Shown here: one piece after another, positions 1 to 64,000 of the stretch
Layout of the letters: each line of letters opens with the position of its first letter
How positions within the stretch are numbered: the first letter of the stretch is position 1
Assembly (NCBI RefSeq): GCF_000243235.1
Contig: NZ_JH594605.1
Location: forward strand, 66,660-130,659
DNA: 64,000 bases
DNA from: Gillisia limnaea DSM 15749
Lineage (GTDB): Bacteria > Bacteroidota > Bacteroidia > Flavobacteriales > Flavobacteriaceae
Reading direction: 5' to 3'
Translations under genes and position numbers: made by a program
Notes under the pieces: model-generated
Seen by the model: only the letters and a program-made list of their open reading frames with translations
Database searches by the model: none
What the model was told of the DNA's origin: nothing

Positions 1-305
1 AAAATAATGATAAGGTGAAATAATTGATCCAATAAAAAGTATTTTAAGTTATCATTTAACTTATTCACTTTCCATAAATCTATAAGATAGTGAGTGATAC
101 TGATAAAAAAGGCTACATACCACCATTTCAGTTCCTGCAGGAACAAATAAGTAAGCATTCCTGCGATTAAGGCGTGAATGATAAGATAATAGGACTTTCC
201 ACGGTGTTTTCGTTTATGTTGAATCCACCGGGTTGGCTGAAGCACAAAATCTGTAAGGAGGTGTGCCAGGAAAAGCTGTAATAAAATAAGAAAATTAACT
301 TCCAT
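1..305 (-). CDS. DUF3307 family membrane protein (3' end outside window)
   Basis: Reading the minus strand from the ATG at 303-305 gives an open frame of 101 codons running off the left edge, so the C-terminus is missing. The N-terminus has the hydrophobic pattern LLQLFLAHLLTDFVLQP typical of DUF3307, followed by a basic loop and further hydrophobic segments around residues 43-55 and 62-76. DUF3307 proteins are small inner-membrane proteins of unknown function, often encoded next to SatD-family proteins, as here. The ATG lies inside the last codons of the SatD-like gene (11-bp overlap), so translation is probably coupled. Family assignment is from pattern recognition. Confidence 0.75.
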   Translation of the reverse strand, partial: MEVNFLILLQLFLAHLLTDFVLQPTRWIQHKRKHRGKSYYLIIHALIAGMLTYLFLQELKWWYVAFFISITHYLIDLWKVNKLNDNLKYFLLDQLFHLIII

Positions 306-966
306 TAAAATGAGTCTTTATAACCTGATGGTACCGTTGTAATAATCCCGAAACTGCTTCCCAGCCGGCGGCTTTTTTACGCTGGTTTATGGCAGATTGG
401 CTAACTTCTAAAATTTCGGCCACTTCCCGTTCTTTTAGCCCTCTTAGCAAATAATAAACAACTTCAGCTGAAGCGGTGCTCCATTTATCGGTAATGGTGT
501 CTAAAAGAAGAAAAGCCGTATTAAATTCCTGGTTGATGTTTTCATCGATTGTTTTTAATCGGGTCTTTCTGTTCTCCGTTTTCATTTCATCCAGAGTACG
601 ACCTGAAAATTGAAAAGCCTGACCATTGGATTCCTCAATGGCCTCCCGCTCAAGTTCCTGCATTCCTATTCCTATCGCTATTTTGAAATCGGCTATTTTT
701 GAATATGCCTTGTTTTTACGGGTTTCTTTTAAATGGATTCGGTTTATGGCAGCTTTTATCTGGATGACTATTTTTAATGCTTCTTCTGGTTGATGTACCA
801 CTCCCTGAAAACTATCTCCCCGATAAATTTTGAAACGTATGTTTTGCTCCCCATATTCGAGGGTTATGGTTTTAAATTCTTCCTTCAGAGAATTTAAAAC
901 TTTTTCCAAAATCTCCTCTTTATATAAGGAAGAATCTACAAGATCTGCCGTTAATACTGCTACCAT
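295..966 (-). CDS. SatD-family protein with C-terminal helix-turn-helix
   Basis: A 223-residue soluble protein resembling the SatD family, whose biochemical role is not established. Residues 4-13 read VLTADLVDSS, residues 50-54 GDSFQ, residues 94-101 FKIAIGIG and residues 115-124 GQAFQFSGRT. That order of motifs resembles class III nucleotide cyclases (F-x-D-I-x-x-S/F-T, GDxF, R-x-G-I-x-x-G, G-x-x-V/F-N-x-A-x-R), a similarity I infer and could not test. Residues about 176-200 (LKEREVAEILEVSQSAINQRKK) are a sigma-region-4/LuxR-like helix-turn-helix, suggesting DNA binding. It is first in an operon with the overlapping DUF3307 gene and has repeated palindromes upstream, fitting autoregulation. 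Confidence 0.75.
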   Translation of the reverse strand: MVAVLTADLVDSSLYKEEILEKVLNSLKEEFKTITLEYGEQNIRFKIYRGDSFQGVVHQPEEALKIVIQIKAAINRIHLKETRKNKAYSKIADFKIAIGIGMQELEREAIEESNGQAFQFSGRTLDEMKTENRKTRLKTIDENINQEFNTAFLLLDTITDKWSTASAEVVYYLLRGLKEREVAEILEVSQSAINQRKKAAGWEAVSGLLQRYHQVIKTHFNGS

Positions 967-970
967 AATT

Positions 971-978
971 CAAATATA
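971..978 (-). promoter_or_regulatory. -7 promoter element of the SatD-like gene
   Basis: Reads TATATTTG on the minus strand, an exact match to the Bacteroidota -7 consensus TAnnTTTG. It ends only 4 bases before the ATG, so a transcript starting at the usual distance would have almost no leader. No -33 TTG is seen at the expected spacing. Confidence 0.4.
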
Positions 979-987
979 ACAAATTAT

Positions 988-1063
988 ATTAGTCTAAAAC
1001 CTTATAAACCTATAAAATTAGTCTATAGACTTATATTTATATATTATAAGCTTATAGACTTAT
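988..1063. promoter_or_regulatory. Operator-like palindrome array upstream of satD
   Basis: The AT-rich gap between the SatD-like gene and the GreA-like gene contains the perfect palindrome AGTCTATAGACT (1020-1031), a second palindrome TATAAGCTTATA (1045-1056), and the direct repeat TATAGACTTAT at 1024-1034 and 1053-1063. A half-site TTAGTCTA lies nearer the gene (about 989-996). The clustering of one motif family immediately upstream of a gene for a helix-turn-helix protein suggests its own operator; this is inference. Confidence 0.5.
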
Positions 1064-1183
1064 GTGAGCATGCTATCAAAAATACAGGTAACTATTAAAA
1101 ATTTGCAAAATTTTCTTTTAACCGAAAACAGAAAAGTATCTTTAATTTTAAAGAGGATAAAAACCTTAAAAAGAAAACATACT

Positions 1184-1636
1184 ATGATACCAAACCGGAA
1201 AACGCTTTTCATCAAATGCCTTGAGGAAATAAATAAAAAGATAAAAACATATAAGGACAAAATGGATGCTGTGAAAGAATCCATGGAAGCCAACGATGTA
1301 CATACAGATTATGATGAGGAAGGAAACAAAGGCCAGTTGCTGGGTGATTTTGAAAAATATGCCAGATACCTAGATAATGCTCAAAAAATGAAAGAAAAGC
1401 TCAACAGTGTGGATAGGGAGCATTTTAGTGAACACATACAATTTGGGAGTGTTATAGAAACCAAAGACAGCTATTATTTTATAGCCACAGCCCTGGGCGA
1501 TATAATTTTAGAGGATGGAGGTAAAGTTCATGTGATATCTACAGAAGCTCCTATTTTTGCTGAATTGAAGGGAAAAAAGAAAGGGGACACTTTTAAATTA
1601 AACGGAAAGGATATTGAGATCCTGGATATTCACTAA
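1184..1636 (+). CDS. GreA/GreB-like transcript cleavage factor paralogue
   Basis: A 150-residue protein with an N-terminal helical hairpin, an acidic stretch DYDEEG near residues 37-42 in the position of the Gre-factor tip, and a C-terminal part (about 80-150: FGSVIETKDSYYFIATALG then GKKKGDTFKLNGKDIEILDI) matching the FKBP-like GreA/GreB C-terminal domain. Proteins of this type in flavobacteria are often mislabelled 3-oxoacyl-ACP synthase. Gre factors rescue backtracked RNA polymerase; whether this divergent form does so is unknown. An in-frame upstream ATG at 1064 would add 40 basic residues across the operator-like repeats, so I prefer 1184. It converges on a second Gre-like gene. Confidence 0.7.
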   Translation: MIPNRKTLFIKCLEEINKKIKTYKDKMDAVKESMEANDVHTDYDEEGNKGQLLGDFEKYARYLDNAQKMKEKLNSVDREHFSEHIQFGSVIETKDSYYFIATALGDIILEDGGKVHVISTEAPIFAELKGKKKGDTFKLNGKDIEILDIH

Positions 1637-1687
1637 AATAATTTGTGTATTTAGCGCTAAATTTTTACCAATTATAGGATTTAAATT

Positions 1688-2200
1688 TTAAGAATACTCA
1701 ATTTTTAGAATCTCCAGTTGCTGAATTTCTCCCCCCATATTAAATTGTGCAACCTCTCCAATTTTTTTTCCGGTAAGGGCGATTGCTAAGGGAGCCACAA
1801 AAGCGATTTTATTCTCCTTGATAGTAGCTTCATCTACTCCAACCAGCTGAAATTTTTGGATTGATCCATTTTGTTTTCCGTCTAAAAACTTAAAACTGAC
1901 TTTTGCACCAAAGCGAACTTTGTCTCTGGATTGTTCCAAAGGCTTTAAAATACGGGCATTGCCTATTCTTTCATTCAGTAAGTTTAAACTGCCTGTCAAT
2001 GTTGCCCTGGCATGTCTTCGTTCTTTATCGTTTTCGATATCAAGATGAGAAATCTTTTCTTCCAGCGCTTCTCGTTCGTTTATAAGCTGCTGATAACCTA
2101 TTGGAGTGACATAATTTATTGCCCCGGCGGGCAGAGCAGCTCTTGGAGGAATAAAGGGTGCTTCTTCCTGATCATCTTCTTTTACAAATCCCCTGCTCAT
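1688..2200 (-). CDS. GreA/GreB family elongation factor
   Basis: A 170-residue protein with a GreB-like start (MSRGFVKEDDQEE), a proline-rich linker, a coiled-coil segment around residues 57-85 and a C-terminal FKBP-like domain (about 93-170) ending in LTGKKIGEVAQFNMGG, matching the usual GreA/GreB 'ALIGK..GD.v' segment. Expected to enter the RNA polymerase secondary channel and stimulate transcript cleavage or otherwise modulate elongation. It is encoded tail to tail with the GreA-like gene, 51 bases apart, so the two share no promoter. Confidence 0.75.
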   Translation of the reverse strand: MSRGFVKEDDQEEAPFIPPRAALPAGAINYVTPIGYQQLINEREALEEKISHLDIENDKERRHARATLTGSLNLLNERIGNARILKPLEQSRDKVRFGAKVSFKFLDGKQNGSIQKFQLVGVDEATIKENKIAFVAPLAIALTGKKIGEVAQFNMGGEIQQLEILKIEYS

Positions 2201-2508
2201 AAACTCATATTTTTTGCTTAAATTAAAGTAGGAAAAAATTTGTCGTTGGGTTAAACATTAAGAATTTTTTATATGTTTTTTAGCCTTAGACTCCTTAATT
2301 TATTACAGTTTGAAGAAAGTCTAAAGGATAAAACCAGCAGCACTATAATAAAAGGTTAAAAATTTCAAATAGTTAAGAGGTTGGATGATTTCTCGTAAAT
2401 TACAACCGAATTACAGCAGGTCAATTTCCAACTGAGAAAGAAACCTATAAGGCTGTTATCTAAATTCCTTTATGTGTTTTAATACCTAATTTTAATAAAG
2501 TAACAAGC
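2201..2508. other. Divergent intergenic region without a gene
   Basis: AT-rich spacer between the minus-strand Gre-like gene and the plus-strand HD gene. It must hold the start signals of both. I see no exact TAnnTTTG element, no convincing small reading frame and no RNA-like structure. Confidence 0.5.
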
Positions 2509-3138
2509 ATGGCTTTCAATTTTCTAAAAGGACTCAGTAGGTCTAACATAGTTTCCTTAACCTATGATCATTGTATAGATTTTTTGGAAAACACACGTTG
2601 TAAATCCTTGCCATTTCATAGTGTTGAGCACACCAAAGACGTGTATAAATATGTAAAAACCATCGCTAATTATGAAGAAGTTTTTGGGTCTGATCTAGAG
2701 CCTATTTTAATCGCTTCCCTATTCCACGATACCGGAATGGCACAAACCTATGTAGACCACGAAGAACAAAGCGTGAAATATGCATTGGAATTTTTAAAAG
2801 AGCATGAGTATCCCGAGGATAAATTAACTATTGTGACTTCTTGTATTCTTGCAACCAAAATGCCCCAAAATCCGCAAACCCTGGCTGAAAAAATCATTTG
2901 CGACGCCGACCTTTATCACTTGGGCCTGGAAAGTTATATATTTAAAAATGAGAGACTTAGAGCGGAATGGGAAGAATATTTTAATTTAAAATACTCTGAA
3001 GAAGAATGGTATGCTATTAATGTGGAATTTCTTGAAAATCAGAAATATCATACATGGTTTGGTCAAACAGTTTTGAAAAACCGTAAAGATCTCAATTGTA
3101 AGATGTTAATGGAAAGGCACGCAAAATATCAAGGTTAA
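2509..3138 (+). CDS. HD-domain phosphohydrolase
   Basis: A 209-residue soluble protein. The metal-binding HD signature is seen as H-S-V-E-H at about residues 37-41 (FHSVEHTKDV), H-D at 74-75 (LFHDTGM) and a later D at about 130 (CDADLYHLG), as in metal-dependent HD hydrolases acting on nucleotides or phosphodiesters. The substrate cannot be told from sequence. It sits 43 bases upstream of the SLC13 permease gene in the same direction, so co-transcription is possible. Confidence 0.75.
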   Translation: MAFNFLKGLSRSNIVSLTYDHCIDFLENTRCKSLPFHSVEHTKDVYKYVKTIANYEEVFGSDLEPILIASLFHDTGMAQTYVDHEEQSVKYALEFLKEHEYPEDKLTIVTSCILATKMPQNPQTLAEKIICDADLYHLGLESYIFKNERLRAEWEEYFNLKYSEEEWYAINVEFLENQKYHTWFGQTVLKNRKDLNCKMLMERHAKYQG

Positions 3139-3181
3139 ATACCAGGAGATGACCCACAATTTTATTTCCTACCTTTAAGAA

Positions 3182-4993
3182 ATGACACCGGATATACTTA
3201 TATTATTTGCTATTATAATCGTGGCAATAATTTTCTTTTCTCTGGAAGTATTCCCGGTAGACAAGATCGCGTTTTTTATTTTGGTGAGTTTACTTGTCGC
3301 CAATCTGGTGAGCCCGGAAGAAGCTATCTCTGGGTTCTCCAGTCCTGCCACAATTGCCGTTTTAGCGCTGATGATTCTAGCGATTGGCCTCGAAAATAAT
3401 GGGGTGATTGACCTTCTAGCAAACGGACTAAAAAAATTAAAAAACCTTCCTGTATTTTTAATGATCCCGGTATTTATGCTCATTGCCGGCGGAATTTCGG
3501 CCTTCATCAATACCACTGCGGTAGTGATTGTTTTTGTAAAAATAATCTCGGAGCTCTCTGCCAAGCATGACATTCCAATGTCAAAACTTTTAATGCCTGT
3601 TTCATTTGCCGCTATCATTGGCGGTAGTTGTACATTAATGGGAACTTCTACAAACCTTATTGTAAATGCTATCGCCGTAAACCGTGGTTTGGAACGTTTT
3701 TCATTTTTTGAATTTACGTGGTATGGGGTTATTTTTATGGTTATAACAATAGTGATTGTAACCTTAATGAATAAATTCCTTCCTTCCAGGGGAAAGACAA
3801 CTATTGATGAGGATTATAACCTCGATGAATTTATTACTAAAATAATTATCAATAAAAATGCAACAATTATTGGTAAACCCATTGGTGAAACCTTTCTTTT
3901 TGAAAATGAGGATTTGGAAATTCTTCGCTTAAAACGAGATGGAATTATCAATGATAAACCGGGCAAATATATTCCGTTAAAGGAAGGAGATCAATTATTA
4001 CTACGTTGTAATTTGGAAAACCTTATTAAATTAAAAGATCAAAAAGATTTTACTGTAATTAAAAATAAGGATAATAAAAAACTAACCAATCCTATAATTC
4101 AAGCGGAAGACCTGGCGGCGAATATTCAGGTAGTTGAAATTCTTATGCTTCCTAATTCTCCTTTGATAGGTAAAAGTCTGAAATCTGTAAAAAGCCAGGA
4201 TTTACGCGGTGCAATTCCATTGGCAATTAGAAAAAGAAGAAGTTTGAGAAATCCTCATAGAAGGATTTTTGGTAATAAGAGAGATCAAATAGAGTTAAGG
4301 GTTGGAGATAGGCTTTTGGTTGAAGTTTCAGAAAGTGTCCTGGAGGAATTAAGCAAAGTTGAAAATGTAGCAATACTTCAGGTACATAAGGAGATTAGAT
4401 CTGTCAAAAAATCCAAACAAAGGATCTCTTTCGCAATCTTGCTTCTAGTGATTGGATTATCTGCATTTTCTATTTTCCCTATTCTAAAAAGCGCACTTAT
4501 AGGTTGCTTTCTTATGATATTTTCAAAATGCATAGATCTGGGAAAAATCTATTCACAGGTAAACTGGCAGATAATCTTTTTGTTGGCAGGAATGATCCCG
4601 CTGGGAGTCGCCATGAGTAATACAGGTGCCGATTTATGGATTTCCAATCAATTACTGAATGTTTTTCAGGATCAAACAGAAACCGTGATTATTGGAACAC
4701 TTTTCCTTATTACTATGATCTTGAGTGGATTTGTGTCAAATAATGCCACAGCAATTATTATTACCCCTATCGCAATTACCATTGCGGTTTCCATGGAACT
4801 GGATCCAAAACCATTCATTCTGGCGGTTTTATTTGCCGCAAATTTTAGCTTTTTTACACCGATAGGCTATCAAACCAACACCATCATTTACGGAATGGGA
4901 ATCTATAGATTCCGTCATTTTTTTATCATAGGTGGCGTGATTTCCCTGGCGCTTTGGATTACCGGATCCCTCCTGCTGGCAGGGAGTTTTTAA
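3182..4993 (+). CDS. SLC13-family permease with two TrkA-C domains
   Basis: A 603-residue inner-membrane transporter. About five hydrophobic segments (residues 1-200) include TTAVVIVFVKII and the SLC13/CitT-type GGSCTLMGTSTNLIVN; a cytosolic insert of about residues 205-400 carries two TrkA-C (RCK-C) modules; the C-terminal half repeats the membrane unit with SGFVSNNATAIIITPIAI and FFTPIGYQTN. The family imports dicarboxylates, sulfate or other anions with sodium; the substrate here is unknown. TrkA-C modules often bind nucleotides or ions and gate transport. It lies between the HD gene and a glycosyltransferase. Confidence 0.88.
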   Translation: MTPDILILFAIIIVAIIFFSLEVFPVDKIAFFILVSLLVANLVSPEEAISGFSSPATIAVLALMILAIGLENNGVIDLLANGLKKLKNLPVFLMIPVFMLIAGGISAFINTTAVVIVFVKIISELSAKHDIPMSKLLMPVSFAAIIGGSCTLMGTSTNLIVNAIAVNRGLERFSFFEFTWYGVIFMVITIVIVTLMNKFLPSRGKTTIDEDYNLDEFITKIIINKNATIIGKPIGETFLFENEDLEILRLKRDGIINDKPGKYIPLKEGDQLLLRCNLENLIKLKDQKDFTVIKNKDNKKLTNPIIQAEDLAANIQVVEILMLPNSPLIGKSLKSVKSQDLRGAIPLAIRKRRSLRNPHRRIFGNKRDQIELRVGDRLLVEVSESVLEELSKVENVAILQVHKEIRSVKKSKQRISFAILLLVIGLSAFSIFPILKSALIGCFLMIFSKCIDLGKIYSQVNWQIIFLLAGMIPLGVAMSNTGADLWISNQLLNVFQDQTETVIIGTLFLITMILSGFVSNNATAIIITPIAITIAVSMELDPKPFILAVLFAANFSFFTPIGYQTNTIIYGMGIYRFRHFFIIGGVISLALWITGSLLLAGSF

Positions 4994-5002
4994 AACGGCG
5001 TC

Positions 5003-5029
5003 TTGTTTGAAAAATTTCAGGTATTTTTG
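5003..5029 (+). promoter_or_regulatory. Promoter of the glycosyltransferase gene at 5043
   Basis: TTG at 5003-5005 and TATTTTTG at 5022-5029 (16 bases apart) resemble the Bacteroidota -33/-7 pair. The -7 ends 13 bases before the ATG. Confidence 0.4.
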
Positions 5030-5042
5030 AAAAAATATTTAA

Positions 5043-6317
5043 ATGCGACCATTATTAGTAATTGGTTATGTTTGGCCGGAACCAAATTCCACCGCTGCGG
5101 GCTCCAGGATGATGCAGTTGCTGGAATTTTTCATTTCTGAAGGTTATTCCGTAACCTTTGCAACCACAGCCTCAGAATCTATTCACAGGGCACATCTTGA
5201 ATCATTAAATATTTCGATTGTACCTATTGAATTGAACAATCCAAGTTTTGACGTGTTTTTAAGAGATCTTCAGCCTCAAATTGTGATTTTTGACAGGTTT
5301 ATGATGGAAGAACAATTTGGATGGAGAGTGCATTCTATCTGTCCGGATGCTCTTAAAATATTGGATACGGAAGATCTTCATTTTTTGAGAAATTTCCGGG
5401 AACTGGAATTCAGGGGTAGAAAGCCTGGGTCAATTAAAGAATCAGATTTGGCTAAAAGAGAGATCGCAAGTATTTTCCGCTGTGATCTAAGCCTGATCAT
5501 TTCAGAAGTTGAAGAAAAACTTCTGAAAGACGATTTTAATATACCGCAAAACCTCTTGCTCTACCTTCCGTTTCTTTTTAAGAAAATCACTTCGGAAGAA
5601 ATCGCTTTATTACCAAAATTTGAAGAGCGCGAACATTTTATAAGTATCGGAAATTTCAGGCACGCACCCAACGAAGATGCTGTCAAGTATCTAAAACAGG
5701 AAATATGGCCCATTATCCGGAAAAAATTACCTGATGTGCAAATGCTTATTTATGGAGCTTATCCCTCTACAAAGATCACACAGCTGCATGATCCTAAAAA
5801 TGGATTCCTAATAAAGGGCTGGGCCAAAGATGCAGGAGAAGTGGTTAAAAAAGCGCTAATAAGCCTGGCTCCTATAAGATTTGGTGCCGGCTTAAAAGGC
5901 AAACTCATTGAGGCCATGCAATGCGGTACTCCAAATATTACCACTTCTGTAGGTGCCGAAGGAATACCGGGAAGCCTTGACTGGAATGGATTTATTGAGG
6001 ATAGTCCTGAAGGATTTGCTGCATGTGCCGTAGAACTTCACACCTCACAAACAAAATGGAAACAAGCCCAGAAAAACGGTTTTAAGATCCTTGATTCCAG
6101 GTTTTCAACCGCTGAATTTTACACCTTATTTCAAAATCGTTTACTAGATCTTCAAAGGAATCTTAAGCAGCATAGGAAAGAAAATTTCACAGGTGCCATG
6201 TTGGTGCATCACCGGGTTAAAAGCACTTATTATTTATCCAGATACATCGAAGTTAAAAACGAGCTTTTGCATATAAAAAAATCAGAGGAATTTAAAAATC
6301 CTATTGAAAACACTTAA
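5043..6317 (+). CDS. GT-B glycosyltransferase (group 1/GT4-like)
   Basis: A 424-residue protein. The N-terminal Rossmann half starts LLVIGYVWPEPNSTAAGSR, a pattern common in GT-B enzymes; the C-terminal half has ISIGNFRHAPNEDAVKYL (about 199-216), then FLIKGWAKDAGEV and the nucleotide-sugar binding region RFGAGLKGKLIEAMQCGTP (about 279-297) with the E of the E-A-M-x-x-G-x-P motif. Such enzymes transfer a sugar from a nucleotide donor to a surface polysaccharide or lipid. No polysaccharide cluster surrounds it, so the acceptor is unknown. A shared terminator follows immediately. Confidence 0.82.
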   Translation: MRPLLVIGYVWPEPNSTAAGSRMMQLLEFFISEGYSVTFATTASESIHRAHLESLNISIVPIELNNPSFDVFLRDLQPQIVIFDRFMMEEQFGWRVHSICPDALKILDTEDLHFLRNFRELEFRGRKPGSIKESDLAKREIASIFRCDLSLIISEVEEKLLKDDFNIPQNLLLYLPFLFKKITSEEIALLPKFEEREHFISIGNFRHAPNEDAVKYLKQEIWPIIRKKLPDVQMLIYGAYPSTKITQLHDPKNGFLIKGWAKDAGEVVKKALISLAPIRFGAGLKGKLIEAMQCGTPNITTSVGAEGIPGSLDWNGFIEDSPEGFAACAVELHTSQTKWKQAQKNGFKILDSRFSTAEFYTLFQNRLLDLQRNLKQHRKENFTGAMLVHHRVKSTYYLSRYIEVKNELLHIKKSEEFKNPIENT

Positions 6318-6352
6318 AAAAAAAGATCACTTCTTTTAGAACAGAAGTGATC
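6317..6352 (-). terminator. Terminator between glycosyltransferase and aspartate kinase genes
   Basis: Ten-base arms GATCACTTCT (6325-6334) and AGAAGTGATC (6343-6352) with an 8-base loop. On the minus strand the stem is followed by a run of at least 8 T (6317-6324), so it ends the aspartate kinase transcript; it can also stop the plus-strand transcript. Confidence 0.8.
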
Positions 6353-6394
6353 TCTAACAAACAAATAAACAAAACGTTTAAATCCTACTTATAC

Positions 6395-7741
6395 TCAATA
6401 CTGTATTAGGTTTTCTCGTACTTCGAACAGATTTTTATGCAGAGCCTGCAATGCAGGGATTTTATTTTTTGTTGCTACCAAAAGGGAAACATTGTTAATA
6501 CTACCACCATAAGAAATCATTCTCACGGGAATATTATTTAAAATCTCAAACAACCTGTAGGTTTCTTTATCTTCTATCAAACCTTCTCCAACAACACAAA
6601 TTATACTGTGATCCATTTCCACGGTAATCTCACCGTAAGCTTTAAGGGCATCCAGAATAGGATCAAGATTTCTGGTATCGTCTATAGAAAGAGAAATCGC
6701 GATTTCAGAAGTAGTGATCATATCTATCGCAGTTTCATGTTTATCAAAGACCTCAAATATTTTCTTTAAAAATCCGTGCGCCATCAACATCCGATTGGAT
6801 TTAATTTTAATGGCGGTAATACCGTCTTTCGCCGAAATAGCCTTGAGTCCGCGATTGGTTATTTCTGAAGATATTTTAGTGCCGGGAGCCTCGGGAGTAA
6901 AGGTATTTTTTAAAAAAATAGGAATATTCCTGTGTATAACAGGTGAAACAGTTTGTGGATGAAGAATTTTCGCTCCAAAATAGGCAAGTTCTGCAGCCTC
7001 TTCAAAGGTGAGGTGAGAAAGCCTGTGCGTGTTTTCAACATATCTGGGATCATTGTTATGAAAACCGTCTATATCTGTCCAAATTTGAATTTCTTCGGCA
7101 TATATTGCAGCTCCCAAAATGGTAGCTGTAAAATCGCTTCCACCACGGTTAAGTGTATTAACACGGTTGAATTTATCCATTCGAACAAATCCCTGGGTGA
7201 TGTAAATTGAATCCTCGTTATTAGAATTCTTGAGAAAGGGAGCTAACAAACGTCCTACTTTTTCGGTATCAGGATTTTCAAGATTTGAAATATGCATAAA
7301 CTTTTTAGCATCCAGTAAGGAATTGTTCATTCCTGAAACCTTTAAAAATTCAGAGAAAATATAGGTCATAAGCGTTTCTCCAAAAGTGAGAATCTGGGGC
7401 ACGATACTTTCTGAAAAATCTTGCTGGGTAAGCCTTGAAAATCCTTGAAATAGAATTGAAATATGGTTTTTAACTGAAATATTTTCTTTTTCAGCAGGGA
7501 TTAATTCGTCTGTAACCTCAAAATGTTTTCGTTTTAAACTTTCGATAGTTCCTGTTATGACCGCAGAATCTCCGGCTCGGAAATTATCACAAATTTCCAC
7601 AAGATAATTTGTTACCCCGGACATTGCCGAAAGCACTATAACCCTGCTGCCATCCTGGCTTGCAATGATCCTTTTTACATTTTGAATACTTTTAGCAGAA
7701 CCTACAGAAGTACCCCCGAATTTTAAAACCTTCATTTTCAT
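6395..7741 (-). CDS. lysC: Aspartate kinase
   Basis: A 448-residue monofunctional aspartate kinase, catalysing the first step of the Lys/Thr/Met/diaminopimelate pathway. The kinase motif KFGGTSVG is at residues 7-14, VLSAMSGVTN near 37-46 and the TLNRGGSDFTAT substrate loop near 198-209; two C-terminal ACT domains follow (from about residue 300), with SYGGSINNVSLLV typical of allosteric ACT2. Translation may start at the third codon (MKVLKFGG, 7735). It is divergent from an ACT-domain protein gene, sharing a palindromic intergenic region, which suggests joint control. Feedback by Lys or Thr is expected for the family but not visible. Confidence 0.92.
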   Translation of the reverse strand: MKMKVLKFGGTSVGSAKSIQNVKRIIASQDGSRVIVLSAMSGVTNYLVEICDNFRAGDSAVITGTIESLKRKHFEVTDELIPAEKENISVKNHISILFQGFSRLTQQDFSESIVPQILTFGETLMTYIFSEFLKVSGMNNSLLDAKKFMHISNLENPDTEKVGRLLAPFLKNSNNEDSIYITQGFVRMDKFNRVNTLNRGGSDFTATILGAAIYAEEIQIWTDIDGFHNNDPRYVENTHRLSHLTFEEAAELAYFGAKILHPQTVSPVIHRNIPIFLKNTFTPEAPGTKISSEITNRGLKAISAKDGITAIKIKSNRMLMAHGFLKKIFEVFDKHETAIDMITTSEIAISLSIDDTRNLDPILDALKAYGEITVEMDHSIICVVGEGLIEDKETYRLFEILNNIPVRMISYGGSINNVSLLVATKNKIPALQALHKNLFEVRENLIQY

Positions 7742-7803
7742 TCTTTTTACGGTGCATAAGTAATCATATCCCTGAAGCAGCTAAAAAATAAACCATATTT
7801 TAT

Positions 7804-7824
7804 ATACATTTGTACATAATGTAT
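7804..7824. promoter_or_regulatory. Palindromic operator overlapping promoter of 7837 gene
   Basis: Arms ATACATT (7804-7810) and AATGTAT (7818-7824) flank the inner palindrome TGTACA (7811-7816). The exact -7 element TACATTTG (7805-7812, plus strand) lies inside it, so a bound regulator would block transcription of the ACT-domain gene and could affect the divergent aspartate kinase gene. Confidence 0.5.
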
Positions 7825-7836
7825 ATTATTTAACAA

Positions 7837-8484
7837 ATGAAAACCATTACTTCCTGCGTTCACAATATTTTGAGGCATCAACCCTTTTTGGATGATGCAT
7901 TGGCAAAAGACCTTATTAACTTTAGTTCCCTGGCTGCAAATTTACAACCGGAAATTGAAAAAGAATTAAGGAAGCCTGTAAAACAGGGTTCTATAATAAT
8001 GGCTTTAAGGCGTTATGCACCGCAGAAAAATCTTGCTAAAAAAACAAATTTGCGGGATATGGGAGACATCGTTGTGCGCTCTGGGATCACAGAATATACT
8101 TATTTAAATTCCAAAAGTATCATGGCCAGCCAGGCAGAATTGCTGAATATAGTTAAAAATGAGCCAGAAGTTTATTTAAATTATTCCAGCAACTACCAGG
8201 AAAGCAATATTTTAGTCTCTTTAAATTTAAAGGAGACGGTTTCAGAATGTTTCAAAAATGAAAATCTGGTTTCGGTTAAAAGTGATTTGTCCAGCATTAC
8301 CATAGCATTGCCAAAAAACAGTTCCAAAACCGTTGGCTTGTATTTCTATATATTTAAATTGCTGGCCTATGAGGGAATACCGGTTTTTGAAATGATCTCC
8401 ACTTCAAATTATTTCGCATTATTTTTGGAAAAAGAGTATATCAATCAGGCATTTTTACTACTTAATGAGATCAAGATTTCCTGA
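7837..8484 (+). CDS. ACT-domain-like regulatory protein
   Basis: A 215-residue soluble protein without a catalytic motif I can name. The N-terminal 65 residues are mainly helical; the C-terminal region (about residues 141-214: SSITIALPKNSSKTVGLYFY, LLAYEGIPVFEMIS, YFALFLEKEYINQAFLLL) has the strand-helix-strand pattern and wording of the ACT domains of aspartate kinases. It is transcribed divergently from aspartate kinase. Possible roles are amino-acid sensor or kinase partner; neither is proven. A palindrome covers its promoter. Confidence 0.6.
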   Translation: MKTITSCVHNILRHQPFLDDALAKDLINFSSLAANLQPEIEKELRKPVKQGSIIMALRRYAPQKNLAKKTNLRDMGDIVVRSGITEYTYLNSKSIMASQAELLNIVKNEPEVYLNYSSNYQESNILVSLNLKETVSECFKNENLVSVKSDLSSITIALPKNSSKTVGLYFYIFKLLAYEGIPVFEMISTSNYFALFLEKEYINQAFLLLNEIKIS

Positions 8485-8493
8485 GAAGGAATT

Positions 8494-8646
8494 CTACCAG
8501 TATTCAAAATAAACTCCTGTCATCGCTACAAGAGTAGCAAGAATGATTAAAACTATGATTATAAAGGTGGCTCCAAACCGGGTCTTTTTATTATCCTGAA
8601 GTATATAATCTTCAGATTCATTATCCTTTTTATCTCTAATTTGCAT
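8494..8646 (-). CDS. Small single-span membrane protein (50 residues)
   Basis: An open frame from ATG at 8646 to TAG at 8494-8496. The predicted peptide has a charged N-terminus (MQIRDKKDNESEDYILQ), a short basic stretch (KKTRFG) and one membrane helix FIIIVLIILATLVAMTGVYF, giving an N-in topology by the positive-inside rule. No homologous family is recognised. It starts about 120 bases downstream of the PAP2 gene on the same strand and converges with the ACT-domain gene, whose stop is 10 bases away. The bipartite charged/hydrophobic build in frame makes a real gene likely. Confidence 0.6.
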   Translation of the reverse strand: MQIRDKKDNESEDYILQDNKKTRFGATFIIIVLIILATLVAMTGVYFEYW

Positions 8647-8768
8647 TTTGCTTATTTTTTATAAACCAAAGTTAAAAATATTATCTACAAATTTTTATAA
8701 CAGAATCTTAAAGTTATTTAGTAAAATACAGTTATAAAAATATACTTCCTGAAAAATGAGAGAAGATT

Positions 8769-9515
8769 TTATTCATTTAACTCCTGTCTTGACCTTTTTC
8801 GTTTGCGAAAAATATCCATCACCTGAAATAAAATAACACAAAAGATAATCCAAATGAATCCGGCAATAAAACCTCCAACAATATCTGAAGGATAATGAAC
8901 CCCCAGGTAAACTCTGCTTATTCCAATGGCCAGAATGAGGAAGCTAAAAATTAATAGTATGCCGGTTTTAAGCCAGGTATTCATTTTAAAATTATAGAAT
9001 AAATAAATCAAAAAACCATAAAATGCAATGGCTCCCATCGCATGTCCACTTGGGTAACTCAACGTCTCTACCGCAACCAAATGAGCGGCATCCGGGCGAG
9101 CACGGTTGATCACTTGTTTTAAAGCCAAATTGGAAAGTCCTGCAATAATCATTACAAATAACATTTCCAGCACGTACCGCCAGATTTTAAACCTTAAATA
9201 GAATCCAATTGCACAAAGTGCAGTTAATATTAGATATCCATATACATCTCCCAAATCTGTGATAAATTGAAAGATCTTATTGAGCTGCGGAGAACGAAAG
9301 GAAATAATAAAATCGGTTACTGTTTGGTCAAAGCGGGAAATTGTTTTGCTCTGTAAAATCTCGGTAAGATCAATAAATAGGTTGATCCCGCCTACCACTA
9401 GAATGAGTGCTACAAAAATAGCTATCATAAAAGGTAATTGCTCATTATATTGATGCAACTTCTCCTGAAGAATTTTTTTGAATTCAATTAAAACACGGAT
9501 TATTTGTTTCCTCAT
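8769..9515 (-). CDS. PAP2-family membrane phosphatase
   Basis: A 248-residue integral membrane protein with about six hydrophobic segments. All three PAP2 acid-phosphatase motifs are present: K-x6-R-P (KQVINRARP, about 129-137), PSGH (about 150-153) and SR-x5-H-x3-D (SRVYLGVHYPSD, about 199-210). Family members dephosphorylate lipid phosphates such as undecaprenyl pyrophosphate, phosphatidylglycerol phosphate or lipid A at the outer face of the inner membrane. The substrate cannot be fixed here. The C-terminus is strongly basic (RKRKRSR). Confidence 0.88.
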   Translation of the reverse strand: MRKQIIRVLIEFKKILQEKLHQYNEQLPFMIAIFVALILVVGGINLFIDLTEILQSKTISRFDQTVTDFIISFRSPQLNKIFQFITDLGDVYGYLILTALCAIGFYLRFKIWRYVLEMLFVMIIAGLSNLALKQVINRARPDAAHLVAVETLSYPSGHAMGAIAFYGFLIYLFYNFKMNTWLKTGILLIFSFLILAIGISRVYLGVHYPSDIVGGFIAGFIWIIFCVILFQVMDIFRKRKRSRQELNE

Positions 9516-9541
9516 TTTACCTTTTCTGCTGTTTTAATAAA

Positions 9542-9549
9542 CAAATTTA
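9542..9549 (-). promoter_or_regulatory. -7 promoter element of the PAP2 gene
   Basis: Reads TAAATTTG on the minus strand, matching TAnnTTTG, 26 bases before the start codon. No -33 element is evident. Confidence 0.4.
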
Positions 9550-9642
9550 TAAATTTTTAAGTTTAATCAGGGAATTGAATTTAAAACTATTCAACAAGCA
9601 TCCTTTGGCTGCTTTTCTCTTACTTAAACTATGATAACACTA

Positions 9643-9842
9643 AGGTATGTAGAGGTCTCGTTAAAAAAATGCACCAGACGTAACCTACTTTCAGAAATCA
9701 AAAACCTTAGGCAGGCCCGCCCGAAAAAAAAAGGCGGGCCCACGAGGTATGTAGAGGCTGCTATCCGGAAAAAAATACTTTTAAAAACTCGAGGCATCCC
9801 CATAGCTACCGGGCCGGGGAACCTGCCCGACGGTCAGGCAAG
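9643..9842. repeat. GC-rich intergenic repeat cassette
   Basis: This 200-base stretch contrasts with its AT-rich surroundings. It holds the direct repeat AGGTATGTAGAGG (9643-9655 and 9745-9757), an inverted repeat GGCCCGCC (9714-9721)/GGCGGGCC (9733-9740) around an A-rich loop, and at 9822-9839 an imperfect palindrome CCTGCCCGACGGTCAGGC of the REP-like kind I associate with Bacteroidota intergenic repeats. A 71-codon frame spans it but reads like translated repeat. It lies in the 358-base gap between the PAP2 and 3D-lipoprotein genes (9516-9873), which holds nothing else apart from the PAP2 -7 element. Confidence 0.6.
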
Positions 9843-9873
9843 CTAAACCCGCTTGAGGGATTAAACAGGTTTA

Positions 9874-10323
9874 TTATTTCAAAGAAACGCTGTCTTGAGG
9901 GATCAAATAATGAATAAAAATTCTTTTGCGTCCCCAATTCCTGGCTTTTTGAACATCCTCACCCATATAAATATCGATTTTGTTTTTCCATCGATGATGC
10001 ATTTTATCTTTTACAAAAAATATCCCTTCCAAACCTTCTATTCTAACCGGGGTATTATATTCCAGGCCTTTTCGTATTAGATCCCGGGAAACGGCAATTA
10101 CTTTCATGTTTGGTTTTAAGGTGTCTCCCCAAGCAGTAATTTTAGGATTCCCCTCTGTTTGAGTCGAAGTGGAATTATAGGCAGATGCACTGACCCTTAA
10201 GGTTTGCCATGCTGCCTTTGGAATTTCCTTTGTGTTAGTATAAGATTCACAGGATGAAAACCCAAAAATGGAATAAAGCAATACAACAAATAGTGTAAGA
10301 TTTATAGAATTGAGCTTTATCAT
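9874..10323 (-). CDS. 3D-domain lipoprotein
   Basis: A 149-residue exported protein. A hydrophobic signal (residues 7-22) ends in a lipobox-like FSSC with the acylated Cys at 25. The mature part matches the 3D domain (named for three aspartates) of double-psi-beta-barrel enzymes: VSASAYNST, TAWGDTLKPNMKVIAVSRDL, then VKDKMHHRWKNKIDIYMG with paired Asp residues. In Gram-positive and some Gram-negative proteins this fold cleaves peptidoglycan (MltA/RpfB-like); here catalytic activity is unproven. Likely periplasmic, membrane-anchored cell-wall enzyme. It follows the oxidoreductase gene by 43 bases on the same strand. Confidence 0.75.
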   Translation of the reverse strand: MIKLNSINLTLFVVLLYSIFGFSSCESYTNTKEIPKAAWQTLRVSASAYNSTSTQTEGNPKITAWGDTLKPNMKVIAVSRDLIRKGLEYNTPVRIEGLEGIFFVKDKMHHRWKNKIDIYMGEDVQKARNWGRKRIFIHYLIPQDSVSLK

Positions 10324-10366
10324 AAAATGTATTTCCTATTATAATTCCCGAATTCATATAAATTGC

Positions 10367-11830
10367 TTAATACAAAGTCCATCCTTCTCTATATTCCCTT
10401 TTTACAAATTGGTTAGCCTCTTCAAAATTAGTAACCCTCATACTTTCTGCATCCCAAAGCATTTTAATATCTCTTCCCGGATATTCAAAAACTGTTCTAC
10501 CTTCCTGATTTGTAGTGGTCTTCCTGATATCTTGCCCACGAATAGCCAAATTGGCAATTAATAAAGTTTCGGTTAAAGGACCTGCGATCTCAAATGGAGA
10601 GCTCAATTCTTTCTTGCCATATCCGGCAATAGCACCTTCAACCCATTGGGCATAATGTCCATCTGCTCCACCGGGTACACGTACAAATTGTTCCGGAACA
10701 TTTACTTCCTCTGTTCTTGAAATTGGAAGTAATTTAGGATTTTCACCATAGGTCCCACACATCATTTTCCCTTTAGACCCTATAAACAGGACTCCATTTC
10801 CTCCATCCCCAAAGGTCTCATTAGGTCCAAGTTCTTCTGGTCTCATAGGTTTTATTCCGCCATCCATCCAATGCAAAGTAACATCTCCGGCAGATTTCTC
10901 GGTTCCGGGAAACGTCATGATCACATGGCTTGAGGGAGGACAACTTTCAGGAAAATAACCTCTTTTAAATTCATCTACATAAACACTACCTACACTGCAT
11001 TGTACATCTTTGGGATATGTTAAATCCAGAACTCTGTAAGGAGCCTCTATCAAATGACATCCCATATCTCCAATTGCTCCGGTGCCGTAATCCCACCATC
11101 CGCGCCAGTTAAAGGGTACAAGTCCATCGATATAATTCTTTTCAGGGGCAGTTCCCAACCATAAATCCCAATCTAATCCTTCCGGGATAGCTGCTCCGGT
11201 TTCCGGCCAGGGAATTCCCTGAGGCCAAACCGGACGGTCTGTCCATACATACACTTCATTCACATCACCTATAAGCCCTGCATTAAACCATTCCCTTAAT
11301 TTTCTAACACCATCTCCAGAGGCTCCCTGGTTTCCCATTTGGGTTACTACTTTATATTTTTTAGCAGCATCTGTAAGTGCTCTTGCCTCAAAAATATCAT
11401 GGGTTAATGGTTTTTGAACATAAACATGTTTACCCAATTCCATCGCGGCCATAGTTTGTACTGCGTGGTTATGATCTGGTGTGGAAATCGAGACTGCATC
11501 AAAATTTTTGTGTTCTTTATCCAACATTTCACGATAGTCCTTATAATATTTAGCTTTGGGAAAACGCGCAATGGAAGCAGCCGCTCTCCTGTCATCAACA
11601 TCACATAAAAATCCAATATCTGCTTTTCCGGATTCCGCAAAACTGTTAATATCGCTTTGTCCTTTCCCTCCTACTCCTATTCCTGCTATAATTAACCTAT
11701 CACTAGGAGCCAAAAATCCAGAGCCACCCATCACGTGACGTGGAATGATCATCACACCTGTTGCTGCAAGAGCTGTATTTTTTATAAAATTTCTTCTAGA
11801 ATCTGGAGTAATGTTTTTCTTATTTAACAT
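10367..11830 (-). CDS. Tat-exported Gfo/Idh/MocA family oxidoreductase
   Basis: A 487-residue protein. A twin-arginine signal, SRRNFIKNTALAATG, occupies residues 11-25, so it is folded with its cofactor in the cytoplasm and exported. The Rossmann part includes IAGIGVGGKGQSDI (about 49-62) and the catalytic-domain signature VQKPLTHDIFEARALTDAAK (about 139-158) with the E/Q-K-P motif of the family. A C-terminal alpha/beta domain follows. Exported relatives act on sugars and glycans, some as NAD-dependent glycoside hydrolases or epimerases; the substrate is unknown here. No SusC/D partner is nearby. Confidence 0.87.
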   Translation of the reverse strand: MLNKKNITPDSRRNFIKNTALAATGVMIIPRHVMGGSGFLAPSDRLIIAGIGVGGKGQSDINSFAESGKADIGFLCDVDDRRAAASIARFPKAKYYKDYREMLDKEHKNFDAVSISTPDHNHAVQTMAAMELGKHVYVQKPLTHDIFEARALTDAAKKYKVVTQMGNQGASGDGVRKLREWFNAGLIGDVNEVYVWTDRPVWPQGIPWPETGAAIPEGLDWDLWLGTAPEKNYIDGLVPFNWRGWWDYGTGAIGDMGCHLIEAPYRVLDLTYPKDVQCSVGSVYVDEFKRGYFPESCPPSSHVIMTFPGTEKSAGDVTLHWMDGGIKPMRPEELGPNETFGDGGNGVLFIGSKGKMMCGTYGENPKLLPISRTEEVNVPEQFVRVPGGADGHYAQWVEGAIAGYGKKELSSPFEIAGPLTETLLIANLAIRGQDIRKTTTNQEGRTVFEYPGRDIKMLWDAESMRVTNFEEANQFVKREYREGWTLY

Positions 11831-12289
11831 ATTAAGGTTTTGAGGTTAAAAATTAACAAAAGGAAAAAGTATGAAATTTTCCTTAAATATAAGGAGCGGT
11901 TAAAAAAATAATTTTAAAACATTGGTGTTCAATAAAAGCAAAACCATCAAAGATGGCTTCTTATTAGCCTAATCCTAAGATTAAAAATTTCAAAAACTCC
12001 TAAAAAATGACAAAAACGCAAAAACTGACAAATTTTCAGATAACACAATTACAAAATAAATTTATTAGGAGTTAAGGCTCATTTATCGCTGGTTACCATT
12101 ATAACTAGGCTTATTGCCGAAAAGATCTGTTTATTTTGCTTCAGAATCCTTGAAAACGGCCTCTAAATCCAATCTCTGTACTTTGGCTTGGTTTTGGCAC
12201 AACCTATTATAACAGAGTAAAAATTAAAAAAAGAGTCCTGTTATCAATAATGATTAAGGGTCTGTTTTTAAAATTGAAAAAACAATATT
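11831..12289. other. 459-base divergent intergenic region
   Basis: AT-rich spacer between the oxidoreductase (minus) and FKBP (plus) genes. I find no credible reading frame. Near-consensus promoter fragments are present (TACTTTG around 12179 and TTTTGGCAC around 12193) but none with correct spacing. Nothing resembles a tRNA or mobile-element end. Confidence 0.5.
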
Positions 12290-12718
12290 ATGAGTCAAGT
12301 AAAACAAAACGACACGGTAAAGGTACATTACACAGGGAAACTTGCAGATGGGCAGGTCTTTGACACTTCTGAAGGAAAAGAACCTATTGAGTTCACCTTA
12401 GGACAGGGTCAATTGATACCTGGATTTGAGAAAGGTCTTCTCGATATGAAATTAAACGAGAAAAAAACTGTCAATATTCCCAAAGAAGAAGCTTATGGTG
12501 AACCACGGGCAGAACTAGTTCAGGAAGTAGAAAAAAATCAACTTCCCGAAGAGATCAAACCTGAAGTTGGAATGGGCCTTGTTTCTAAAACTCCGGATGG
12601 ACAGGAAATGAATCTTGTAGTATCTGAAGTTAAGGAAAATACGATTGTAGTAGATGGCAATCATCCTTTAGCAGGAAAAGATCTGGTTTTTGATCTTGAA
12701 GTGGTTGAGATCAAATAA
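12290..12718 (+). CDS. FKBP-type peptidyl-prolyl isomerase, SlyD-like
   Basis: A 142-residue protein. The FKBP half reads VKVHYTGKLADGQVFDTSEG (residues 10-29) and FTLGQGQLIPGFEKGLLDMK (about 34-53); an inserted flap (about 70-125) matches the insert-in-flap chaperone domain of SlyD; the FKBP strand resumes with HPLAGKDLVFDLEVVEI. It catalyses prolyl cis-trans isomerisation and assists folding in the cytoplasm, as no signal peptide is present. The metal-binding His/Cys tail of E. coli SlyD is absent. A strong terminator follows, so it is probably monocistronic. Confidence 0.88.
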   Translation: MSQVKQNDTVKVHYTGKLADGQVFDTSEGKEPIEFTLGQGQLIPGFEKGLLDMKLNEKKTVNIPKEEAYGEPRAELVQEVEKNQLPEEIKPEVGMGLVSKTPDGQEMNLVVSEVKENTIVVDGNHPLAGKDLVFDLEVVEIK

Positions 12719-12768
12719 GAAATTATTAGAATAAAGCTTTTAACAAAGTATAAAAATTCTATTTTTAG

Positions 12769-12799
12769 AAAAGGCCAGAAAGAAATTTCTGGCCTTTTT
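12769..12799 (+). terminator. Rho-independent terminator of the FKBP gene
   Basis: Arms AAAAGGCCAGAAA (12769-12781) and TTTCTGGCCTTTT (12786-12798) with a 4-base loop and T-run on the 3' side. Confidence 0.85.
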
Positions 12800-12946
12800 A
12801 CATGAGTGAAATTTGAAAGTTTGCGTAGTTATCTGACCTTGTTTTTCATATCCGGTTTTTAAAGAACAAAGAGGTTAAATTTTTCAGAAAAACTTTTATA
12901 AGCGGGAGAGTCTTGGTATATTTTGAAAAAGTAATAAAATAAAATA

Positions 12947-13360
12947 ATGATAAGAAAAGCAACAGCCGTTTGGAACGGAACGATTAAGGAAGGAAAAGGA
13001 ACTATAAGTACCGAAAGCGGAGTTTTAAAAGATGCCCAATATTCCTTCAAAACCAGATTTGAAAATGGAATTGGTACAAATCCTGAAGAGCTTATAGGTG
13101 CTGCGCATTCGGGATGTTTCACTATGCAATTATCGGCATACTTAACCGAAGAGGATTTTAGTCCTGAGAAACTTGAAACAACCTGCGAAATAACTTTTGA
13201 AGATGGGGAGGTAACAAAATCCCATTTGAAACTTAAGGCCACGGTCCCCAATATTAAAAAAGATGAATTTGATAATTTGGTGAAAAAAGCAAAAGAAAAT
13301 TGCCCGCTTTCCAAACTTCTAAAAACCAAAATTACTGTCGAGGCCACATTAAACGAGTAG
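12947..13360 (+). CDS. OsmC-family peroxiredoxin
   Basis: A 137-residue OsmC/Ohr superfamily protein. The two catalytic cysteines are visible: AAHSGCFTMQ (Cys about 64) and ENCPLSKLL (Cys about 122). Such proteins reduce organic hydroperoxides in the cytoplasm with help from dihydrolipoamide-type reductants. The start MIRKATAVWNGTIKEGKGTI is the usual family beginning. It lies alone between the FKBP terminator and a bidirectional terminator. An antisense frame of similar length exists but is only a shadow. Confidence 0.9.
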   Translation: MIRKATAVWNGTIKEGKGTISTESGVLKDAQYSFKTRFENGIGTNPEELIGAAHSGCFTMQLSAYLTEEDFSPEKLETTCEITFEDGEVTKSHLKLKATVPNIKKDEFDNLVKKAKENCPLSKLLKTKITVEATLNE

Positions 13361-13460
13361 TTTATACTATTTTAATACATTCTCAAGTTGATTTTTCTTT
13401 GCCAAAAAGGCCTATAATAAAATAATATTGATGATTGGCCAATTTAAAAAAATAAATTCG

Positions 13461-13500
13461 CACCTCACCATACCAATCTTAGGATGTGGTGAGGTGTTTT
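13461..13500. terminator. Bidirectional terminator between osmC and amidohydrolase genes
   Basis: Perfect arms CACCTCACCA (13461-13470) and TGGTGAGGTG (13487-13496), followed by TTTTATTTT on the plus strand; on the minus strand an A/T-rich tract follows. The plus-strand U-tract partly overlaps the stop codon of the minus-strand gene. Confidence 0.8.
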
Positions 13501-14182
13501 ATTTTAGAGAATTTTTGAGGGCATGAAATATCCGATCTTTTAGTGCTTCTGGCATTTGATTTTCAACTGAATATTTTTGATTAATTTCCATTTCAATTCC
13601 TGAATAATTCTGAGGAAATTTTTTGCGTAAATAGGTAGTAAACCCATCTGCTTTCCCCAAATAAGGGTAATTAAATCGAACCTTAAATTGAGATCCGGGC
13701 GTGATAAGTTGATTTTTTAAAATTTTGCAGTAATTTTTTTCTTCTACCTTTGAGGGATCAAATAACAACCCAATATCCGTATTCCTGACATTTCCATTCA
13801 ATTCCGAAGAAAAACTGTGCACTGAAATATGGAGTACCTTCTCCCCTTTCGACAGTATCTCTGCGATTAACGCTTCAACTGAATCCCGATACGGAAGATA
13901 AAACCGCCTCACAAGCCTATTTTTTTCTTCTGAAGATAAATTTTTAGTGAATTCTGAAAATAATGCAGGATGATGAAACGAGCGGTTAAGTTCTATGAGT
14001 AATCGACTTGTCGTGCTGTAAAAACTATAATCTGCCAAATCCCTAAGGAAAATAAAAAGGTCCATTCCACCGGGATCATATCCGCGATGAGAATTGAGAA
14101 CCTTGCCTGCATTTATAAAATATTTCTGATATTCCTCCGGAATCTCATTCCCCCCGTGTTCACAGGTTAGAAGGAGTTTCAT
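13499..14182 (-). CDS. N-formylglutamate amidohydrolase family protein
   Basis: A 227-residue metal-dependent hydrolase of the N-formylglutamate amidohydrolase (FGase) family, related to peptidases of the phosphorylase/hydrolase fold. Motifs seen are LTCEHGGNEIP (residues 5-15), HRGYDPGGMDL (about 33-43), LIELNRSFHH (about 62-71) and HISVHSFSS (about 119-127). In the histidine-degradation pathway FGase releases glutamate from N-formylglutamate, but no hut genes occur here. Its ATG overlaps the stop of the GCS2-type ligase gene by 4 bases (ATGA), so it is third in an amidoligase operon and probably hydrolyses an amide made or used by those enzymes. Confidence 0.82.
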   Translation of the reverse strand: MKLLLTCEHGGNEIPEEYQKYFINAGKVLNSHRGYDPGGMDLFIFLRDLADYSFYSTTSRLLIELNRSFHHPALFSEFTKNLSSEEKNRLVRRFYLPYRDSVEALIAEILSKGEKVLHISVHSFSSELNGNVRNTDIGLLFDPSKVEEKNYCKILKNQLITPGSQFKVRFNYPYLGKADGFTTYLRKKFPQNYSGIEMEINQKYSVENQMPEALKDRIFHALKNSLK

Positions 14183-15399
14183 GGTTTAAAAAGGGTGTTT
14201 TCCAGTAGGCACTTGCCCAGGTTGGAATATAGTTTTTGGAATTTTCCTTCAGAAAAATCTCCGTCCAATGAATTCAAGATCCGGGTGGCTAAACTTCCAT
14301 TTTTCAGAATAAACTCAAGAGTGTCCCGGTGTTTTTCAGAAATTTCCTCTTTTACCCGCTCGTACAAAATTGCCCAAAGCATTCCTGCAGAACAATTTTT
14401 GCCAACATCAAATAAATTGAGATAGGAATCATTTGTTATAAGAGTGGTTTCAGCATCGCGAATCACCTCATTGAAAATCTCAAACAAATCATCTTCATGC
14501 CAGGTTTTTTGATCTTCCAGGGTAACGAGTTCCTGGCTTACCAGAAGTTTGAGAACTTCAATAACCAAAACAGCTATAGCAACATCGGCTTTTGGGCATT
14601 CCTGTATATCAATGACTCTTATTTCTATGGCATTCCTGTCAAACCTGGCAATGGCTCCGCGGGAATTTAGAAAATGATGATCCAGAATATGTTCTATATC
14701 GTGCGGTTTGATCGCCTTATTTATAGGTTCAAAGATCCTTTTGAAATAATCTTCCTTATTGAACACCTGCTCTGGAATAACTTTTCCGGTCATTTCAGGA
14801 ATTTCCTTCTGATTGGTTTTATAAACATTCATCCGGGCATCTTTAAAGCCCGTGTTTTTTCCTTCAAATATTGGAGAACTCGCACTTAGCGCAGGAATAA
14901 TGGGCAATAAAATGCGTACTGCCGCGTGTAGTTTTCCAAACTCTATATCATCAAAAAACGGCAAATTCAAATGCATACTTTGCACATTGCTCCAACCATG
15001 ACCGCGGCAATCGAAGATGCGGTTATACAGCGCATAAATTTTGCTATAACTATGCTGCCATAATTTCATTTCCGTTTCCGGATTCATAAGTGGATGTGAT
15101 GCTGTAGGCCATAAAGTCGTATTTAGAGGCTCCAGTAATTCATTTATTTCCCGGATGTTTTCTGCAAAAAGCAAATCCAGATTTTCCAAATCTGCAGTAG
15201 GGCCATTGGTCTTTAATTCAACCACATGAGCGACCAGCTCGTTGCTCCACTCTATCTTTCCATTATCAACATCTGAAGTGATCGCACCTGTTTTAGAGAT
15301 CATAAGCTCATCTACTATGGGGGCTACTTTTAAACTGGTTTTATTTACCAGCATATATTCCAGCTCGATCCCAAAAACTTCAAAAAGGTGATAGCTCAT
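14179..15399 (-). CDS. GCS2-type carboxylate-amine ligase
   Basis: A 406-residue member of the glutamate-cysteine ligase type 2 (YbdK/EgtA-like) family. The active-site start FGIELEYMLVN (residues 9-19) carries the conserved E-x-E metal/ATP ligands; HGWSNVQSMHLNLPF (about 134-148) and RNAIEIRVIDIQECPKADVA (about 255-274) are the other conserved blocks. The family joins an amino group to a glutamate-like gamma-carboxylate with ATP. The substrate here is unknown. Middle gene of the operon: 2 bases after the ATP-grasp gene stop, 4-base overlap with the amidohydrolase. Confidence 0.83.
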   Translation of the reverse strand: MSYHLFEVFGIELEYMLVNKTSLKVAPIVDELMISKTGAITSDVDNGKIEWSNELVAHVVELKTNGPTADLENLDLLFAENIREINELLEPLNTTLWPTASHPLMNPETEMKLWQHSYSKIYALYNRIFDCRGHGWSNVQSMHLNLPFFDDIEFGKLHAAVRILLPIIPALSASSPIFEGKNTGFKDARMNVYKTNQKEIPEMTGKVIPEQVFNKEDYFKRIFEPINKAIKPHDIEHILDHHFLNSRGAIARFDRNAIEIRVIDIQECPKADVAIAVLVIEVLKLLVSQELVTLEDQKTWHEDDLFEIFNEVIRDAETTLITNDSYLNLFDVGKNCSAGMLWAILYERVKEEISEKHRDTLEFILKNGSLATRILNSLDGDFSEGKFQKLYSNLGKCLLENTLFKP

Positions 15400-15401
15400 A
15401 C

Positions 15402-16853
15402 TTATTTTCTTTCAAGACGATTTTTCAATGCGGTTAAAATAGCGATATAAATTTGATCTCCGTAAAACAAATCTTCAACACCAAAATCTATATTGGGATT
15501 GTCATTGATCTCAATAACCAGGGGCTTTCCATCTACTTCCTTCACATCAATACCATACAAGCCCTTCCCCATAAGTTTAGCCGACTTTAAAGCTGCATTT
15601 AAAATTTTCTTCGGAACTTTTTCAATGGGTAAACAATCTGCATTTCCATCCTGATCGTCTTTTTTAGAAGCATCCCAGTTATAGATTTGCCAATGCCCTT
15701 TTGCCATAAAATACCTACAGGCAAAAATTGGTTTATCATCCAGTATCCCTATACGCCAGTCATATTCTGAAAAAGTGTATTCCTGAGCTATGATCAAATC
15801 AGATTTCTTTAGCATAAAATTTACCAATTCCTGAAATTCCTCTTCGGTATTCGCTTTTTTAACTCCGAAGGAAAAGGTAGAATCAGGAGATTTTAGCACA
15901 CAGGGTAATCCTGTAACTTTTAAAACATCATTTTTATTATCCTTATGGACAATAATGGTTTTGGGAGTTGGAATATTTGCATTTTCCAGAGCTTCTGCCA
16001 TAAAAACCTTATTACAGCATTTAAGGATCGCATCCGGATAATCCACCAAAGCGATGTTTTCCTGTTGGGCTTTACGGGCAAAAGCATAGGCTTCATTATT
16101 CACTTCCGTACTTTGCCGGATAAAAAGCGCATCGAATGCCGAAAGGCGGGAAAGGTCCTTTGGGGAGATCACCTCCACATAAAAGTTCATTTTTTCTGCC
16201 AATTCTATAAATTTCCTGATAGCTTTTGGATTGCTTGGAGGTGCAGGATCATTAGGTTGCACCAGGATAGCAAGATCATAATCTGCCTGGTTTGCCTTGG
16301 GGGTATCATAGCGTTTTTTAGCGAAATACTGCGCTGCAAAATGAAGCATACTTTCTTTGTGCTCATCCGGAATTTCAGATTCTGATATTGCCCGAACACT
16401 TTTTATATTCCACTTTGTGGTAAAATTGAACTTCACCCTTAGAAATGGAATTTGAAAATGCCTGTAAAACATGGCACTTAACTCTTTATATTTTTGAGCA
16501 ACATTTTGTCCAAAATAAATACTCAGTGTAAATTCCTGGGATTTCAGGCTCTTTAAACTGTATTGAATAAGATCATCAAATTCTTCAGAAACGATCTTCA
16601 CCAATTTTGGTTCCCGAAGATCCACGATGTTCATAACTGTAGGTATTGCTATATGACCCCGGGCTTCTGCTAAAAGCGAAACATAATAACCCTTGGACTG
16701 ATAGGAATAATCCTTGCACAAATTAAAAATTCTGGCATTTTTGAGTCGGGCGAAATCAGGATTTGTGAGATAATCCTGTGAGGATACAATACTAATATTT
16801 TCAACCGGAAGTTGCCACTTTTCAGGATTGTTAACAACAATTATTTTGTTCAT
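15402..16853 (-). CDS. RimK-like ATP-grasp ligase with RLAN domain
   Basis: A 483-residue protein. Residues 1-170 match the RLAN domain (RimK-like ATP-grasp N-terminal): it starts KIIVVNNPEKWQLP and holds YYVSLLAEARGHIAIPTV. The RimK-type ATP-grasp follows (about 190-480) with LFIRQSTEVNNEAYAFARKA, GLPCVLKSPDSTFSFGVKK and the Mg-binding VIEINDNPNIDFG near the end. ATP-grasp ligases form amide bonds through acyl-phosphates, often adding glutamate. First gene of the three-gene amidoligase operon. Confidence 0.85.
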   Translation of the reverse strand: MNKIIVVNNPEKWQLPVENISIVSSQDYLTNPDFARLKNARIFNLCKDYSYQSKGYYVSLLAEARGHIAIPTVMNIVDLREPKLVKIVSEEFDDLIQYSLKSLKSQEFTLSIYFGQNVAQKYKELSAMFYRHFQIPFLRVKFNFTTKWNIKSVRAISESEIPDEHKESMLHFAAQYFAKKRYDTPKANQADYDLAILVQPNDPAPPSNPKAIRKFIELAEKMNFYVEVISPKDLSRLSAFDALFIRQSTEVNNEAYAFARKAQQENIALVDYPDAILKCCNKVFMAEALENANIPTPKTIIVHKDNKNDVLKVTGLPCVLKSPDSTFSFGVKKANTEEEFQELVNFMLKKSDLIIAQEYTFSEYDWRIGILDDKPIFACRYFMAKGHWQIYNWDASKKDDQDGNADCLPIEKVPKKILNAALKSAKLMGKGLYGIDVKEVDGKPLVIEINDNPNIDFGVEDLFYGDQIYIAILTALKNRLERK

Positions 16854-16872
16854 ATAGGATTTTAAGGGTTAT

Positions 16873-16880
16873 CAAATTTA
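16873..16880 (-). promoter_or_regulatory. -7 promoter element of the amidoligase operon
   Basis: Reads TAAATTTG on the minus strand, an exact TAnnTTTG match 19 bases before the first start codon of the operon. A correctly spaced -33 element is not seen. Confidence 0.45.
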
Positions 16881-17235
16881 GTGAATAATCGATCAAAATT
16901 TAAAAATCTGGAATAGAAGTGAAATTTTAAAAGATTCCTTGTTGGTTTGCCTATAGAATTACATAATTGGTACCATCAGGTTTTCAAAATTTGAAATCAG
17001 TAGGCACGGAACAAGATCACAAGGTAGGTCTTTTAATAATGCTGATCTAAAAAGTCAAATTACCCGCAAATTCTTTGAGACTAATTTAAAGCCTTCTACG
17101 CTTCTATATTTTTTGGGCTGGCTTTCAACTTTCACTTTCTGTTTAATCCATGAAAGTTTCGGGGACATCCTTAGACCAACCTTTTCAAACGTTGGAAAAT
17201 AGCTATTTCCACAAATTCAATATTTAAATTTCAGC
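16881..17235. other. Divergent intergenic region, no gene seen
   Basis: About 355 bases between the amidoligase operon and the LLM oxidoreductase gene. Base composition is a little less AT-rich around 17040-17180 but all frames are broken. No structured RNA, repeat or exact promoter element for the plus-strand gene was found. Confidence 0.5.
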
Positions 17236-18237
17236 ATGACACAAAAAAGCATTCCTTTTTCCATATTAGAATTAGCAAGTATTTCCAAAGGAACCACCCC
17301 GGGAGAAACCTTTAAAAACAGCCTGGATTTGGCTCAAAAAGCAGAGGATTTTGGTTATAAACGCTTTTGGTTGGCAGAACACCACAATATGGTAAGTATC
17401 TGCAGTTCAGCCACCTCTGTCCTTATTGGGTACATCGCAGGAGGGACAAAAAAAATAAGTGTGGGTTCCGGCGGAATTATGCTGCCCAACCACTCCCCTT
17501 TAATTGTAGCCGAACAATTTGGCACCCTGGGATCCCTGTATCCAAATAGAATTGACCTCGGACTTGGAAGAGCTCCGGGTACAGATCAGGTAACCGCACA
17601 TGCTATTCGCCAGGACAGGATGCAGGCGGTTTATAAATTTCCGGAGGAAATCGAGGAAATTCAAAAATATTTTTCTTCTGAAAATATCCAGGGGAAGGTT
17701 AGAGCCGGTGTAGCCGAAGGGATTAACGTCCCAATTTACATTTTAGGTTCCAGTACAGACAGCGCCCACCTTGCCGCTAAAAAAGGCTTACCCTATGTTT
17801 TTGCAAGTCATTTTGCTCCCACCCAGCTATTTGAAGCGCTCAACATATACTACAATAACTTTCAACCTTCCGGATATCTGGAAAAGCCATACACCATTGC
17901 CTGCATTAATGTGATCGCGGCAGAAAGCGATAGCGAAGCAGAAAAAATTTCTACCTCACTTATACGGATGATGCTGGGAGTTCTCACCGGGAAAATTGAC
18001 TACGTACAAGAACCTACCGAAATGACACCAGACTTACGTGAATTATCTAAAAACCCAGCATTTGAGCGTATGTTGAAATATTCTTTTGTTGGAAATAAAG
18101 CAACAGTTAAAAATCAAACGGAAGATTTTCTTCAGAAGACAGGGGTAAATGAATTAATGGTGGCTTCTCACATTTTTGATCATGAAACCAGGCTAAATTC
18201 TTATCGAATTTTTTCAGAAATCATGAAAGAATTGTAA
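17236..18237 (+). CDS. LLM-class flavin-dependent oxidoreductase
   Basis: A 333-residue luciferase-like monooxygenase-fold protein. Family blocks are seen: FSILELASISKGTTPGETF, FWLAEHHN (about 44-51), VGSGGIMLPNHSPL (about 76-89), FGTLGSLYPNRIDLGLGRAP (about 94-113) and ILGSSTDSAHLAAKKGLPY. The group is close to the YhbW/MsnO8-like family that uses FMN; the substrate is unknown. It stands alone between the amidoligase operon and the lactonase gene. Confidence 0.87.
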   Translation: MTQKSIPFSILELASISKGTTPGETFKNSLDLAQKAEDFGYKRFWLAEHHNMVSICSSATSVLIGYIAGGTKKISVGSGGIMLPNHSPLIVAEQFGTLGSLYPNRIDLGLGRAPGTDQVTAHAIRQDRMQAVYKFPEEIEEIQKYFSSENIQGKVRAGVAEGINVPIYILGSSTDSAHLAAKKGLPYVFASHFAPTQLFEALNIYYNNFQPSGYLEKPYTIACINVIAAESDSEAEKISTSLIRMMLGVLTGKIDYVQEPTEMTPDLRELSKNPAFERMLKYSFVGNKATVKNQTEDFLQKTGVNELMVASHIFDHETRLNSYRIFSEIMKEL

Positions 18238-18293
18238 CGCAATAAATGTAGGACAAAAATAAAATTTTAATCTCTACTATCTTAATATGAGAA

Positions 18294-18317
18294 ACATTCA
18301 GGTTTAAAACCGAATGT
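18294..18317. terminator. Hairpin between convergent LLM and lactonase genes
   Basis: Nested inverted repeat: ACATTC (18294-18299)/GAATGT (18312-18317) enclosing GGTTT/AAACC. The following tract is only moderately T-rich, so terminator strength is uncertain. Confidence 0.45.
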
Positions 18318-18337
18318 ATTTGCTTTCTGCTTAAGAA

Positions 18338-19489
18338 CTACGCTCCCACAAATTCCAAACAAACCGGAGTTTTAATTTCAAGAGGCTCAAGCTGGGTAGT
18401 TAATTTTCCATTTCTTGGGTCTACATTAAAAATGCTGATAGTATTGGAGTCCTGATTTGCGACATATAAAAATTTTCCATTTTCTGAAATCGCAAAATTC
18501 CGTGGAGTTTTCCCAAAAGTGGGCGAATATTCTATGTTTTTTAGGTTTCCTGTATTTTTGTCTATTTTATAGGATGCAATTGTATTATGCCCGCGGTTTG
18601 ATATATAAAGGAATTTGCCGGAGGGATGAATGTGAATGTCTGCTGCCGAATTCTTTTCGGTAAAGTCTTCGGGAAGAGAAGGAATATTCTGAATAAGTTT
18701 TAAACCACCCTCTTTCAAAACACTAAAAACACTCACGCTGCTATTGATCTCGTTGATGGAATAAGCAAATTTATTATTCGCAGAAAGGGTGAAATGCCTT
18801 GGGCCAGATCCATTAGATAAAGCAACGTAGGCCTGAGAATTTAGCCTCAGCCTTCCTGTTGCCGGATCAAAATTGTAGATCCAGATCTTATCATTGCCCA
18901 GATCTGCGATATAGGCCCGTTTGTTATCTGAAGATAAAGTCACTGAATGTGCATTCGAATCGCTGGAGTTTTCAAGATCGATACGCTGTACCTTTTTTAG
19001 ACTTCCATCCGGTTTAATTTTATAAACCATCACAACTCCACCCACGTAATTAGAAACAAAAACGAAATTGCCCGATTGATCCAATGCGATATGGCAGGGC
19101 GCATAACTCTCGGTAGAAACTTTGTTGATCATTTCCAGGTCGTAATCTTCACCTATCCTATAGGAATAAATAAATCCACTAGGGGCATCTTTACTTCCCA
19201 ACTCGCTTACAGCAAATAAATACTGTTTATTTTTTGAAACTTTTACAAAGGAAGGATTAGTGATCTTTGCCGCGGTTTCTTTAAATATCAATCTTCCGCT
19301 TTCCGGATCCTGAAGTACGCTGTAAATTCCATTTGCCTGGCCGTTCACATGGCCTTCTTTTTTTGTATAGGTACCTACATACATCACATTTGGAGTTGCT
19401 TCAACATTTTCATTTGCAATTGTATTTTGTCCCTTGGAATTTGTATGAATAATTGCAAAAGCCAATAAAAGTATCATGTTAGGTTTCAT
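18338..19489 (-). CDS. Lactonase-family seven-bladed beta-propeller, exported
   Basis: A 383-residue protein of the 6-phosphogluconolactonase/YbhE lactonase family. A signal peptide (MKPNMILLLAFAIIHTNSKG) precedes repeated blade motifs such as YVGTYTKKEGHVNGQANGIY, FVFVSNYVGGVVMVYKI, AYIADLGNDKIWIYNFD, FLYISNRGHNTIASYKID and FLYVANQDSNTISIFNVD. Cytosolic relatives hydrolyse 6-phosphogluconolactone; a secreted form must act on some other lactone or have a different role. It follows corA by 40 bases on the same strand. Confidence 0.85.
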   Translation of the reverse strand: MKPNMILLLAFAIIHTNSKGQNTIANENVEATPNVMYVGTYTKKEGHVNGQANGIYSVLQDPESGRLIFKETAAKITNPSFVKVSKNKQYLFAVSELGSKDAPSGFIYSYRIGEDYDLEMINKVSTESYAPCHIALDQSGNFVFVSNYVGGVVMVYKIKPDGSLKKVQRIDLENSSDSNAHSVTLSSDNKRAYIADLGNDKIWIYNFDPATGRLRLNSQAYVALSNGSGPRHFTLSANNKFAYSINEINSSVSVFSVLKEGGLKLIQNIPSLPEDFTEKNSAADIHIHPSGKFLYISNRGHNTIASYKIDKNTGNLKNIEYSPTFGKTPRNFAISENGKFLYVANQDSNTISIFNVDPRNGKLTTQLEPLEIKTPVCLEFVGA

Positions 19490-19529
19490 TCTTAAAAAAA
19501 AGTATTAATTAATTGGAGAATTTCGGCTA

Positions 19530-20630
19530 TTAAATCCATCTTTTTCTTCGGAAATAATAAATCATCATTATAAAGATTAAGATCATTATTCCCAAAAGCA
19601 CAAAGTAACCATATTCCCATTCCAGTTCCGGCATATTTTCGAAATTCATTCCGTAAATTCCAGCTATAAAGGTTAAAGGAATGAAAATAGTCGCTATTAT
19701 GGTAAGTACTTTCATCACCTCGTTCATTTTATTACTGATAGTGGTCATGTACATATCCATCAAACCCCAGGTCATTTCCCGGTAAATATCAATGTTTTCT
19801 GAAACCTGAATAATATGATCGTATAGATCCCGAAAATAGTTTCCTGTTTTGTCATCTATAAGATCATTATCGAGTTTTTCAAGCCTGCTTAGCACTTCCC
19901 TAAGCGGAAAAACCGCCCTTCTTATTCGTAGTATAGTACGCTTAAGTTCCTGAATTTCAAAAGTAATATCATCGCTGGGCTGAGCCTGGAACAAGTTATC
20001 TTCCAGGAGTTCAATTTTATCCCCAATACTATCAATCACCTCGAAATACTGATCTATGATCGCATCCAGCAAACTAAATAAAAGGTAATCTGTGCCATGA
20101 TTCCGTATTCTTCCTTTTGCATTTGCAAGTCGGTCTCTAATGCCTTCAAAAACATCTCCGTCTGCTTCCTGAAATGTTAACACATAATCTTTTCCAACAG
20201 CAATACTAATATGCTCGTTAACAAGTGTACCATTTGTTTTTTGAGCAGAATCCTTTGGATAATAAAGCATTTTTACAACCAGGAAGATGTAATCCTGAAA
20301 TTCATCCACTTTTGGACGCTGATTGGTATTTACAATATCTTCAAGGATAAGCGGATGCAAATCATAATATTTACCTAGTTTTTCAATTTCAGGGGTATTG
20401 TTTAATCCGTTGATGTTGATCCAGGTATTTTTGTCATCATCCTCAAAATTAAAGGCGTCTTCAGGATTTGTTGAAATGTAGCGCTCAAAACTTTCCTTGT
20501 TATAATCTATCACCTCCAGCCTTGTTTCTACAGATTCTTTCCTTCCTATATAGGTTACTGTTCCCGGAACCTGATTTAGTGCTTTGGTGGATTTTGGCCT
20601 TCTTAAAAAAAGTTGTTTACGTTTTAACAT
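19530..20630 (-). CDS. corA: CorA-type Mg2+/Co2+ transporter
   Basis: A 366-residue CorA. The large cytosolic funnel domain (about 1-300) includes WININGLNNTPEIEKLG and HPLILEDIVNTNQRPKVDEF; two C-terminal membrane helices follow, the first ending in the pore signature YGMNFENMPE with the invariant G-M-N, and the second at about 340-360 with a basic tail YYFRRKRW. It forms a pentameric Mg2+ channel gated by cytosolic Mg2+. Confidence 0.93.
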   Translation of the reverse strand: MLKRKQLFLRRPKSTKALNQVPGTVTYIGRKESVETRLEVIDYNKESFERYISTNPEDAFNFEDDDKNTWININGLNNTPEIEKLGKYYDLHPLILEDIVNTNQRPKVDEFQDYIFLVVKMLYYPKDSAQKTNGTLVNEHISIAVGKDYVLTFQEADGDVFEGIRDRLANAKGRIRNHGTDYLLFSLLDAIIDQYFEVIDSIGDKIELLEDNLFQAQPSDDITFEIQELKRTILRIRRAVFPLREVLSRLEKLDNDLIDDKTGNYFRDLYDHIIQVSENIDIYREMTWGLMDMYMTTISNKMNEVMKVLTIIATIFIPLTFIAGIYGMNFENMPELEWEYGYFVLLGIMILIFIMMIYYFRRKRWI

Positions 20631-20747
20631 GGAAAATTTATTTGCATAAAAGTATAAAAGTTTTTCTTGGGAAGAACTTCACCGTTAAATAATAGAAAAT
20701 TTGATACACAGTACAAAAATGTCTCAAAACCCGGGAAAAAATATTCC

Positions 20748-20755
20748 TAACTTTG
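20748..20755 (+). promoter_or_regulatory. -7 promoter element of the DUF1853 gene
   Basis: TAACTTTG matches TAnnTTTG and lies 16 bases before the ATG at 20772. No -33 TTG at usual spacing. Confidence 0.45.
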
Positions 20756-20771
20756 ACAAAATCTCATTTTT

Positions 20772-21605
20772 ATGAAAGACAGACTAACACAGCAGCTTCA
20801 GGGATTTATAAGAACTCCTGCGCTTTGGAAAAACCGGGATGTGTTTGGTTTGCAACAGTTCGAATTTCCAAAATATTCCCTTCCTGAAAATATAGATCTT
20901 CAAAAAGAGCTTCCGGACTTAACAACAAATTATGTTCTTGGAAAACGTATGGAGCGTTTTTTTGAATTTCTTTTGAACTATTCCAAGAATATACAGGTTT
21001 TAAAGAGCAATATTCAAATTCAACAGGAAAAGATCACCCTTGGAGAGATCGATTTTTTGGCTAAAGATATTTTCCTCGATCAAAAATATCATATTGAGCT
21101 GGTTTATAAATTCTATGTGTACGATCCATCCTATGAAAATGAGCTGGAACGCTGGATTGGTCCAAACCGAAAAGACAGTTTACTTCAAAAAATAGAAAAA
21201 TTAAAAAAACAGCAATTTCCCATCCTTTTTAAGCCTGAAACAAAAAAGATGCTTTCATTATTTGGTCTGAAAGCTGAAGAATTGGTACAAAGCGTTTGTT
21301 TTAAGGCGAGTTTATTTATTCCGAAGGGAATTCAGTATCAACATCTTTTGCTGCTTAATCAAAATTGCATTGTAGGATTCTGGATACATTTTGAAGAATT
21401 TACTTCAGAGGAATATAGCGGATATAACTATTACATTCCGAAAAAACAGGATTGGCCTGTTCACCCTGAATTTACTGGAAAATGGTTTTCATATTCAGAA
21501 ATCAAAAAAGAGATCCTTGTTCAACATCAGAAAAAAAAATCACCACTTGTTTGGATAAAGAAAGACAGCAGGGAATATGAAAGAATATTCATAGTTTGGT
21601 GGTAG
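20772..21605 (+). CDS. DUF1853 family protein
   Basis: A 277-residue soluble protein that resembles DUF1853 (early block LQGFIRTPALWKNRDVFGL; GKRMERFFEFLLNY; GEIDFLAKDIFLDQKYHIEL). The last block, with E-I-D-F-L and then H-I-E-L-V-Y-K-F, looks like a restriction-endonuclease-type fold core (D...E-x-K variant), so a nuclease-related origin is possible. Function is not established. It is followed by a CDF transporter gene with its own promoter. Confidence 0.7.
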   Translation: MKDRLTQQLQGFIRTPALWKNRDVFGLQQFEFPKYSLPENIDLQKELPDLTTNYVLGKRMERFFEFLLNYSKNIQVLKSNIQIQQEKITLGEIDFLAKDIFLDQKYHIELVYKFYVYDPSYENELERWIGPNRKDSLLQKIEKLKKQQFPILFKPETKKMLSLFGLKAEELVQSVCFKASLFIPKGIQYQHLLLLNQNCIVGFWIHFEEFTSEEYSGYNYYIPKKQDWPVHPEFTGKWFSYSEIKKEILVQHQKKKSPLVWIKKDSREYERIFIVWW

Positions 21606-21673
21606 TTTTTTAGCTACCAACAAAAAGGACTACTTCCTTTTAAAAATTTCCTCCCTTGTTCCTTCCTAAAAAT

Positions 21674-21681
21674 TAACTTTG
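21674..21681 (+). promoter_or_regulatory. -7 promoter element of the CDF transporter gene
   Basis: TAACTTTG, 24 bases before the ATG at 21706. It argues against the longer in-frame start at 21679, which would lie inside the promoter. A TTG at 21656-21658 is 15 bases upstream, slightly short for a -33 element. Confidence 0.5.
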
Positions 21682-21705
21682 CACAGTCATTCGGAAAAAA
21701 GAAGT

Positions 21706-22587
21706 ATGGATTTAAACACAAAAAAGGCCATTAGAGCTACCTATTTTAGCATTTTTGGTAACGCAGTTCTTGCCATTGCAAAAGGCATTACAGGTGTTTT
21801 TGGAAATTCCTATGCCCTTATTGCAGATGCGATAGAATCTACCACCGATGTCTTTTCTTCACTGCTGGTTTTAGTAGGCCTAAAATATTCCAGTAAACCT
21901 CCGGATGACAATCATCCCTATGGACATGGAAGAGCCGAACCTTTGATAACCTTTGCAGTTGTAGTTTTCCTTGTTATCTCAGCTACTGTAATCGCCTATG
22001 AAAGCATTGAGCATATCAAAACTCCACATAGCACTCCAAAACCTTATACGCTTATTGTTCTGGCTGTTATCATACTTATTAAGGAAATTTTTTATCGGTT
22101 CATATCCAAAAAAGGAGATGAAACCAAAAGCAGCTCGTTAAAGGCAGATGCCTGGCACCATCGCAGTGATGCAATCACCTCATTGATGGCTTTTATCGGG
22201 ATTTCGGTGGCTTTATTTATGGGGCCGGGATACGAAACTGCAGATGACTGGGCTGCGCTTTTTGCTTCGGGATTCATATTATATAATGCATATCTTATCC
22301 TACGCCCGGCCCTGGGGGAAATTATGGATGAACACATGTATGACGACATGGTTACCGATATTCGTAAGATTGCCGAGGATGTTCCCGGAGTGGTTGAAAC
22401 TGAAAAATGTTTTGTCCGGAAAACAGGAATGACTTTCCATATAGATCTTCACATTGCAGTTGCTGCAGAAATCACCGTAAAAGAAGGTCACAACATTGCA
22501 CATGAGGTAAAAAATGAACTTTTGGCAGAATTGCCTGAAATTGCCGATGTCCTAATCCACGTGGAACCGGATGACGAAAGAGAATAA
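21706..22587 (+). CDS. Cation diffusion facilitator (Zn/Fe/Mn efflux)
   Basis: A 293-residue inner-membrane CDF protein. Metal-site motifs are present: ADAIESTTDV in TM2 and ADAWHHRSDAITS in TM5, with the H-x3-D/D-x3-D arrangement; the His-containing loop DDNHPYGHGRAEP follows TM2. The C-terminal ferredoxin-like domain (about 210-290) includes GVVETEKCFVRKTG and HIDLHIAV. It exports divalent metal in exchange for protons as a dimer. I chose the start MDLNTKKAIRATYF because the next upstream start lies in the promoter. Confidence 0.9.
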   Translation: MDLNTKKAIRATYFSIFGNAVLAIAKGITGVFGNSYALIADAIESTTDVFSSLLVLVGLKYSSKPPDDNHPYGHGRAEPLITFAVVVFLVISATVIAYESIEHIKTPHSTPKPYTLIVLAVIILIKEIFYRFISKKGDETKSSSLKADAWHHRSDAITSLMAFIGISVALFMGPGYETADDWAALFASGFILYNAYLILRPALGEIMDEHMYDDMVTDIRKIAEDVPGVVETEKCFVRKTGMTFHIDLHIAVAAEITVKEGHNIAHEVKNELLAELPEIADVLIHVEPDDERE

Positions 22588-22622
22588 AAGTGAGTTCTTT
22601 CTATGAGCCAAGCAAGTATAGC

Positions 22623-22862
22623 ATGAAAAAAATTGATTTTAAAGACCTTACACCCTCTGCCATAAAGGAAGGTGTTGGTTTTGATTATGAAGAAAAGGCA
22701 CTTCAATTTCTAAGTAGCGCAGCCTCTCAGGGTTTAAAAAAATATACACGGGCATGCCGGCCCAGAAGTAAAAAAGTAACAATTGATGATCAACAAACCA
22801 CCGCAAATGCTTCCCTGATAAATTTAGCTGCTAAAAAAGTTATAGAGGTAATATATTTTTAG
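22623..22862 (+). CDS. Hypothetical protein (79 residues)
   Basis: An open frame starting MKKIDFKDLTPSAIKEG; a GTG at 22590 would add 11 residues. The product is basic in the middle (RACRPRSKK), with no signal peptide, membrane helix or recognised domain. It lies 35 bases after the CDF gene and before a hairpin, so it could be co-transcribed. Codon use is ordinary for the window, but the ending reads weakly; it may be a non-coding spacer or a remnant. Confidence 0.35.
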   Translation: MKKIDFKDLTPSAIKEGVGFDYEEKALQFLSSAASQGLKKYTRACRPRSKKVTIDDQQTTANASLINLAAKKVIEVIYF

Positions 22863-22949
22863 TTGAAGCTGCTTTCATGGCAGAAAAAGACGCGAAAATA
22901 AATGCACTTTTTAAATATAGTCAAGCTTCAAAGTTATAAATTTTTAATA

Positions 22950-22973
22950 AAAAGGCTGCTCATGCTGCCTTTT
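22950..22973 (+). terminator. Possible terminator hairpin
   Basis: AAAAGGC (22950-22956) and GCCTTTT (22967-22973) form a short stem with a 10-base loop and T-rich 3' side. It lies between the small hypothetical frame and the NYN gene. Confidence 0.45.
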
Positions 22974-23019
22974 ATCATTCAAAAAAAGTAATTTTATCAT
23001 TCATTTATAAATTCGTTTC

Positions 23020-23754
23020 ATGGACAAAAAACTTGCAGTGCTAATCGACGGGGACAATATTCCTTCTGCCTATATTAAAGAAATGATGGAAGAGATTGCC
23101 AAATATGGCAATCCTACCATTAAACGTATTTATGGAGACTGGACCAAACCCCATTTGGTGAAATGGAAAAATGTTCTTTTAGAAAATGCTATCAATCCTA
23201 TTCAGCAATATGGATATACCCAGGGTAAAAATGCAACCGATTCTGCAATGATCATCGATGCCATGGACATTCTTTATTCCAACAAAGTCGATGGATTTTG
23301 CCTTGTTTCCAGTGATAGTGATTTCACCCGACTCGCTACAAGATTGAGGGAAGCAGGTATGAATGTGATTGGGATTGGAGAAAAGAAAACCCCTGAACCC
23401 TTTATTGTTGCCTGTGATAAATTTATATACATTGAGATCTTAAAAAATCAAATAAAAGAAGGAGAACAAGGAAACATAGAAAAAACGACTAAAAAAGCCG
23501 AAGTGGATAAGATCACTCCAAAAGTAATCCGACTTATTTCCAGTACCATTTCCGATCTGGCCGATGAGGAAGGCTGGGCGTTTTTGGGAGATGTTGGTGG
23601 CTTGCTTCAAAAAAAACAACCAAATTTCGATTCCCGGAATTATGGGTTTCAAAAACTCACCCCAATGATCCACGCGATCAATAAATTTGAAATTGAATCC
23701 AGGGAAAATCAAAAAGGGAAATTCAAACTGATTTACGTCCGGAATAAAGAGTAA
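23020..23754 (+). CDS. NYN-domain protein with LOTUS/OST-HTH tail
   Basis: A 244-residue protein. The N-terminal NYN (PIN-like) ribonuclease domain shows its acidic residues in LAVLIDGDNIPS (residues 4-15, two Asp), KNATDSAMIIDAMDILY (Asp about 74) and CLVSSDSDFTRLATRLRE (Asp about 99, 101), the full set for metal binding. The C-terminal part (about 170-240) with GWAFLGDVGGLLQKKQPNF and RNYGFQKLTPMIHAI matches the LOTUS/OST-HTH RNA-binding fold. It probably cleaves or processes RNA, as in other LabA/DUF88 proteins; the target is unknown. No operon partner. Confidence 0.85.
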   Translation: MDKKLAVLIDGDNIPSAYIKEMMEEIAKYGNPTIKRIYGDWTKPHLVKWKNVLLENAINPIQQYGYTQGKNATDSAMIIDAMDILYSNKVDGFCLVSSDSDFTRLATRLREAGMNVIGIGEKKTPEPFIVACDKFIYIEILKNQIKEGEQGNIEKTTKKAEVDKITPKVIRLISSTISDLADEEGWAFLGDVGGLLQKKQPNFDSRNYGFQKLTPMIHAINKFEIESRENQKGKFKLIYVRNKE

Positions 23755-23929
23755 CAACATTTAAAATCATTTGTTTCTTCTGTTTGCAACAGCTTATTTA
23801 TCGGGCTTGAATCACAGGGTTTTTTCCCTTGTTCATGGATAAATGCACGTTAAAATAGATTTTCAAAAAGTCCCCCTTTTATATTTTTATCTTGTAACTA
23901 ATTCCAAAAAGGGAAAAAACGATACTGTT

Positions 23930-24784
23930 ATGCGTACAATACAAAAAATCCATAAAGCAGAATACAGGCCGATTGACGATCTAATCACCTATTCCCCAAT
24001 GCCTACAAAGGAATTACAAATGATAGATCCCTTTTTGTTTTTAAACCATCACGGCCCCCAAACCTTTGGTCCTAATAACAATGGGCTTCCTTTTGGACCC
24101 CATCCACACCGCGGGATGGAAACGGTTACTTTTATTTTGCAGGGAGAGATAGCGCATAAAGATTCCAGCGGCCACCAAAGCGTAATTTATAGTGGAGGTG
24201 TTCAATGGATGACAGCTGGAAGCGGACTCATACACGCAGAAATTTCCCCGGAAGATTTCAAGAAATTTGGTGGAGATCTCGAAATTCTTCAGTTATGGAT
24301 AAATCTTCCCGAAAAATTAAAAATGACTCCCCCTAAATATAAAGGACTTCAGGAAGATCAAATTCCAAAAATCTCTCTCGATGAAGGAAAGGTGAGCGCT
24401 CAGGTAATTTCCGGAAATTTTGAAGGAACCGAAGGAGCTTTCGAAACATTAACAGAAATACACCTATCTACTGTTTATTTCAAAGAAACAGGAAAATTAC
24501 TACTACAGGTCCCTAAGGAGCACAACATCTTTTTTTATATGGTTAAAGGGGAATTAATGGTGAACGAAAAATCGGCAAAGGCACTGCACCTTTTGGAATT
24601 TGATAATGATGATGAAAACGTACAGATAGAGGCCATTGCAGACAGTATCTTAATTTTTGGACATGCAGCCGCTTTTAACGAACCCGTAGTATCCCGCGGT
24701 CCATTTGTGATGAACAGTATGGATGAAATAAACGAAGCCTATGATGATTTTCAGTCAGGAAAAATGGGTAGCTGGAATTTATAA
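23930..24784 (+). CDS. Pirin family protein
   Basis: A 284-residue bicupin. The metal ligands of pirins are visible: PHPHRGMETVTF (two His, about 58-60) and GLIHAEISPE (His about 102). The C-terminal cupin (about 170-284) is shorter and degenerate. Some pirins have quercetinase activity, others act as redox sensors; no specific role can be given. An in-frame ATG at 23843 would add 29 residues with no counterpart in the family, so I start at MRTIQKIHKAEYRPIDD. Confidence 0.88.
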   Translation: MRTIQKIHKAEYRPIDDLITYSPMPTKELQMIDPFLFLNHHGPQTFGPNNNGLPFGPHPHRGMETVTFILQGEIAHKDSSGHQSVIYSGGVQWMTAGSGLIHAEISPEDFKKFGGDLEILQLWINLPEKLKMTPPKYKGLQEDQIPKISLDEGKVSAQVISGNFEGTEGAFETLTEIHLSTVYFKETGKLLLQVPKEHNIFFYMVKGELMVNEKSAKALHLLEFDNDDENVQIEAIADSILIFGHAAAFNEPVVSRGPFVMNSMDEINEAYDDFQSGKMGSWNL

Positions 24785-24874
24785 TTTCCTATTTTAAACA
24801 GTTGTTATTTTCCTCATAAAGCTATCAGAAAAATTTCTCATTGTTCGCAACTTTAAGAAAATCAAAATAAAACT

Positions 24875-25276
24875 ATGGCTATTACATTAAAACAAGCACA
24901 AACTGTCATTGAAGCAGCAATAAAAAAATCTTTGGAGCCAGGAGTTAAAATGAATATTGCGGTGGTAGATACCGGTGCAAACTTAACAGCCTTCGGAAGA
25001 ATGGATGGTGCGTGGTTAGGATCTTTAGACATCGCCATTAAGAAAGCAAAGACTGCATGTTTTTTCGATATGGAAACCGGGGAACCTGGAAAGCTTTCCC
25101 AACCCGGACAGCCATTGTTCAACATACAACATTCAAATAATGGACTTATTACTTTCCCCGGAGGAGTTTTGGTGAAAGATTCAGGTGGCGAAATTATTGG
25201 TGCCATTGGAGTCTCCGGCAGCGTTGTTGAGAATGATCACGAGGTGGCTACCTATGCAGCAAACAATTATAAATAG
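24875..25276 (+). CDS. GlcG/HbpS-like heme-binding family protein
   Basis: A 133-residue protein of the GlcG/HbpS (DUF336) family, recognised by [20 protein letters not shown] (residues 26-45), [15 protein letters not shown] and [20 protein letters not shown] (about 90-109), ending with AT-YAANN. HbpS binds haem and senses oxidative stress, while GlcG sits in glycolate operons; neither context is seen here. No signal peptide. It is monocistronic, ended by a strong shared terminator. Confidence 0.87.
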
Positions 25277-25280
25277 TTCA

Positions 25281-25325
25281 ATATGGCTGCCTCATTTCTA
25301 CCAGGTAAAAATGAGACAGCCATAT
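25281..25325. terminator. Bidirectional terminator between glcG-like gene and his operon
   Basis: Seventeen-base arms at 25281-25297 and 25309-25325, identical apart from one C/A mismatch, flanked by A/T runs on both sides. It ends both the GlcG-like transcript and the his operon transcript. Confidence 0.85.
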
Positions 25326-25328
25326 TTT

Positions 25329-25946
25329 TTAATGTCTTTCCTCCAACACCTTTACAATATCTTTTAAAGTAAAACCTTTCGCCTGTAAAAGTATTAGGTA
25401 ATGAAATAAAAGATCGGCGCTTTCATTTAAGAATAGATCGTCGTTCTCATCTTTTGCTTCAATCACAGTTTCAATAGCTTCCTCCCCTACTTTTTGTGCG
25501 ATTTTATTGATGCCTGCATCAAAAAGAGAAACCACATAACTGGATCTATCCTTACGCAATTCCGGTTTCAGCTCGCTTAGTTTTTTACGTTCTTTAATGA
25601 TCCCTTCCAGCCTGGAAATAAATCCAAAATCCGGATTATTTTCTTCACCCCAACAAGTATCGGTCCCTTTATGGCAGGTTGGTCCCTTCGGATTTACACT
25701 TATAAGCAGCGTGTCATTATCACAGTCGTTTTTAATACTTACCAGTTCGAGATAATTGCCGCTTTCTTCCCCTTTTGTCCAAAGTCTATTTTTTGCTCTG
25801 CTGAAAAAAGTGACTTTTTTGCTTTCATTGGTCTTTAAAAATGCCTCTTCATTCATATACCCCAACATTAAAACATTTTTCGTGGTATTATCCTGAATTA
25901 TTGCGGGTACAAGTCCGTCGTTATTTTTGTTGAATTCTATATTCAT
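25329..25946 (-). CDS. hisIE: Bifunctional phosphoribosyl-AMP cyclohydrolase/phosphoribosyl-ATP pyrophosphohydrolase
   Basis: A 205-residue fusion carrying steps 2 and 3 of histidine biosynthesis. The HisI half (about 1-110) includes VLMLGYMNEEAF, the DCDNDT metal-site stretch and the zinc cysteines of GPTCHKGTDTCWG. The HisE half (about 115-205) has the helical MazG-type motif KVGEEAIETVIEAKDEN. It is the last gene of the his operon, with the terminator directly behind. HisE precedes HisF in the pathway, so pathway order and gene order differ, as usual. Confidence 0.95.
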   Translation of the reverse strand: MNIEFNKNNDGLVPAIIQDNTTKNVLMLGYMNEEAFLKTNESKKVTFFSRAKNRLWTKGEESGNYLELVSIKNDCDNDTLLISVNPKGPTCHKGTDTCWGEENNPDFGFISRLEGIIKERKKLSELKPELRKDRSSYVVSLFDAGINKIAQKVGEEAIETVIEAKDENDDLFLNESADLLFHYLILLQAKGFTLKDIVKVLEERH

Positions 25947-26021
25947 CGATCAATTATATTTTTATATGAGCTATCAGAAGATTGAAAATCTTTCTATATT
26001 TTTTTCCCGGAGCTGAATTTT

Positions 26022-26777
26022 TTAAATCCGTACTTCAATTCCGTCCTTTCGTAGCGCTTCTTTGAGATTTTTTATTTCTATTTCCTTAAAATGAAAAACA
26101 CTTGCTGCCAGGGCTGCATCTGCTTTTCCATCCTTAAAAACATCGCAAAAATGTTGAATATTTCCGGCACCACCGGAAGCGATTATTGGAATATTCAATT
26201 CTGAAGATAATCTGGCCAAAGCTTCGTTTGCGAAACCATCTTTAGTTCCGTCATTATTCATAGAGGTGAACAAAATCTCTCCAGCTCCCCTGCTTTCTAC
26301 TTCCTTTGCCCATTCAAACAAATTTATTTCTGTAGGCACTTTCCCTCCAACCAAATGTACTAACCAGGTTCCATCCACCTGTTTGGCATCTATGGCAACC
26401 GTAATACACTGGCTTCCAAATTTAGCAGCCAGTGTATTGATAAGGTCCGGGTTTTTTACTGCAGAAGAATTTATGGAAACTTTATCGGCCCCATTCTGAA
26501 GCAGAATATCCACATCTTCCACAGAAGAAATTCCTCCACCAACGGTGAATGGAATATTAACTTTTTCAGCCACCCGAAGTACGAGATCTGCCAGAGTTTT
26601 TCGTCGTTCTTCGGTTGCCGAAATATCCAGAAAAACCAATTCATCTGCACCGGATTTCGCATAAATCTCAGCCAGTTCAACCGGATCGCCCGCATCACGT
26701 AAATCGACAAAATTCACCCCTTTAACGGTTCTTCCATTTTTTATATCCAGGCAAGGTATAATTCGTTTTGTAAGCAT
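26022..26777 (-). CDS. hisF: Imidazole glycerol phosphate synthase cyclase subunit
   Basis: A 251-residue beta/alpha barrel. It starts [19 protein letters not shown] with the catalytic Asp at about 11 and has [20 protein letters not shown] (about 77-96), the second catalytic Asp in VAIDAKQ (about 130) and the phosphate-binding IIASGGAG. It uses ammonia from HisH to make IGP and AICAR. Encoded downstream of hisA with a 48-base gap. Confidence 0.95.
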
Positions 26778-26825
26778 TTTTTATAAAAATTAAAAGGTGA
26801 GCATTAAGAATTCAAAGGATAGGTC

Positions 26826-27575
26826 TTAATGTTCATTTTTAGTACTTAATATATAGTTTTCCAACTGTTTCAAACTGATTCTTCCTTCATAGATGGCCTT
26901 TCCAATTATGGTTCCTTCACAACCCATTTCAGCTAATTCCGGAAGTTCATCAAAGGTAGAGATTCCTCCTGAAGCAATAAGGTTAATTGGCTTTTCGCTA
27001 TGTGAAGTTTCCTTCAGTATTCTTTTATATAGTTCAAAAGATGGACCTTCAAGCATTCCGTCTTTAGAAATATCGGTACAAATAACATACTTTACACCCT
27101 CATTTTGATAGTTCTGGATAAATGGAATAAGCTCTTCTTCAGATTCTTCCTGCCAGCCACTTATCGCAACTTTTTCGTTATTGGCATCGGCACCAAGAAT
27201 GATCTTGTCACTTCCAAATTTTTGCACCCATGATTTAAAAATTTCTCTGTCCTTCACCGCAATACTTCCGCCGGTAATTTGCCGGGCACCACACTCAAAA
27301 GCGATTTCCAGATCCTTATCGGACTTCAATCCGCCGCCAAAATCTATCTTCAAGCCGGTTTTAGAAGCGATTTGCTCTAGAATTTTATGATTTACGATAT
27401 GTTTTGATTTTGCCCCATCCAGGTCTACCAAATGCAAATAGCGGATGCCGTGGGCTTCAAATTCCTTTGCTACTTCAAGCGGATTCTCATTGTATATTTT
27501 TTTTGTGCTGTAATCCCCTTTTGAAAGTCGCACGCATTTGCCATCTATGATGTCTATTGCCGGGATAATTCTCAT
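26826..27575 (-). CDS. hisA: Phosphoribosylformimino-5-aminoimidazole carboxamide ribotide isomerase
   Basis: A 249-residue barrel paralogous to His[21 protein letters not shown] with catalytic Asp at 8, [20 protein letters not shown] (about 76-95), [15 protein letters not shown] (second Asp about 128-134) and [14 protein letters not shown]. It performs the Amadori rearrangement of ProFAR to PRFAR. Position between hisH and hisF is normal for Bacteroidota. Confidence 0.95.
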
Positions 27576-27659
27576 TCTTTTAGCTATTAAATCGTTTGAT
27601 TTTAAAATTTAGATTCCGGGTCTCAAATAGAACCACTGATCAATTTCTACATTTTTGGG

Positions 27660-28241
27660 TTAGAGATCTAAAAAATTCTTAAGGATCTTTTCACCGGCCA
27701 CGCTGCTTTTTTCCGGATGGAACTGCACTCCATAAAAATTATCTTTTTTAATGGCTGTGGTAAATTCTACCCCATACTCACTGCTAGCTATGGTTTCCTT
27801 GCATTCCGGAACATAAAAACTATGAACCAGATAAACGTATTCATTCTCAGCAACACCTTCAAACAACTCCGATTTGAGATCATAGATCTTATTCCATCCA
27901 ATTTGGGGAACTTTGACGGTATTATTAAATTTTACCACTTTAGCATGAAAAATACCAAGACCTGTCGTATTTCCTTCTTCTGAAGATTCACACATTAGTT
28001 GCATTCCCAGGCAAATTCCAAGTACGGGTTGTCTTAAAGTTGGAATCACTTTATCTAAACCGGTAGAACGCAACATTCTCATCGCGCTGCTTGCTTCCCC
28101 TACTCCGGGAAAGATCACCTTGTCTGCATTTCTTATTTCCACTTCATCACTGCTTAAAACAGCTTCAAATCCCAATCTTTGGATCGCGAATTTTATACTT
28201 TGAATATTCCCGGCACCATAATTTATTATTGCTATTTTCAT
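27660..28241 (-). CDS. hisH: Imidazole glycerol phosphate synthase glutaminase subunit
   Basis: A 193-residue class I glutamine amidotransferase. The nucleophile Cys lies in VLGICLGMQLM (about 73-83) and the His-x-Glu pair in VQFHPEKSS (about 173-181). It starts KIAIINYGAGNIQSIKFA. It hydrolyses glutamine and channels ammonia into HisF. It follows hisB by 43 bases. Confidence 0.95.
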   Translation of the reverse strand: MKIAIINYGAGNIQSIKFAIQRLGFEAVLSSDEVEIRNADKVIFPGVGEASSAMRMLRSTGLDKVIPTLRQPVLGICLGMQLMCESSEEGNTTGLGIFHAKVVKFNNTVKVPQIGWNKIYDLKSELFEGVAENEYVYLVHSFYVPECKETIASSEYGVEFTTAIKKDNFYGVQFHPEKSSVAGEKILKNFLDL

Positions 28242-28284
28242 TTTTTGTTCTTAAAGATCTTTTTAAACGATCTCACATTGATAA

Positions 28285-29424
28285 TTAGAGCATTCCTTTT
28301 GTTGAGGGCAGGATCATTTTTTCAGTATCACGTTTTACCGACATTTTTATCGCTTTTGCAAATGCTTTAAAGATGGCTTCGATCTTGTGGTGTTCATTGG
28401 TGCCTTCCGCCTTAATATTTAGATTGGCTTTAGCACCATCGGTAAAGGATTTAAAGAAATGATAGAACATTTCCGTAGGCATTTTTCCAACCAGCTCTCT
28501 GTGAAATTCAGCTTCCCAAACCAGCCAGTTTCTTCCTCCAAAATCAATTGCTACCTGCGCCAGGCAGTCATCCATGGGAAGACAGAATCCATAGCGTTCA
28601 ATTCCGAGTTTATTTCCAAGTGCTATACTAAAAACTTCTCCCAGAGCGATGCCTGTATCTTCAATTGTATGATGCTCATCAACCTCCAGGTCCCCTTTTA
28701 CGTTAATTTCAAGATCCATCTGGCCGTGACGTGCAATTTGATCCAACATATGATCGAAAAAAGCGATCCCGGTTGAAATTTCAGACTTACCAGTCCCATC
28801 CAGATTGAGCTTAATAAAAATATCGGTTTCATTGGTCTTGCGTGTAATCATCGCAGTCCGGTCTTTCAGCTTGAGAAACTCATAGATTTTTTTCCAGCTA
28901 TCAGTTCTCAAGACGATACTATTTTCCAATTTTTCCATTTTGGTATTCACTTCTTCACTTCCCAGGTCTTCGTGAGTATCAATAAAGATCCCTTTCCCGC
29001 CAAAGTTAAAAGCAAATTCCATATCGGTTAATCTATCCCCAATCATTAAGGAATTTTCCATATCATATTCCTCATTATTAAGATATTTATTCTCCAGGAG
29101 TCCGATATTTGGCTTACGGTTTGGGGAGTTTTCTTCCGGAAAGGTTCTGTCCATCAATACCTCTTTAAATTCGGCACCTTCGTTGGCAATGGTTTTTATT
29201 ATAAAATTCTGAATACTCCAAAACTTATCTTCAGGATATTTTTCGGTACCAAGCCCGTCCTGATTGGTTACCATAACCAATTCATAATCCAGTTCTTTTC
29301 CAATCTTTGCCATATAAAATAAAGATTCGGGATAGAATTCCAATTTTTCAAGGCTATCAATCTGGTAATCTTCAGGCTCATGGATCAAAGTTCCGTCCCT
29401 GTCAATAAACAATACTTTTTTCAT
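28285..29424 (-). CDS. hisB: Bifunctional histidinol-phosphatase/imidazoleglycerol-phosphate dehydratase
   Basis: A 379-residue fusion. The HAD phosphatase half (about 1-170) has the nucleophile motif [12 protein letters not shown] and MVTNQDG, plus [12 protein letters not shown]; the dehydratase half (about 190-379) has [13 protein letters not shown]-type metal site, [15 protein letters not shown] and [17 protein letters not shown]. It carries steps 6 and 8 of the pathway. Its 134-base upstream gap after hisC contains a sequence nearly identical to the region before a glycosyltransferase gene at 58764, and both proteins begin MKKVL. Confidence 0.95.
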
Positions 29425-29470
29425 CTGTTTATATTATTGTTTTAGTGGTCAATTGTAACATCCTTATTAT
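29411..29470 (-). repeat. 60-bp repeat copy 1 (start of hisB)
   Basis: Covers the first codons and about 46 bases of leader of hisB. It aligns without gaps to 58751-58810, 49 of 60 bases identical by eye. Shared cores are TAAACAGATGAAAAAAGTA around the ATG, ACAATA, and GGATGTTACA at the far end. Confidence 0.7.
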
Positions 29471-29558
29471 TCTTTTTAAGTATGACTTTTAATTCCAACA
29501 TCGGTTTCACTCGGAAAAAAATATTTAGCAACCTATTTATCTCCAATATAGAAGGCCG

Positions 29559-30608
29559 CTAATTTATGGCTTTTAAGGCCGTTATCAAACGGTCGTTTTC
29601 CAAAGCGGTTCCTACCGTTAATCTTAACGTATTTTCACATAATGGCTGGGAGGTCCTGTTTCTAATTACAATCCCCATTTCAAGCAATTCAGAATACCTT
29701 TTAGTTGCATCATCTACCTTTATCAATATAAAATTAGCATCCGAATCATAGATTTTCTGAATATAATCTACATCAAGTAAAGCTTCAAATAAACGTGCTC
29801 TTTCCTTAAGAATATCAGCCACTTCCTGTTTTACTGCTTCCATATTATTAACCCTCTCCAATGCCCGACGCTGACTGAGCTCATTAACATTATACGGCGG
29901 CTTTATTTTATTTAAAATACTTATGATTTCTGCGGAAGCATAACAAATTCCAAGCCTGATTCCTGCCATTCCATAAGCCTTGGAGAGCGTTTGAGTGATC
30001 ACCAAATTTGGATAAGACCGAAGTTTCTTCAACCAGCTTTCCTGTTTTGAGAAATCTATATAGGCTTCGTCAATGACAACCAAACCGCTGAAATTCTCAA
30101 GGATTTCCAAAACCCCTTCTTCTAAAAATGAATTCCCGGTTGGATTGTTTGGGGAACAAAGAAAAATTATTTTACTATTCTTGTCAATGGCCCTTAGAAT
30201 GTTTGAAATATTGAGCTCAAAATCAGCGGTGAGCAGTATTTCCCTATTTTCTACATTATTGATATTAGCCAATACCGCATACATTCCATAGGTTGGTGGC
30301 AGCGTAACCGCATTATCTGTTTTAGGCTCACAAAAAGCCCTGAAAAGAAGATCCAGCACCTCGTCACTTCCATTTCCCAAAAGTATATTCTCCTGAGCTA
30401 CCCCTTTAATTTTTGCGAGTTCCGCTTTTAAAGTTCGTTGTTGGGGATCGGGATACCGGTTCACATCCGTTTGGAATGGATTTTCATTGGCATCCAGAAA
30501 TACCATTTCTGTTCCGGTAGATTGAAATTCGTCCCTTGCAGAAGAATAGGGTCGCAGTTTGGCTACATTAGCTCGAACAAGCCCGTTAAGATCAAAGTTT
30601 GTATTCAT
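29559..30608 (-). CDS. hisC: Histidinol-phosphate aminotransferase
   Basis: A 349-residue PLP-dependent aminotransferase of fold type I. LDANENPFQ (about 33-41) and NRYPDPQQRTLK are the substrate-loop markers, LLGNGSDEVLDLLFRA binds the cofactor phosphate, FLCSPNNPTGN and VVIDEAYIDF (Asp-x-x-Tyr) hold the PLP ring, and TLSKAYGMAGIRLG carries the Schiff-base Lys (about 210). It converts imidazole-acetol phosphate to histidinol phosphate. It starts 26 bases after hisD. Confidence 0.95.
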   Translation of the reverse strand: MNTNFDLNGLVRANVAKLRPYSSARDEFQSTGTEMVFLDANENPFQTDVNRYPDPQQRTLKAELAKIKGVAQENILLGNGSDEVLDLLFRAFCEPKTDNAVTLPPTYGMYAVLANINNVENREILLTADFELNISNILRAIDKNSKIIFLCSPNNPTGNSFLEEGVLEILENFSGLVVIDEAYIDFSKQESWLKKLRSYPNLVITQTLSKAYGMAGIRLGICYASAEIISILNKIKPPYNVNELSQRRALERVNNMEAVKQEVADILKERARLFEALLDVDYIQKIYDSDANFILIKVDDATKRYSELLEMGIVIRNRTSQPLCENTLRLTVGTALENDRLITALKAIN

Positions 30609-30634
30609 GTTGAAAAGTGCGGTTGTGGCTTATA

Positions 30635-31921
30635 TTAATTTTTGATATTTTTTAATCTTAGTGTAACAGCGTTCTTGTGTGCCTGCAAACCCTCTGCTTC
30701 TGCCATCAATTCAATAGCAGGACCTATTTTCCGGATTCCTTCTTCGCTTATTTTCTGAAACGTCATACTCTTCATAAAACTGTCCAGGTTCACGCCGCTA
30801 TATTGTTTGGCGTACCCATTTGTTGGTAAGGTATGATTGGTTCCCGAAGCATAATCCCCTGCACTTTCAGGAGTATAATTGCCTATAAATACAGATCCTG
30901 CATTTTCAATTCCATCTATATAAAAGTTCTCATTTTTAGTACAGATAATAAAATGTTCAGGGCCATATTCATTGATCATTTCTATGGCAAGTTCATCATT
31001 TTCAACAAAGATCAGTTTAGAATTATCGATAGCCTTTTGAGCGACCTCTTTTCGGGGAAGTACAACTATTTGGGATTCAATTTCAGCTTCAACAGCAGAA
31101 ATCAAAGTTTTGGATGTTGAAACAAGAATCACCTGGCTATCGGCTCCATGTTCGGCCTGGCTAAGCAAATCGGAAGCAACAAAAGACGCGTCGGCAGAGT
31201 CATCAGCCACCACAAGTAATTCTGAAGGTCCTGCAGGCATATCAATCGCTACATTATGTTTGGTCGCAAGTTGTTTGGCAACGGTTACAAACTGATTTCC
31301 CGGTCCAAAGATTTTATAAACTTTTGGAACTGTTTCCGTTCCAAAGGTCATAGCTCCTATTGCCTGGATCCCGCCAATTTTAAATATTTTAGTAACTCCG
31401 CTTAAGGCTGCAGTGTATAAGATCGCAGGATGTACTTTTCCTTCTTTGTTTGGCGGTGTGCACAGGATAATCTCCTTGCAGCTGGCAATATTCGCAGGGG
31501 TGGCGAGCATTAATATTGAAGAAAAAAGCGGTGCCGTTCCTCCGGGAATATAAAGTCCAACCTTTTGAATGGGACGCTTTTCCTGCCAGCAATCTACTCC
31601 CGGGCTGGTTGTAACACTTATTTTTTCTGATTTTTGGGCAGAATGGAATTTTTCTATATTGGATTTAGCCAAAGCGATTGCCTCTTTCAACTCATTAGAA
31701 ACAAGGGATCCTGCTTCCTTTATCTCTTTTGAACTCACTTTGAAATCATTCAGTTTTACTCCATCAAAAAGATCGGTGTATTTTGATATAGCCAAATCCC
31801 CTTTAAGTTTTATTTCAGAAAAAACCTCGGTAACAGTAGCTTCAATTTCATCAACAGTTTTGGTTGGGCGCTCTAAGATCCTGTTCCAATCTTCTTTTGC
31901 CGGATTGAATATTTTTTGCAT
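30635..31921 (-). CDS. hisD: Histidinol dehydrogenase
   Basis: A 428-residue zinc enzyme oxidising histidinol to histidine with NAD. Signatures are RPIQKVGLYIPGGTAPLFSS (about 115-134), FGPGNQFVTVAKQ and IDMPAGPSELLVVAD (about 226-240), then the zinc-site LLSQAEHGADSQVIL (Gln and His about 253-256) and YGPEHFIIC with catalytic Glu/His. It is the second gene of the operon, 146 bases after hisG. Both catalytic steps occur in one active site. Confidence 0.95.
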   Translation of the reverse strand: MQKIFNPAKEDWNRILERPTKTVDEIEATVTEVFSEIKLKGDLAISKYTDLFDGVKLNDFKVSSKEIKEAGSLVSNELKEAIALAKSNIEKFHSAQKSEKISVTTSPGVDCWQEKRPIQKVGLYIPGGTAPLFSSILMLATPANIASCKEIILCTPPNKEGKVHPAILYTAALSGVTKIFKIGGIQAIGAMTFGTETVPKVYKIFGPGNQFVTVAKQLATKHNVAIDMPAGPSELLVVADDSADASFVASDLLSQAEHGADSQVILVSTSKTLISAVEAEIESQIVVLPRKEVAQKAIDNSKLIFVENDELAIEMINEYGPEHFIICTKNENFYIDGIENAGSVFIGNYTPESAGDYASGTNHTLPTNGYAKQYSGVNLDSFMKSMTFQKISEEGIRKIGPAIELMAEAEGLQAHKNAVTLRLKNIKN

Positions 31922-32067
31922 AAGTGTTTTTTTATCCCAATTATGGGTTTAATTATCCAATGCCACCCTTCCATTTCGGGCGGAAATTTATTGAAATTTT
32001 TACTTGTTACTTTCTTAGCAATACCTCCGGAATTTATCCCGAAGCAATTTGTCACCAAATTTAGAAA

Positions 32068-32931
32068 TTACATTACCATTTTCTCGATTGGAGCTACCAG
32101 AATTCCTTCAGCTCCATTTTGCTTCAATTCATCTATAACCTCCCAAAAACGCTCTTCGTTGATAACGGTATGCAAGGAACTCCAGCCTTCTTCTACCAGC
32201 GGCAAAACCGTAGGACTGCGCATTCCGGGTAATAATTTAATTACGTTATTCAATTTGTCATTGGGTACGTTCATTAAAATATATTTGGAAGTTCGCGCAT
32301 TAAGCACAGAATTGAGACGGAATTGCAATTTTTCAAGTATTAATTTCCTTTCGCTGGAAATTAGTGGAGAAATTGCCAACACCGCTTCACTTTTCAGCAT
32401 TACTTCCACTTCTTTCAAATTGTTTTTAAATAAAGTGCTCCCGCTTGAAACGATATCACAAATTGCATCTGCCAAGCCTATGCTGGGCGCTATCTCTACA
32501 GAACCATTTATGATATGAAGCTCAGCAGAGATACCCTTTTCGGTTAAAAAAGCATTCACTGTATTAGGATAGGAAGTAGCGATTTTCTTCCCGTCCAAAT
32601 CCATGATACCGTTGTATTTCATAGACTTTGGAACGGCAAGTGAAACCCGGCACTTTGAAAATCCGAGTTTTTCGCCCTTGATAATATCATCCCCTTTTTC
32701 CACAAGGACGTTTTCACCCAGAATTGCTACATCCACAACCCCGTCTCTTAAATATTGTGGGATATCGCCATTTCTAAGATATAATACTTCCAAAGGAAAA
32801 TTCCTTGCCGATGCTTTTAGCTGCTCTTTTCCATTATCTATAGAAATTCCTGCATCCTTTAAAATTTGAAGAGAATCTTCATTTAGCCTCCCGCTTTTTT
32901 GGATTGCGATTCGTAATTTTTCGTTGCTCAT
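32068..32931 (-). CDS. hisG: ATP phosphoribosyltransferase, long form
   Basis: A 287-residue HisG. The catalytic core begins MSNEKLRIAIQKSGRLNED and includes DVAILGENVLVEKGDDI and the PRPP loop ADAICDIVSSGSTLFKN (about 152-168). A C-terminal ferredoxin-like regulatory domain (about 210-287) with SPTVLPLVEEGWSSLHTVIN marks the long, histidine-inhibited hexameric form, so no HisZ partner is needed. First structural gene behind an attenuator. An in-frame ATG at 32958 lies in the terminator tail, so I use 32931. Confidence 0.95.
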   Translation of the reverse strand: MSNEKLRIAIQKSGRLNEDSLQILKDAGISIDNGKEQLKASARNFPLEVLYLRNGDIPQYLRDGVVDVAILGENVLVEKGDDIIKGEKLGFSKCRVSLAVPKSMKYNGIMDLDGKKIATSYPNTVNAFLTEKGISAELHIINGSVEIAPSIGLADAICDIVSSGSTLFKNNLKEVEVMLKSEAVLAISPLISSERKLILEKLQFRLNSVLNARTSKYILMNVPNDKLNNVIKLLPGMRSPTVLPLVEEGWSSLHTVINEERFWEVIDELKQNGAEGILVAPIEKMVM

Positions 32932-32958
32932 ATACTTATTTTTTTGAATTAATACCAA

Positions 32959-32991
32959 TAAAAAAACCCGTTCGAGTTACTCAAACGGGTT
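32959..32991 (-). terminator. Attenuator terminator of the his operon
   Basis: Arms AACCCGTT (32965-32972) and AACGGGTT (32984-32991), extended by GAGT/ACTC inside, followed on the minus strand by a run of seven T (32960-32966, overlapping the stem base). It lies between the His-rich leader peptide and hisG, 28 bases before the hisG ATG, as expected of a transcription attenuator. Confidence 0.88.
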
Positions 32992-33023
32992 TTAAAATAT
33001 GTTGAAAATACTACATATCAAAT

Positions 33024-33077
33024 TCACCTCGCCTGAGCGCAGTACTGAAGATGATGATGTAGTTGATTTTTTTCCAT
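33024..33077 (-). CDS. hisL: his operon leader peptide (17 residues, three His)
   Basis: Minus-strand frame from ATG at 33077 to TGA at 33024-33026, encoding MEKNQLHHHLQYCAQAR. Three adjacent CAT codons sit 7-9 codons in, ahead of a terminator hairpin 33 bases downstream of its stop. By the classical model, ribosomes stalling at the His codons when His-tRNA is scarce would let an alternative structure form and let RNA polymerase read into hisG; the alternative structure was not drawn in detail here. A -7 promoter element lies 8 bases upstream. Confidence 0.85.
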   Translation of the reverse strand: MEKNQLHHHLQYCAQAR

Positions 33078-33085
33078 TACGATGA

Positions 33086-33093
33086 CAAATCTA
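33086..33093 (-). promoter_or_regulatory. -7 promoter element of the his operon
   Basis: Reads TAGATTTG on the minus strand, matching TAnnTTTG, ending 8 bases before the leader-peptide ATG. The transcript would begin very close to that ATG. No -33 at normal spacing; a TTG lies 12 bases upstream. Confidence 0.6.
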
Positions 33094-33145
33094 ATATTTT
33101 TTTTTCAAAAAATATAGGTTTATTAAAATTTATGATTTGTCTAAT

Positions 33146-33961
33146 TTAGTTATTTCCCAAGATTAATGGCATTCCGCCATCACCGCCGCCAATTACAACT
33201 ACTTTTGAATTTGGGGATTTAGCCAATTCCAAAGTTGCCTGAATTCCTTTTTCTTTTAGAATTTGATCATTCAGGGAGGCGCTTAAAATCTTGTTAGCGG
33301 TAGCTTTACCTTCCGCATCAATACGCTGTCTTTCAGCTTCTTTTGTAGCTTTTTCCAATCGGAATACATATTCCAAAGACTCCTGTTCCTGTCCCAGTTT
33401 TCTCTCGATTGCATCTTTAATCGTTTCAGGAAGCGAAACATCTCTTACAAGAACTTCATTAACCTGAACATACTGCTGCGCTAAAAGGATTTGAGTTTCA
33501 TCAAAGATCTCTTTTTGAATCGCTTCTCTTTTGCTGGCATATAGTTGTTCCGGGATATATCTTCCTACCACGCTACGCGCTGCAGAACGAATAGCCGGCT
33601 GCAATACACGCTGTATATAGGCTTCTCCTTTTTCCTGATGCAGTTTTCCTAAATCAGCATAGGAAGGCTGAAACCAAACTGTCGCATCAAGATTAATTTC
33701 TAGTCCGTTGGAAGATAAAACCTGCATTTTTTCATCCAGAGATTGCTGACGAACCTCATAGATAAATACTTTATTCCAGGGTGCTACAAAATGAAAGCCT
33801 TCCCCTAAAGGTGGCTCACTAGTTACAACCCCATCTCCAAATGTTTTATACAAAACCCCGGCTTCTCCGGAATTAATGGTAACTGTAGATTTTGCAATTA
33901 ATATTATTAATACAACTACAGCAAATAAAATTGGCAAGCCAATTTTTGGTAACTTATCCAT
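33146..33961 (-). CDS. Prohibitin/SPFH-domain membrane protein
   Basis: A 271-residue Band 7 (SPFH) protein. One N-terminal membrane helix (about 8-24, LPILFAVVVLIILIAKS) is followed by the SPFH domain starting with INSGEAGVLYKTFGDGV and RSVVGRYIPEQLYASKREAI, then a coiled coil (about 195-240, EYVFRLEKATKEAERQRIDA) and a glycine-rich end. Such proteins form ring scaffolds in the membrane that tune proteases or membrane domains. I use MDKLPKIGLP as start; the longer frame runs back into the VWA gene. It follows that gene by 19 bases. Confidence 0.88.
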   Translation of the reverse strand: MDKLPKIGLPILFAVVVLIILIAKSTVTINSGEAGVLYKTFGDGVVTSEPPLGEGFHFVAPWNKVFIYEVRQQSLDEKMQVLSSNGLEINLDATVWFQPSYADLGKLHQEKGEAYIQRVLQPAIRSAARSVVGRYIPEQLYASKREAIQKEIFDETQILLAQQYVQVNEVLVRDVSLPETIKDAIERKLGQEQESLEYVFRLEKATKEAERQRIDAEGKATANKILSASLNDQILKEKGIQATLELAKSPNSKVVVIGGGDGGMPLILGNN

Positions 33962-33980
33962 AAAAAAATGTTTAAAATTA

Positions 33981-36026
33981 TTAAATAAAACCGAAATATT
34001 TCCGCAAAAACCACTCGATACCCAAAGATAAAACAAGTAAAGCGAGCAAAAACTTCCAATGTATCAAAGGTACATATTTTTCACGGCTTTTCTGTATAGA
34101 TACATAGGCTTCTTGCGAAAGTAAATCTTTCTTTAAGGAGGTCATATCATTTAAATAGTATAGCACGGATTCATTATTTTGAGCCAAAGCCTGAAGTTTA
34201 GTTATATTGGCAGAAGCGAACTGCTGCTCCACATTGTACTCAAGTATTGAAAAACTTCCCAACCTTGTAATACCAGTGTTTTGCTCGATTATTTTCAAAG
34301 TATAATCTCCAGGTTCCAAATTTTCTGCTTCAAATTTATAGCGAGAATTATCCAGCAACATCCCGGCCTCTATTTTGGTTCCGGTACCTGAATTTTCAAG
34401 TTGGATAATTACATCAGCCGTTGGATCAAAACCGTAATTCTCGTCAAAGAACTGAGCACTGATTTGTACCTGTTCATTTTCAGGATAAAAGGGTTCAACA
34501 TCAAAGGTCAAGCGATCACGTTTTTTAGTACTGGCCAGATATTGTATCAATTTACCGGTGAAATTATCGAATGCTTCAAACGAACCGGAATTCACGTAAG
34601 ACTCAACTCTCCATTTCCAGATATTCTCACCAAAAAGCACCGCCTGTTTTACAGAATTATTTTCGGCTACTGCCAGCAAAGGCAAATCTGTTTGAACGCC
34701 TTCCTGCACTTGAAACAGTAATGGGCTAAACAACCTATCCTTGAATTTGAGAATCCCAAAAGTATCTTCCAGGGGTGGAAACCCATTAAAACCTAAATCT
34801 TCAAACTGAAATTCAGAAAAATTTTGATTGAAATTCGCAAAGACTTCCTGGGTTTGTGAGGTATGATCTTTACTGAAATTTTGTTGAACAGAATTTAGAA
34901 AAGTCCAATCTGTTTCAGTTCCTGTAATCAGTAAATTATTAAGACCTTCAGAATTAATAGCTTTAAAAACATCCTTAAACTGATTATTTGGTTGATACAA
35001 TATAATCAATTGGAAATCAGATAATTTTATATCTTTATAATTCCCTATATAGTCAATTTTTACTTCGCGTTGCTCATTGGATTCTATTGATTTTTTGAGC
35101 ATCCCCAAATCGGGATGTGCAATGGAACTTAGGATTAAAACCGATGTTCTTTCATCAATCACTTCAACCCCAAATTTCCTGGTGTTATTGATAGTGTTTT
35201 TTTCAGAATCAACCGGTGAGATCTTCGCTTCATAGAAACTGCTTCCCAACTTCGTTGCCGGTAAGGTGTTTGTTATAATTTCTGATTTGTCTTCTGCGTT
35301 AAAATTCACGTCTTTTGAAAAAAGAATTGTATTTCCGGATCTTATCTCAAATTTGTTGGTTAAGGGTTGTTTTCCCGAGTAATTGATAACAACTTCAACC
35401 GGGAACCTATTATTTAAAAAAGCGTATTTATTAACATTAAGATTGGAAATATATAAATCTACAGGAGCTGCCGTATCCCCTACCACTACCGTTAAGGTAT
35501 TTATATTTTTAGCAGTTTTAAGGTATTGAAAATCCTCCCCAATGGTTTGATTTCCATCTGTGATCAATATCAATGCTGCTTGTTTTGAACTGGTTAGTTT
35601 TCCCAGGGTCTTCAACGACCTGGAAATATTTGTTTGCTGATCATTAAATTTTAAGGAATCCTCATCTAACCGCTCTGTCTCACTGCCAAAGCCATAGGTT
35701 TCAATTGAAAATTTTTCCTTTAACTCTGTATCGGTTCTCAAATAATTGAAATAAGCTTGAACACTGTCTGCTTTCCCAATATGATCTATGGAAGCCGATT
35801 GGTCTACCGCAATTAAAAGCAAGGGTTTTTCAACCTCCAGCAGTTGTTGTGCTATCCTGGGGTTGATAAGCAGAAGCAAGAGTAAAAAAATACTTATAAA
35901 TCTTAAACCGGCCAGAATAAAAATATTCCCACTGCGCTTTTTATTTCCGTAGAAATATTTAAAAAAAACAAACCCCAGCGCAAAAATTGCTGCCAGGGCT
36001 ATTAAAAATACGGTGGGTAATGACAT
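33981..36026 (-). CDS. VWA-like membrane protein
   Basis: A 681-residue protein with two N-terminal membrane helices (about 5-22 and 36-55) and one near the C-terminus (about 660-675). Residues about 70-190 resemble a von Willebrand A domain: LLIAVDQSAS (D-x-S-x-S site), TNISRSLKTLG and ALILITDGNQT. The rest is a large periplasmic region of beta-rich modules (about 200-620). Similar BatA-like proteins occur in Bacteroidota; the exact function is unknown. It lies between fabG and the prohibitin gene with gaps of 15 and 19 bases, so the three are probably one operon. Confidence 0.78.
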   Translation of the reverse strand: MSLPTVFLIALAAIFALGFVFFKYFYGNKKRSGNIFILAGLRFISIFLLLLLLINPRIAQQLLEVEKPLLLIAVDQSASIDHIGKADSVQAYFNYLRTDTELKEKFSIETYGFGSETERLDEDSLKFNDQQTNISRSLKTLGKLTSSKQAALILITDGNQTIGEDFQYLKTAKNINTLTVVVGDTAAPVDLYISNLNVNKYAFLNNRFPVEVVINYSGKQPLTNKFEIRSGNTILFSKDVNFNAEDKSEIITNTLPATKLGSSFYEAKISPVDSEKNTINNTRKFGVEVIDERTSVLILSSIAHPDLGMLKKSIESNEQREVKIDYIGNYKDIKLSDFQLIILYQPNNQFKDVFKAINSEGLNNLLITGTETDWTFLNSVQQNFSKDHTSQTQEVFANFNQNFSEFQFEDLGFNGFPPLEDTFGILKFKDRLFSPLLFQVQEGVQTDLPLLAVAENNSVKQAVLFGENIWKWRVESYVNSGSFEAFDNFTGKLIQYLASTKKRDRLTFDVEPFYPENEQVQISAQFFDENYGFDPTADVIIQLENSGTGTKIEAGMLLDNSRYKFEAENLEPGDYTLKIIEQNTGITRLGSFSILEYNVEQQFASANITKLQALAQNNESVLYYLNDMTSLKKDLLSQEAYVSIQKSREKYVPLIHWKFLLALLVLSLGIEWFLRKYFGFI

Positions 36027-36041
36027 TTTTAGAAGTTAGAT

Positions 36042-36788
36042 TTAAGTAAGCATTCCTCCATTTACCTGGATTACCTGTCCAGTGATGTAACTGCTTAGCT
36101 CGCTTCCTAAAAACACGCAGGCATTTGCAATATCTTCCGGCGTTCCACCACGTTTTAGCGGAATAGATTCTCTCCAGCCATCCACGGTTTTCTCATCCAG
36201 CTTTTCGGTCATTTCCGTCTCGATGAATCCAGGTGCAATCACATTGGTGCGGATATTTCGGGATCCAAGCTCTAGAGCCATCGATTTGGAAAACCCTATT
36301 ATTCCTGCTTTTGAAGCTGCATAATTGGACTGACCTGCATTTCCCTTTATTCCGACGACGGAACTCATATTAATAATGCTTCCACTGCGTTGCTTCAACA
36401 TAGTTTTTTGAACAGCCTTGGTCATATTAAAAACAGATTTCAGGTTTACTTCAATTACCTGGTCAAAATCTTCTTCACTCATTCGCATTAAAAGGTTGTC
36501 TTTGGTGATTCCGGCATTGTTTATCACGATATCTATCTGGCCAAAATCTTCGGAGACATTCTTTATAAGTGCTTCACATTCCTTAAAATCGGCAGCGTTA
36601 GATTGGTAGCCTTTGGCTTTAATTCCAAAGTCACTCAATTCTTTTTCCAGCTCATTTGCTGCATTTACAGAAGAAGCGTAGGTAAAGGCAACATTAGCGC
36701 CATGTTTAGCGAAAACCTGTGCTATTCCTTTTCCAATTCCACGGCTTCCACCGGTTATGATGGCATTTTTTCCTTCTAATAATTTCAT
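36042..36788 (-). CDS. fabG: 3-oxoacyl-ACP reductase
   Basis: A 248-residue short-chain dehydrogenase. The NADPH site GGSRGIGKGIA (about 12-22), NNAGITKDNLLMR (about 88-100), the catalytic Ser of IINMSSVVGIKGN, the YAASK Tyr-x3-Lys pair (about 155-159) and the C-terminal YITGQVIQVNGGM are all present. The NNAGIT-x-D-x-L-x-x-R signature favours FabG of fatty-acid synthesis over other members. The longer frame upstream to 36872 has no family counterpart. It leads the VWA/prohibitin genes. Confidence 0.92.
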   Translation of the reverse strand: MKLLEGKNAIITGGSRGIGKGIAQVFAKHGANVAFTYASSVNAANELEKELSDFGIKAKGYQSNAADFKECEALIKNVSEDFGQIDIVINNAGITKDNLLMRMSEEDFDQVIEVNLKSVFNMTKAVQKTMLKQRSGSIINMSSVVGIKGNAGQSNYAASKAGIIGFSKSMALELGSRNIRTNVIAPGFIETEMTEKLDEKTVDGWRESIPLKRGGTPEDIANACVFLGSELSSYITGQVIQVNGGMLT

Positions 36789-36860
36789 TCTAATTATTTC
36801 TTTGGTTAATTGTATTACTCTGTTCCAATAACAATTGGAAGACACTAAATATTCTGAAAT

Positions 36861-36868
36861 CAAATATA
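36861..36868 (-). promoter_or_regulatory. -7 promoter element of fabG
   Basis: Reads TATATTTG on the minus strand, 72 bases before the fabG ATG at 36788, matching TAnnTTTG. Confidence 0.4.
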
Positions 36869-36894
36869 ACAAAAGCCAAAGGCTTTAAAATAAA

Positions 36895-36935
36895 AATCCT
36901 CCTGAAATTACCCTTATCGGGTAATCAAGAGGATT
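36895..36935 (-). terminator. Terminator of sucD
   Basis: Two-part stem: AATCCTC (36895-36901)/GAGGATT (36929-36935) outside and ATTACCC (36907-36913)/GGGTAAT (36919-36925) inside, with an A-rich tract before it, read as T on the minus strand. It lies directly downstream of sucD and ahead of fabG's promoter. Confidence 0.75.
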
Positions 36936-36961
36936 ATAATCTTTAAAAAATTAAGTTGAGC

Positions 36962-37837
36962 TTAAGCTTTTAAAATTTCAGCTACTTTTTTACCGATTTC
37001 TGCCGGAGAATCTACTACGTGGATTCCGTTTTCTCTTAAAATAGCTTTTTTAGCCTGAGCGGTATCTTCACTTCCACCAACAATTGCACCTGCGTGACCC
37101 ATTGTTCTTCCTGCCGGGGCTGTTTCACCAGCTATAAATCCAACTACTGGTTTTTTATTTCCGGTTGCCCGTATCCATTGTGCCGCATCTGCTTCCAATT
37201 GACCACCAATTTCACCAATCATTACGATGATCTCGGTTTCATCATCATTCATTAAGAGCTCAACAGCTTCTTTTGTGGTAGTTCCAATGATTGGATCTCC
37301 ACCAATTCCAATAGCAGTAGTAATTCCCAGACCTTGTTTCACAACCTGATCTGCAGCTTCATAGGTTAGGGTTCCCGATTTTGATACGATTCCTACAGTT
37401 CCTTTTTTGAAAACAAAACCTGGCATAATTCCAACTTTAGCTTCACCCGGGGTAATTACTCCTGGACAATTAGGCCCTATTAGTCTACAATCCTTATTTT
37501 TAATATATTCATTTACCTTGATCATATCCGCTACGGGAATACCTTCGGTAATTGTAATTATAACCTTGATCCCTGCATCTGCAGATTCCATAATCGCATC
37601 TGCAGCAAATGCAGGCGGAACAAAAATTATAGAAACATTGGCCCCGGTTTCCTGTACAGCTTCAGAAACTGTGTTAAAAACGGGTCTGTCAAGGTGAGAT
37701 TGCCCACCTTTTCCTGGAGTAACACCACCTACGACGTTTGTACCATATTCTATCATTTGTTCAGCGTGAAAAGTACCTTCACTTCCGGTAAATCCCTGAA
37801 CGATTATTTTTGAATCTTTATTTACTAAAACACTCAT
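36962..37837 (-). CDS. sucD: Succinyl-CoA synthetase alpha subunit
   Basis: A 291-residue protein. The CoA-binding start [20 protein letters not shown], the [20 protein letters not shown] block (about 121-140) and the phosphorylated His in [12 protein letters not shown] (His 248) identify the alpha chain. It makes ATP or GTP from succinyl-CoA in the citric acid cycle, with SucC, which is not in this window. It is monocistronic, between its own promoter and terminator. The partner gene is often elsewhere in flavobacteria. Confidence 0.95.
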
Positions 37838-37862
37838 AGTTATTGTTGATTTTTTTGCGACA

Positions 37863-37870
37863 CAAAAGTA
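37863..37870 (-). promoter_or_regulatory. -7 promoter element of sucD
   Basis: Reads TACTTTTG on the minus strand, 25 bases before the sucD start codon. Confidence 0.5.
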
Positions 37871-37899
37871 AGTTTTTATATATAAACCCTAAAGACTTT

Positions 37900-38313
37900 T
37901 TAAAAGTTTGTTGCCATAAAAGAACTTAAATTCTCCGGAGTTTCATCTGCAGGCTGACTTATTTGATACCCTTTATATAATTTGTCGTCCTTAATTTTCC
38001 ATATCGCAATGAAATGAGCCATAGGAATTTCTTCATCAGGATTTTCAACCGTTCTCACATGATAGGTGAACCGGATAGTCACATCATCTTTATCTCTTAA
38101 TAAATGACTTATTTCCGCCCTTAAAGAATGGAAAGATTTAGACATCTCAGCAATCATTCCCAGAATATCCTGAAAATTCATTTTATTAAACCCTGCACTG
38201 CTATTCCAGAAAAGTTCTGCCTCCGGATGTAAATACATTTTTACATCCTCCGGGTTTTTATAGAAATTACTGGCATAAAATTCTTTGACTATTTTTTTGA
38301 TACTACTACTCAT
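37900..38313 (-). CDS. NTF2-like (SnoaL-type) protein
   Basis: A 137-residue small alpha/beta cone protein. Features are an N-terminal helix (IKKIVKEFYASNFY), a strand with LHPEAELFWNSSAG, and later VTIRFTYHVRTV and MAHFIAIWKIKDDKLYKGYQ, the pattern of NTF2/SnoaL folds. Members include isomerases, hydrolases and non-catalytic binders; no catalytic residue can be assigned. It lies 4 bases after the second lpxD-like gene, so it is the end of the lipid A/efp gene string. Confidence 0.72.
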   Translation of the reverse strand: MSSSIKKIVKEFYASNFYKNPEDVKMYLHPEAELFWNSSAGFNKMNFQDILGMIAEMSKSFHSLRAEISHLLRDKDDVTIRFTYHVRTVENPDEEIPMAHFIAIWKIKDDKLYKGYQISQPADETPENLSSFMATNF

Positions 38314-38317
38314 AAGG

Positions 38318-39247
38318 CTATTTCATTTTATCGATTATCCCGGGAAGTTTCTTCACGGCGGCATATTCTTTTAATTTAGTCCTGGCTTCTCCGTGCGGAG
38401 TTCCCCAATAACGGGTGTTCTCGGTTGTATCTTTAGAAACTCCTGTCTGGGCCAGGATAATAGTTCCTTTCCTGATACGAATATCACTTCTTATTCCCAC
38501 TTGTCCCCAAATGGTTACTTCATCCTCAATAATTACACAGCCTGCGATTCCGGTTTGTGAAGCTATCAGGCATTTTTTGCCAACAATAGTATCATGCCCT
38601 ATTTGTACCTGATTATCGAGTTTTGTGCCCGCTCCTATAAAAGTATCACCGGAAACACCTTTATCGATTGTGCATAATGCTCCTATTTCAACATCGTGAT
38701 CTATCACGACACGCCCTCCCGATTTCAATTTATCAAATCCTTCAGGCCTGGTCTTATAATAAAATGCATCGGCGCCTAAAACGGTTCCGGCGTGAATGAT
38801 CACATTATTTCCAATAACGGTATTGTCGTATATACTTACATTGGAATGGATTAGGCAGTTATCCCCAATTTGCACATTATTCCCTATAAATGAATTAGGC
38901 TGTACCACTGTATTTTTTCCAATTTTAGAAGTTTCAGAAATGGGGGCTGAAACTGTTTGAAAAGGACGAAAATAGTCGGTTAACTTATTGAAATCACTAA
39001 AAGGATCTTCTGAAATCAACAAGGCCTTTCCTTCCGGACACGGCACTTTTTTATTGATCAATATAACAGAAGCAGCCGATTTTAATGCTTTATCGTAATA
39101 TTTGGGATGATCTACAAAAACAATATCACCATGAGTAACTACGTGGATCTCATTCATTCCTTCTATAGGAAATTCAGGATCACCAACATATTCTGAAGAG
39201 ATTATTGTTGCTATTTGCTGAAGCGTATGTATTTGAGGAAATTTCAT
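38318..39247 (-). CDS. LpxD-like UDP-3-O-acylglucosamine N-acyltransferase paralogue
   Basis: A 309-residue left-handed beta-helix acyltransferase. The N-terminal substrate domain (about 1-95) has HTLQQIATIISSEYVGDPEF and FVDHPKYYDKAL; hexapeptide repeats follow (about 100-285: IGKNTVVQPNSFIGNNVQIG), with the catalytic His in QVQIGHDTIVGKKC. It resembles LpxD but is shorter and distinct from the LpxD encoded at 42079, so the two may use different acyl chains or UDP-sugars. Start MKFPQIHTL chosen over 39268. It follows efp by 69 bases. Confidence 0.83.
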   Translation of the reverse strand: MKFPQIHTLQQIATIISSEYVGDPEFPIEGMNEIHVVTHGDIVFVDHPKYYDKALKSAASVILINKKVPCPEGKALLISEDPFSDFNKLTDYFRPFQTVSAPISETSKIGKNTVVQPNSFIGNNVQIGDNCLIHSNVSIYDNTVIGNNVIIHAGTVLGADAFYYKTRPEGFDKLKSGGRVVIDHDVEIGALCTIDKGVSGDTFIGAGTKLDNQVQIGHDTIVGKKCLIASQTGIAGCVIIEDEVTIWGQVGIRSDIRIRKGTIILAQTGVSKDTTENTRYWGTPHGEARTKLKEYAAVKKLPGIIDKMK

Positions 39248-39316
39248 TGTTTTGTATATAAAAGTCAAAAATCAAAAGCAGGACTGGACCTGTTTTCCTA
39301 TTCCTGCTATGGTTTT

Positions 39317-39883
39317 TTACTCTTTAATTCTTTCTTTGTAGGTACCTTTTTCAGTTTCAACGCGTATTTTATCACCTTCATTAATAAAAAGAGGCACATT
39401 TACTTCTGCTCCCGTTTCAAGGGTTGCAGGTTTTGACGCATTGGTAGCAGTATTGCCTTTTACCCCAGGCTCTGTATGTGTTACTTCCAGGACCACACTT
39501 GCGGGCAATTCTACCGATAATGGCATATTATCCTCTGTGTTTATCAAAATGGTTACCACTTCTCCTTCTTTTAATAGCTGCGGCATATCCAGGACATTTT
39601 CCAAAAGTCTGATCTGGGTATAATCATCCACATTCATAAAATGATAGAATTCTCCATCATTATATAAAAACTGAAATTTATGTGTTTCTACACGTACATC
39701 TTCAATTTTGTGTCCTGCAGAAAAGGTGTTTTCCAGAACTTTACCTGTGGTCACACTTTTCATTTTGGTTCTAACAAAAGCAGGACCTTTCCCCGGTTTT
39801 ACGTGTAAAAATTCAATTATTTTGTAAATGTCGTGGTTGTATCTAATACACAATCCATTTCTGATATCACTTGTACTTGCCAT
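39317..39883 (-). CDS. efp: Translation elongation factor P
   Basis: A 188-residue EF-P with three barrel domains. The modification-site loop KPGKGPAFVRTK has Lys at 32, which is the residue modified in many bacteria; no modification enzyme is present in this window. Conserved C-terminal blocks are LPASVVLEVTHTEPGVKGNT and INEGDKIRVETEKGTYKERI. It relieves ribosome stalling at polyproline. It follows lpxA by 10 bases, a placement common in Bacteroidota. Confidence 0.95.
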   Translation of the reverse strand: MASTSDIRNGLCIRYNHDIYKIIEFLHVKPGKGPAFVRTKMKSVTTGKVLENTFSAGHKIEDVRVETHKFQFLYNDGEFYHFMNVDDYTQIRLLENVLDMPQLLKEGEVVTILINTEDNMPLSVELPASVVLEVTHTEPGVKGNTATNASKPATLETGAEVNVPLFINEGDKIRVETEKGTYKERIKE

Positions 39884-39893
39884 TGTTTTAATT

Positions 39894-40679
39894 TTAATTG
39901 GAACCTATATATCCCTTCATAATTCCACGCTGCGAATTCTTAATGAATTCCAGTATTTCATCACGTTCTGCGGTTGCCTGCATTTCAGCTTCAATAATAG
40001 CAACTGCCTGGGAATTGTTGTAATTTTTTTGATACAAAATCCTAAAAATATCCTGTATTTCCCTAATTTTTTCGGTATTAAAACCTCGTCTTCTTAATCC
40101 TATTGAGTTTATTCCCACGTAGCTTAAGGGTTCCCTTCCTGCTTTTACAAATGGAGGAACATCCTTTCTTACCAGCGAGCCTCCGGTTACAAAAGCGTGA
40201 TTCCCTATGCTGCAAAACTGTTGAATTGCCGTCATTCCGGCTAAGATCACATAATCTCCAACATTTACGTGTCCTGCAAGGGTACTATTATTTGAAAATA
40301 TGCAATTATCTCCTACAATACAGTCGTGTGCTATATGACAGTATGCCATGATCCAGCAGTTTTTACCAATAACGGTTCTCATCCTGTCTTTGGTTCCACG
40401 GTTGATGGTCACACATTCACGAATGGTAGTATTATCACCAATTTCTGTAGTGGTTTCTTCATCGTTAAATTTCTTATCCTGGGGAATAGCCGAAATAACC
40501 GCTCCGGGAAAGATATTACAATTTTTTCCAATTCTGGCACCTTCCATTATGGTTACATTGGAACCAATCCACGTGCCTTCTCCTATGATCACATCATTAT
40601 GTATGGTGGAAAAAGGCTCAATAACTACATTTTTCGCGATTTTAGCTCCGGGGTGAACATATGCTAAGGGTTGATTCAT
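39894..40679 (-). CDS. lpxA: UDP-N-acetylglucosamine acyltransferase
   Basis: A 261-residue hexapeptide-repeat acyltransferase starting lipid A synthesis. Repeats from residue 8 (VHPGAKIAKNVVIEPFSTI) carry the catalytic region AYCHIAHDCIVGDNC with His at about 122-125; the C-terminal helical part (about 190-261) includes NSIGLRRRGFNTEKIREIQD, typical of LpxA and absent from LpxD. Its ATG directly abuts the TAA of lpxC-fabZ with no spacer, so expression is coupled. Confidence 0.95.
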   Translation of the reverse strand: MNQPLAYVHPGAKIAKNVVIEPFSTIHNDVIIGEGTWIGSNVTIMEGARIGKNCNIFPGAVISAIPQDKKFNDEETTTEIGDNTTIRECVTINRGTKDRMRTVIGKNCWIMAYCHIAHDCIVGDNCIFSNNSTLAGHVNVGDYVILAGMTAIQQFCSIGNHAFVTGGSLVRKDVPPFVKAGREPLSYVGINSIGLRRRGFNTEKIREIQDIFRILYQKNYNNSQAVAIIEAEMQATAERDEILEFIKNSQRGIMKGYIGSN

Positions 40680-42086
40680 TTAAACATTTTTAGATTTAAC
40701 AATTTGGGCCATTAAAATAGCCTCTGTAACCAGTTTCCCATTTACATAAGCATACCCCTGCATCTGGCAAATCCCACGTCTAATGGGAGCAAGCAATTCC
40801 AGTTTGAAGATTAAAGTATCTCCCGGAACTACCTGTTGTTTGAATTTCACATTATCTATCTTCATAAAAAATGTTAGATAGTTTTCAGGATCCGGAACCG
40901 ATTTAAGTGCAAGAATTCCTCCGGTTTGGGCCATCGCCTCTACCATTAAAACTCCGGGCATTACCGGTTTTCCAGGGAAATGACCTACAAAGAAAGGTTC
41001 GTTCATAGTCACATTTTTCATCCCTACTACACAGCTCTCTGTTAAGGAATAGATCTTATCCACCAATAAAAATGGAGCTCTGTGTGGTAAAATATCCATG
41101 ATATCGTTAACATCCATTAAAGGAGGCTTGCTATAATCTATCTTTGGCATATTATTGCGCCTTTCAGCCTTGATATGCTTTGCAAGTTTTTTTGCAAATT
41201 CTGTATTCACCTGGTGGCCAGGCTTATTAGCAATCACCTTCCCCTTTAATCTTGTTCCAACAAGAGCAAGATCTCCTATTACATCCAGTAGTTTGTGTCT
41301 TGCAGCCTCATTTGGATAGTGCAAGGTAAGGTTATCAAGAATTCCATTAGGTTTAACCGAAATATTATCTTTCTTAAAAGCAGACCTTAACTTTTCCATA
41401 GTTTCAGGACTTAACTCCTTATCTACATAAACGATGGCATTGTTTAAATCTCCTCCTTTTATGAGTCCGTGCTCGAGTAAAGTTTCAATTTCATGAAGAA
41501 AACTAAAAGTTCGTGCATTGGAAATTTCACTCTTAAACTCTGATATATCCTGAATGGATGCATTTTGAGTCCCCAAAACTTTGGTGCCAAAGTCTACCAT
41601 GGTAGTAACCTGGTAGTTTTCACTAGGCATTATAATAATCTCACTGCCTGTCTCTTCATCTTTATATGAGATAATTTCAGTGATTTCAAATTCATTCCTG
41701 TTTTCCTCCTGAACTTCGATTCCGGCTTCTTCCAAAGCCTGAACAAAAAACTTTGATGAACCATCCATGATTGGAGGTTCGGAAGCATTGAGCTCCAGAA
41801 TCACATTATCGATCTCCAAACCTACACATGCAGCTAAAACATGTTCGGAAGTTTGAATACTCACTCCGTTTTTTTCAAGATTGGTTCCCCTTTGGGTATT
41901 GACCACGTAATTAACATCCGCCTCAATTTCCGGTTGATTTTCAAGATCGACGCGTTTAAAAATATATCCGGTATTTACGGGAGCCGGTTTAAAGGTAAGA
42001 GTCACCTCTTTGCCTGTGTGAAGCCCTACACCTGTTAAGGAAACTTCTTTTTTAATGGTTTGCTGTTTGGAAAGGTTTTCAGCCAT
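40680..42086 (-). CDS. lpxC-fabZ: Bifunctional UDP-3-O-acyl-N-acetylglucosamine deacetylase/3-hydroxyacyl-ACP dehydratase
   Basis: A 468-residue fusion typical of Bacteroidota. The LpxC half (about 1-300) has VSLTGVGLHTGKEVTL, TSEHVLAACVG with a zinc His (about 80), and ARHKLLDVIGDLAL with zinc His and Asp; the FabZ half (about 315-468) has ILPHRAPFLLVDKI, HFPGKPVMPGVLMVEAMAQ with catalytic His and Glu. LpxC commits lipid A synthesis; FabZ dehydrates hydroxyacyl-ACP for fatty-acid synthesis, so the fusion sets competing pathways in one chain. It starts 8 bases inside the lpxD 3' end. Confidence 0.95.
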   Translation of the reverse strand: MAENLSKQQTIKKEVSLTGVGLHTGKEVTLTFKPAPVNTGYIFKRVDLENQPEIEADVNYVVNTQRGTNLEKNGVSIQTSEHVLAACVGLEIDNVILELNASEPPIMDGSSKFFVQALEEAGIEVQEENRNEFEITEIISYKDEETGSEIIIMPSENYQVTTMVDFGTKVLGTQNASIQDISEFKSEISNARTFSFLHEIETLLEHGLIKGGDLNNAIVYVDKELSPETMEKLRSAFKKDNISVKPNGILDNLTLHYPNEAARHKLLDVIGDLALVGTRLKGKVIANKPGHQVNTEFAKKLAKHIKAERRNNMPKIDYSKPPLMDVNDIMDILPHRAPFLLVDKIYSLTESCVVGMKNVTMNEPFFVGHFPGKPVMPGVLMVEAMAQTGGILALKSVPDPENYLTFFMKIDNVKFKQQVVPGDTLIFKLELLAPIRRGICQMQGYAYVNGKLVTEAILMAQIVKSKNV

Positions 42087-43104
42087 TCTTGTCTTTTTTT
42101 TCTAATTGATTTAACCTGTCTATTATTTTTGGCAGATTTTTAAAATGAACATAGGATTTATTGAAATCTCCATATCCAAAAGAGGGAGAACCCTGTATCA
42201 TTTCATCATCCTGAATATTTTTACCTATTCCAGATTGCGCCTGTACCTTAACGCGATCCCCAATTGTAAGATGCCCCGCGATACCTACCTGCCCACCAAT
42301 AAGGCAATTTTTGCCTATTTTGGTTGATCCGGCGATCCCGGTTTGTGCTGCTATTGCAGTATTTTCGCCAATTTCAACATTATGCGCTATCTGGATTTGA
42401 TTATCCAACTTAACTCCTTTTCTTATACAAGTAGAACCTAAAGTAGCCCGGTCTATTGTGGTACCAGCCCCAATATCTACATTATCTTCTATAACCACAT
42501 TTCCTATTTGAGGAACTTTACTGTATTCTCCGGTATCCCCAGGATTAAATCCAAATCCATCGGCTCCAATAACAACTCCTCCATGTACCACACATGATTT
42601 TCCTATCACCGTTTCGGAATAGATCTTTACCCCGGCAAAAATCAAAGTGTTGTCACCAATGATAACATTATCACCGATATAGCAATTCGGATAAATCTTT
42701 ACATCGTTCCCTATTTTCACATTCTTACCAAGATATGTAAAAGCCCCCAGGTAGATGTTTTCACCATATACCGCAGAATCTGAAATGAAATTAGGTTCTT
42801 CAATGCCACTTTTATTTAGCTTCACCTGGTTGTAATACTCCAGTAAGGTAGAAAAAGCCTTGTAAGGGTCCTTAACCCGAATTAAAGTTGTGCTTATACT
42901 TTCTTCAAAATGAAAGTCTTCTTTAACGATCGTTATAGAGGCTTTGGTTGAATATATATAAGAGCTATATTTAGGATTGCTTAAAAAAGTCAATGATCCC
43001 TCCGAAGCATCTTCGATTTTTGACAATTTAGAAACTTCGGTATCCGGATTCCCGTCAACCGTCCCTTCTAATATTTCTGCTATTTGTTTAGCTGTAAATT
43101 TCAT
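42079..43104 (-). CDS. lpxD: UDP-3-O-(3-hydroxyacyl)glucosamine N-acyltransferase
   Basis: A 341-residue LpxD. The N-terminal uridine-binding domain (about 1-95) ends in the repeat region; hexapeptide repeats run from about residue 100, including IGDNVIIGDNTLIFAG, GVVIGADGFGFNPGDTGEYS (typical LpxD loop), GAGTTIDRATLGST and the catalytic His in NQIQIAHNVEIGENT. It adds the second acyl chain in lipid A synthesis. It shares 8 bases with the start of lpxC-fabZ. A -7 element lies 5 bases before its ATG. Confidence 0.95.
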   Translation of the reverse strand: MKFTAKQIAEILEGTVDGNPDTEVSKLSKIEDASEGSLTFLSNPKYSSYIYSTKASITIVKEDFHFEESISTTLIRVKDPYKAFSTLLEYYNQVKLNKSGIEEPNFISDSAVYGENIYLGAFTYLGKNVKIGNDVKIYPNCYIGDNVIIGDNTLIFAGVKIYSETVIGKSCVVHGGVVIGADGFGFNPGDTGEYSKVPQIGNVVIEDNVDIGAGTTIDRATLGSTCIRKGVKLDNQIQIAHNVEIGENTAIAAQTGIAGSTKIGKNCLIGGQVGIAGHLTIGDRVKVQAQSGIGKNIQDDEMIQGSPSFGYGDFNKSYVHFKNLPKIIDRLNQLEKKDKNG

Positions 43105-43109
43105 TCTGG

Positions 43110-43117
43110 CAAAAGTA
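43110..43117 (-). promoter_or_regulatory. -7 promoter element of lpxD
   Basis: Reads TACTTTTG on the minus strand and ends 5 bases before the lpxD ATG, in the 24-base gap after the HD gene. If active, the mRNA would be nearly leaderless. Confidence 0.45.
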
Positions 43118-43128
43118 AAAAAAATGAG

Positions 43129-44358
43129 TTAATGTTTTGTCTTTGGATAACAGATAAAATATTTTATAACCGGTACAGACAGCGCTTTCAAATTTAATTG
43201 ATCTGAAGCTATTGCCACATCACTGGTTTTCCCGTTTCGGTGTAGGATCTGAATTTTATCAGTTCCACTGGAATAAGCAACATTTGTGATGTCACCGCTA
43301 AAAACGAAGTATTGAGCTTCTTCTGCAGATAGCTCATATTTTATTTGAACTGCTTGTACATGTTTTAGTATCCTTTTTTTATCAATAGGCTTCTTTTTCA
43401 GTTTTACTTTTAAAAGGTCTCTGTTTAATATCATTTCACAAAGATTTCGCAAAACAAAATCCTCTTGATCTACCCATAATTTCATCGCTGAAACAATATC
43501 ATAATCATCCAGCTTAGAAAATATTTTTAAGGTAACTGAATTAAAATCTTCCAGCACTATTTTAGTGTTCAAAAAATAGGAAAGTGCAGGACTACAAGGT
43601 AAAACTACTCCCGAAGCCATCAATTCTTTAGCTCGTTTCAAAACACGTATCAGTAACTGCTCTGCTACTACTCCGGTTTTGTGTAAATAAACCTGCCAAT
43701 ACATCAATCTTCTGGCAACCAGAAATTTTTCTACAGAATAAATCCCTTTCTCCTCTATCACCAAATGGTTATTTACCACGTGAAGCATTGTTATAATACG
43801 CTCACTGTTAATATTCCCCTCGGGAACACCGGTGTAAAAACTATCGCGTTTTAGATAATCCAGTCTGTCCATATCAAGCTGACTCGATACCAACTGATTC
43901 ATAAATTTACGATGATAGCTCCCCTTAAATATTTCAATTGCAAGCGTTAAACTTTGGTTAAATTCAGCATTTAATTCTTCCATAAAAAGCAGTGAAATAC
44001 ACTCATGAGAAACCCCCTCAACGATGCTGTGTTCCATTGCATGAGAAAAAGGTCCGTGTCCTATATCATGGAGCAAAATTGCTATTTGAAGCGCTTCTTC
44101 CTCTTCTTCGGAAATTGGAACTCCTTTAAAACGAAGTATTTCGATGGCTTTTTGCATAAGGTGCAACCCGCCCAATGCATGGTGAAATCTTGTATGATGC
44201 GCTCCGGGATAAACCAAATAAGATAATCCCATTTGGGAAATACGGCGTAGTCTTTGAAAGAAAGGATGTGCAATAATCTTAAAGATACGTTCGCTGGGAA
44301 TGGTAATAAAACCGTAAATTGGATCGTTAAATATTTTGAGTTTAGTTTTTATCGCCAA
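43129..44358 (-). CDS. HD-superfamily phosphohydrolase (dGTPase-like)
   Basis: A 409-residue protein with a full HD signature: RFHHALGGLHLMQKAI (His about 56), LLHDIGHGPFSHAMEHS (His-Asp about 96-97, plus HGPFSH), and VSSQLDMDRLDYLKRDSFYT (Asp about 170). This is the SamHD1/dGTPase-related group; bacterial members hydrolyse dNTPs or unknown nucleotides. The start is TTG at 44356-44358, preceded by AAAAGG; no ATG is nearby. The gene is followed by lpxD after 24 bases, and its strong promoter could serve the whole lipid A string. Confidence 0.85.
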   Translation of the reverse strand: MAIKTKLKIFNDPIYGFITIPSERIFKIIAHPFFQRLRRISQMGLSYLVYPGAHHTRFHHALGGLHLMQKAIEILRFKGVPISEEEEEALQIAILLHDIGHGPFSHAMEHSIVEGVSHECISLLFMEELNAEFNQSLTLAIEIFKGSYHRKFMNQLVSSQLDMDRLDYLKRDSFYTGVPEGNINSERIITMLHVVNNHLVIEEKGIYSVEKFLVARRLMYWQVYLHKTGVVAEQLLIRVLKRAKELMASGVVLPCSPALSYFLNTKIVLEDFNSVTLKIFSKLDDYDIVSAMKLWVDQEDFVLRNLCEMILNRDLLKVKLKKKPIDKKRILKHVQAVQIKYELSAEEAQYFVFSGDITNVAYSSGTDKIQILHRNGKTSDVAIASDQLNLKALSVPVIKYFICYPKTKH

Positions 44359-44381
44359 GCTTAAATCCTTTTAATTTATAA

Positions 44382-44415
44382 CAAATATACATAACTGAAG
44401 TCCATTGAGGACAAA
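44382..44415 (-). promoter_or_regulatory. Promoter of the HD/lipid A gene string
   Basis: On the minus strand TTTG (44412-44415), 22 bases, then TATATTTG (44382-44389), a good fit to the Bacteroidota -33/-7 promoter. It ends 23 bases before the TTG start codon. Confidence 0.65.
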
Positions 44416-44481
44416 TGTGAAATCAAAGTCATTTGAAATTAAAGTGTATACCATTTCAAAAGGCTTCCAAAAATACTATAC

Positions 44482-46032
44482 ATGAATGAAATCAAGATAC
44501 TTTGGGCAGATGATGAAATTGATATGCTTAAACCACATATCATTTTTCTGGAATCCAAAAACTATAAAGTCACCACCTGCAGAAGCGGGATGGAAGCTAT
44601 AGAAAAAATTGAAAAAGAAAATTTCGACATTGTTTTCCTGGATGAAAATATGCCGGGTCTTACCGGCCTGGAAACCTTGTTTGAAATAAAGGAGAAGCAT
44701 GCAGATATTCCCATTGTAATGATCACCAAAAGTGAAGAGGAATTTCTTATGGAAGATGCCATAGGTTCTAAGATCGCCGATTATTTGATCAAGCCTGTGA
44801 ATCCGAATCAGATCCTGCTGAGTTTGAAAAAAAACCTGGACCATTCCCGGTTGATCACTGAAAAAACCACCTCCAATTATCAGCAGGAATTCCGAAAAAT
44901 CGCAATGGATATGTCGGCAATTAATTCCTATGAAGGCTGGGCAGAACTATATCAGCGATTGCTTTATTGGGAGCTTCAACTGGAAACCATCGAAGACAGT
45001 GGAATGTTTGAGATCCTGGAATCTCAAAAACTTGAAGCCAATAATCAGTTTTGTAAATTTATAGACAAGAATTATCCTGAATGGTTTGAAAAAGGCGCAG
45101 ATGCACCTATTATGTCTCATACCCTATTTAAAACTAAAATAGTTCCTGAACTGAGCAAGGAACAACCAACATTGCTGGTGGTAGTTGACAATATGAGGTA
45201 CGATCAATGGAAATCTTTTGAACCAACCATCAATAACTATTATAAAAAGACAGAAGAATCCGCCTTTTACAGCATTCTTCCAACAGCGACTCAATACGCC
45301 AGAAATGCTATATTTTCAGGATTAATGCCAAGTGAAATGGAAAAGTTATTCCCGCAGTACTGGTTAAATGATACCGAAGAAGGAGGGAAAAACCTTTACG
45401 AGGCAGAATTTCTGGAATCACAATTAAAACGATTGGGCCTCGATATAAAATATGAATATCACAAAATTACAAGTTTAAAGGCAGGAAAACGATTGGTGGA
45501 AAATTTTAGATCACAAAAAAACAATGATCTTACGGTTGTGGTTTATAATTTTGTGGATATGCTCTCGCATTCTAAAACCGAAATGGAAGTGATCAAGGAA
45601 TTGGCTTCCAATGATAAATCCTACAGATCACTTACCCAAAGCTGGTTCAAGAATTCCCCGCTGTTGGAAATTATCCAGCAGGCGCAGCAACTGGGTTTTA
45701 AATTAATTCTCACTACAGACCACGGGACAATTAATGTGAAAACACCTTCTAAAGTAATAGGAGACAAAAACACCAGTTTAAACCTACGCTACAAAACCGG
45801 TAAAAGTCTTACTTATGAAAATAAAGATGTTTTGGCTGCAAAAGATCCTAAAACAATCCATTTGCCAACTATTAATATGAGCAGCTCCTTTATTTTTGCA
45901 AAAGGAGATATGTTTTTCGCCTATCCAAACAACTACAATTATTATGTAAACTATTTTAGGAATACTTACCAGCATGGAGGGGTATCCATGGAGGAAATGA
46001 TCATCCCGTTTGTGTGCTTATCCCCTAGGTAA
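44482..46032 (+). CDS. porX: PorX response regulator with PglZ/alkaline-phosphatase-like domain
   Basis: A 516-residue protein. The receiver domain (1-115) has acidic residues at 10-11, the phosphorylated Asp 54 in FDIVFLDENMPG and Lys 104 in LIKPVNP. A helical linker follows; the PglZ effector domain (about 205-516) starts with VVVDNMRYDQW (Asp about 236) and has LTTDHGTINVK with metal-binding Asp and His. PorX regulates type IX secretion and, in solved structures, acts as a metal-dependent phosphodiesterase on oligonucleotides. No T9SS substrate gene is nearby. It is divergent from the HD gene and leads into tsaE. Confidence 0.93.
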   Translation: MNEIKILWADDEIDMLKPHIIFLESKNYKVTTCRSGMEAIEKIEKENFDIVFLDENMPGLTGLETLFEIKEKHADIPIVMITKSEEEFLMEDAIGSKIADYLIKPVNPNQILLSLKKNLDHSRLITEKTTSNYQQEFRKIAMDMSAINSYEGWAELYQRLLYWELQLETIEDSGMFEILESQKLEANNQFCKFIDKNYPEWFEKGADAPIMSHTLFKTKIVPELSKEQPTLLVVVDNMRYDQWKSFEPTINNYYKKTEESAFYSILPTATQYARNAIFSGLMPSEMEKLFPQYWLNDTEEGGKNLYEAEFLESQLKRLGLDIKYEYHKITSLKAGKRLVENFRSQKNNDLTVVVYNFVDMLSHSKTEMEVIKELASNDKSYRSLTQSWFKNSPLLEIIQQAQQLGFKLILTTDHGTINVKTPSKVIGDKNTSLNLRYKTGKSLTYENKDVLAAKDPKTIHLPTINMSSSFIFAKGDMFFAYPNNYNYYVNYFRNTYQHGGVSMEEMIIPFVCLSPR

Positions 46033-46075
46033 TAAATAATTACATATCTTTACAGAGCCAAAAATCGAATAATTA

Positions 46076-46480
46076 ATGACCTTGACCTACGAGCTGTCAG
46101 AAATTGATAGTATTGCTATGCAATTACTTTCCAAAGTAAAAAGCAAAACGCTGCTTTTTTACGGGGAGATGGGAGCCGGAAAAACCACCCTCATCAAAGC
46201 GCTTGTTAAAGCCCTGGGAGCCGAAGACGCCGCCTCCAGTCCCACTTTCTCATTGGTTAACGAATATCATTCAGATCAAGGCAGGATCTTCCATTTTGAT
46301 TTTTATCGAATTGAAGATGAAAATGAAGCACTGGATATGGGAATTGAAGATTATCTCAATACCGAATCCTGGAAATTTATTGAATGGCCACAGAAAATTG
46401 AAAGATTACTGGATTACCCCACTCAAAAACTGGAGATTCTGGTAGAAAATGAAGGGCTAAGAAAGTTAAAGTTTTGTTAA
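46076..46480 (+). CDS. tsaE: tRNA N6-threonylcarbamoyladenosine biosynthesis ATPase
   Basis: A 134-residue P-loop ATPase. Walker A is GEMGAGKTTLIKALV (about 31-45), followed by SSPTFSLVNEYHS (about 59-71), FHFDFYRIEDENEALDMGIE and FIEWPQKI, all standard TsaE blocks. It works with TsaB, TsaD and TsaC in making t6A37 in ANN-decoding tRNAs. It follows porX by 43 bases on the same strand. Confidence 0.94.
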   Translation: MTLTYELSEIDSIAMQLLSKVKSKTLLFYGEMGAGKTTLIKALVKALGAEDAASSPTFSLVNEYHSDQGRIFHFDFYRIEDENEALDMGIEDYLNTESWKFIEWPQKIERLLDYPTQKLEILVENEGLRKLKFC

Positions 46481-46709
46481 TTAATTCTAGCAAGCTCTGA
46501 TTTCCTGCGACCTGGTAATTGTAAGAAAAATATTACAAAATTAGCCTATGTGAAAGGAAGGGAAATATTATTTTAGTTGCTCAACGAGGGATGTTGATTT
46601 TTAGCTTATTTTTGACAAGTAGAATTGTTCAAAATACAGGCTAATATTTGCTTGAAAAAGGGTGCAAAGATACGATTAATGTCGTTAGTGTAAGCGTTTT
46701 ATATTTATC

Positions 46710-46717
46710 TAGGTTTG
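46710..46717 (+). promoter_or_regulatory. -7 promoter element of the small secreted peptide gene
   Basis: TAGGTTTG, an exact TAnnTTTG match 43 bases before the ATG at 46761. The 280-base spacer from tsaE to that ATG holds nothing else certain; a minus-strand TATCTTTG at 46665-46672 has no gene behind it. Confidence 0.5.
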
Positions 46718-46760
46718 TTTCAGAAATCAAAACGAACTAATAATATAAAACCCTTACATT

Positions 46761-46907
46761 ATGAAAATTAAAGCAATACTTTTCGCAGCTGCAATATTTG
46801 GAGCATCTTTTTTTGTAACTTCAACTTCAGAAAACAACAGTGATAATGACCAAATTCAAAAACAAGCAGTTGATAGAAGGCTCATCAAAATTCCTATGGC
46901 TGGGTAG
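46761..46907 (+). CDS. Predicted secreted peptide (48 residues)
   Basis: A short frame, ATG at 46761 to TAG at 46905-46907. A signal-peptide-like N-terminus (MKIKAILFAAAIFGASFFVT) is followed by a hydrophilic mature part with ENNSDNDQIQ and a basic end (DRRLIKIPMAG). A -7 element and a 37-base leader precede it, and the next gene starts inside its 3' third in another frame (62-base overlap). No family is recognised. Its placement right behind a promoter supports a real gene more than composition does. Confidence 0.55.
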   Translation: MKIKAILFAAAIFGASFFVTSTSENNSDNDQIQKQAVDRRLIKIPMAG

Positions 46908-47448
46908 TTTTATTGCCTTTCTGATAGCATTTTCACCGTATTTATTTTATATGTATGAAATTTTCCCAAGCGGTTCCGTTTGGGAAAATTCTTTTTTTAC
47001 ATATGAAAGTAAATATTATGAAAGCGTAAATGTGGCAATGTGGACTTATTTAGGAAAAATAACGCCTCTTTTCCTTTTATTTATTTGGTTTTTCACCTGT
47101 AAACATTGGTGGTATCACGCAATTTTGATTCCCATCGCTATGTATGTCTTTCAGTTCGTTGTGTCATTTTACGAAGATGTCTATTTAGAAGGTGAAATAT
47201 TCATGGATACAGACGGTTTACTTTATCTCGCTCCTTTCTTTTTTATAATTATAGTTATTGTATACTTAGTCAGGATTCAAATTTTTGACCGCATTTATGG
47301 CATCGATTTGAGCGAATTAAACGAAACCGATGTTTCTGTTTTTTCTACCGGTATGTCTAGCAGGGAAGAGAAAGAACTTGAATTGTTCCGTCAACAAAAT
47401 CCTTCTTTAGCCACAGAACCCAGCGAAGATTACTACCGGAAACTCTAA
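46846..47448 (+). CDS. Hypothetical four-span membrane protein
   Basis: A 200-residue integral membrane protein beginning MTKFKNKQLIEGSSKF (an alternative GTG start lies 6 bases earlier). Four hydrophobic segments lie at about residues 18-40, 70-92, 97-121 and 137-158; the C-terminus is a hydrophilic acidic tail (YGIDLSELNETD, ELFRQQNPSLATEP). No recognised domain. Its start overlaps the gene for the secreted peptide by 62 bases, so the two are likely translated from one mRNA. An ald gene follows 65 bases later. Confidence 0.72.
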   Translation: MTKFKNKQLIEGSSKFLWLGSFIAFLIAFSPYLFYMYEIFPSGSVWENSFFTYESKYYESVNVAMWTYLGKITPLFLLFIWFFTCKHWWYHAILIPIAMYVFQFVVSFYEDVYLEGEIFMDTDGLLYLAPFFFIIIVIVYLVRIQIFDRIYGIDLSELNETDVSVFSTGMSSREEKELELFRQQNPSLATEPSEDYYRKL

Positions 47449-47513
47449 TTCAAAATATTCCATATATATTTGCTGAAAATTGTTGTAATTTAAGTCTTTA
47501 ACAACTTTCCGGC

Positions 47514-48713
47514 ATGACCAAACAAACCTACCCTTTTACGAGGGAACAATTGCTTCCCCAGGAAGAAACCCTCGAGATCTCTAAGAACAAGGGAGACCTG
47601 TTTATAGGTATCCCAAAGGAAACCTCCTACCAGGAAAAACGGGTGTGCCTAACCCCGGATGCCGTAGCGGCCATAACAGCTCACGGGCACAGGGTGATGA
47701 TAGAAAGCGATGCCGGAAAATTTGCCAGGTTTAGCGATAAAGACTATTCTGATGCAGGTGCAGAAATTACCAAGGACACCAAAAAGGTATTTTCCTGTCC
47801 TACCATTCTAAAAATTGAGCCGCCCTCTTTCGAGGAGCTGGAAATGATCAATCCCCAAACTATCCTTATTTCGGCTTTGCAGTTAAAAACCCAGTGTAAG
47901 GAATATTTTCAAAAACTCGCCACAAAAAGGATTACCGCCCTTGCTTTCGAATTTATCCAGGATCCCGATGGAACCTATCCTGCTGTTCGTGCTTTAAGCG
48001 AGATCGCGGGAACTGCTTCGGTTTTGATCGCATCGGAAATCATGAGCAATAATGCCCAGGGTAACGGGTTGATGTTTGGAAACATAAGTGGTGTCCCCCC
48101 GGTAGAAGTTGTGATTTTAGGCGCCGGAACTGTTGGGGAATTCGCAGCAAGATCGGCTATCGGGTTGGGTGCAAATGTAAAAGTATTTGACAGCAGTCTT
48201 ACTAAACTCCGGAATATTCAAACAAATATTGGACATACCTTATATACTTCCACCATTCAGCCTAAAAATTTGAGTAAGTCCTTGAAACGTTGTGATGTAT
48301 TAATAGGGGCCGTACGCGGTAAAAACCGCTCCCCCGTTCTTGTTACAGACGATATGGTGCAGACGATGAAAAAAGGTGCTGTTATTATAGATGTGAGTAT
48401 AGATATGGGTGGCTGTATAGAAACCAGTGAAATTACCACGCATGACAAACCTATTTTCACCAAACACGGAGTAATTCATTATTGTGTGCCTAACATTCCT
48501 TCAAGGTATGCAAAGACCTCCTCGGTATCTATTAGCAATATTTTCACTCCTTACCTTTTGCACATTGCGGAAGAAGGCGGATTGGAAAATACACTAAGGT
48601 TTGACAAAGGTTTGCGAAATGGGTTGTACTTTTACCACGGGATTTTAACCAACAAATCCATAGCAGATTGGTTTGATCTTTCTTACAGAGATATCAATCT
48701 ACTAATCTTTTAA
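47514..48713 (+). CDS. ald: Alanine dehydrogenase
   Basis: A 399-residue enzyme. The N-terminal substrate part has IGIPKETSYQEKRVCLTPDA and HRVMIESDAGKFARFSDKDY; the NAD domain has VVILGAGTVGEFAARSAIGLGA (G-x-G-x-x-G) near residues 200-220, and PNIPSRYAKTSS near 326-337 resembles the alanine dehydrogenase/transhydrogenase catalytic region. An extra N-terminal extension of about 25 residues (MTKQTYPFTREQ) is present. It interconverts alanine and pyruvate with NAD. A terminator hairpin follows. Confidence 0.88.
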   Translation: MTKQTYPFTREQLLPQEETLEISKNKGDLFIGIPKETSYQEKRVCLTPDAVAAITAHGHRVMIESDAGKFARFSDKDYSDAGAEITKDTKKVFSCPTILKIEPPSFEELEMINPQTILISALQLKTQCKEYFQKLATKRITALAFEFIQDPDGTYPAVRALSEIAGTASVLIASEIMSNNAQGNGLMFGNISGVPPVEVVILGAGTVGEFAARSAIGLGANVKVFDSSLTKLRNIQTNIGHTLYTSTIQPKNLSKSLKRCDVLIGAVRGKNRSPVLVTDDMVQTMKKGAVIIDVSIDMGGCIETSEITTHDKPIFTKHGVIHYCVPNIPSRYAKTSSVSISNIFTPYLLHIAEEGGLENTLRFDKGLRNGLYFYHGILTNKSIADWFDLSYRDINLLIF

Positions 48714-48731
48714 ATTATAGATAACTATTCA

Positions 48732-48773
48732 AACCATACAGTCCAGGTAGTTCCTAGGCTATATGGTTTTTTT
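48732..48773 (+). terminator. Rho-independent terminator of ald
   Basis: Outer arms AACCATA (48732-48738) and TATGGTT (48762-48768), with a T-run after the second arm (48767-48773). An internal CCTAGG adds local pairing. Confidence 0.7.
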
Positions 48774-48790
48774 CAAATTTTAAGCACTAA

Positions 48791-49168
48791 ATGAATTTAT
48801 TAAAAAGATTCGGCTTTTTCTCCATTGGCCTTATAGCAGGGATTGTTATTTTGATGTTTTTTTTAGGTGGAAAAAGAGCCTCCTGCGATTATTCACCCAC
48901 TGCGCGGACTTTAAAAAATATCCGTAATAAAGAAAGGCTATATTCCGAAGAAGCTTACCGCTTTTTTGAATCCAATAATATCGATACATTATCTGTTAAC
49001 AGTATGCTGGAAGACGGAAATGTAAACTTCGGAAAAAGCCAGACAGATAAAGAACCCTGTAATATTTATTTTGTTTCAGGGGAAATAAAATCCAACAAGC
49101 TTGAATTACAGATAGAAAACTGTGAAGAAATCGCCACAATTCAACGAGTTGAATTTTTGAGAGACTAG
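48791..49168 (+). CDS. Membrane-anchored hypothetical protein
   Basis: A 125-residue protein with a single N-terminal membrane helix (about 8-27, FFSIGLIAGIVILMFFLGG), a short basic Cys-containing stretch (KRASCDYSPTARTLKNIRNK), and an alpha/beta soluble domain with the Cys-containing blocks KEPCNIYFVSGEI and ENCEEIATIQRVEFL. Similar short proteins are common in Flavobacteriaceae; I do not recall an established function. It follows the ald terminator and its own promoter was not found. Confidence 0.7.
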   Translation: MNLLKRFGFFSIGLIAGIVILMFFLGGKRASCDYSPTARTLKNIRNKERLYSEEAYRFFESNNIDTLSVNSMLEDGNVNFGKSQTDKEPCNIYFVSGEIKSNKLELQIENCEEIATIQRVEFLRD

Positions 49169-49230
49169 GCTGTAGTTTAGAAAAGCTCTTATCCTTTACA
49201 ATTTGTTCTTAACTCAGTTTATATCGTCAC

Positions 49231-49302
49231 CCTGAACTTGTTTCAGGGTCTAATTTGATATTGAGTTTCAATTCGGTTAGATGCTGAAACAAGTTCAGCA
49301 TT
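49231..49302. repeat. REP-like inverted pair (BIME-type)
   Basis: CCCTGAACTTGTTTCAGGG (49231-49249) and a second palindrome at 49282-49302, whose inner 13 bases are the exact reverse complement of the first (TGAACTTGTTTCA versus TGAAACAAGTTCA). Two palindromic units in opposite orientation separated by 32 bases form a BIME-like element. It sits between convergent genes. Confidence 0.75.
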
Positions 49303-49333
49303 ACGTTAGCTGAAACAATACTTTCTATATTTT

Positions 49334-49783
49334 TTACAGAATCTGAGCTGCGTGATTTTTGGTTTTAACCTTTTCAATCACTTCCTCAATGTTCCCTTCT
49401 TCATCGATAATGAAGGTAGTTCTATTGATCCCATCATATTCCTTTCCCATGAATTTTTTAGGACCCCAAACGCCAAAAGCGTTGATAACCTCTTTATCCT
49501 CATCTGCTAAAAGCGGAAAAGGCAACTCGTATTTATTCCTGAAGTTTTGCTGTTTTTTCTCGCTGTCGGCACTTACTCCCAGAATTGCATAGTTTTTTTG
49601 CTGAAATTGCTCCCAGTTATCCCGAAGGTTACAAGCCTCTGCGGTACATCCTGGAGTACTTGCCTTTGGATAAAAGAATACCACCAGTTTTTTTCCTTTA
49701 AAATCTGATGATTTTACTGTATTTCCATCCTGATCTTTTGCTGAAAATTCAGGAGCTTTATCTCCTGCCATTAATTTTGTCAT
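49334..49783 (-). CDS. bcp: Thioredoxin-dependent thiol peroxidase (Bcp-type)
   Basis: A 149-residue peroxiredoxin. The start MTKLMAGDKAPEFSAKDQDG and the peroxidatic motif FYPKASTPGCTAEACNLRDN (Cys about 46 and 51, the C-x4-C of Bcp/PrxQ) identify the family; GVSADSEKKQQNF and FPLLADEDKEV follow. It reduces peroxides with thioredoxin. The longer frame to 49822 overlaps the divergent nth start, so I use the ATG at 49781-49783. Confidence 0.92.
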   Translation of the reverse strand: MTKLMAGDKAPEFSAKDQDGNTVKSSDFKGKKLVVFFYPKASTPGCTAEACNLRDNWEQFQQKNYAILGVSADSEKKQQNFRNKYELPFPLLADEDKEVINAFGVWGPKKFMGKEYDGINRTTFIIDEEGNIEEVIEKVKTKNHAAQIL

Positions 49784-49790
49784 AATTAAG

Positions 49791-49798
49791 TACTTTTG
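49791..49798 (+). promoter_or_regulatory. -7 promoter element of nth
   Basis: TACTTTTG, 16 bases before the ATG at 49815. It lies in the short gap to the divergent bcp gene. Confidence 0.5.
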
Positions 49799-49814
49799 CA
49801 TAAAAGTATGAATA

Positions 49815-50471
49815 ATGAACAAACAGGAAAAGGTACAATTTGTTATAGATACGTTAAATGATATTTTTCCGGAGGTTCCTATTCCCTTAGATCATAAAGA
49901 TCCTTATACTTTATTGATTGCTGTATTGCTTTCTGCCCAAAGCACCGATAAAAAAGTCAATCAAATCACCCCTATTTTATTCAATACTGCCGATAATCCC
50001 TATCAAATGGTAAAATTATCTATTGAAGAAATAAGAGCCATCATAAAACCCGTTGGGCTTTCTCCTATGAAATCTAAGGGAATTTACGGTTTATCTCAAA
50101 TTTTAATAGACAAATACAATGGGGAAGTACCCGCCGATTTTGATGCATTGGAATCCCTTCCTGCTGTTGGCCATAAAACTGCCAGCGTAGTAATGTCACA
50201 AGCGTTTAATATTCCGGCGTTTCCTGTAGATACGCATATTCACAGATTGATGTATCGATGGAATTTAAGCAACGGAAAAAACGTTGTCCAGACCGAAGCA
50301 GATGCAAAAAGGCTTTTTCCAAGGGAATTATGGAATCTCTTACACCTGCAAATTATTTACTATGCAAGGCAATACTCTCCGGCACGCGGATGGGATATTG
50401 AAAAAGATATTATCACCAGTACTATTGGTAGAAAAACCGTTCTGGAAAAGTATTATAAATCAAAAAAGTAA
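49815..50471 (+). CDS. nth: Endonuclease III-like DNA glycosylase without iron-sulfur cluster
   Basis: A 218-residue helix-hairpin-helix glycosylase. The HhH reads LPAVGHKTASVVMSQAF with the catalytic Lys 121, and the catalytic Asp 139 is in FPVDTHIHR. The C-terminal part where E. coli Nth carries C-x6-C-x2-C-x5-C is replaced by YSPARGWDIEKDIITSTIGR, and the whole protein contains no Cys. It therefore lacks the [4Fe-4S] cluster but keeps both catalytic residues, so it should still excise oxidised pyrimidines and cleave the AP site. Divergent from bcp. Confidence 0.9.
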   Translation: MNKQEKVQFVIDTLNDIFPEVPIPLDHKDPYTLLIAVLLSAQSTDKKVNQITPILFNTADNPYQMVKLSIEEIRAIIKPVGLSPMKSKGIYGLSQILIDKYNGEVPADFDALESLPAVGHKTASVVMSQAFNIPAFPVDTHIHRLMYRWNLSNGKNVVQTEADAKRLFPRELWNLLHLQIIYYARQYSPARGWDIEKDIITSTIGRKTVLEKYYKSKK

Positions 50472-50677
50472 GGATAAGGAAAATTAGAAATTCTTTACAC
50501 TATAACAAGCTCACAAGGTATTTAAGGGGAAGAAATATCCGGAATTCCAGTAAAATCTTTCGTAGAATTAAAGCTGATTAGTCTGCTATCAGATTGAGTA
50601 CAGACTGATCGTCTTTCAAAAAAAATGATCCAATGATGAATTTAAATCATCACTGAATCAAAGAATAAATTGTAGCG

Positions 50678-50705
50678 CTGTGTTATTAAATCGATAATAA
50701 CACAG
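50678..50705. other. Orphan hairpin downstream of nth
   Basis: Perfect ten-base arms CTGTGTTATT (50678-50687) and AATAACACAG (50696-50705) around an 8-base loop, followed by an A-rich tract rather than T on the plus strand; on the minus strand T-runs come before the stem, so it is not a standard terminator. It lies in a 258-base gap (50472-50729) that otherwise holds nothing visible. Confidence 0.5.
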
Positions 50706-50729
50706 ACTAAAAAAAAGGCCTTTTTCTAA

Positions 50730-50879
50730 TTAATTTAAAATTACTTCAAACTGCATCACATCATATTCTGAAATGTGTAAAGCTTTCGAATAATTTAAAA
50801 GAAATTGAATGGTCTCTTTTGTAGGGTTCAAACGGTTTAATTGTTCTCCTTTCGGACTTTTAGTGTAAAGGTTCTCCAT
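50730..50879 (-). CDS. Small helical protein downstream of ECF sigma factor (49 residues)
   Basis: A frame from ATG at 50879 to TAA at 50730-50732. The peptide begins MENLYTKSPKGEQLNRLNPT and continues ETIQFLLNYSKALHI, an amphipathic helix, with an acidic end. No signal or membrane segment. It follows the sigma factor gene by 58 bases on the same strand, and a short A/T-rich palindrome lies beyond its stop. Small genes in this spot are plausible partners, but I recognise no family. Confidence 0.65.
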   Translation of the reverse strand: MENLYTKSPKGEQLNRLNPTKETIQFLLNYSKALHISEYDVMQFEVILN

Positions 50880-50937
50880 TTAAGTATACTTTAAATTGGT
50901 TTTAAGGAGAACGATTTTATTTCAATTTTATTTTAAA

Positions 50938-51522
50938 TTAATTTGTTAAAATAAGCTGATGTTTTTCAATTATTTTCCTAAGGTTTATAAGTGCATACCG
51001 CATGCGACCTAAAGCCGTATTAATACTCACTCCGGTACGTTCAGAAATTTCCTTAAAGCTCATATCCTTATAGATACGCATTGTTAAAACTTCCAGCTGA
51101 TCTTCCGGCAATTCCTTTATCAATTCCTGGACATCACATTCAATTTGATCCTTGATAAGTTGTGTTTCAATATTTAGATCGCCATCACTAAGAACCGAGA
51201 AAATATTGAAATCTCCACTGTTCTCAAACTTGGGCATCCGTTTGTTTTTTCTGAAATAATCGATCACCAAATTATGAGCGATACGCATCACCCAGGGAAG
51301 AAATTTCCCTTCTTCATTATATTTTCCTTTTTTCAGGGTATTGATAACCTTGATAAAAGTGTCCTGAAAAACATCTTCAGCAACATCCTTATCATAAACT
51401 TTGGAATAAATAAAACTGTAGATCCTTTGTTGGTGTCGGGTTATTAAAATTGAGAGTGCATTTTCATCACCTGCTATATAGGTGCTTACTAAGGTAGCAT
51501 CCGTTGCCTTTGTTCTATCCAT
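50938..51522 (-). CDS. ECF-type RNA polymerase sigma factor
   Basis: A 194-residue sigma-70 family protein. Region 2 reads DVFQDTFIKVINTL and WVMRIAHNLVIDYFRKNKRM (about 47-95), and region 4 has QLEVLTMRIYKDMSFKEISE and GVSINTALGRMRYALINL (about 145-180) as the DNA-binding helices. Regions 1 and 3 are absent, so it is an ECF sigma. No anti-sigma gene with a membrane helix is seen next to it. A good -33/-7 promoter about 110 bases upstream drives it. Confidence 0.9.
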   Translation of the reverse strand: MDRTKATDATLVSTYIAGDENALSILITRHQQRIYSFIYSKVYDKDVAEDVFQDTFIKVINTLKKGKYNEEGKFLPWVMRIAHNLVIDYFRKNKRMPKFENSGDFNIFSVLSDGDLNIETQLIKDQIECDVQELIKELPEDQLEVLTMRIYKDMSFKEISERTGVSINTALGRMRYALINLRKIIEKHQLILTN

Positions 51523-51631
51523 ATTAGTTACTTTAATCAGGTATCTGGGAACACCTGTGGGTTAGGTTTTTAACTTAAAAAAGTAACTTTATGCAATAGG
51601 CAATAGATTTTTAGATTGTTCGTTGAAAGTT

Positions 51632-51664
51632 CAAATATAGCAACATATTTTTAACATTGACAAA
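51632..51664 (-). promoter_or_regulatory. Promoter of the ECF sigma factor gene
   Basis: On the minus strand TTTG (51661-51664), 21 bases, then TATATTTG (51632-51639): the best full match to the Bacteroidota -33/-7 promoter in the window. The leader before the ATG at 51522 would be about 100 bases. Confidence 0.65.
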
Positions 51665-51729
51665 TATTGGATGAAATTTTTAACATAACTTACAGATATT
51701 GTTCACTTTTTACACTGCAGCTTATTGAG

Positions 51730-51737
51730 TACCTTTG
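51730..51737 (+). promoter_or_regulatory. -7 promoter element of uvrA
   Basis: TACCTTTG, 23 bases before the uvrA ATG. A TTG at 51699-51701 is 28 bases away, longer than normal. Confidence 0.5.
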
Positions 51738-51760
51738 CATTCTGTAATTAAAAATATTCA

Positions 51761-54547
51761 ATGGCTGTAGATATTTCAAGCGTAAATCCGAAGGAAAATA
51801 TTATAATTAAGGGAGCGAAACTTCATAATTTAAAAAATATTGATGTTATCATCCCCCGCAACAAACTGGTTGTAATTACCGGGCTTTCCGGCTCGGGAAA
51901 ATCCAGTTTGGCTTTTGACACTCTTTATGCGGAAGGCCAACGCCGGTATGTGGAAAGTTTATCTTCCTATGCCCGTCAATTTTTGGGGAGGTTGAATAAG
52001 CCGAAAGTGGATTATATAAAAGGGATTGCTCCTGCTATTGCCATTGAACAAAAAGTGAATTCTACCAATCCACGTTCAACCGTAGGTACTTCTACTGAAA
52101 TTTACGATTACCTCAAATTGCTTTTTGCCAGGATTGGGAAAACATATTCTCCTGTTTCCGGGGATGAAGTGAAAAAAGATACTGTTACAGATGTTATCTC
52201 TTATATAAAACTCTTTCCTGAAGGTGAAAAATTGCTGCTCCTCTCCCCTGTTCATGTTGAAGAAGGAAGAACGCTGGAAGAAAAGCTGAAGGTTTTACTT
52301 CAACAGGGTTACAGCCGTATTAAAGTTAAAGATAAGGTAGTCCGAATCGATGAAGCCAATCTGTCCAAATTAAAGGAAAAAGATATTTCCCTGGTTGTGG
52401 ACCGGATAGTTACCAAAGATGAGGAAGATTTTTATAACCGCCTGGCAGATGCCACCCAAACCGCATTTTTTGAGGGCAAAGGAGAATTGTTTATCGAAAG
52501 CCTTTCAGATGCTAAAACGAGACATTTCAGCAATAAATTTGAACTTGACGGAATTACTTTTCAGGAGCCAAACCCGCATCTTTTCAGCTTTAATAATCCG
52601 TATGGGGCATGTCCAAAATGTGAGGGTTACGGGGATGTAATAGGAATTGATGCAGATCTTGTGATTCCAAATACTGCTTTGTCTGTATATGAAAACGCCA
52701 TATTTCCCTGGCGCGGGGAAAGTATGAGTTGGTATAGGGATCAATTGGTAAACAATTCTCATAAATTTGACTTCCCAATACATAAACCATTTTTCGAACT
52801 TTCTGAAGAACAGAAAGAATTGATATGGACAGGGAATGAGTATTTTGAAGGTCTCAATTCCTTTTTTGAATTTTTGGAATCCAAGGCATATAAAATTCAG
52901 AACCGGGTGATGCTTTCGAGGTATCGGGGGAAAACCAAATGTTCACTTTGCAAAGGCAAGCGACTTAGACCTGAAACCAATTATGTAAAAATTGGCGGAG
53001 CAACTATTACAGATCTCGTTGAAAAACCTTTGAATAAAGTTCGTGCCTTTTTTAAAGAGCTAACTTTAAATGAATATGATACTCAAATAGCAAAACGCCT
53101 GCTTACAGAGATTAGTAATCGTTTGCAGTTCCTTTCCAACGTAGGCTTAGATTATCTAACCTTGAACCGAAAATCCAACACACTTTCCGGCGGGGAATCC
53201 CAAAGGATCAACCTTGCTACTTCCCTGGGGAGTAGTTTAGTGGGTTCTATGTATATTCTGGACGAACCTTCTATAGGATTGCATCCGCGGGACACTAAAA
53301 GGCTTATTGAGGTTTTAAAGGATTTGCGGGATCTTGGAAATACAGTAATTGTGGTGGAGCATGATGAGGATATTATGAAAGCGGCCGATGAGATTATTGA
53401 TATTGGTCCGGAAGCAGGAATTCACGGGGGAGAATTGGTAGCCCATGGATCCTACAAACAGATCCTGAAATCTAATTCCCTTACCGCGAAATATTTGAAT
53501 AATACAATGCGTATCGAAGTTCCTAAAACCCGCCGTAACTCAAAACAATACGTCGAAATCTTTGGAGCACGGGAAAACAATTTAAAAAATATAGATGTAA
53601 AATTTCCTCTGGGAGTTTTTACCGCTGTTACCGGAGTTTCAGGAAGTGGAAAAAGCACCTTGGTTAAAAAGATTTTGTATCCTGCAATGCTTAAGGAAAT
53701 TGGAGGTTTCGGAGAAAAGGCCGGGCAATTTTCTAAAATTGAAGGAAATTTTAAAGCGACAACTTCCATCGAGTTCGTAGATCAAAATCCAATTGGGCGT
53801 TCTTCGCGTTCCAATCCCGTTACTTATATTAAGGCCTATGATGATATCCGAAATTTATTCTCGAATCAAAAATTATCCGATATCAGGAATTTTAAGCCAA
53901 AACATTTCTCCTTCAACGTTGATGGTGGAAGATGTGAAACCTGCAAAGGGGAAGGTGAAGTAACCATAGAAATGCAATTCATGGCCGATGTGCATCTTGA
54001 ATGTGAAACTTGTAATGGAAAACGCTTTAAAAAAGAAGTGTTGGAAGTGAAATTCGCTGAAAAGAATATCGATGACATTCTAAAAATGACAATTGATGAG
54101 GCTGTTGAATTCTTTAAAAATAATGGAGAGAAAAAGATCACCAATAAATTAAAGCCACTTCAGGATGTAGGTCTGGGATATGTGCAATTGGGACAAAGTT
54201 CCTCTACCCTATCTGGTGGAGAAGCACAACGAATAAAACTGGCCTCCTTCCTTGTAAAGGGAATTTCCAAAGATAAAGCCCTGTTTATTTTCGATGAACC
54301 AACTACAGGGTTGCATTTTCACGATATTCAGAAATTATTGAAATCCTTTAACGCCTTAATTGAAAAAGGACATTCCATCATTGTGATCGAACATAATATG
54401 GACCTTGTAAAATGTGCCGACTATGTTATTGATCTTGGTCTAGATGGCGGTGAAACAGGAGGCTATCTTATTGCTGACGGAACCCCTGAAGAAGTAGCTA
54501 AAAACAAAAAATCCTATACTGCCCCTTATTTAAAGGAACGTTTGTAA
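51761..54547 (+). CDS. uvrA: Excinuclease ABC subunit A
   Basis: A 928-residue UvrA with two ABC ATPase halves. Walker A motifs are [17 protein letters not shown] (about 41-57) and [16 protein letters not shown] (about 626-641); ABC signatures are [19 protein letters not shown] and [18 protein letters not shown]. Zinc fingers are seen as [19 protein letters not shown] and the pair [19 protein letters not shown]. It scans DNA for bulky damage with UvrB. It is a single gene here, with its own promoter, and is not adjacent to uvrB. Confidence 0.96.
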
Positions 54548-54595
54548 TTATACACAGTTTCCTTGGGAAACAGGTTGAAGGTTCAATTCAGGATT

Positions 54596-54611
54596 TTGGC
54601 ACGTACTTTGT
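54596..54611 (+). promoter_or_regulatory. Sigma-54-like promoter
   Basis: TTGGCACG (54596-54603), four bases, TTGT (54608-54611). GG and GT are 10 bases apart, the spacing of -24/-12 promoters, and the -24 block is a perfect YTGGCACG; only the -12 GC is GT. A short hairpin GGCTT/AAGCC lies in the 57-base leader before the ATG at 54680. Confidence 0.55.
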
Positions 54612-54679
54612 ATCTTTAGTAACAACAACAACAACGGCTTGAAAAAAGCCAATTTCTATTAATATTAAAGTCCGTCCAA

Positions 54680-55930
54680 ATGAAAACCTTTACCCTCATA
54701 TTCGCTTTTCTTTTTGTTGGAGTTACGGCTTCAGCAAATTCGGAAACATCCAGTTACTCCTCCCCTTTTAACTATGGAGAATCTTTCATATTCGTGGAAG
54801 GCGGAGTTGAGTTTTCAGTATATCCAAACGGAGAATTTGATTTCTATTACAATCCACAATTTGCGAGATCCCCTATTGGGAATATACCGCATCCCAATTC
54901 CAACATCAGTTATAATGCAGGATACAATTATGACCCCTATGTGCAATTTGATGATTTTGGGGCTGTGATCCAAATTGAAAATGTCCCTGTATATTATGAT
55001 TACTACGGAAGGATAGTTCAGGCTGGAAATATTTTTATTAACTACAACAGTCGTGGGCAATTGGTACGATTAGGAAATATGCATATTCGATACAACCGGT
55101 TTAATCAACCCATTAATTATATTGGATATATAAATGCTTACAACCCACGTTATATCCATAGACCATGGCACAGGTATTATGTAAGACCACATCAGTCATA
55201 CAGAGTGGTTTATTACGAGCCTTACAGAGCCTATTATGAACCTGCAAGATTAAGTTACATTCAGTACAACACGTATTATGAAACCAATAATGTAGTTGTT
55301 AGTAAAAACAATTTTTACAGACCTGGTCAAAATGTAGATTCTTATAATAATGGCAGAAGAACAGACACTCAAAGGCAAGTGAAGCCTCAAGTGAGATCTT
55401 CAGAAAACGTTACAAGGACCAATAGTTCAGAAATTGCCAGGTCAACACCGTCTGCTAGAGGCAGAAACAGTTCGGTTTCAGAATCGGAATTCACATCTGA
55501 AAGAGGAAGAATTCAATCCAGGAACAGCAACGTTGAAAGCAACAGAGAAACTGCGAATATAGAGAAGCATGAGGCTGCTGTGAGAGCAAATAGAATAAGC
55601 AATTCAAATACTTCAGCAAGAGGAACAAGTTCCGCACAAAGAAGTAATAATGTGATTGAGAATAAAGCTGCTGTAACACCACGACGAGATAGTTCAGTAA
55701 GAACAACAAGATCAACGGTTGAAAGAAGAGCAAATCAGCCCGCTGTGCAAAGCAGACAAAATAATGTTAGAACAAGTACCCCTCGAAGAAGTAGTAGTGT
55801 ACAACGTACCCAAAATGTTCCAAGTACATCAAACGTTCAATCCCGAAGAAGCTCTGCGAGATCAAATGAAGCGAAGGTTACAACAGGGAGTTCTGCGGAA
55901 GTAAGGAGTAACTCAAGAGGAAGAGACTAA
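54680..55930 (+). CDS. Exported Tyr-rich protein with Arg/Ser/Asn-rich tail
   Basis: A 416-residue protein with no recognised domain. A signal peptide (MKTFTLIFAFLFVGVTASA) is followed by a Tyr/Pro/Asn-rich part (about 20-205) with short, repeated beta-like units such as YYDYYGRIVQAGN, FINYNSRGQLVRLGN and HIRYNRFNQPINY, then a low-complexity, basic tail (about 210-416) dominated by R, S, N, T with many RNS/RSS units. The build suggests an envelope or surface protein, perhaps a structural or cross-linkable one. It is single, behind a sigma-54-like promoter. Confidence 0.7.
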   Translation: MKTFTLIFAFLFVGVTASANSETSSYSSPFNYGESFIFVEGGVEFSVYPNGEFDFYYNPQFARSPIGNIPHPNSNISYNAGYNYDPYVQFDDFGAVIQIENVPVYYDYYGRIVQAGNIFINYNSRGQLVRLGNMHIRYNRFNQPINYIGYINAYNPRYIHRPWHRYYVRPHQSYRVVYYEPYRAYYEPARLSYIQYNTYYETNNVVVSKNNFYRPGQNVDSYNNGRRTDTQRQVKPQVRSSENVTRTNSSEIARSTPSARGRNSSVSESEFTSERGRIQSRNSNVESNRETANIEKHEAAVRANRISNSNTSARGTSSAQRSNNVIENKAAVTPRRDSSVRTTRSTVERRANQPAVQSRQNNVRTSTPRRSSSVQRTQNVPSTSNVQSRRSSARSNEAKVTTGSSAEVRSNSRGRD

Positions 55931-56013
55931 AATCCTCATAATTTAATTTTTTGGTTGGTTAGTTAGAAATCCTCCAATGGCGATTCATACGGATCCCTTG
56001 GGGGTTTTCGATT

Positions 56014-57477
56014 TTATATATTTTTTCGTTTCAGGTATTTAGATACCATTAGAGTAACATCTTCAGAGAAATTAAATTTTAAGGCTACAACCAAATAAAT
56101 AACCGAGACTATTCCCGATTTTAAAATGATATTGATAATTGGATGAAATCCAAACTCCCAAAAATAAAATCCGAGAATTAGCAAGGCGGAAAAAAGCAGG
56201 ATATAAAGTGTCTTCAGGGAAAATGGATGCATTTTAAATTTGCTGAGTACGATGAAGATCTTGGATGTATTATAGATAAAGAACGCCAGAAAGGTTGCCA
56301 TCGCAGCGCCGAAAATTCCAAATTCGGGGATTAACAACAAGTTAAAAACAAAAGCCAGGATTGCCAGAAAAACTCCAAAGACCAGAACCAGCCGGTAATA
56401 ATCTGAGTTAAAAAGAATACTATTATTGTTCCCCAACATATTATCATATAATTTCACCAGGGAAATAAGCAATACAATCACGGTACTTATTTGATATTCC
56501 TCTGGAATAAGCCTGTAAAGTTGATTGAGATTTACAAGTATTAAAATAAAAATGATCGCGCTCACCACCAATAGACTTAGGGAACTGCGTTTGTAAAGAT
56601 CGGCAAGGCCGGTTTTGTCTTTTTCGTTCAACATACTCGCCGTAAGTGGATGTATGATTTGGTGCATTGCTTTTTGAGGCACAGATATAACTGTAGCGAT
56701 ATAAACCGCGATTCCATAGACCGCGACTTCTCCAATGGGCAAATAATATTCTATCATCACTTTATCAAGGTCCAACAAAATTACCGCAACGGAACCGGCG
56801 ATTAAAATCAACCCGGAATATTTTAATACAGATCTTATATTATTTGGAAGCGCAAAACTGAATTTAGGCATGTACAATGAAAAAGCATAAACCTGCATCG
56901 CTATAGCCCTTACAATAAAAACTCCTGCCATCGCATAAATAAACTGATTCACGCTAATCAATGAAAAATATACAGCTAACAACAACAACGTGATACAAAT
57001 CCTGTGAAAAACCTCCTTCATGACATTTCCAAAAACGCTTTGGAAATTAACCTTGGACCAGGCAAAAAACACTTCGAAATAAGCGGTAGCAAAAGCAATG
57101 ACAAAGATTAGCCAGATGTATGGTTGCACAAGATCATTGCCCGAGCCAAAATAATTAAGCAACAAATCATAACTTAAAAACCCAATGATGCCAAGAACTA
57201 CAGAAACTCCTATTGGCAATATTAAAATCAAATTAAGCAGTTTATCGCGATCGGGTCTGGTTTTATAGGAAGAGTAGAATTTTACAAGGGTATTATGAAC
57301 TCCAAAAGCCATCAATGGCCAGATAAGGTTCGCTGCAGAAAGCAGGAAACTCACCAACCCGTAATATTCCTTCTCAAGAAAATAAGTGAATAAAAACAAG
57401 GTATTGATCGCTCCTATTCCAAATCCGAAATAGGTAGTGACCATATTTTTAAAAGATTGATTTAAAATTATACCCAT
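56014..57477 (-). CDS. Polysaccharide/oligosaccharide flippase (MATE/Wzx-like)
   Basis: A 487-residue inner-membrane protein with about 14 hydrophobic segments. It begins MGIILNQSFKNMVTTYFGFG, the usual Wzx-type start, and has the helical spacing of the MOP superfamily across its length, including the FSSYKTR-like loop after TM2. It probably flips lipid-linked oligosaccharide across the inner membrane. It lies 6 bases after the glycosyltransferase gene, so they form a pair for a surface polysaccharide. Confidence 0.85.
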   Translation of the reverse strand: MGIILNQSFKNMVTTYFGFGIGAINTLFLFTYFLEKEYYGLVSFLLSAANLIWPLMAFGVHNTLVKFYSSYKTRPDRDKLLNLILILPIGVSVVLGIIGFLSYDLLLNYFGSGNDLVQPYIWLIFVIAFATAYFEVFFAWSKVNFQSVFGNVMKEVFHRICITLLLLAVYFSLISVNQFIYAMAGVFIVRAIAMQVYAFSLYMPKFSFALPNNIRSVLKYSGLILIAGSVAVILLDLDKVMIEYYLPIGEVAVYGIAVYIATVISVPQKAMHQIIHPLTASMLNEKDKTGLADLYKRSSLSLLVVSAIIFILILVNLNQLYRLIPEEYQISTVIVLLISLVKLYDNMLGNNNSILFNSDYYRLVLVFGVFLAILAFVFNLLLIPEFGIFGAAMATFLAFFIYNTSKIFIVLSKFKMHPFSLKTLYILLFSALLILGFYFWEFGFHPIINIILKSGIVSVIYLVVALKFNFSEDVTLMVSKYLKRKNI

Positions 57478-57483
57478 TAGTTT

Positions 57484-58764
57484 TTATTGGTGTAGCAATT
57501 CTGCTAATTTTTGGGTTAGATTTTCTCGGCTGTATTTTTCGATGTTTTTTGAATCAGATCTTAAAGCATCTTTTTTATATAATTCATAATATGCCCGGAT
57601 CCTGAATTTCAGGTTTTCCATTTCCCGGTAATTAAAATAATTACCGGATCCGGTCTCCTGTAAAATCTTCTCCACGTCCCATTTTTCTGGTCCCAATGCT
57701 AAAACAGGGCGTTTTGCTGCCATATATTCAAAAAGTTTACCGGGAATAATCCCACGGGTTTCCTCGCTGTTTATTTCAACCAATAGCAAGACCTGAGAGC
57801 TTCCTTGAATCTTTAGAGCTTCAGGATGAGAAACATATCCTATGAGCTCAAGATGTTCCTGTAAGCCTGATTTTTTTATGGAATAAACCACTTCATCACT
57901 TACAGCACCCACCAGCTTTAACCTGAAATCTTTGGCAAAATGAACATCTTCCTTTACAAGTTCTCCCAGTACAAGCCATAAATTCTTTGGATCTCGTCCA
58001 GAGAGCAATGAACCTATATGTGAGATGGTGAATTTTTCATCCAGTTTCACTTCTGCAGGCGAAAAAACATCATATCCGTTGGTGATCACGGTTATTGGTT
58101 TACCGGTGATTTTTTCAAATTCGGCTTTTGTTGTAAAACTGGTGGTAATAATATCTGAAGCTTTTTTAAGCACCTTTTCTTCCATTTTTTTATGTTTAAT
58201 TTCAGAAGTCTCGGTTAATTTAAGCTTTTTATGATATCCTATACTGGTCCAGGGATCACGAAAATCGGCTATCCATCTTAGCTTATGTTTTTCCTTTAAT
58301 CCAAGACCTATTAAATGAACGCTATGTGGCGGCCCGGTAGTTATGATGGTATCTATATTATTCTTCTGAATATAATTTGAAAGAAATTTAATGGAAGGTT
58401 TCACCCAAAATTTTCTTGCATCGGGAATGAAAAAATTGCCTCGTATAAACAACAGAAGCTTCTGTAGAAAACTTTGTTCTTTTTCATCGGTAATTATCCC
58501 TGAACTGATAGTTGTTGTTTGCTTTTTAGAGAAAATACCAGCCAGAGAATAAGGTTCAAAAATCCTCTTTTTCAGGATGGTTATATCTTTTGGTATTTCT
58601 TCATTAAGAGATTCATCCACCAATGGATAATCCGGATTTTTAGGAATATAAACAACGGGCTCTATATCAAAATCCCTTAGATACTTCACAAATTTTAACC
58701 ATCGCTGTACTCCGGGTCCTCCGGCAGGAGGCCAATAGTATGTAATGATAAGTACTTTTTTCAT
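57484..58764 (-). CDS. GT4-like glycosyltransferase
   Basis: A 426-residue GT-B enzyme. The start VLIITYYWPPAGGPGVQRW (residues 4-22) is typical of GT4 in surface polysaccharide clusters; IITTGPPHSVHLIGL and DFRDPWTSIGYHKK follow, then HIGSLLSGRDPKN and the donor site EETRGIIPGKLFEYMAAKRP (about 335-354) with E-x7-E-like residues. Its 126-base upstream gap carries a copy of the 60-bp repeat also found at hisB. It is followed by the flippase gene. Confidence 0.87.
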   Translation of the reverse strand: MKKVLIITYYWPPAGGPGVQRWLKFVKYLRDFDIEPVVYIPKNPDYPLVDESLNEEIPKDITILKKRIFEPYSLAGIFSKKQTTTISSGIITDEKEQSFLQKLLLFIRGNFFIPDARKFWVKPSIKFLSNYIQKNNIDTIITTGPPHSVHLIGLGLKEKHKLRWIADFRDPWTSIGYHKKLKLTETSEIKHKKMEEKVLKKASDIITTSFTTKAEFEKITGKPITVITNGYDVFSPAEVKLDEKFTISHIGSLLSGRDPKNLWLVLGELVKEDVHFAKDFRLKLVGAVSDEVVYSIKKSGLQEHLELIGYVSHPEALKIQGSSQVLLLVEINSEETRGIIPGKLFEYMAAKRPVLALGPEKWDVEKILQETGSGNYFNYREMENLKFRIRAYYELYKKDALRSDSKNIEKYSRENLTQKLAELLHQ

Positions 58765-58810
58765 CTGTTTATTCTATTGTCTTAGCGGACGTATGTAACA
58801 TCCATATAAT
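58751..58810 (-). repeat. 60-bp repeat copy 2 (start of glycosyltransferase gene)
   Basis: Covers the first codons and leader of the glycosyltransferase gene and aligns without gaps to 29411-29470 (hisB). The similarity stops at both ends. Confidence 0.7.
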
Positions 58811-58890
58811 CCTACAACTGTGTGAGAAAATTTTCCTACTAGATGTTTCATATAGGCCTATTCTAAATCTTCCAAAAACAGCAAGAGCAC

Positions 58891-61305
58891 TTATTTTCTC
58901 TTATACTTATAAAACAGACCGCCAAGTAAAAGTAGTCCTAATAAAATTGAAGCTGAAAGTGAAATTATGCTTCCGGTTTTAACTACTTCAGGTTCAAATT
59001 CAAACCTTATCTCATGTTCCCCGGCAGGAATCATCATCCCTCTTAGAACATAATTCAGCCTAAAATGAACACTTTCCTTTCCATCTATAAAAGTTTTCCA
59101 GCCATTGGGATAATATATTTCTGAAAATACCGCTAATTGTTCTTTAGATGATTTGGATTTGTAAACCAATTCATTGGGTTGCTGGCTAATAAGTTCTATT
59201 GCTGCTGAAGGGTCTGCCTCAAGCTCCGAAGGCACCAAATTCTTATGTTCCACATGGACCACCGCTACAGAATCCAGTTTAGTTTCACCAAGGCTTAGGA
59301 TAGCTTCATTAGGATTTTCGACCCATTTTACCTTATTCACAAACCAGGCATTTCCGAAAGCTTCTGGATTTTGTTGCGCCTGCACCCCTTCTTCCGTAGG
59401 AATAATAAAATATTTTACATTGAGCATATTTAAGATCTCCATGTTATTCCTGGAGATATAAAAATCAAATAACTCCTGAATTCTACCCGGCTTGGCAGCG
59501 TGATATCCACCTATTGAATTATGAAAATACGAGGTTCTTCCAGTATTAAATGGACTTTCTGCCAGATCAAAAACCCTGAAATGTCCGGGATCCTGAAGAA
59601 TTTGTGCATCTGCAGCTGTTTGCTGAAAAGGTTGGTTCATCGCTCTTGCAGCTACAAAATCATCATTGTTCACATATCTTCTATCCACCGGGATTAAATC
59701 GGCTAAAATTAACAGAACAAAGCCCATGATCACTAAGTTTTTATTCGCTTTTTGTTTAATATACAGCCATATAAGCGTAGCAGAAAGAAGTACAAATACA
59801 AGTGATCTTATCGTATCTGCGTTAAAAATAGCTCTTCTGTCATCTTTAAGTGCGCGAACAAATTCTGCGCCCATTTGCTCCATATATACAGCATCATTCC
59901 CACCGCTAAAATTAAATAAAGCCGATTTAAAGACAAGGAAAAGCAAAGCAATCCCGCCAGTAATAATAGTTGCCCATTTTAAAGCATATTGTTTTTCTTC
60001 GGTTTTTTCAAATTCATTGAATAATTTATATAGTCCGAAAATGGCTAATATGGGTATGCATAATTCTATAAGTACCTGAATAGATGAAACCGCCCGGAAT
60101 TTGTCGTAAAGGGGTACATAATCGATAAAAAATTCGGTAAAAAACAAGAAGTTTTTACCCCAGGATAATAGCAAAGCCAGAATAGTTCCACCAACAATCC
60201 ACCATTTCAACCGATCTTTTATAAGAAATAAAGCAAATACAAAAAGAAACAAAACTGTTGCCCCTATGTATGCGGGAGCACCTACAAAAGGTTGATCGCC
60301 CCAATATGTGGGTGCATTTTTCGCAAAATCACGAGCCTGAACCGGTGAAGCTCCCATTTTAATGAGTTGTAGATACATTTGAGAATCTTCTCCCAGTTCT
60401 TCTGAACTGGATCCACCCATGAATCTTGGAATAAAAAGGTTGAAACTTTCCAGTATTCCATAGCTATATTCAGTGATATATTCAAAACTTAACCCATCCG
60501 ATTTTTGATCGGTTCCTTCAGCAGTAATAGTTAAACCTGTATCTCCCCTGGTGCTAAATGCAGCATATTCCTGAGTAGCCAAAAGATTAGTAGCATTTGT
60601 GGCAATTGCCAGAATAACGGCGATTACCATGACCCCTAATGCTTTAAAATAATGTGGTAATTGTTTCTTGCGATAGGCATCTATTAAATATGCAACCCCT
60701 AAAACTAGAAGCAATAACAATAAGTAATAGGTCATCTGGAAGTGGTTTGCACCAATTTCCAGGGCCATGGCAAGTGACAGCAGGAGAAATCCGGATATAT
60801 AATTGCTTCTAAAGCACAGGATAATTCCTGCCAGAACCATTGGCATATAAGCAATTGCGTGAGCTTTGGCGTTGTGTCCAACTCCAAGTATTATGATAAG
60901 ATAGGTTGAAAACCCAAAGGCCAGCGCTCCCAAAAAAGCCAGCTTATAATCCAGCCTCAAGGTTAATAGCAGGATATAGAACCCTATAAAATAAAGGAAG
61001 AGATAATCTGCCGGCCTTGGCAAAAACCTCAGTACCGAATCTATTTTTTTGATATAGTTGTGTGGGTAGTTTGCACCGAGCTGGTAGGTTGGCATTCCTC
61101 CAAAGGCCGCATCTGTCCAGTAAGGCTCCTCTCCTGTTTCTGCCCGAAAATCATTTTGCTCTTTTGCCATCCCGATATACTGAACGATATCGCTTTGAAA
61201 AATTTCCTTGCCCTGAAGAACGGGATTGAAATATGCCAAAGAAAGAAAAACAAATCCTAAAACAACTAAAATGTGTGGGAGAATACTTTTAAGAGACCTA
61301 ATCAT
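58891..61305 (-). CDS. YfhO-family membrane protein
   Basis: An 804-residue integral membrane protein of the YfhO family, with about 12-13 hydrophobic segments over residues 10-540 (for example ILVVLGFVFLSLAYF and LLLSLAMALEIGANHFQMTY) and one at the C-terminus (SLSASILLGLLLLGGLFYKY). An extracytoplasmic domain with AVFSEIYYPNGWKTFIDGKE (about 710-730) precedes the last helix. YfhO proteins act in glycosylation of lipoteichoic acid in Bacillus; in Bacteroidota the role is unassigned. It lies between DUF4834 and the glycosyltransferase. Confidence 0.85.
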   Translation of the reverse strand: MIRSLKSILPHILVVLGFVFLSLAYFNPVLQGKEIFQSDIVQYIGMAKEQNDFRAETGEEPYWTDAAFGGMPTYQLGANYPHNYIKKIDSVLRFLPRPADYLFLYFIGFYILLLTLRLDYKLAFLGALAFGFSTYLIIILGVGHNAKAHAIAYMPMVLAGIILCFRSNYISGFLLLSLAMALEIGANHFQMTYYLLLLLLVLGVAYLIDAYRKKQLPHYFKALGVMVIAVILAIATNATNLLATQEYAAFSTRGDTGLTITAEGTDQKSDGLSFEYITEYSYGILESFNLFIPRFMGGSSSEELGEDSQMYLQLIKMGASPVQARDFAKNAPTYWGDQPFVGAPAYIGATVLFLFVFALFLIKDRLKWWIVGGTILALLLSWGKNFLFFTEFFIDYVPLYDKFRAVSSIQVLIELCIPILAIFGLYKLFNEFEKTEEKQYALKWATIITGGIALLFLVFKSALFNFSGGNDAVYMEQMGAEFVRALKDDRRAIFNADTIRSLVFVLLSATLIWLYIKQKANKNLVIMGFVLLILADLIPVDRRYVNNDDFVAARAMNQPFQQTAADAQILQDPGHFRVFDLAESPFNTGRTSYFHNSIGGYHAAKPGRIQELFDFYISRNNMEILNMLNVKYFIIPTEEGVQAQQNPEAFGNAWFVNKVKWVENPNEAILSLGETKLDSVAVVHVEHKNLVPSELEADPSAAIELISQQPNELVYKSKSSKEQLAVFSEIYYPNGWKTFIDGKESVHFRLNYVLRGMMIPAGEHEIRFEFEPEVVKTGSIISLSASILLGLLLLGGLFYKYKRK

Positions 61306-61331
61306 TATGAAGTTTTTGTTAGGTCTGAAAA

Positions 61332-61604
61332 TTAATCAATTTCTTCGTAATCGATATACTCTCCAACGTTTTTATTGGATTTCCCGGGGTTTTTTGGTTT
61401 TTTCTCAATGACAACCTCTCCTTCCTTTTTCTTTCCAGATGGAGGTTGCTGATTGAATTGTTGCTGGAATTTATTTCCCACTTTGGTTAAAAAGTATTTC
61501 AAAATAATAGGACCAAAAAATCGTATCAAAATCTTGAATCCGAAATAGATCAATAAAATGATCAAAATAGTTTTTAGAATACTTTGAAATGAAGCTTCGT
61601 GCAT
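61332..61604 (-). CDS. DUF4834 family small membrane protein
   Basis: A 90-residue protein with one long hydrophobic stretch (about 9-39, LKTILIILLIYFGFKILIRF and on) and a basic/glutamine-rich hydrophilic tail ending YIDYEEID, the pattern of DUF4834 in Bacteroidota. Function unknown. Its TAATTTTG promoter and the 26-base gap to YfhO suggest it leads that operon. Confidence 0.8.
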   Translation of the reverse strand: MHEASFQSILKTILIILLIYFGFKILIRFFGPIILKYFLTKVGNKFQQQFNQQPPSGKKKEGEVVIEKKPKNPGKSNKNVGEYIDYEEID

Positions 61605-61620
61605 TTTTCTTCAGTTTGTG

Positions 61621-61628
61621 CAAAATTA
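61621..61628 (-). promoter_or_regulatory. -7 promoter element of the DUF4834/YfhO operon
   Basis: Reads TAATTTTG on the minus strand, 16 bases before the ATG at 61604, matching TAnnTTTG. Confidence 0.5.
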
Positions 61629-61683
61629 CTATTATAGCCGGACAAATTCCACTTATATCTCCTAAAAAATTAATAAAATCTTC

Positions 61684-61691
61684 TATATTTG
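61684..61691 (+). promoter_or_regulatory. -7 promoter element of the outer-membrane protein gene
   Basis: TATATTTG, 19 bases before the ATG at 61711. Confidence 0.5.
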
Positions 61692-61710
61692 AAGCAACAA
61701 ATCTTCGTAA

Positions 61711-62673
61711 ATGAAATTCTTTCAACGTACTTTAATAATCTCCCTTGTGTTCTTAACCGGTACACAAATTTCTCAGGCACAATACACCGAAACGATTAAT
61801 TCTAACCGGCCGGGAGCTTCCCAGGGAGCCTTTTCTGTGGGCACAGGAGTCTTACAACTTGAAGGAGGCGGTTATCTTGGTAATGATACGCATTCCCTTC
61901 GGGGAACAGATACCGACATTTTGGGGGCAGAGTACGCTTTGCGATACGGGCTGTTTTTTGAAGCCCTGGAAATAAGCTTAATAGGATCTTTTGAAGATCA
62001 GTCTACCTTGATAAGAATTGGCGGACAGGATCGGGAATTTAACCAGAGCAATTTCAAAACCAACACCTTAGGAGTAAAATATTTAATCTTTGATCCTGCC
62101 CGCAGCATTGAGCCGGATGAACCAAATTTATACAGCTGGAAAGCCAACCAAAGATTTAAGTGGAAAACATTAATCCCGGCAATAGCTGTATATGCAGGTG
62201 CAAATTTCACTTTTGATGATAATCCTTTTAGGTTTGAAGGGGAATCCAAAATAACTCCCAAATTTGCACTTTCCACACAAAATAATTGGAGAGGTGGATG
62301 GGTTTTGGTCACCAATATCATTTTAGATAAAATCTCGGAAGTAACGCCTACCTATGCTGGAATAGTAACACTTACACACGCATTTACTCCAAAATTTGCC
62401 GGTTTTTTAGAGTACCAGGGAATTATAAGCGATGTATATGCAGATGATCTTGCACGCACCGGAGTTGCATATTTATTTGGAGATGATTTCCAGCTAGATG
62501 TCTCCGGATTGATCAATTTTAAAAATACCCCTGACAGGTGGCAGGTTGCCGCCGGTTTTTCGTATAGATTCGATATGCACAAAACCGATGAATTTCTGGA
62601 TGATTCCTATGAAGGTGACCGAAGAAGAAAACGTACCGAAGAGATTCAGGGAGAACCCGAAATAGATAATTAA
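61711..62673 (+). CDS. Outer-membrane beta-barrel, phenol-degradation MetA-like
   Basis: A 320-residue exported protein. A signal peptide (FFQRTLIISLVFLTGTQISQAQ) precedes ETINSNRPGASQGAFSVGTG, the usual start of the MetA-pathway/transporter barrel family, followed by amphipathic strands such as ALRYGLFFEALEISLIGSFE, FAGFLEYQGIISD and WQVAAGFSYRFDM, with aromatic ends. The short basic/acidic tail (RRRKRTEEIQG) is unusual. Ligand unknown; sits in the outer membrane. It has its own promoter and terminator. Confidence 0.8.
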   Translation: MKFFQRTLIISLVFLTGTQISQAQYTETINSNRPGASQGAFSVGTGVLQLEGGGYLGNDTHSLRGTDTDILGAEYALRYGLFFEALEISLIGSFEDQSTLIRIGGQDREFNQSNFKTNTLGVKYLIFDPARSIEPDEPNLYSWKANQRFKWKTLIPAIAVYAGANFTFDDNPFRFEGESKITPKFALSTQNNWRGGWVLVTNIILDKISEVTPTYAGIVTLTHAFTPKFAGFLEYQGIISDVYADDLARTGVAYLFGDDFQLDVSGLINFKNTPDRWQVAAGFSYRFDMHKTDEFLDDSYEGDRRRKRTEEIQGEPEIDN

Positions 62674-62702
62674 TGATCCTTCCGGAAGGAAATCAATAAA
62701 AT

Positions 62703-62731
62703 AAAAAATCCGCTGAAGTAGCGGATTTTTT
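62703..62731. terminator. Bidirectional terminator
   Basis: Arms AAAAAATCCGCT (62703-62714) and AGCGGATTTTTT (62720-62731) with a 5-base loop and A/T runs on both sides. It ends the barrel gene and the convergent PLP enzyme gene. Confidence 0.88.
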
Positions 62732-62758
62732 ATTTTTTATAGTTCTGTTCTGGAACAT

Positions 62759-64000
62759 TTATTCATTTGCAGCTGCAGCAACAGATGCTGAAAGCCTTTT
62801 ATAAGTTCCATTTTCCAATCGCTCCCGGATAGCAGAAAAAGCTATGAGGGTTTGATCTATATCATCGAAGGTATGAGTTGCTGTTGGGATCATTCTTAAT
62901 AAGATTAATCCTTTTGGAATTACAGGATACACAACTATAGAACAAAATACTCCATGATTCTCGCGTAAGTCTTTCACGAGCGCCATAGCTTCAGGAATAC
63001 TACCTTTTAAATATACCGGAGTTACACAACTTTGCGTAGTACCAATATCAAACCCACGGTCTTTCAATCCGCTTTGAAGGGCATTCACATTTTCCCATAG
63101 TTTTGCTTTTAATTCCGGCATGGTACGAAGCATATCCAGTCTTTTTAAAGCTCCAACCACCAATTGCATTTGTAGTGATTTGGCGAACATCTGGGATCTT
63201 AAATTGTATTTTAGATAATCCATGATTTCTTTGTCCCCTGCTATAAACGCTCCTGTACTTGCAAGAGATTTAGCAAAGGTTGCAAAATAAACATCAATTT
63301 CATCCTGCACGCCCTGCTCCTCACCTGCACCAGCTCCTGTAGCACCAAGGGTTCCGAATCCATGGGCATCATCCACGAAAAACCTGAAATTATATTTTTC
63401 TTTTAGGGCTACTATTTCTTTTAGTTTTCCCTGTTCACCCCGCATTCCAAAAACACCTTCAGAAATAAGAAGAATCCCTCCACCGGTTTGTTCGCATATT
63501 TTGGTAGCACGCTCAAGATTCTTCTCGATGCTTTCCATATCATTATGCTTATAGGTAAAACGCTGGCCTACGTGTAGTCTCACCCCATCTATGATGCAGG
63601 CGTGAGCATCCATATCGTATACAATAACATCTGCTTTAGAAACCAGTGCATCAATGGTGGAAACCATTCCCTGGTATCCGAAATTCAACAAATATGCTGC
63701 CTGTTTATTTACAAAAGATGCCAGTTCTTCCTGTAATTTTTCATGCAAATCTGTATGACCACTCATCATTCTGGCTCCCATAGGATACGCCGATCCATAA
63801 TCTGCGGCCGCTTCAGCATCAACCTTCCTGACTTCAGGATGATTTGCCAGTCCCAGGTAGTCATTAATACTCCAGGTGATCACTTCCTTTCCGCGAAATT
63901 TCATCCGGTTTGAAATAGGCCCCTCCAGCTTGGGAAACACAAAATATCCTTCAGCAAATTCGGCCCATTTACCTAATGGACCTTTATCTTTATAAATTTT
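62759..64000 (-). CDS. Alpha-oxoamine synthase family PLP enzyme (serine palmitoyltransferase-like), 5' end outside window
   Basis: At least 414 codons; the frame stays open to the right edge, so the N-terminus is missing and the GTG at 63940 is not the start. Motifs include TWSINDYLGLANHPEV, GSAYPMGARMMSGHTDLHEK, FFVDDAHGFGTLG (Asp-x-His PLP contact) and FATFAKSLASTGAFIAG with the Schiff-base Lys. The family joins acyl-CoA to an amino acid: serine palmitoyltransferase, KBL, BioF and HemA. Sphingolipids are normal in Bacteroidota and this form is most like the serine palmitoyltransferase/KBL group; no bio or hem gene is near. Confidence 0.82.
   Translation of the reverse strand, partial: KIYKDKGPLGKWAEFAEGYFVFPKLEGPISNRMKFRGKEVITWSINDYLGLANHPEVRKVDAEAAADYGSAYPMGARMMSGHTDLHEKLQEELASFVNKQAAYLLNFGYQGMVSTIDALVSKADVIVYDMDAHACIIDGVRLHVGQRFTYKHNDMESIEKNLERATKICEQTGGGILLISEGVFGMRGEQGKLKEIVALKEKYNFRFFVDDAHGFGTLGATGAGAGEEQGVQDEIDVYFATFAKSLASTGAFIAGDKEIMDYLKYNLRSQMFAKSLQMQLVVGALKRLDMLRTMPELKAKLWENVNALQSGLKDRGFDIGTTQSCVTPVYLKGSIPEAMALVKDLRENHGVFCSIVVYPVIPKGLILLRMIPTATHTFDDIDQTLIAFSAIRERLENGTYKRLSASVAAAANE

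Follow-up and report, generated by a model that had tools for sequence, protein, structure and literature searches.

Among the described attenuators of histidine operons, enterobacterial hisL (Rfam RF00514) consists of a short leader ORF with a run of His codons upstream of hisG, and its mechanism uses mutually exclusive protector, antiterminator and terminator hairpins. The E. coli leader contains seven His codons. A comparative survey of attenuation by Lopatovskaya et al. from 2010 reportedly covers Bacteroidetes. In this phylum, the same logic is represented by the Bacteroid-trp RNA (RF01692), which has Trp codons; a search for the term 'leader peptide' in the main text of the paper listing it (PMC2864571) gave no occurrence. 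In Flavobacterium psychrophilum, hisG was described as preceded by a structured element, which occurs in further genera of Flavobacteriaceae and gives no Rfam hit, and strong clues were reported for leader-peptide attenuation before amino-acid biosynthesis operons (Guerin et al. 2021, PMC9723704). An earlier note on the locus studied here regarded such attenuation as best known from proteobacterial his operons, which is fair but passes over the flavobacterial precedent. In the open-access literature, searched by title and start of abstract and with most subscription journals outside its scope, no report of a Bacteroidota his leader peptide besides PMC9723704 was found, and in passages of a 2021 study of his genes in Bacteroidota (PMC8305728) attenuation is brought up a single time, in connection with S. 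enterica and E. coli. Further, the trpL attenuator transcript of S. meliloti is described as starting at the leader ATG, i.e. as a leaderless leader mRNA (PMC7298713), and mRNAs of Bacteroidota are described as lacking Shine-Dalgarno sequences (PMC6847099).

The locus lies on the minus strand of the window, a stretch of 64,000 nt from Gillisia limnaea DSM 15749, and comprises the following features:

33086-33093, minus strand: -7 promoter box TAGATTTG (consensus TAnnTTTG), read from the sequence
33078-33083, minus strand: predicted transcription start region, deduced from the position of the box (5'UTR of about 1-6 nt; 4 nt if +1 is 33081)
33024-33077, minus strand: leader peptide gene of 17 codons, MEKNQLHHHLQYCAQAR, from the sequence and 80/80 relatives
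33010-33063, minus strand: protector hairpin, which encloses the 5' arm of the antiterminator (fold and covariation)
33051-33059, minus strand: control codons CAT CAT CAT (three consecutive His), from the sequence
33026-33038, minus strand: 5' arm of the antiterminator, GCUCAGGCG-A-GGU, at the end of the leader gene (fold)
32979-32990, minus strand: 3' arm of the antiterminator, ACCCGUUUGAGU, overlapping the 5' arm of the terminator (fold)
32960-32993, minus strand: intrinsic terminator, stem 32993-32980 with 32976-32963, T-run 32966-32960 (folds)
32068-32931, minus strand: hisG (ATP phosphoribosyltransferase), first gene of the operon (TIGR00070 and TIGR03455 over cut-off)
25329-31921, minus strand: hisD, hisC, hisB, hisH, hisA, hisF and hisIE (ORFs, each with an NCBIfam model over cut-off)

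On direct reading, every part and distance given in the earlier note proved correct: the 17-codon frame with its CAT CAT CAT runs from 33077 to 33024, the spacer between the TAGATTTG box and the ATG is 8 nt, and the gap from the leader TGA (33026-33024) to the stem of the hairpin with the T-run is 33 nt. The terminator hairpin reads ACCCGTTTGAG-TAA-CTCGAACGGGT with one wobble pair, followed by T7 ending at 32960, and the hisG ATG (32931) lies downstream of it. According to the NCBIfam models, the genes that follow form a full eight-gene his operon, hisG-D-C-B-H-A-F-IE, with a bifunctional hisB.

Like hisL, the window leader is a short ORF with a His-codon run upstream of hisG, but it has three His codons, gives no match to the Rfam His_leader model and, since hardly any 5'UTR is predicted, leaves no room for a Shine-Dalgarno site. 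It shows no evident sequence relation to Bacteroid-trp, of which the host genome contains one copy with a WWW leader and an equally short distance between promoter and leader ATG. With the element of Guerin et al., as far as described in that source, it shares being a structured 5' element upstream of hisG in flavobacteria; the fold, the covariation test, the box spacing and the extension beyond the family are added here. S. meliloti trpL differs in belonging to another phylum, in being a Trp leader and in having a 5' end that is stated from experiment. The window element is a well-supported new case of a known kind of attenuator, with a 5' end that is unusual but not unprecedented.

Folding was evaluated against dinucleotide shuffles. 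From the ATG to past the terminator (33077-32945), the leader folds at -38.5 kcal/mol (z = -5.2), and the terminator-containing stretch 33025-32955 reaches z = -5.5. Positions 33038-33026 pair with 32990-32979 in an antiterminator of -21.5 kcal/mol (z = -2.95; folded without the 5' part up to and beyond the His codons and without the end of the terminator stem). As both use the same arm, antiterminator and terminator pairings are mutually exclusive. The earlier note had staked its proposal on an antiterminator being possible, and the check for an alternative hairpin showed that one folds. When the 5' part is present, ACUACAU (33063-33057), which spans the first His codon, forms pairs with AUGUAGU (33016-33010); pairs of 33055-33052 with 33020-33017 and inner pairs complete the protector hairpin. 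This arrangement of protector, antiterminator and terminator is the classical geometry. The 5' arm of the antiterminator starts 12 nt after the last His codon. Given the usual ribosome footprint, a ribosome whose A site is occupied by a His codon would have its edge approximately 3-9 nt short of this arm, and a ribosome at the stop codon would cover it.

To compare the leader with those of relatives, a HisG search was used, from which 80 loci in named records were taken (best 80 of 557, some of them metagenome bins), including Salegentibacter, Zunongwangia, Christiangramia, Gillisia, Salinimicrobium, Maribacter, Zobellia, Arenibacter, Allomuricauda/Flagellimonas and others. The arrangement sought in these relatives was present in all of them, with leader and terminator found at 80/80 loci (best 80 of 557). 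One leader with an interrupted T-tract (L042) was missed by a strict pattern, and its stem is present in the alignment (A1, 81 leaders); in some relatives the unbroken T-run after the stem comprises just 3-4 T. The His codons, on whose conservation the earlier note also relied, are conserved in 81/81 leaders, the longest run being three codons in 44, four in 34, five in two and two in one. This recurrence bears on another explanation, in which the hairpin does no more than terminate the upstream gene and the short His ORF is a chance frame. A same-strand SPFH/HflC-like gene, matched below cut-off only (ORF end 33146), does end 68 nt upstream of the ATG of the leader, and gaps between genes often contain intrinsic terminators, but the leader sits between promoter box and terminator, and leader and terminator are not due to chance given that His codons, antiterminator and terminator recur in 80/80 relatives. 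We give this explanation hardly any credence.

Alignment A1 was further used to examine the helices. The terminator was the sole structure that RNAalifold recovered, as the competing folds have an arm in common; the remaining helices were specified by name and tested with slid and shuffled controls. The motif CCCGTTTGAG, part of the 3' arm of the antiterminator, is invariant in 81/81 rows. Four other copies of CCCGTTTGAG in the host genome were inspected and discarded, as none has a leader arrangement. Four core antiterminator pairs are predicted in 81/81 leaders, and as a named helix the antiterminator has 94.5% of its cells paired versus 26-52% when slid, with two internal mismatches in five Salinimicrobium leaders (L018-L021, L023). 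Since the terminator arm does not vary among the 81 close relatives, the antiterminator shows no covariation there (zero both-side changes, as in the shuffles), and within the clade this helix is backed by complementarity only. The protector hairpin does covary, with 79 both-side-changed cells versus 32.8 in shuffles and a score of 0.262 versus 0.175 (0/500 shuffles as high), counts that are inflated by relatedness and refer to a structure drawn from the same 81 sequences. The picture was the same in a second register. Sliding the 3' side by +1 to +3 reduced the both-side cells to 58-60, the score to at most 0.111 and the pairing to at most 45.9% as compared to 82.5% unslid. In five of the 81 leaders (L009, L022, L036, L041, L051), the usual AQAR-type end of the peptide is lost owing to a shifted frame or a premature stop, whereas all 81 match a loose pattern of the RNA element; what is conserved is therefore the RNA and not the peptide.

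An invariant terminator arm and a nearly invariant element at the stop region in 81 leaders could also reflect binding, i.e. a leader RNA (riboswitch, T-box or target of an RNA-binding regulator) in which the terminator is operated by a protein or ligand and the leader is translated only incidentally. However, none of the Rfam families attains its gathering score in the window, and neither T-box nor His_leader (RF00514) appears between 32900 and 33200 at E values up to 10. Matches at relaxed threshold, e.g. PyrR and L10 leader, were dismissed as weak and far below gathering scores. In addition, the His codons are the constant feature, and the arms of other families differ in sequence yet pair (see below). 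Control by a bound protein or ligand is thus considered very improbable. As the window yields no Rfam model at threshold, A1 or a similar alignment could serve as the seed of a new one.

The distribution of the leader was surveyed in two ways. First, covariance model R1 was applied to 296 genomes of the order. Counted among the rows listed, 67/296 genomes reached E < 1e-9: 48 of the 50 same-family genomes with a listed match, and 19 genomes of families f2, f5, f7 and f15. The 20 unmatched genomes listed include none of the same family (134 further unmatched genomes stand outside that list). In a run on 395 genomes of the phylum, two strong matches were obtained outside the order (G431 and G521). 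The raw tallies of 142/296 for the order and 115/395 for the phylum were set aside as overstated, weak matches being often ordinary terminators. Regions around weaker matches were without an HH leader, by the rule used, in 15/40 cases, a count that includes one mis-set region (L146) and one that holds a leader with non-consecutive His codons (L138). Four weak matches (L131, L136, L139, L140) were discarded as his leaders, no His leader being present at them. Two different his leaders, with box spacings of 19 nt (long) and 7 nt (short), occur in a single assembly of family f15 (G054; L121 and L122), which could be a mixed bin.

Second, 60 regions upstream of hisG, roughly one per genus, were picked from genomes positive for HisG (PF01634; present in 138/158 sampled genomes). 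A His-rich short ORF preceded hisG in 40/60 regions on the sense strand versus 1/60 on the opposite strand, which likewise speaks against a chance ORF; at least four of the 40 are doubtful (L187, L216, L220, L232). Families without such an ORF among the 60 regions, by the rule used, include f27, f28, f30, f32, f35, f43 and f45. A terminator-like hairpin accompanied 27/40 of the phylum leaders, below -8 kcal/mol in 24; no terminator was found in 13/40, among them 9/9 of family f38, and in family f17 none of four leaders had one below -8 kcal/mol. As judged from these sequences, the His leader extends beyond the Flavobacteriaceae, to 40/60 of the sampled hisG regions with some doubtful cases. 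The comparison shows a wide distribution, within Bacteroidota, of histidine leader peptides that have the anatomy of an attenuator.

The nine f38 loci with a His-rich leader ORF before hisG (L186, L188, L192, L194, L197, L215, L221, L225, L231) have peculiarities of their own. Six of the nine leaders are read from GTG by the rule used, and five start 4-5 nt after a TAnnTTT box (four GTG, one ATG). An intrinsic terminator was looked for between leader and hisG and found in 0/9, and the 80 nt past the leader stop average 24% C and 8% G. The C-rich, G-poor stretch in leaders lacking an intrinsic terminator suggests that Rho may have taken the place of the terminator, an idea that we rate as unlikely.

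Pairing was then compared across families in 44 leaders by hybridising in silico the stop-codon region with its own terminator 5' arm and with the arms of other families. The set consisted of seven leaders from the window set, 15 from the order sample (13 from f2, f3, f5, f7 and f15, two from f1) and 22 of the 40 phylum leaders, 18 being excluded for lack of a terminator (13) or as weak or doubtful (L207, L209, L216, L220, L232). Mean pairing energy was -12.3 kcal/mol with the own arm versus -8.3 kcal/mol with foreign arms, and 0/5000 permutations were as good. Examples are GCAGGUAG with CUACCUG (L193), GGCAGCUUUUU with AAAAAGGCUUGCC (L218) and CAAGUGAG with CUCGCUUG (L132). The contrast is blunted as many arms share C-rich cores: only in 9/44 leaders did no foreign arm equal the own arm, in five (L210, L219, L124, L128, L024) more than one third of the foreign arms were at least equal, and for the window leader 6/34 foreign arms were at least as good. 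Across families, the compared sequences thus indicate that the leader sequence has been replaced while pairing was kept, on average; the switch retains its pairing logic while its sequence changes. Taken together, the own-versus-foreign data are the strongest evidence for the switch.

The element combines a His-codon run in a short leader ORF, a terminator, an antiterminator exclusive with it and a protector or pause hairpin over the control codons. With the antiterminator fold in place and the His codons conserved, the proposal of histidine attenuation is supported, and the element is very probably a ribosome-mediated transcription attenuator of the his operon that responds to histidine supply. 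From these parts, their exclusive pairings and their conservation we infer the following course. RNA polymerase would start a few nucleotides 5' of the leader AUG, and a ribosome would load at once. When charged His-tRNA is scarce, it would stall on CAU CAU CAU, open the protector hairpin and leave the arm 33038-33026 free to pair with ACCCGUUUGAGU; the antiterminator would form and hisG-IE be transcribed. With plentiful histidine, the ribosome would reach UGA (33026-33024) and cover the arm, so that the terminator forms. If no ribosome is loaded, the protector hairpin would hide the arm, and transcription would stop as well.

The start of transcription is predicted from the promoter box. In F. 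psychrophilum, for which starts were mapped, the TAnnTTTG box is placed at -12 to -5 (PMC9723704). At least five of six box bases are found 6-9 nt before the ATG in 80/81 leaders, the remaining row being ambiguous, and all six in 44 of the 81. Combined with the mapped position, this spacing predicts 5'UTRs of 2-5 nt, and for the window approximately 4 nt with +1 near 33081. The transcript of the window leader therefore probably starts within 6 nt of the AUG, as far as box positions can tell. The earlier suggestion of an almost leaderless transcript thus holds at the level of the box, as a prediction of the 5' end and as a trait of a clade rather than of the attenuator. Alternatively, attenuation could be real with a functional transcript that begins further upstream, in which case the leader would not be near-leaderless. 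The -33 TTTG that the TAGATTTG box would lead one to expect (consensus from PMC7366714) was not seen in the window, and the boxes of genus g2, which belongs to the same family, lie 17-36 nt before the his leader ATG, both of which favour such an upstream start; the spacing in 80/81 clade members and a box 5 nt before the ATG of the trp leader in the same genome stand against it, and we judge it rather improbable. The g2 boxes also rule out a universal near-leaderless rule: short spacing is the trait of one clade and is missing from this genus.

The spacing was also compared with that at other genes. Leaderless mRNAs are reported to make up only 5.5% in F. psychrophilum (PMC9723704), and in B. 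thetaiotaomicron approximately 3.7% of 5'UTRs are below 10 nt (PMC7366714). In the host genome, a box lies no more than 120 nt upstream of 33/162 ORFs that have free space before them, with 13 boxes at 15-24 nt from the start and six at 4-9 nt, the latter number being an upper bound as the first ATG was taken as start; short spacing is accordingly not unique to the his leader. The host trp leader with the box 5 nt before its ATG is MKNNTANTWWWNSLRQHNVK (Bacteroid-trp; L086, G000:C2:2733121-2733240, minus strand). Among 26 genomes with both his and trp leaders, spacing was short at both in six (G000, G039, G102, G109, G133, G167) and at neither in 17, two of which (G079, G138) have no exact his box within 60 nt. 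A short his with a long trp spacing occurred in 0/26, and a short trp without a short his spacing in three (G163; G030, with no his box found; G072, where the assignment depends on the ATG used). As the 26 genomes are related, the short spacing is a clade trait and not independent evidence.

A bolder proposal is that the unlinked his and trp attenuators of one flavobacterial clade are near-leaderless as a rule, with starts 0-5 nt before the AUG, and that Rho replaced the terminator in f38; we would lean somewhat against it in this combined form. If true, the ribosome would board the 5' end right as the RNA leaves the polymerase, and no ribosome-binding site would be needed to couple translation to transcription. 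The very short predicted 5'UTR would offer a simple natural system for testing ribosome loading on near-leaderless transcripts in Bacteroidota.

Finally, the ORFs listed for the host genome were inspected for leaders of other amino-acid genes. No obvious leader was seen for ilvD. Upstream of the aspartate kinase fusion gene (thrA), just above position 378700 of G000:C1 (minus strand), a leader-like ORF ending in MSISTFTTITPLG with Ile and Thr codons was noted (L264), and a box-like TACTTTTA is located 17 nt before its upstream in-frame ATG.
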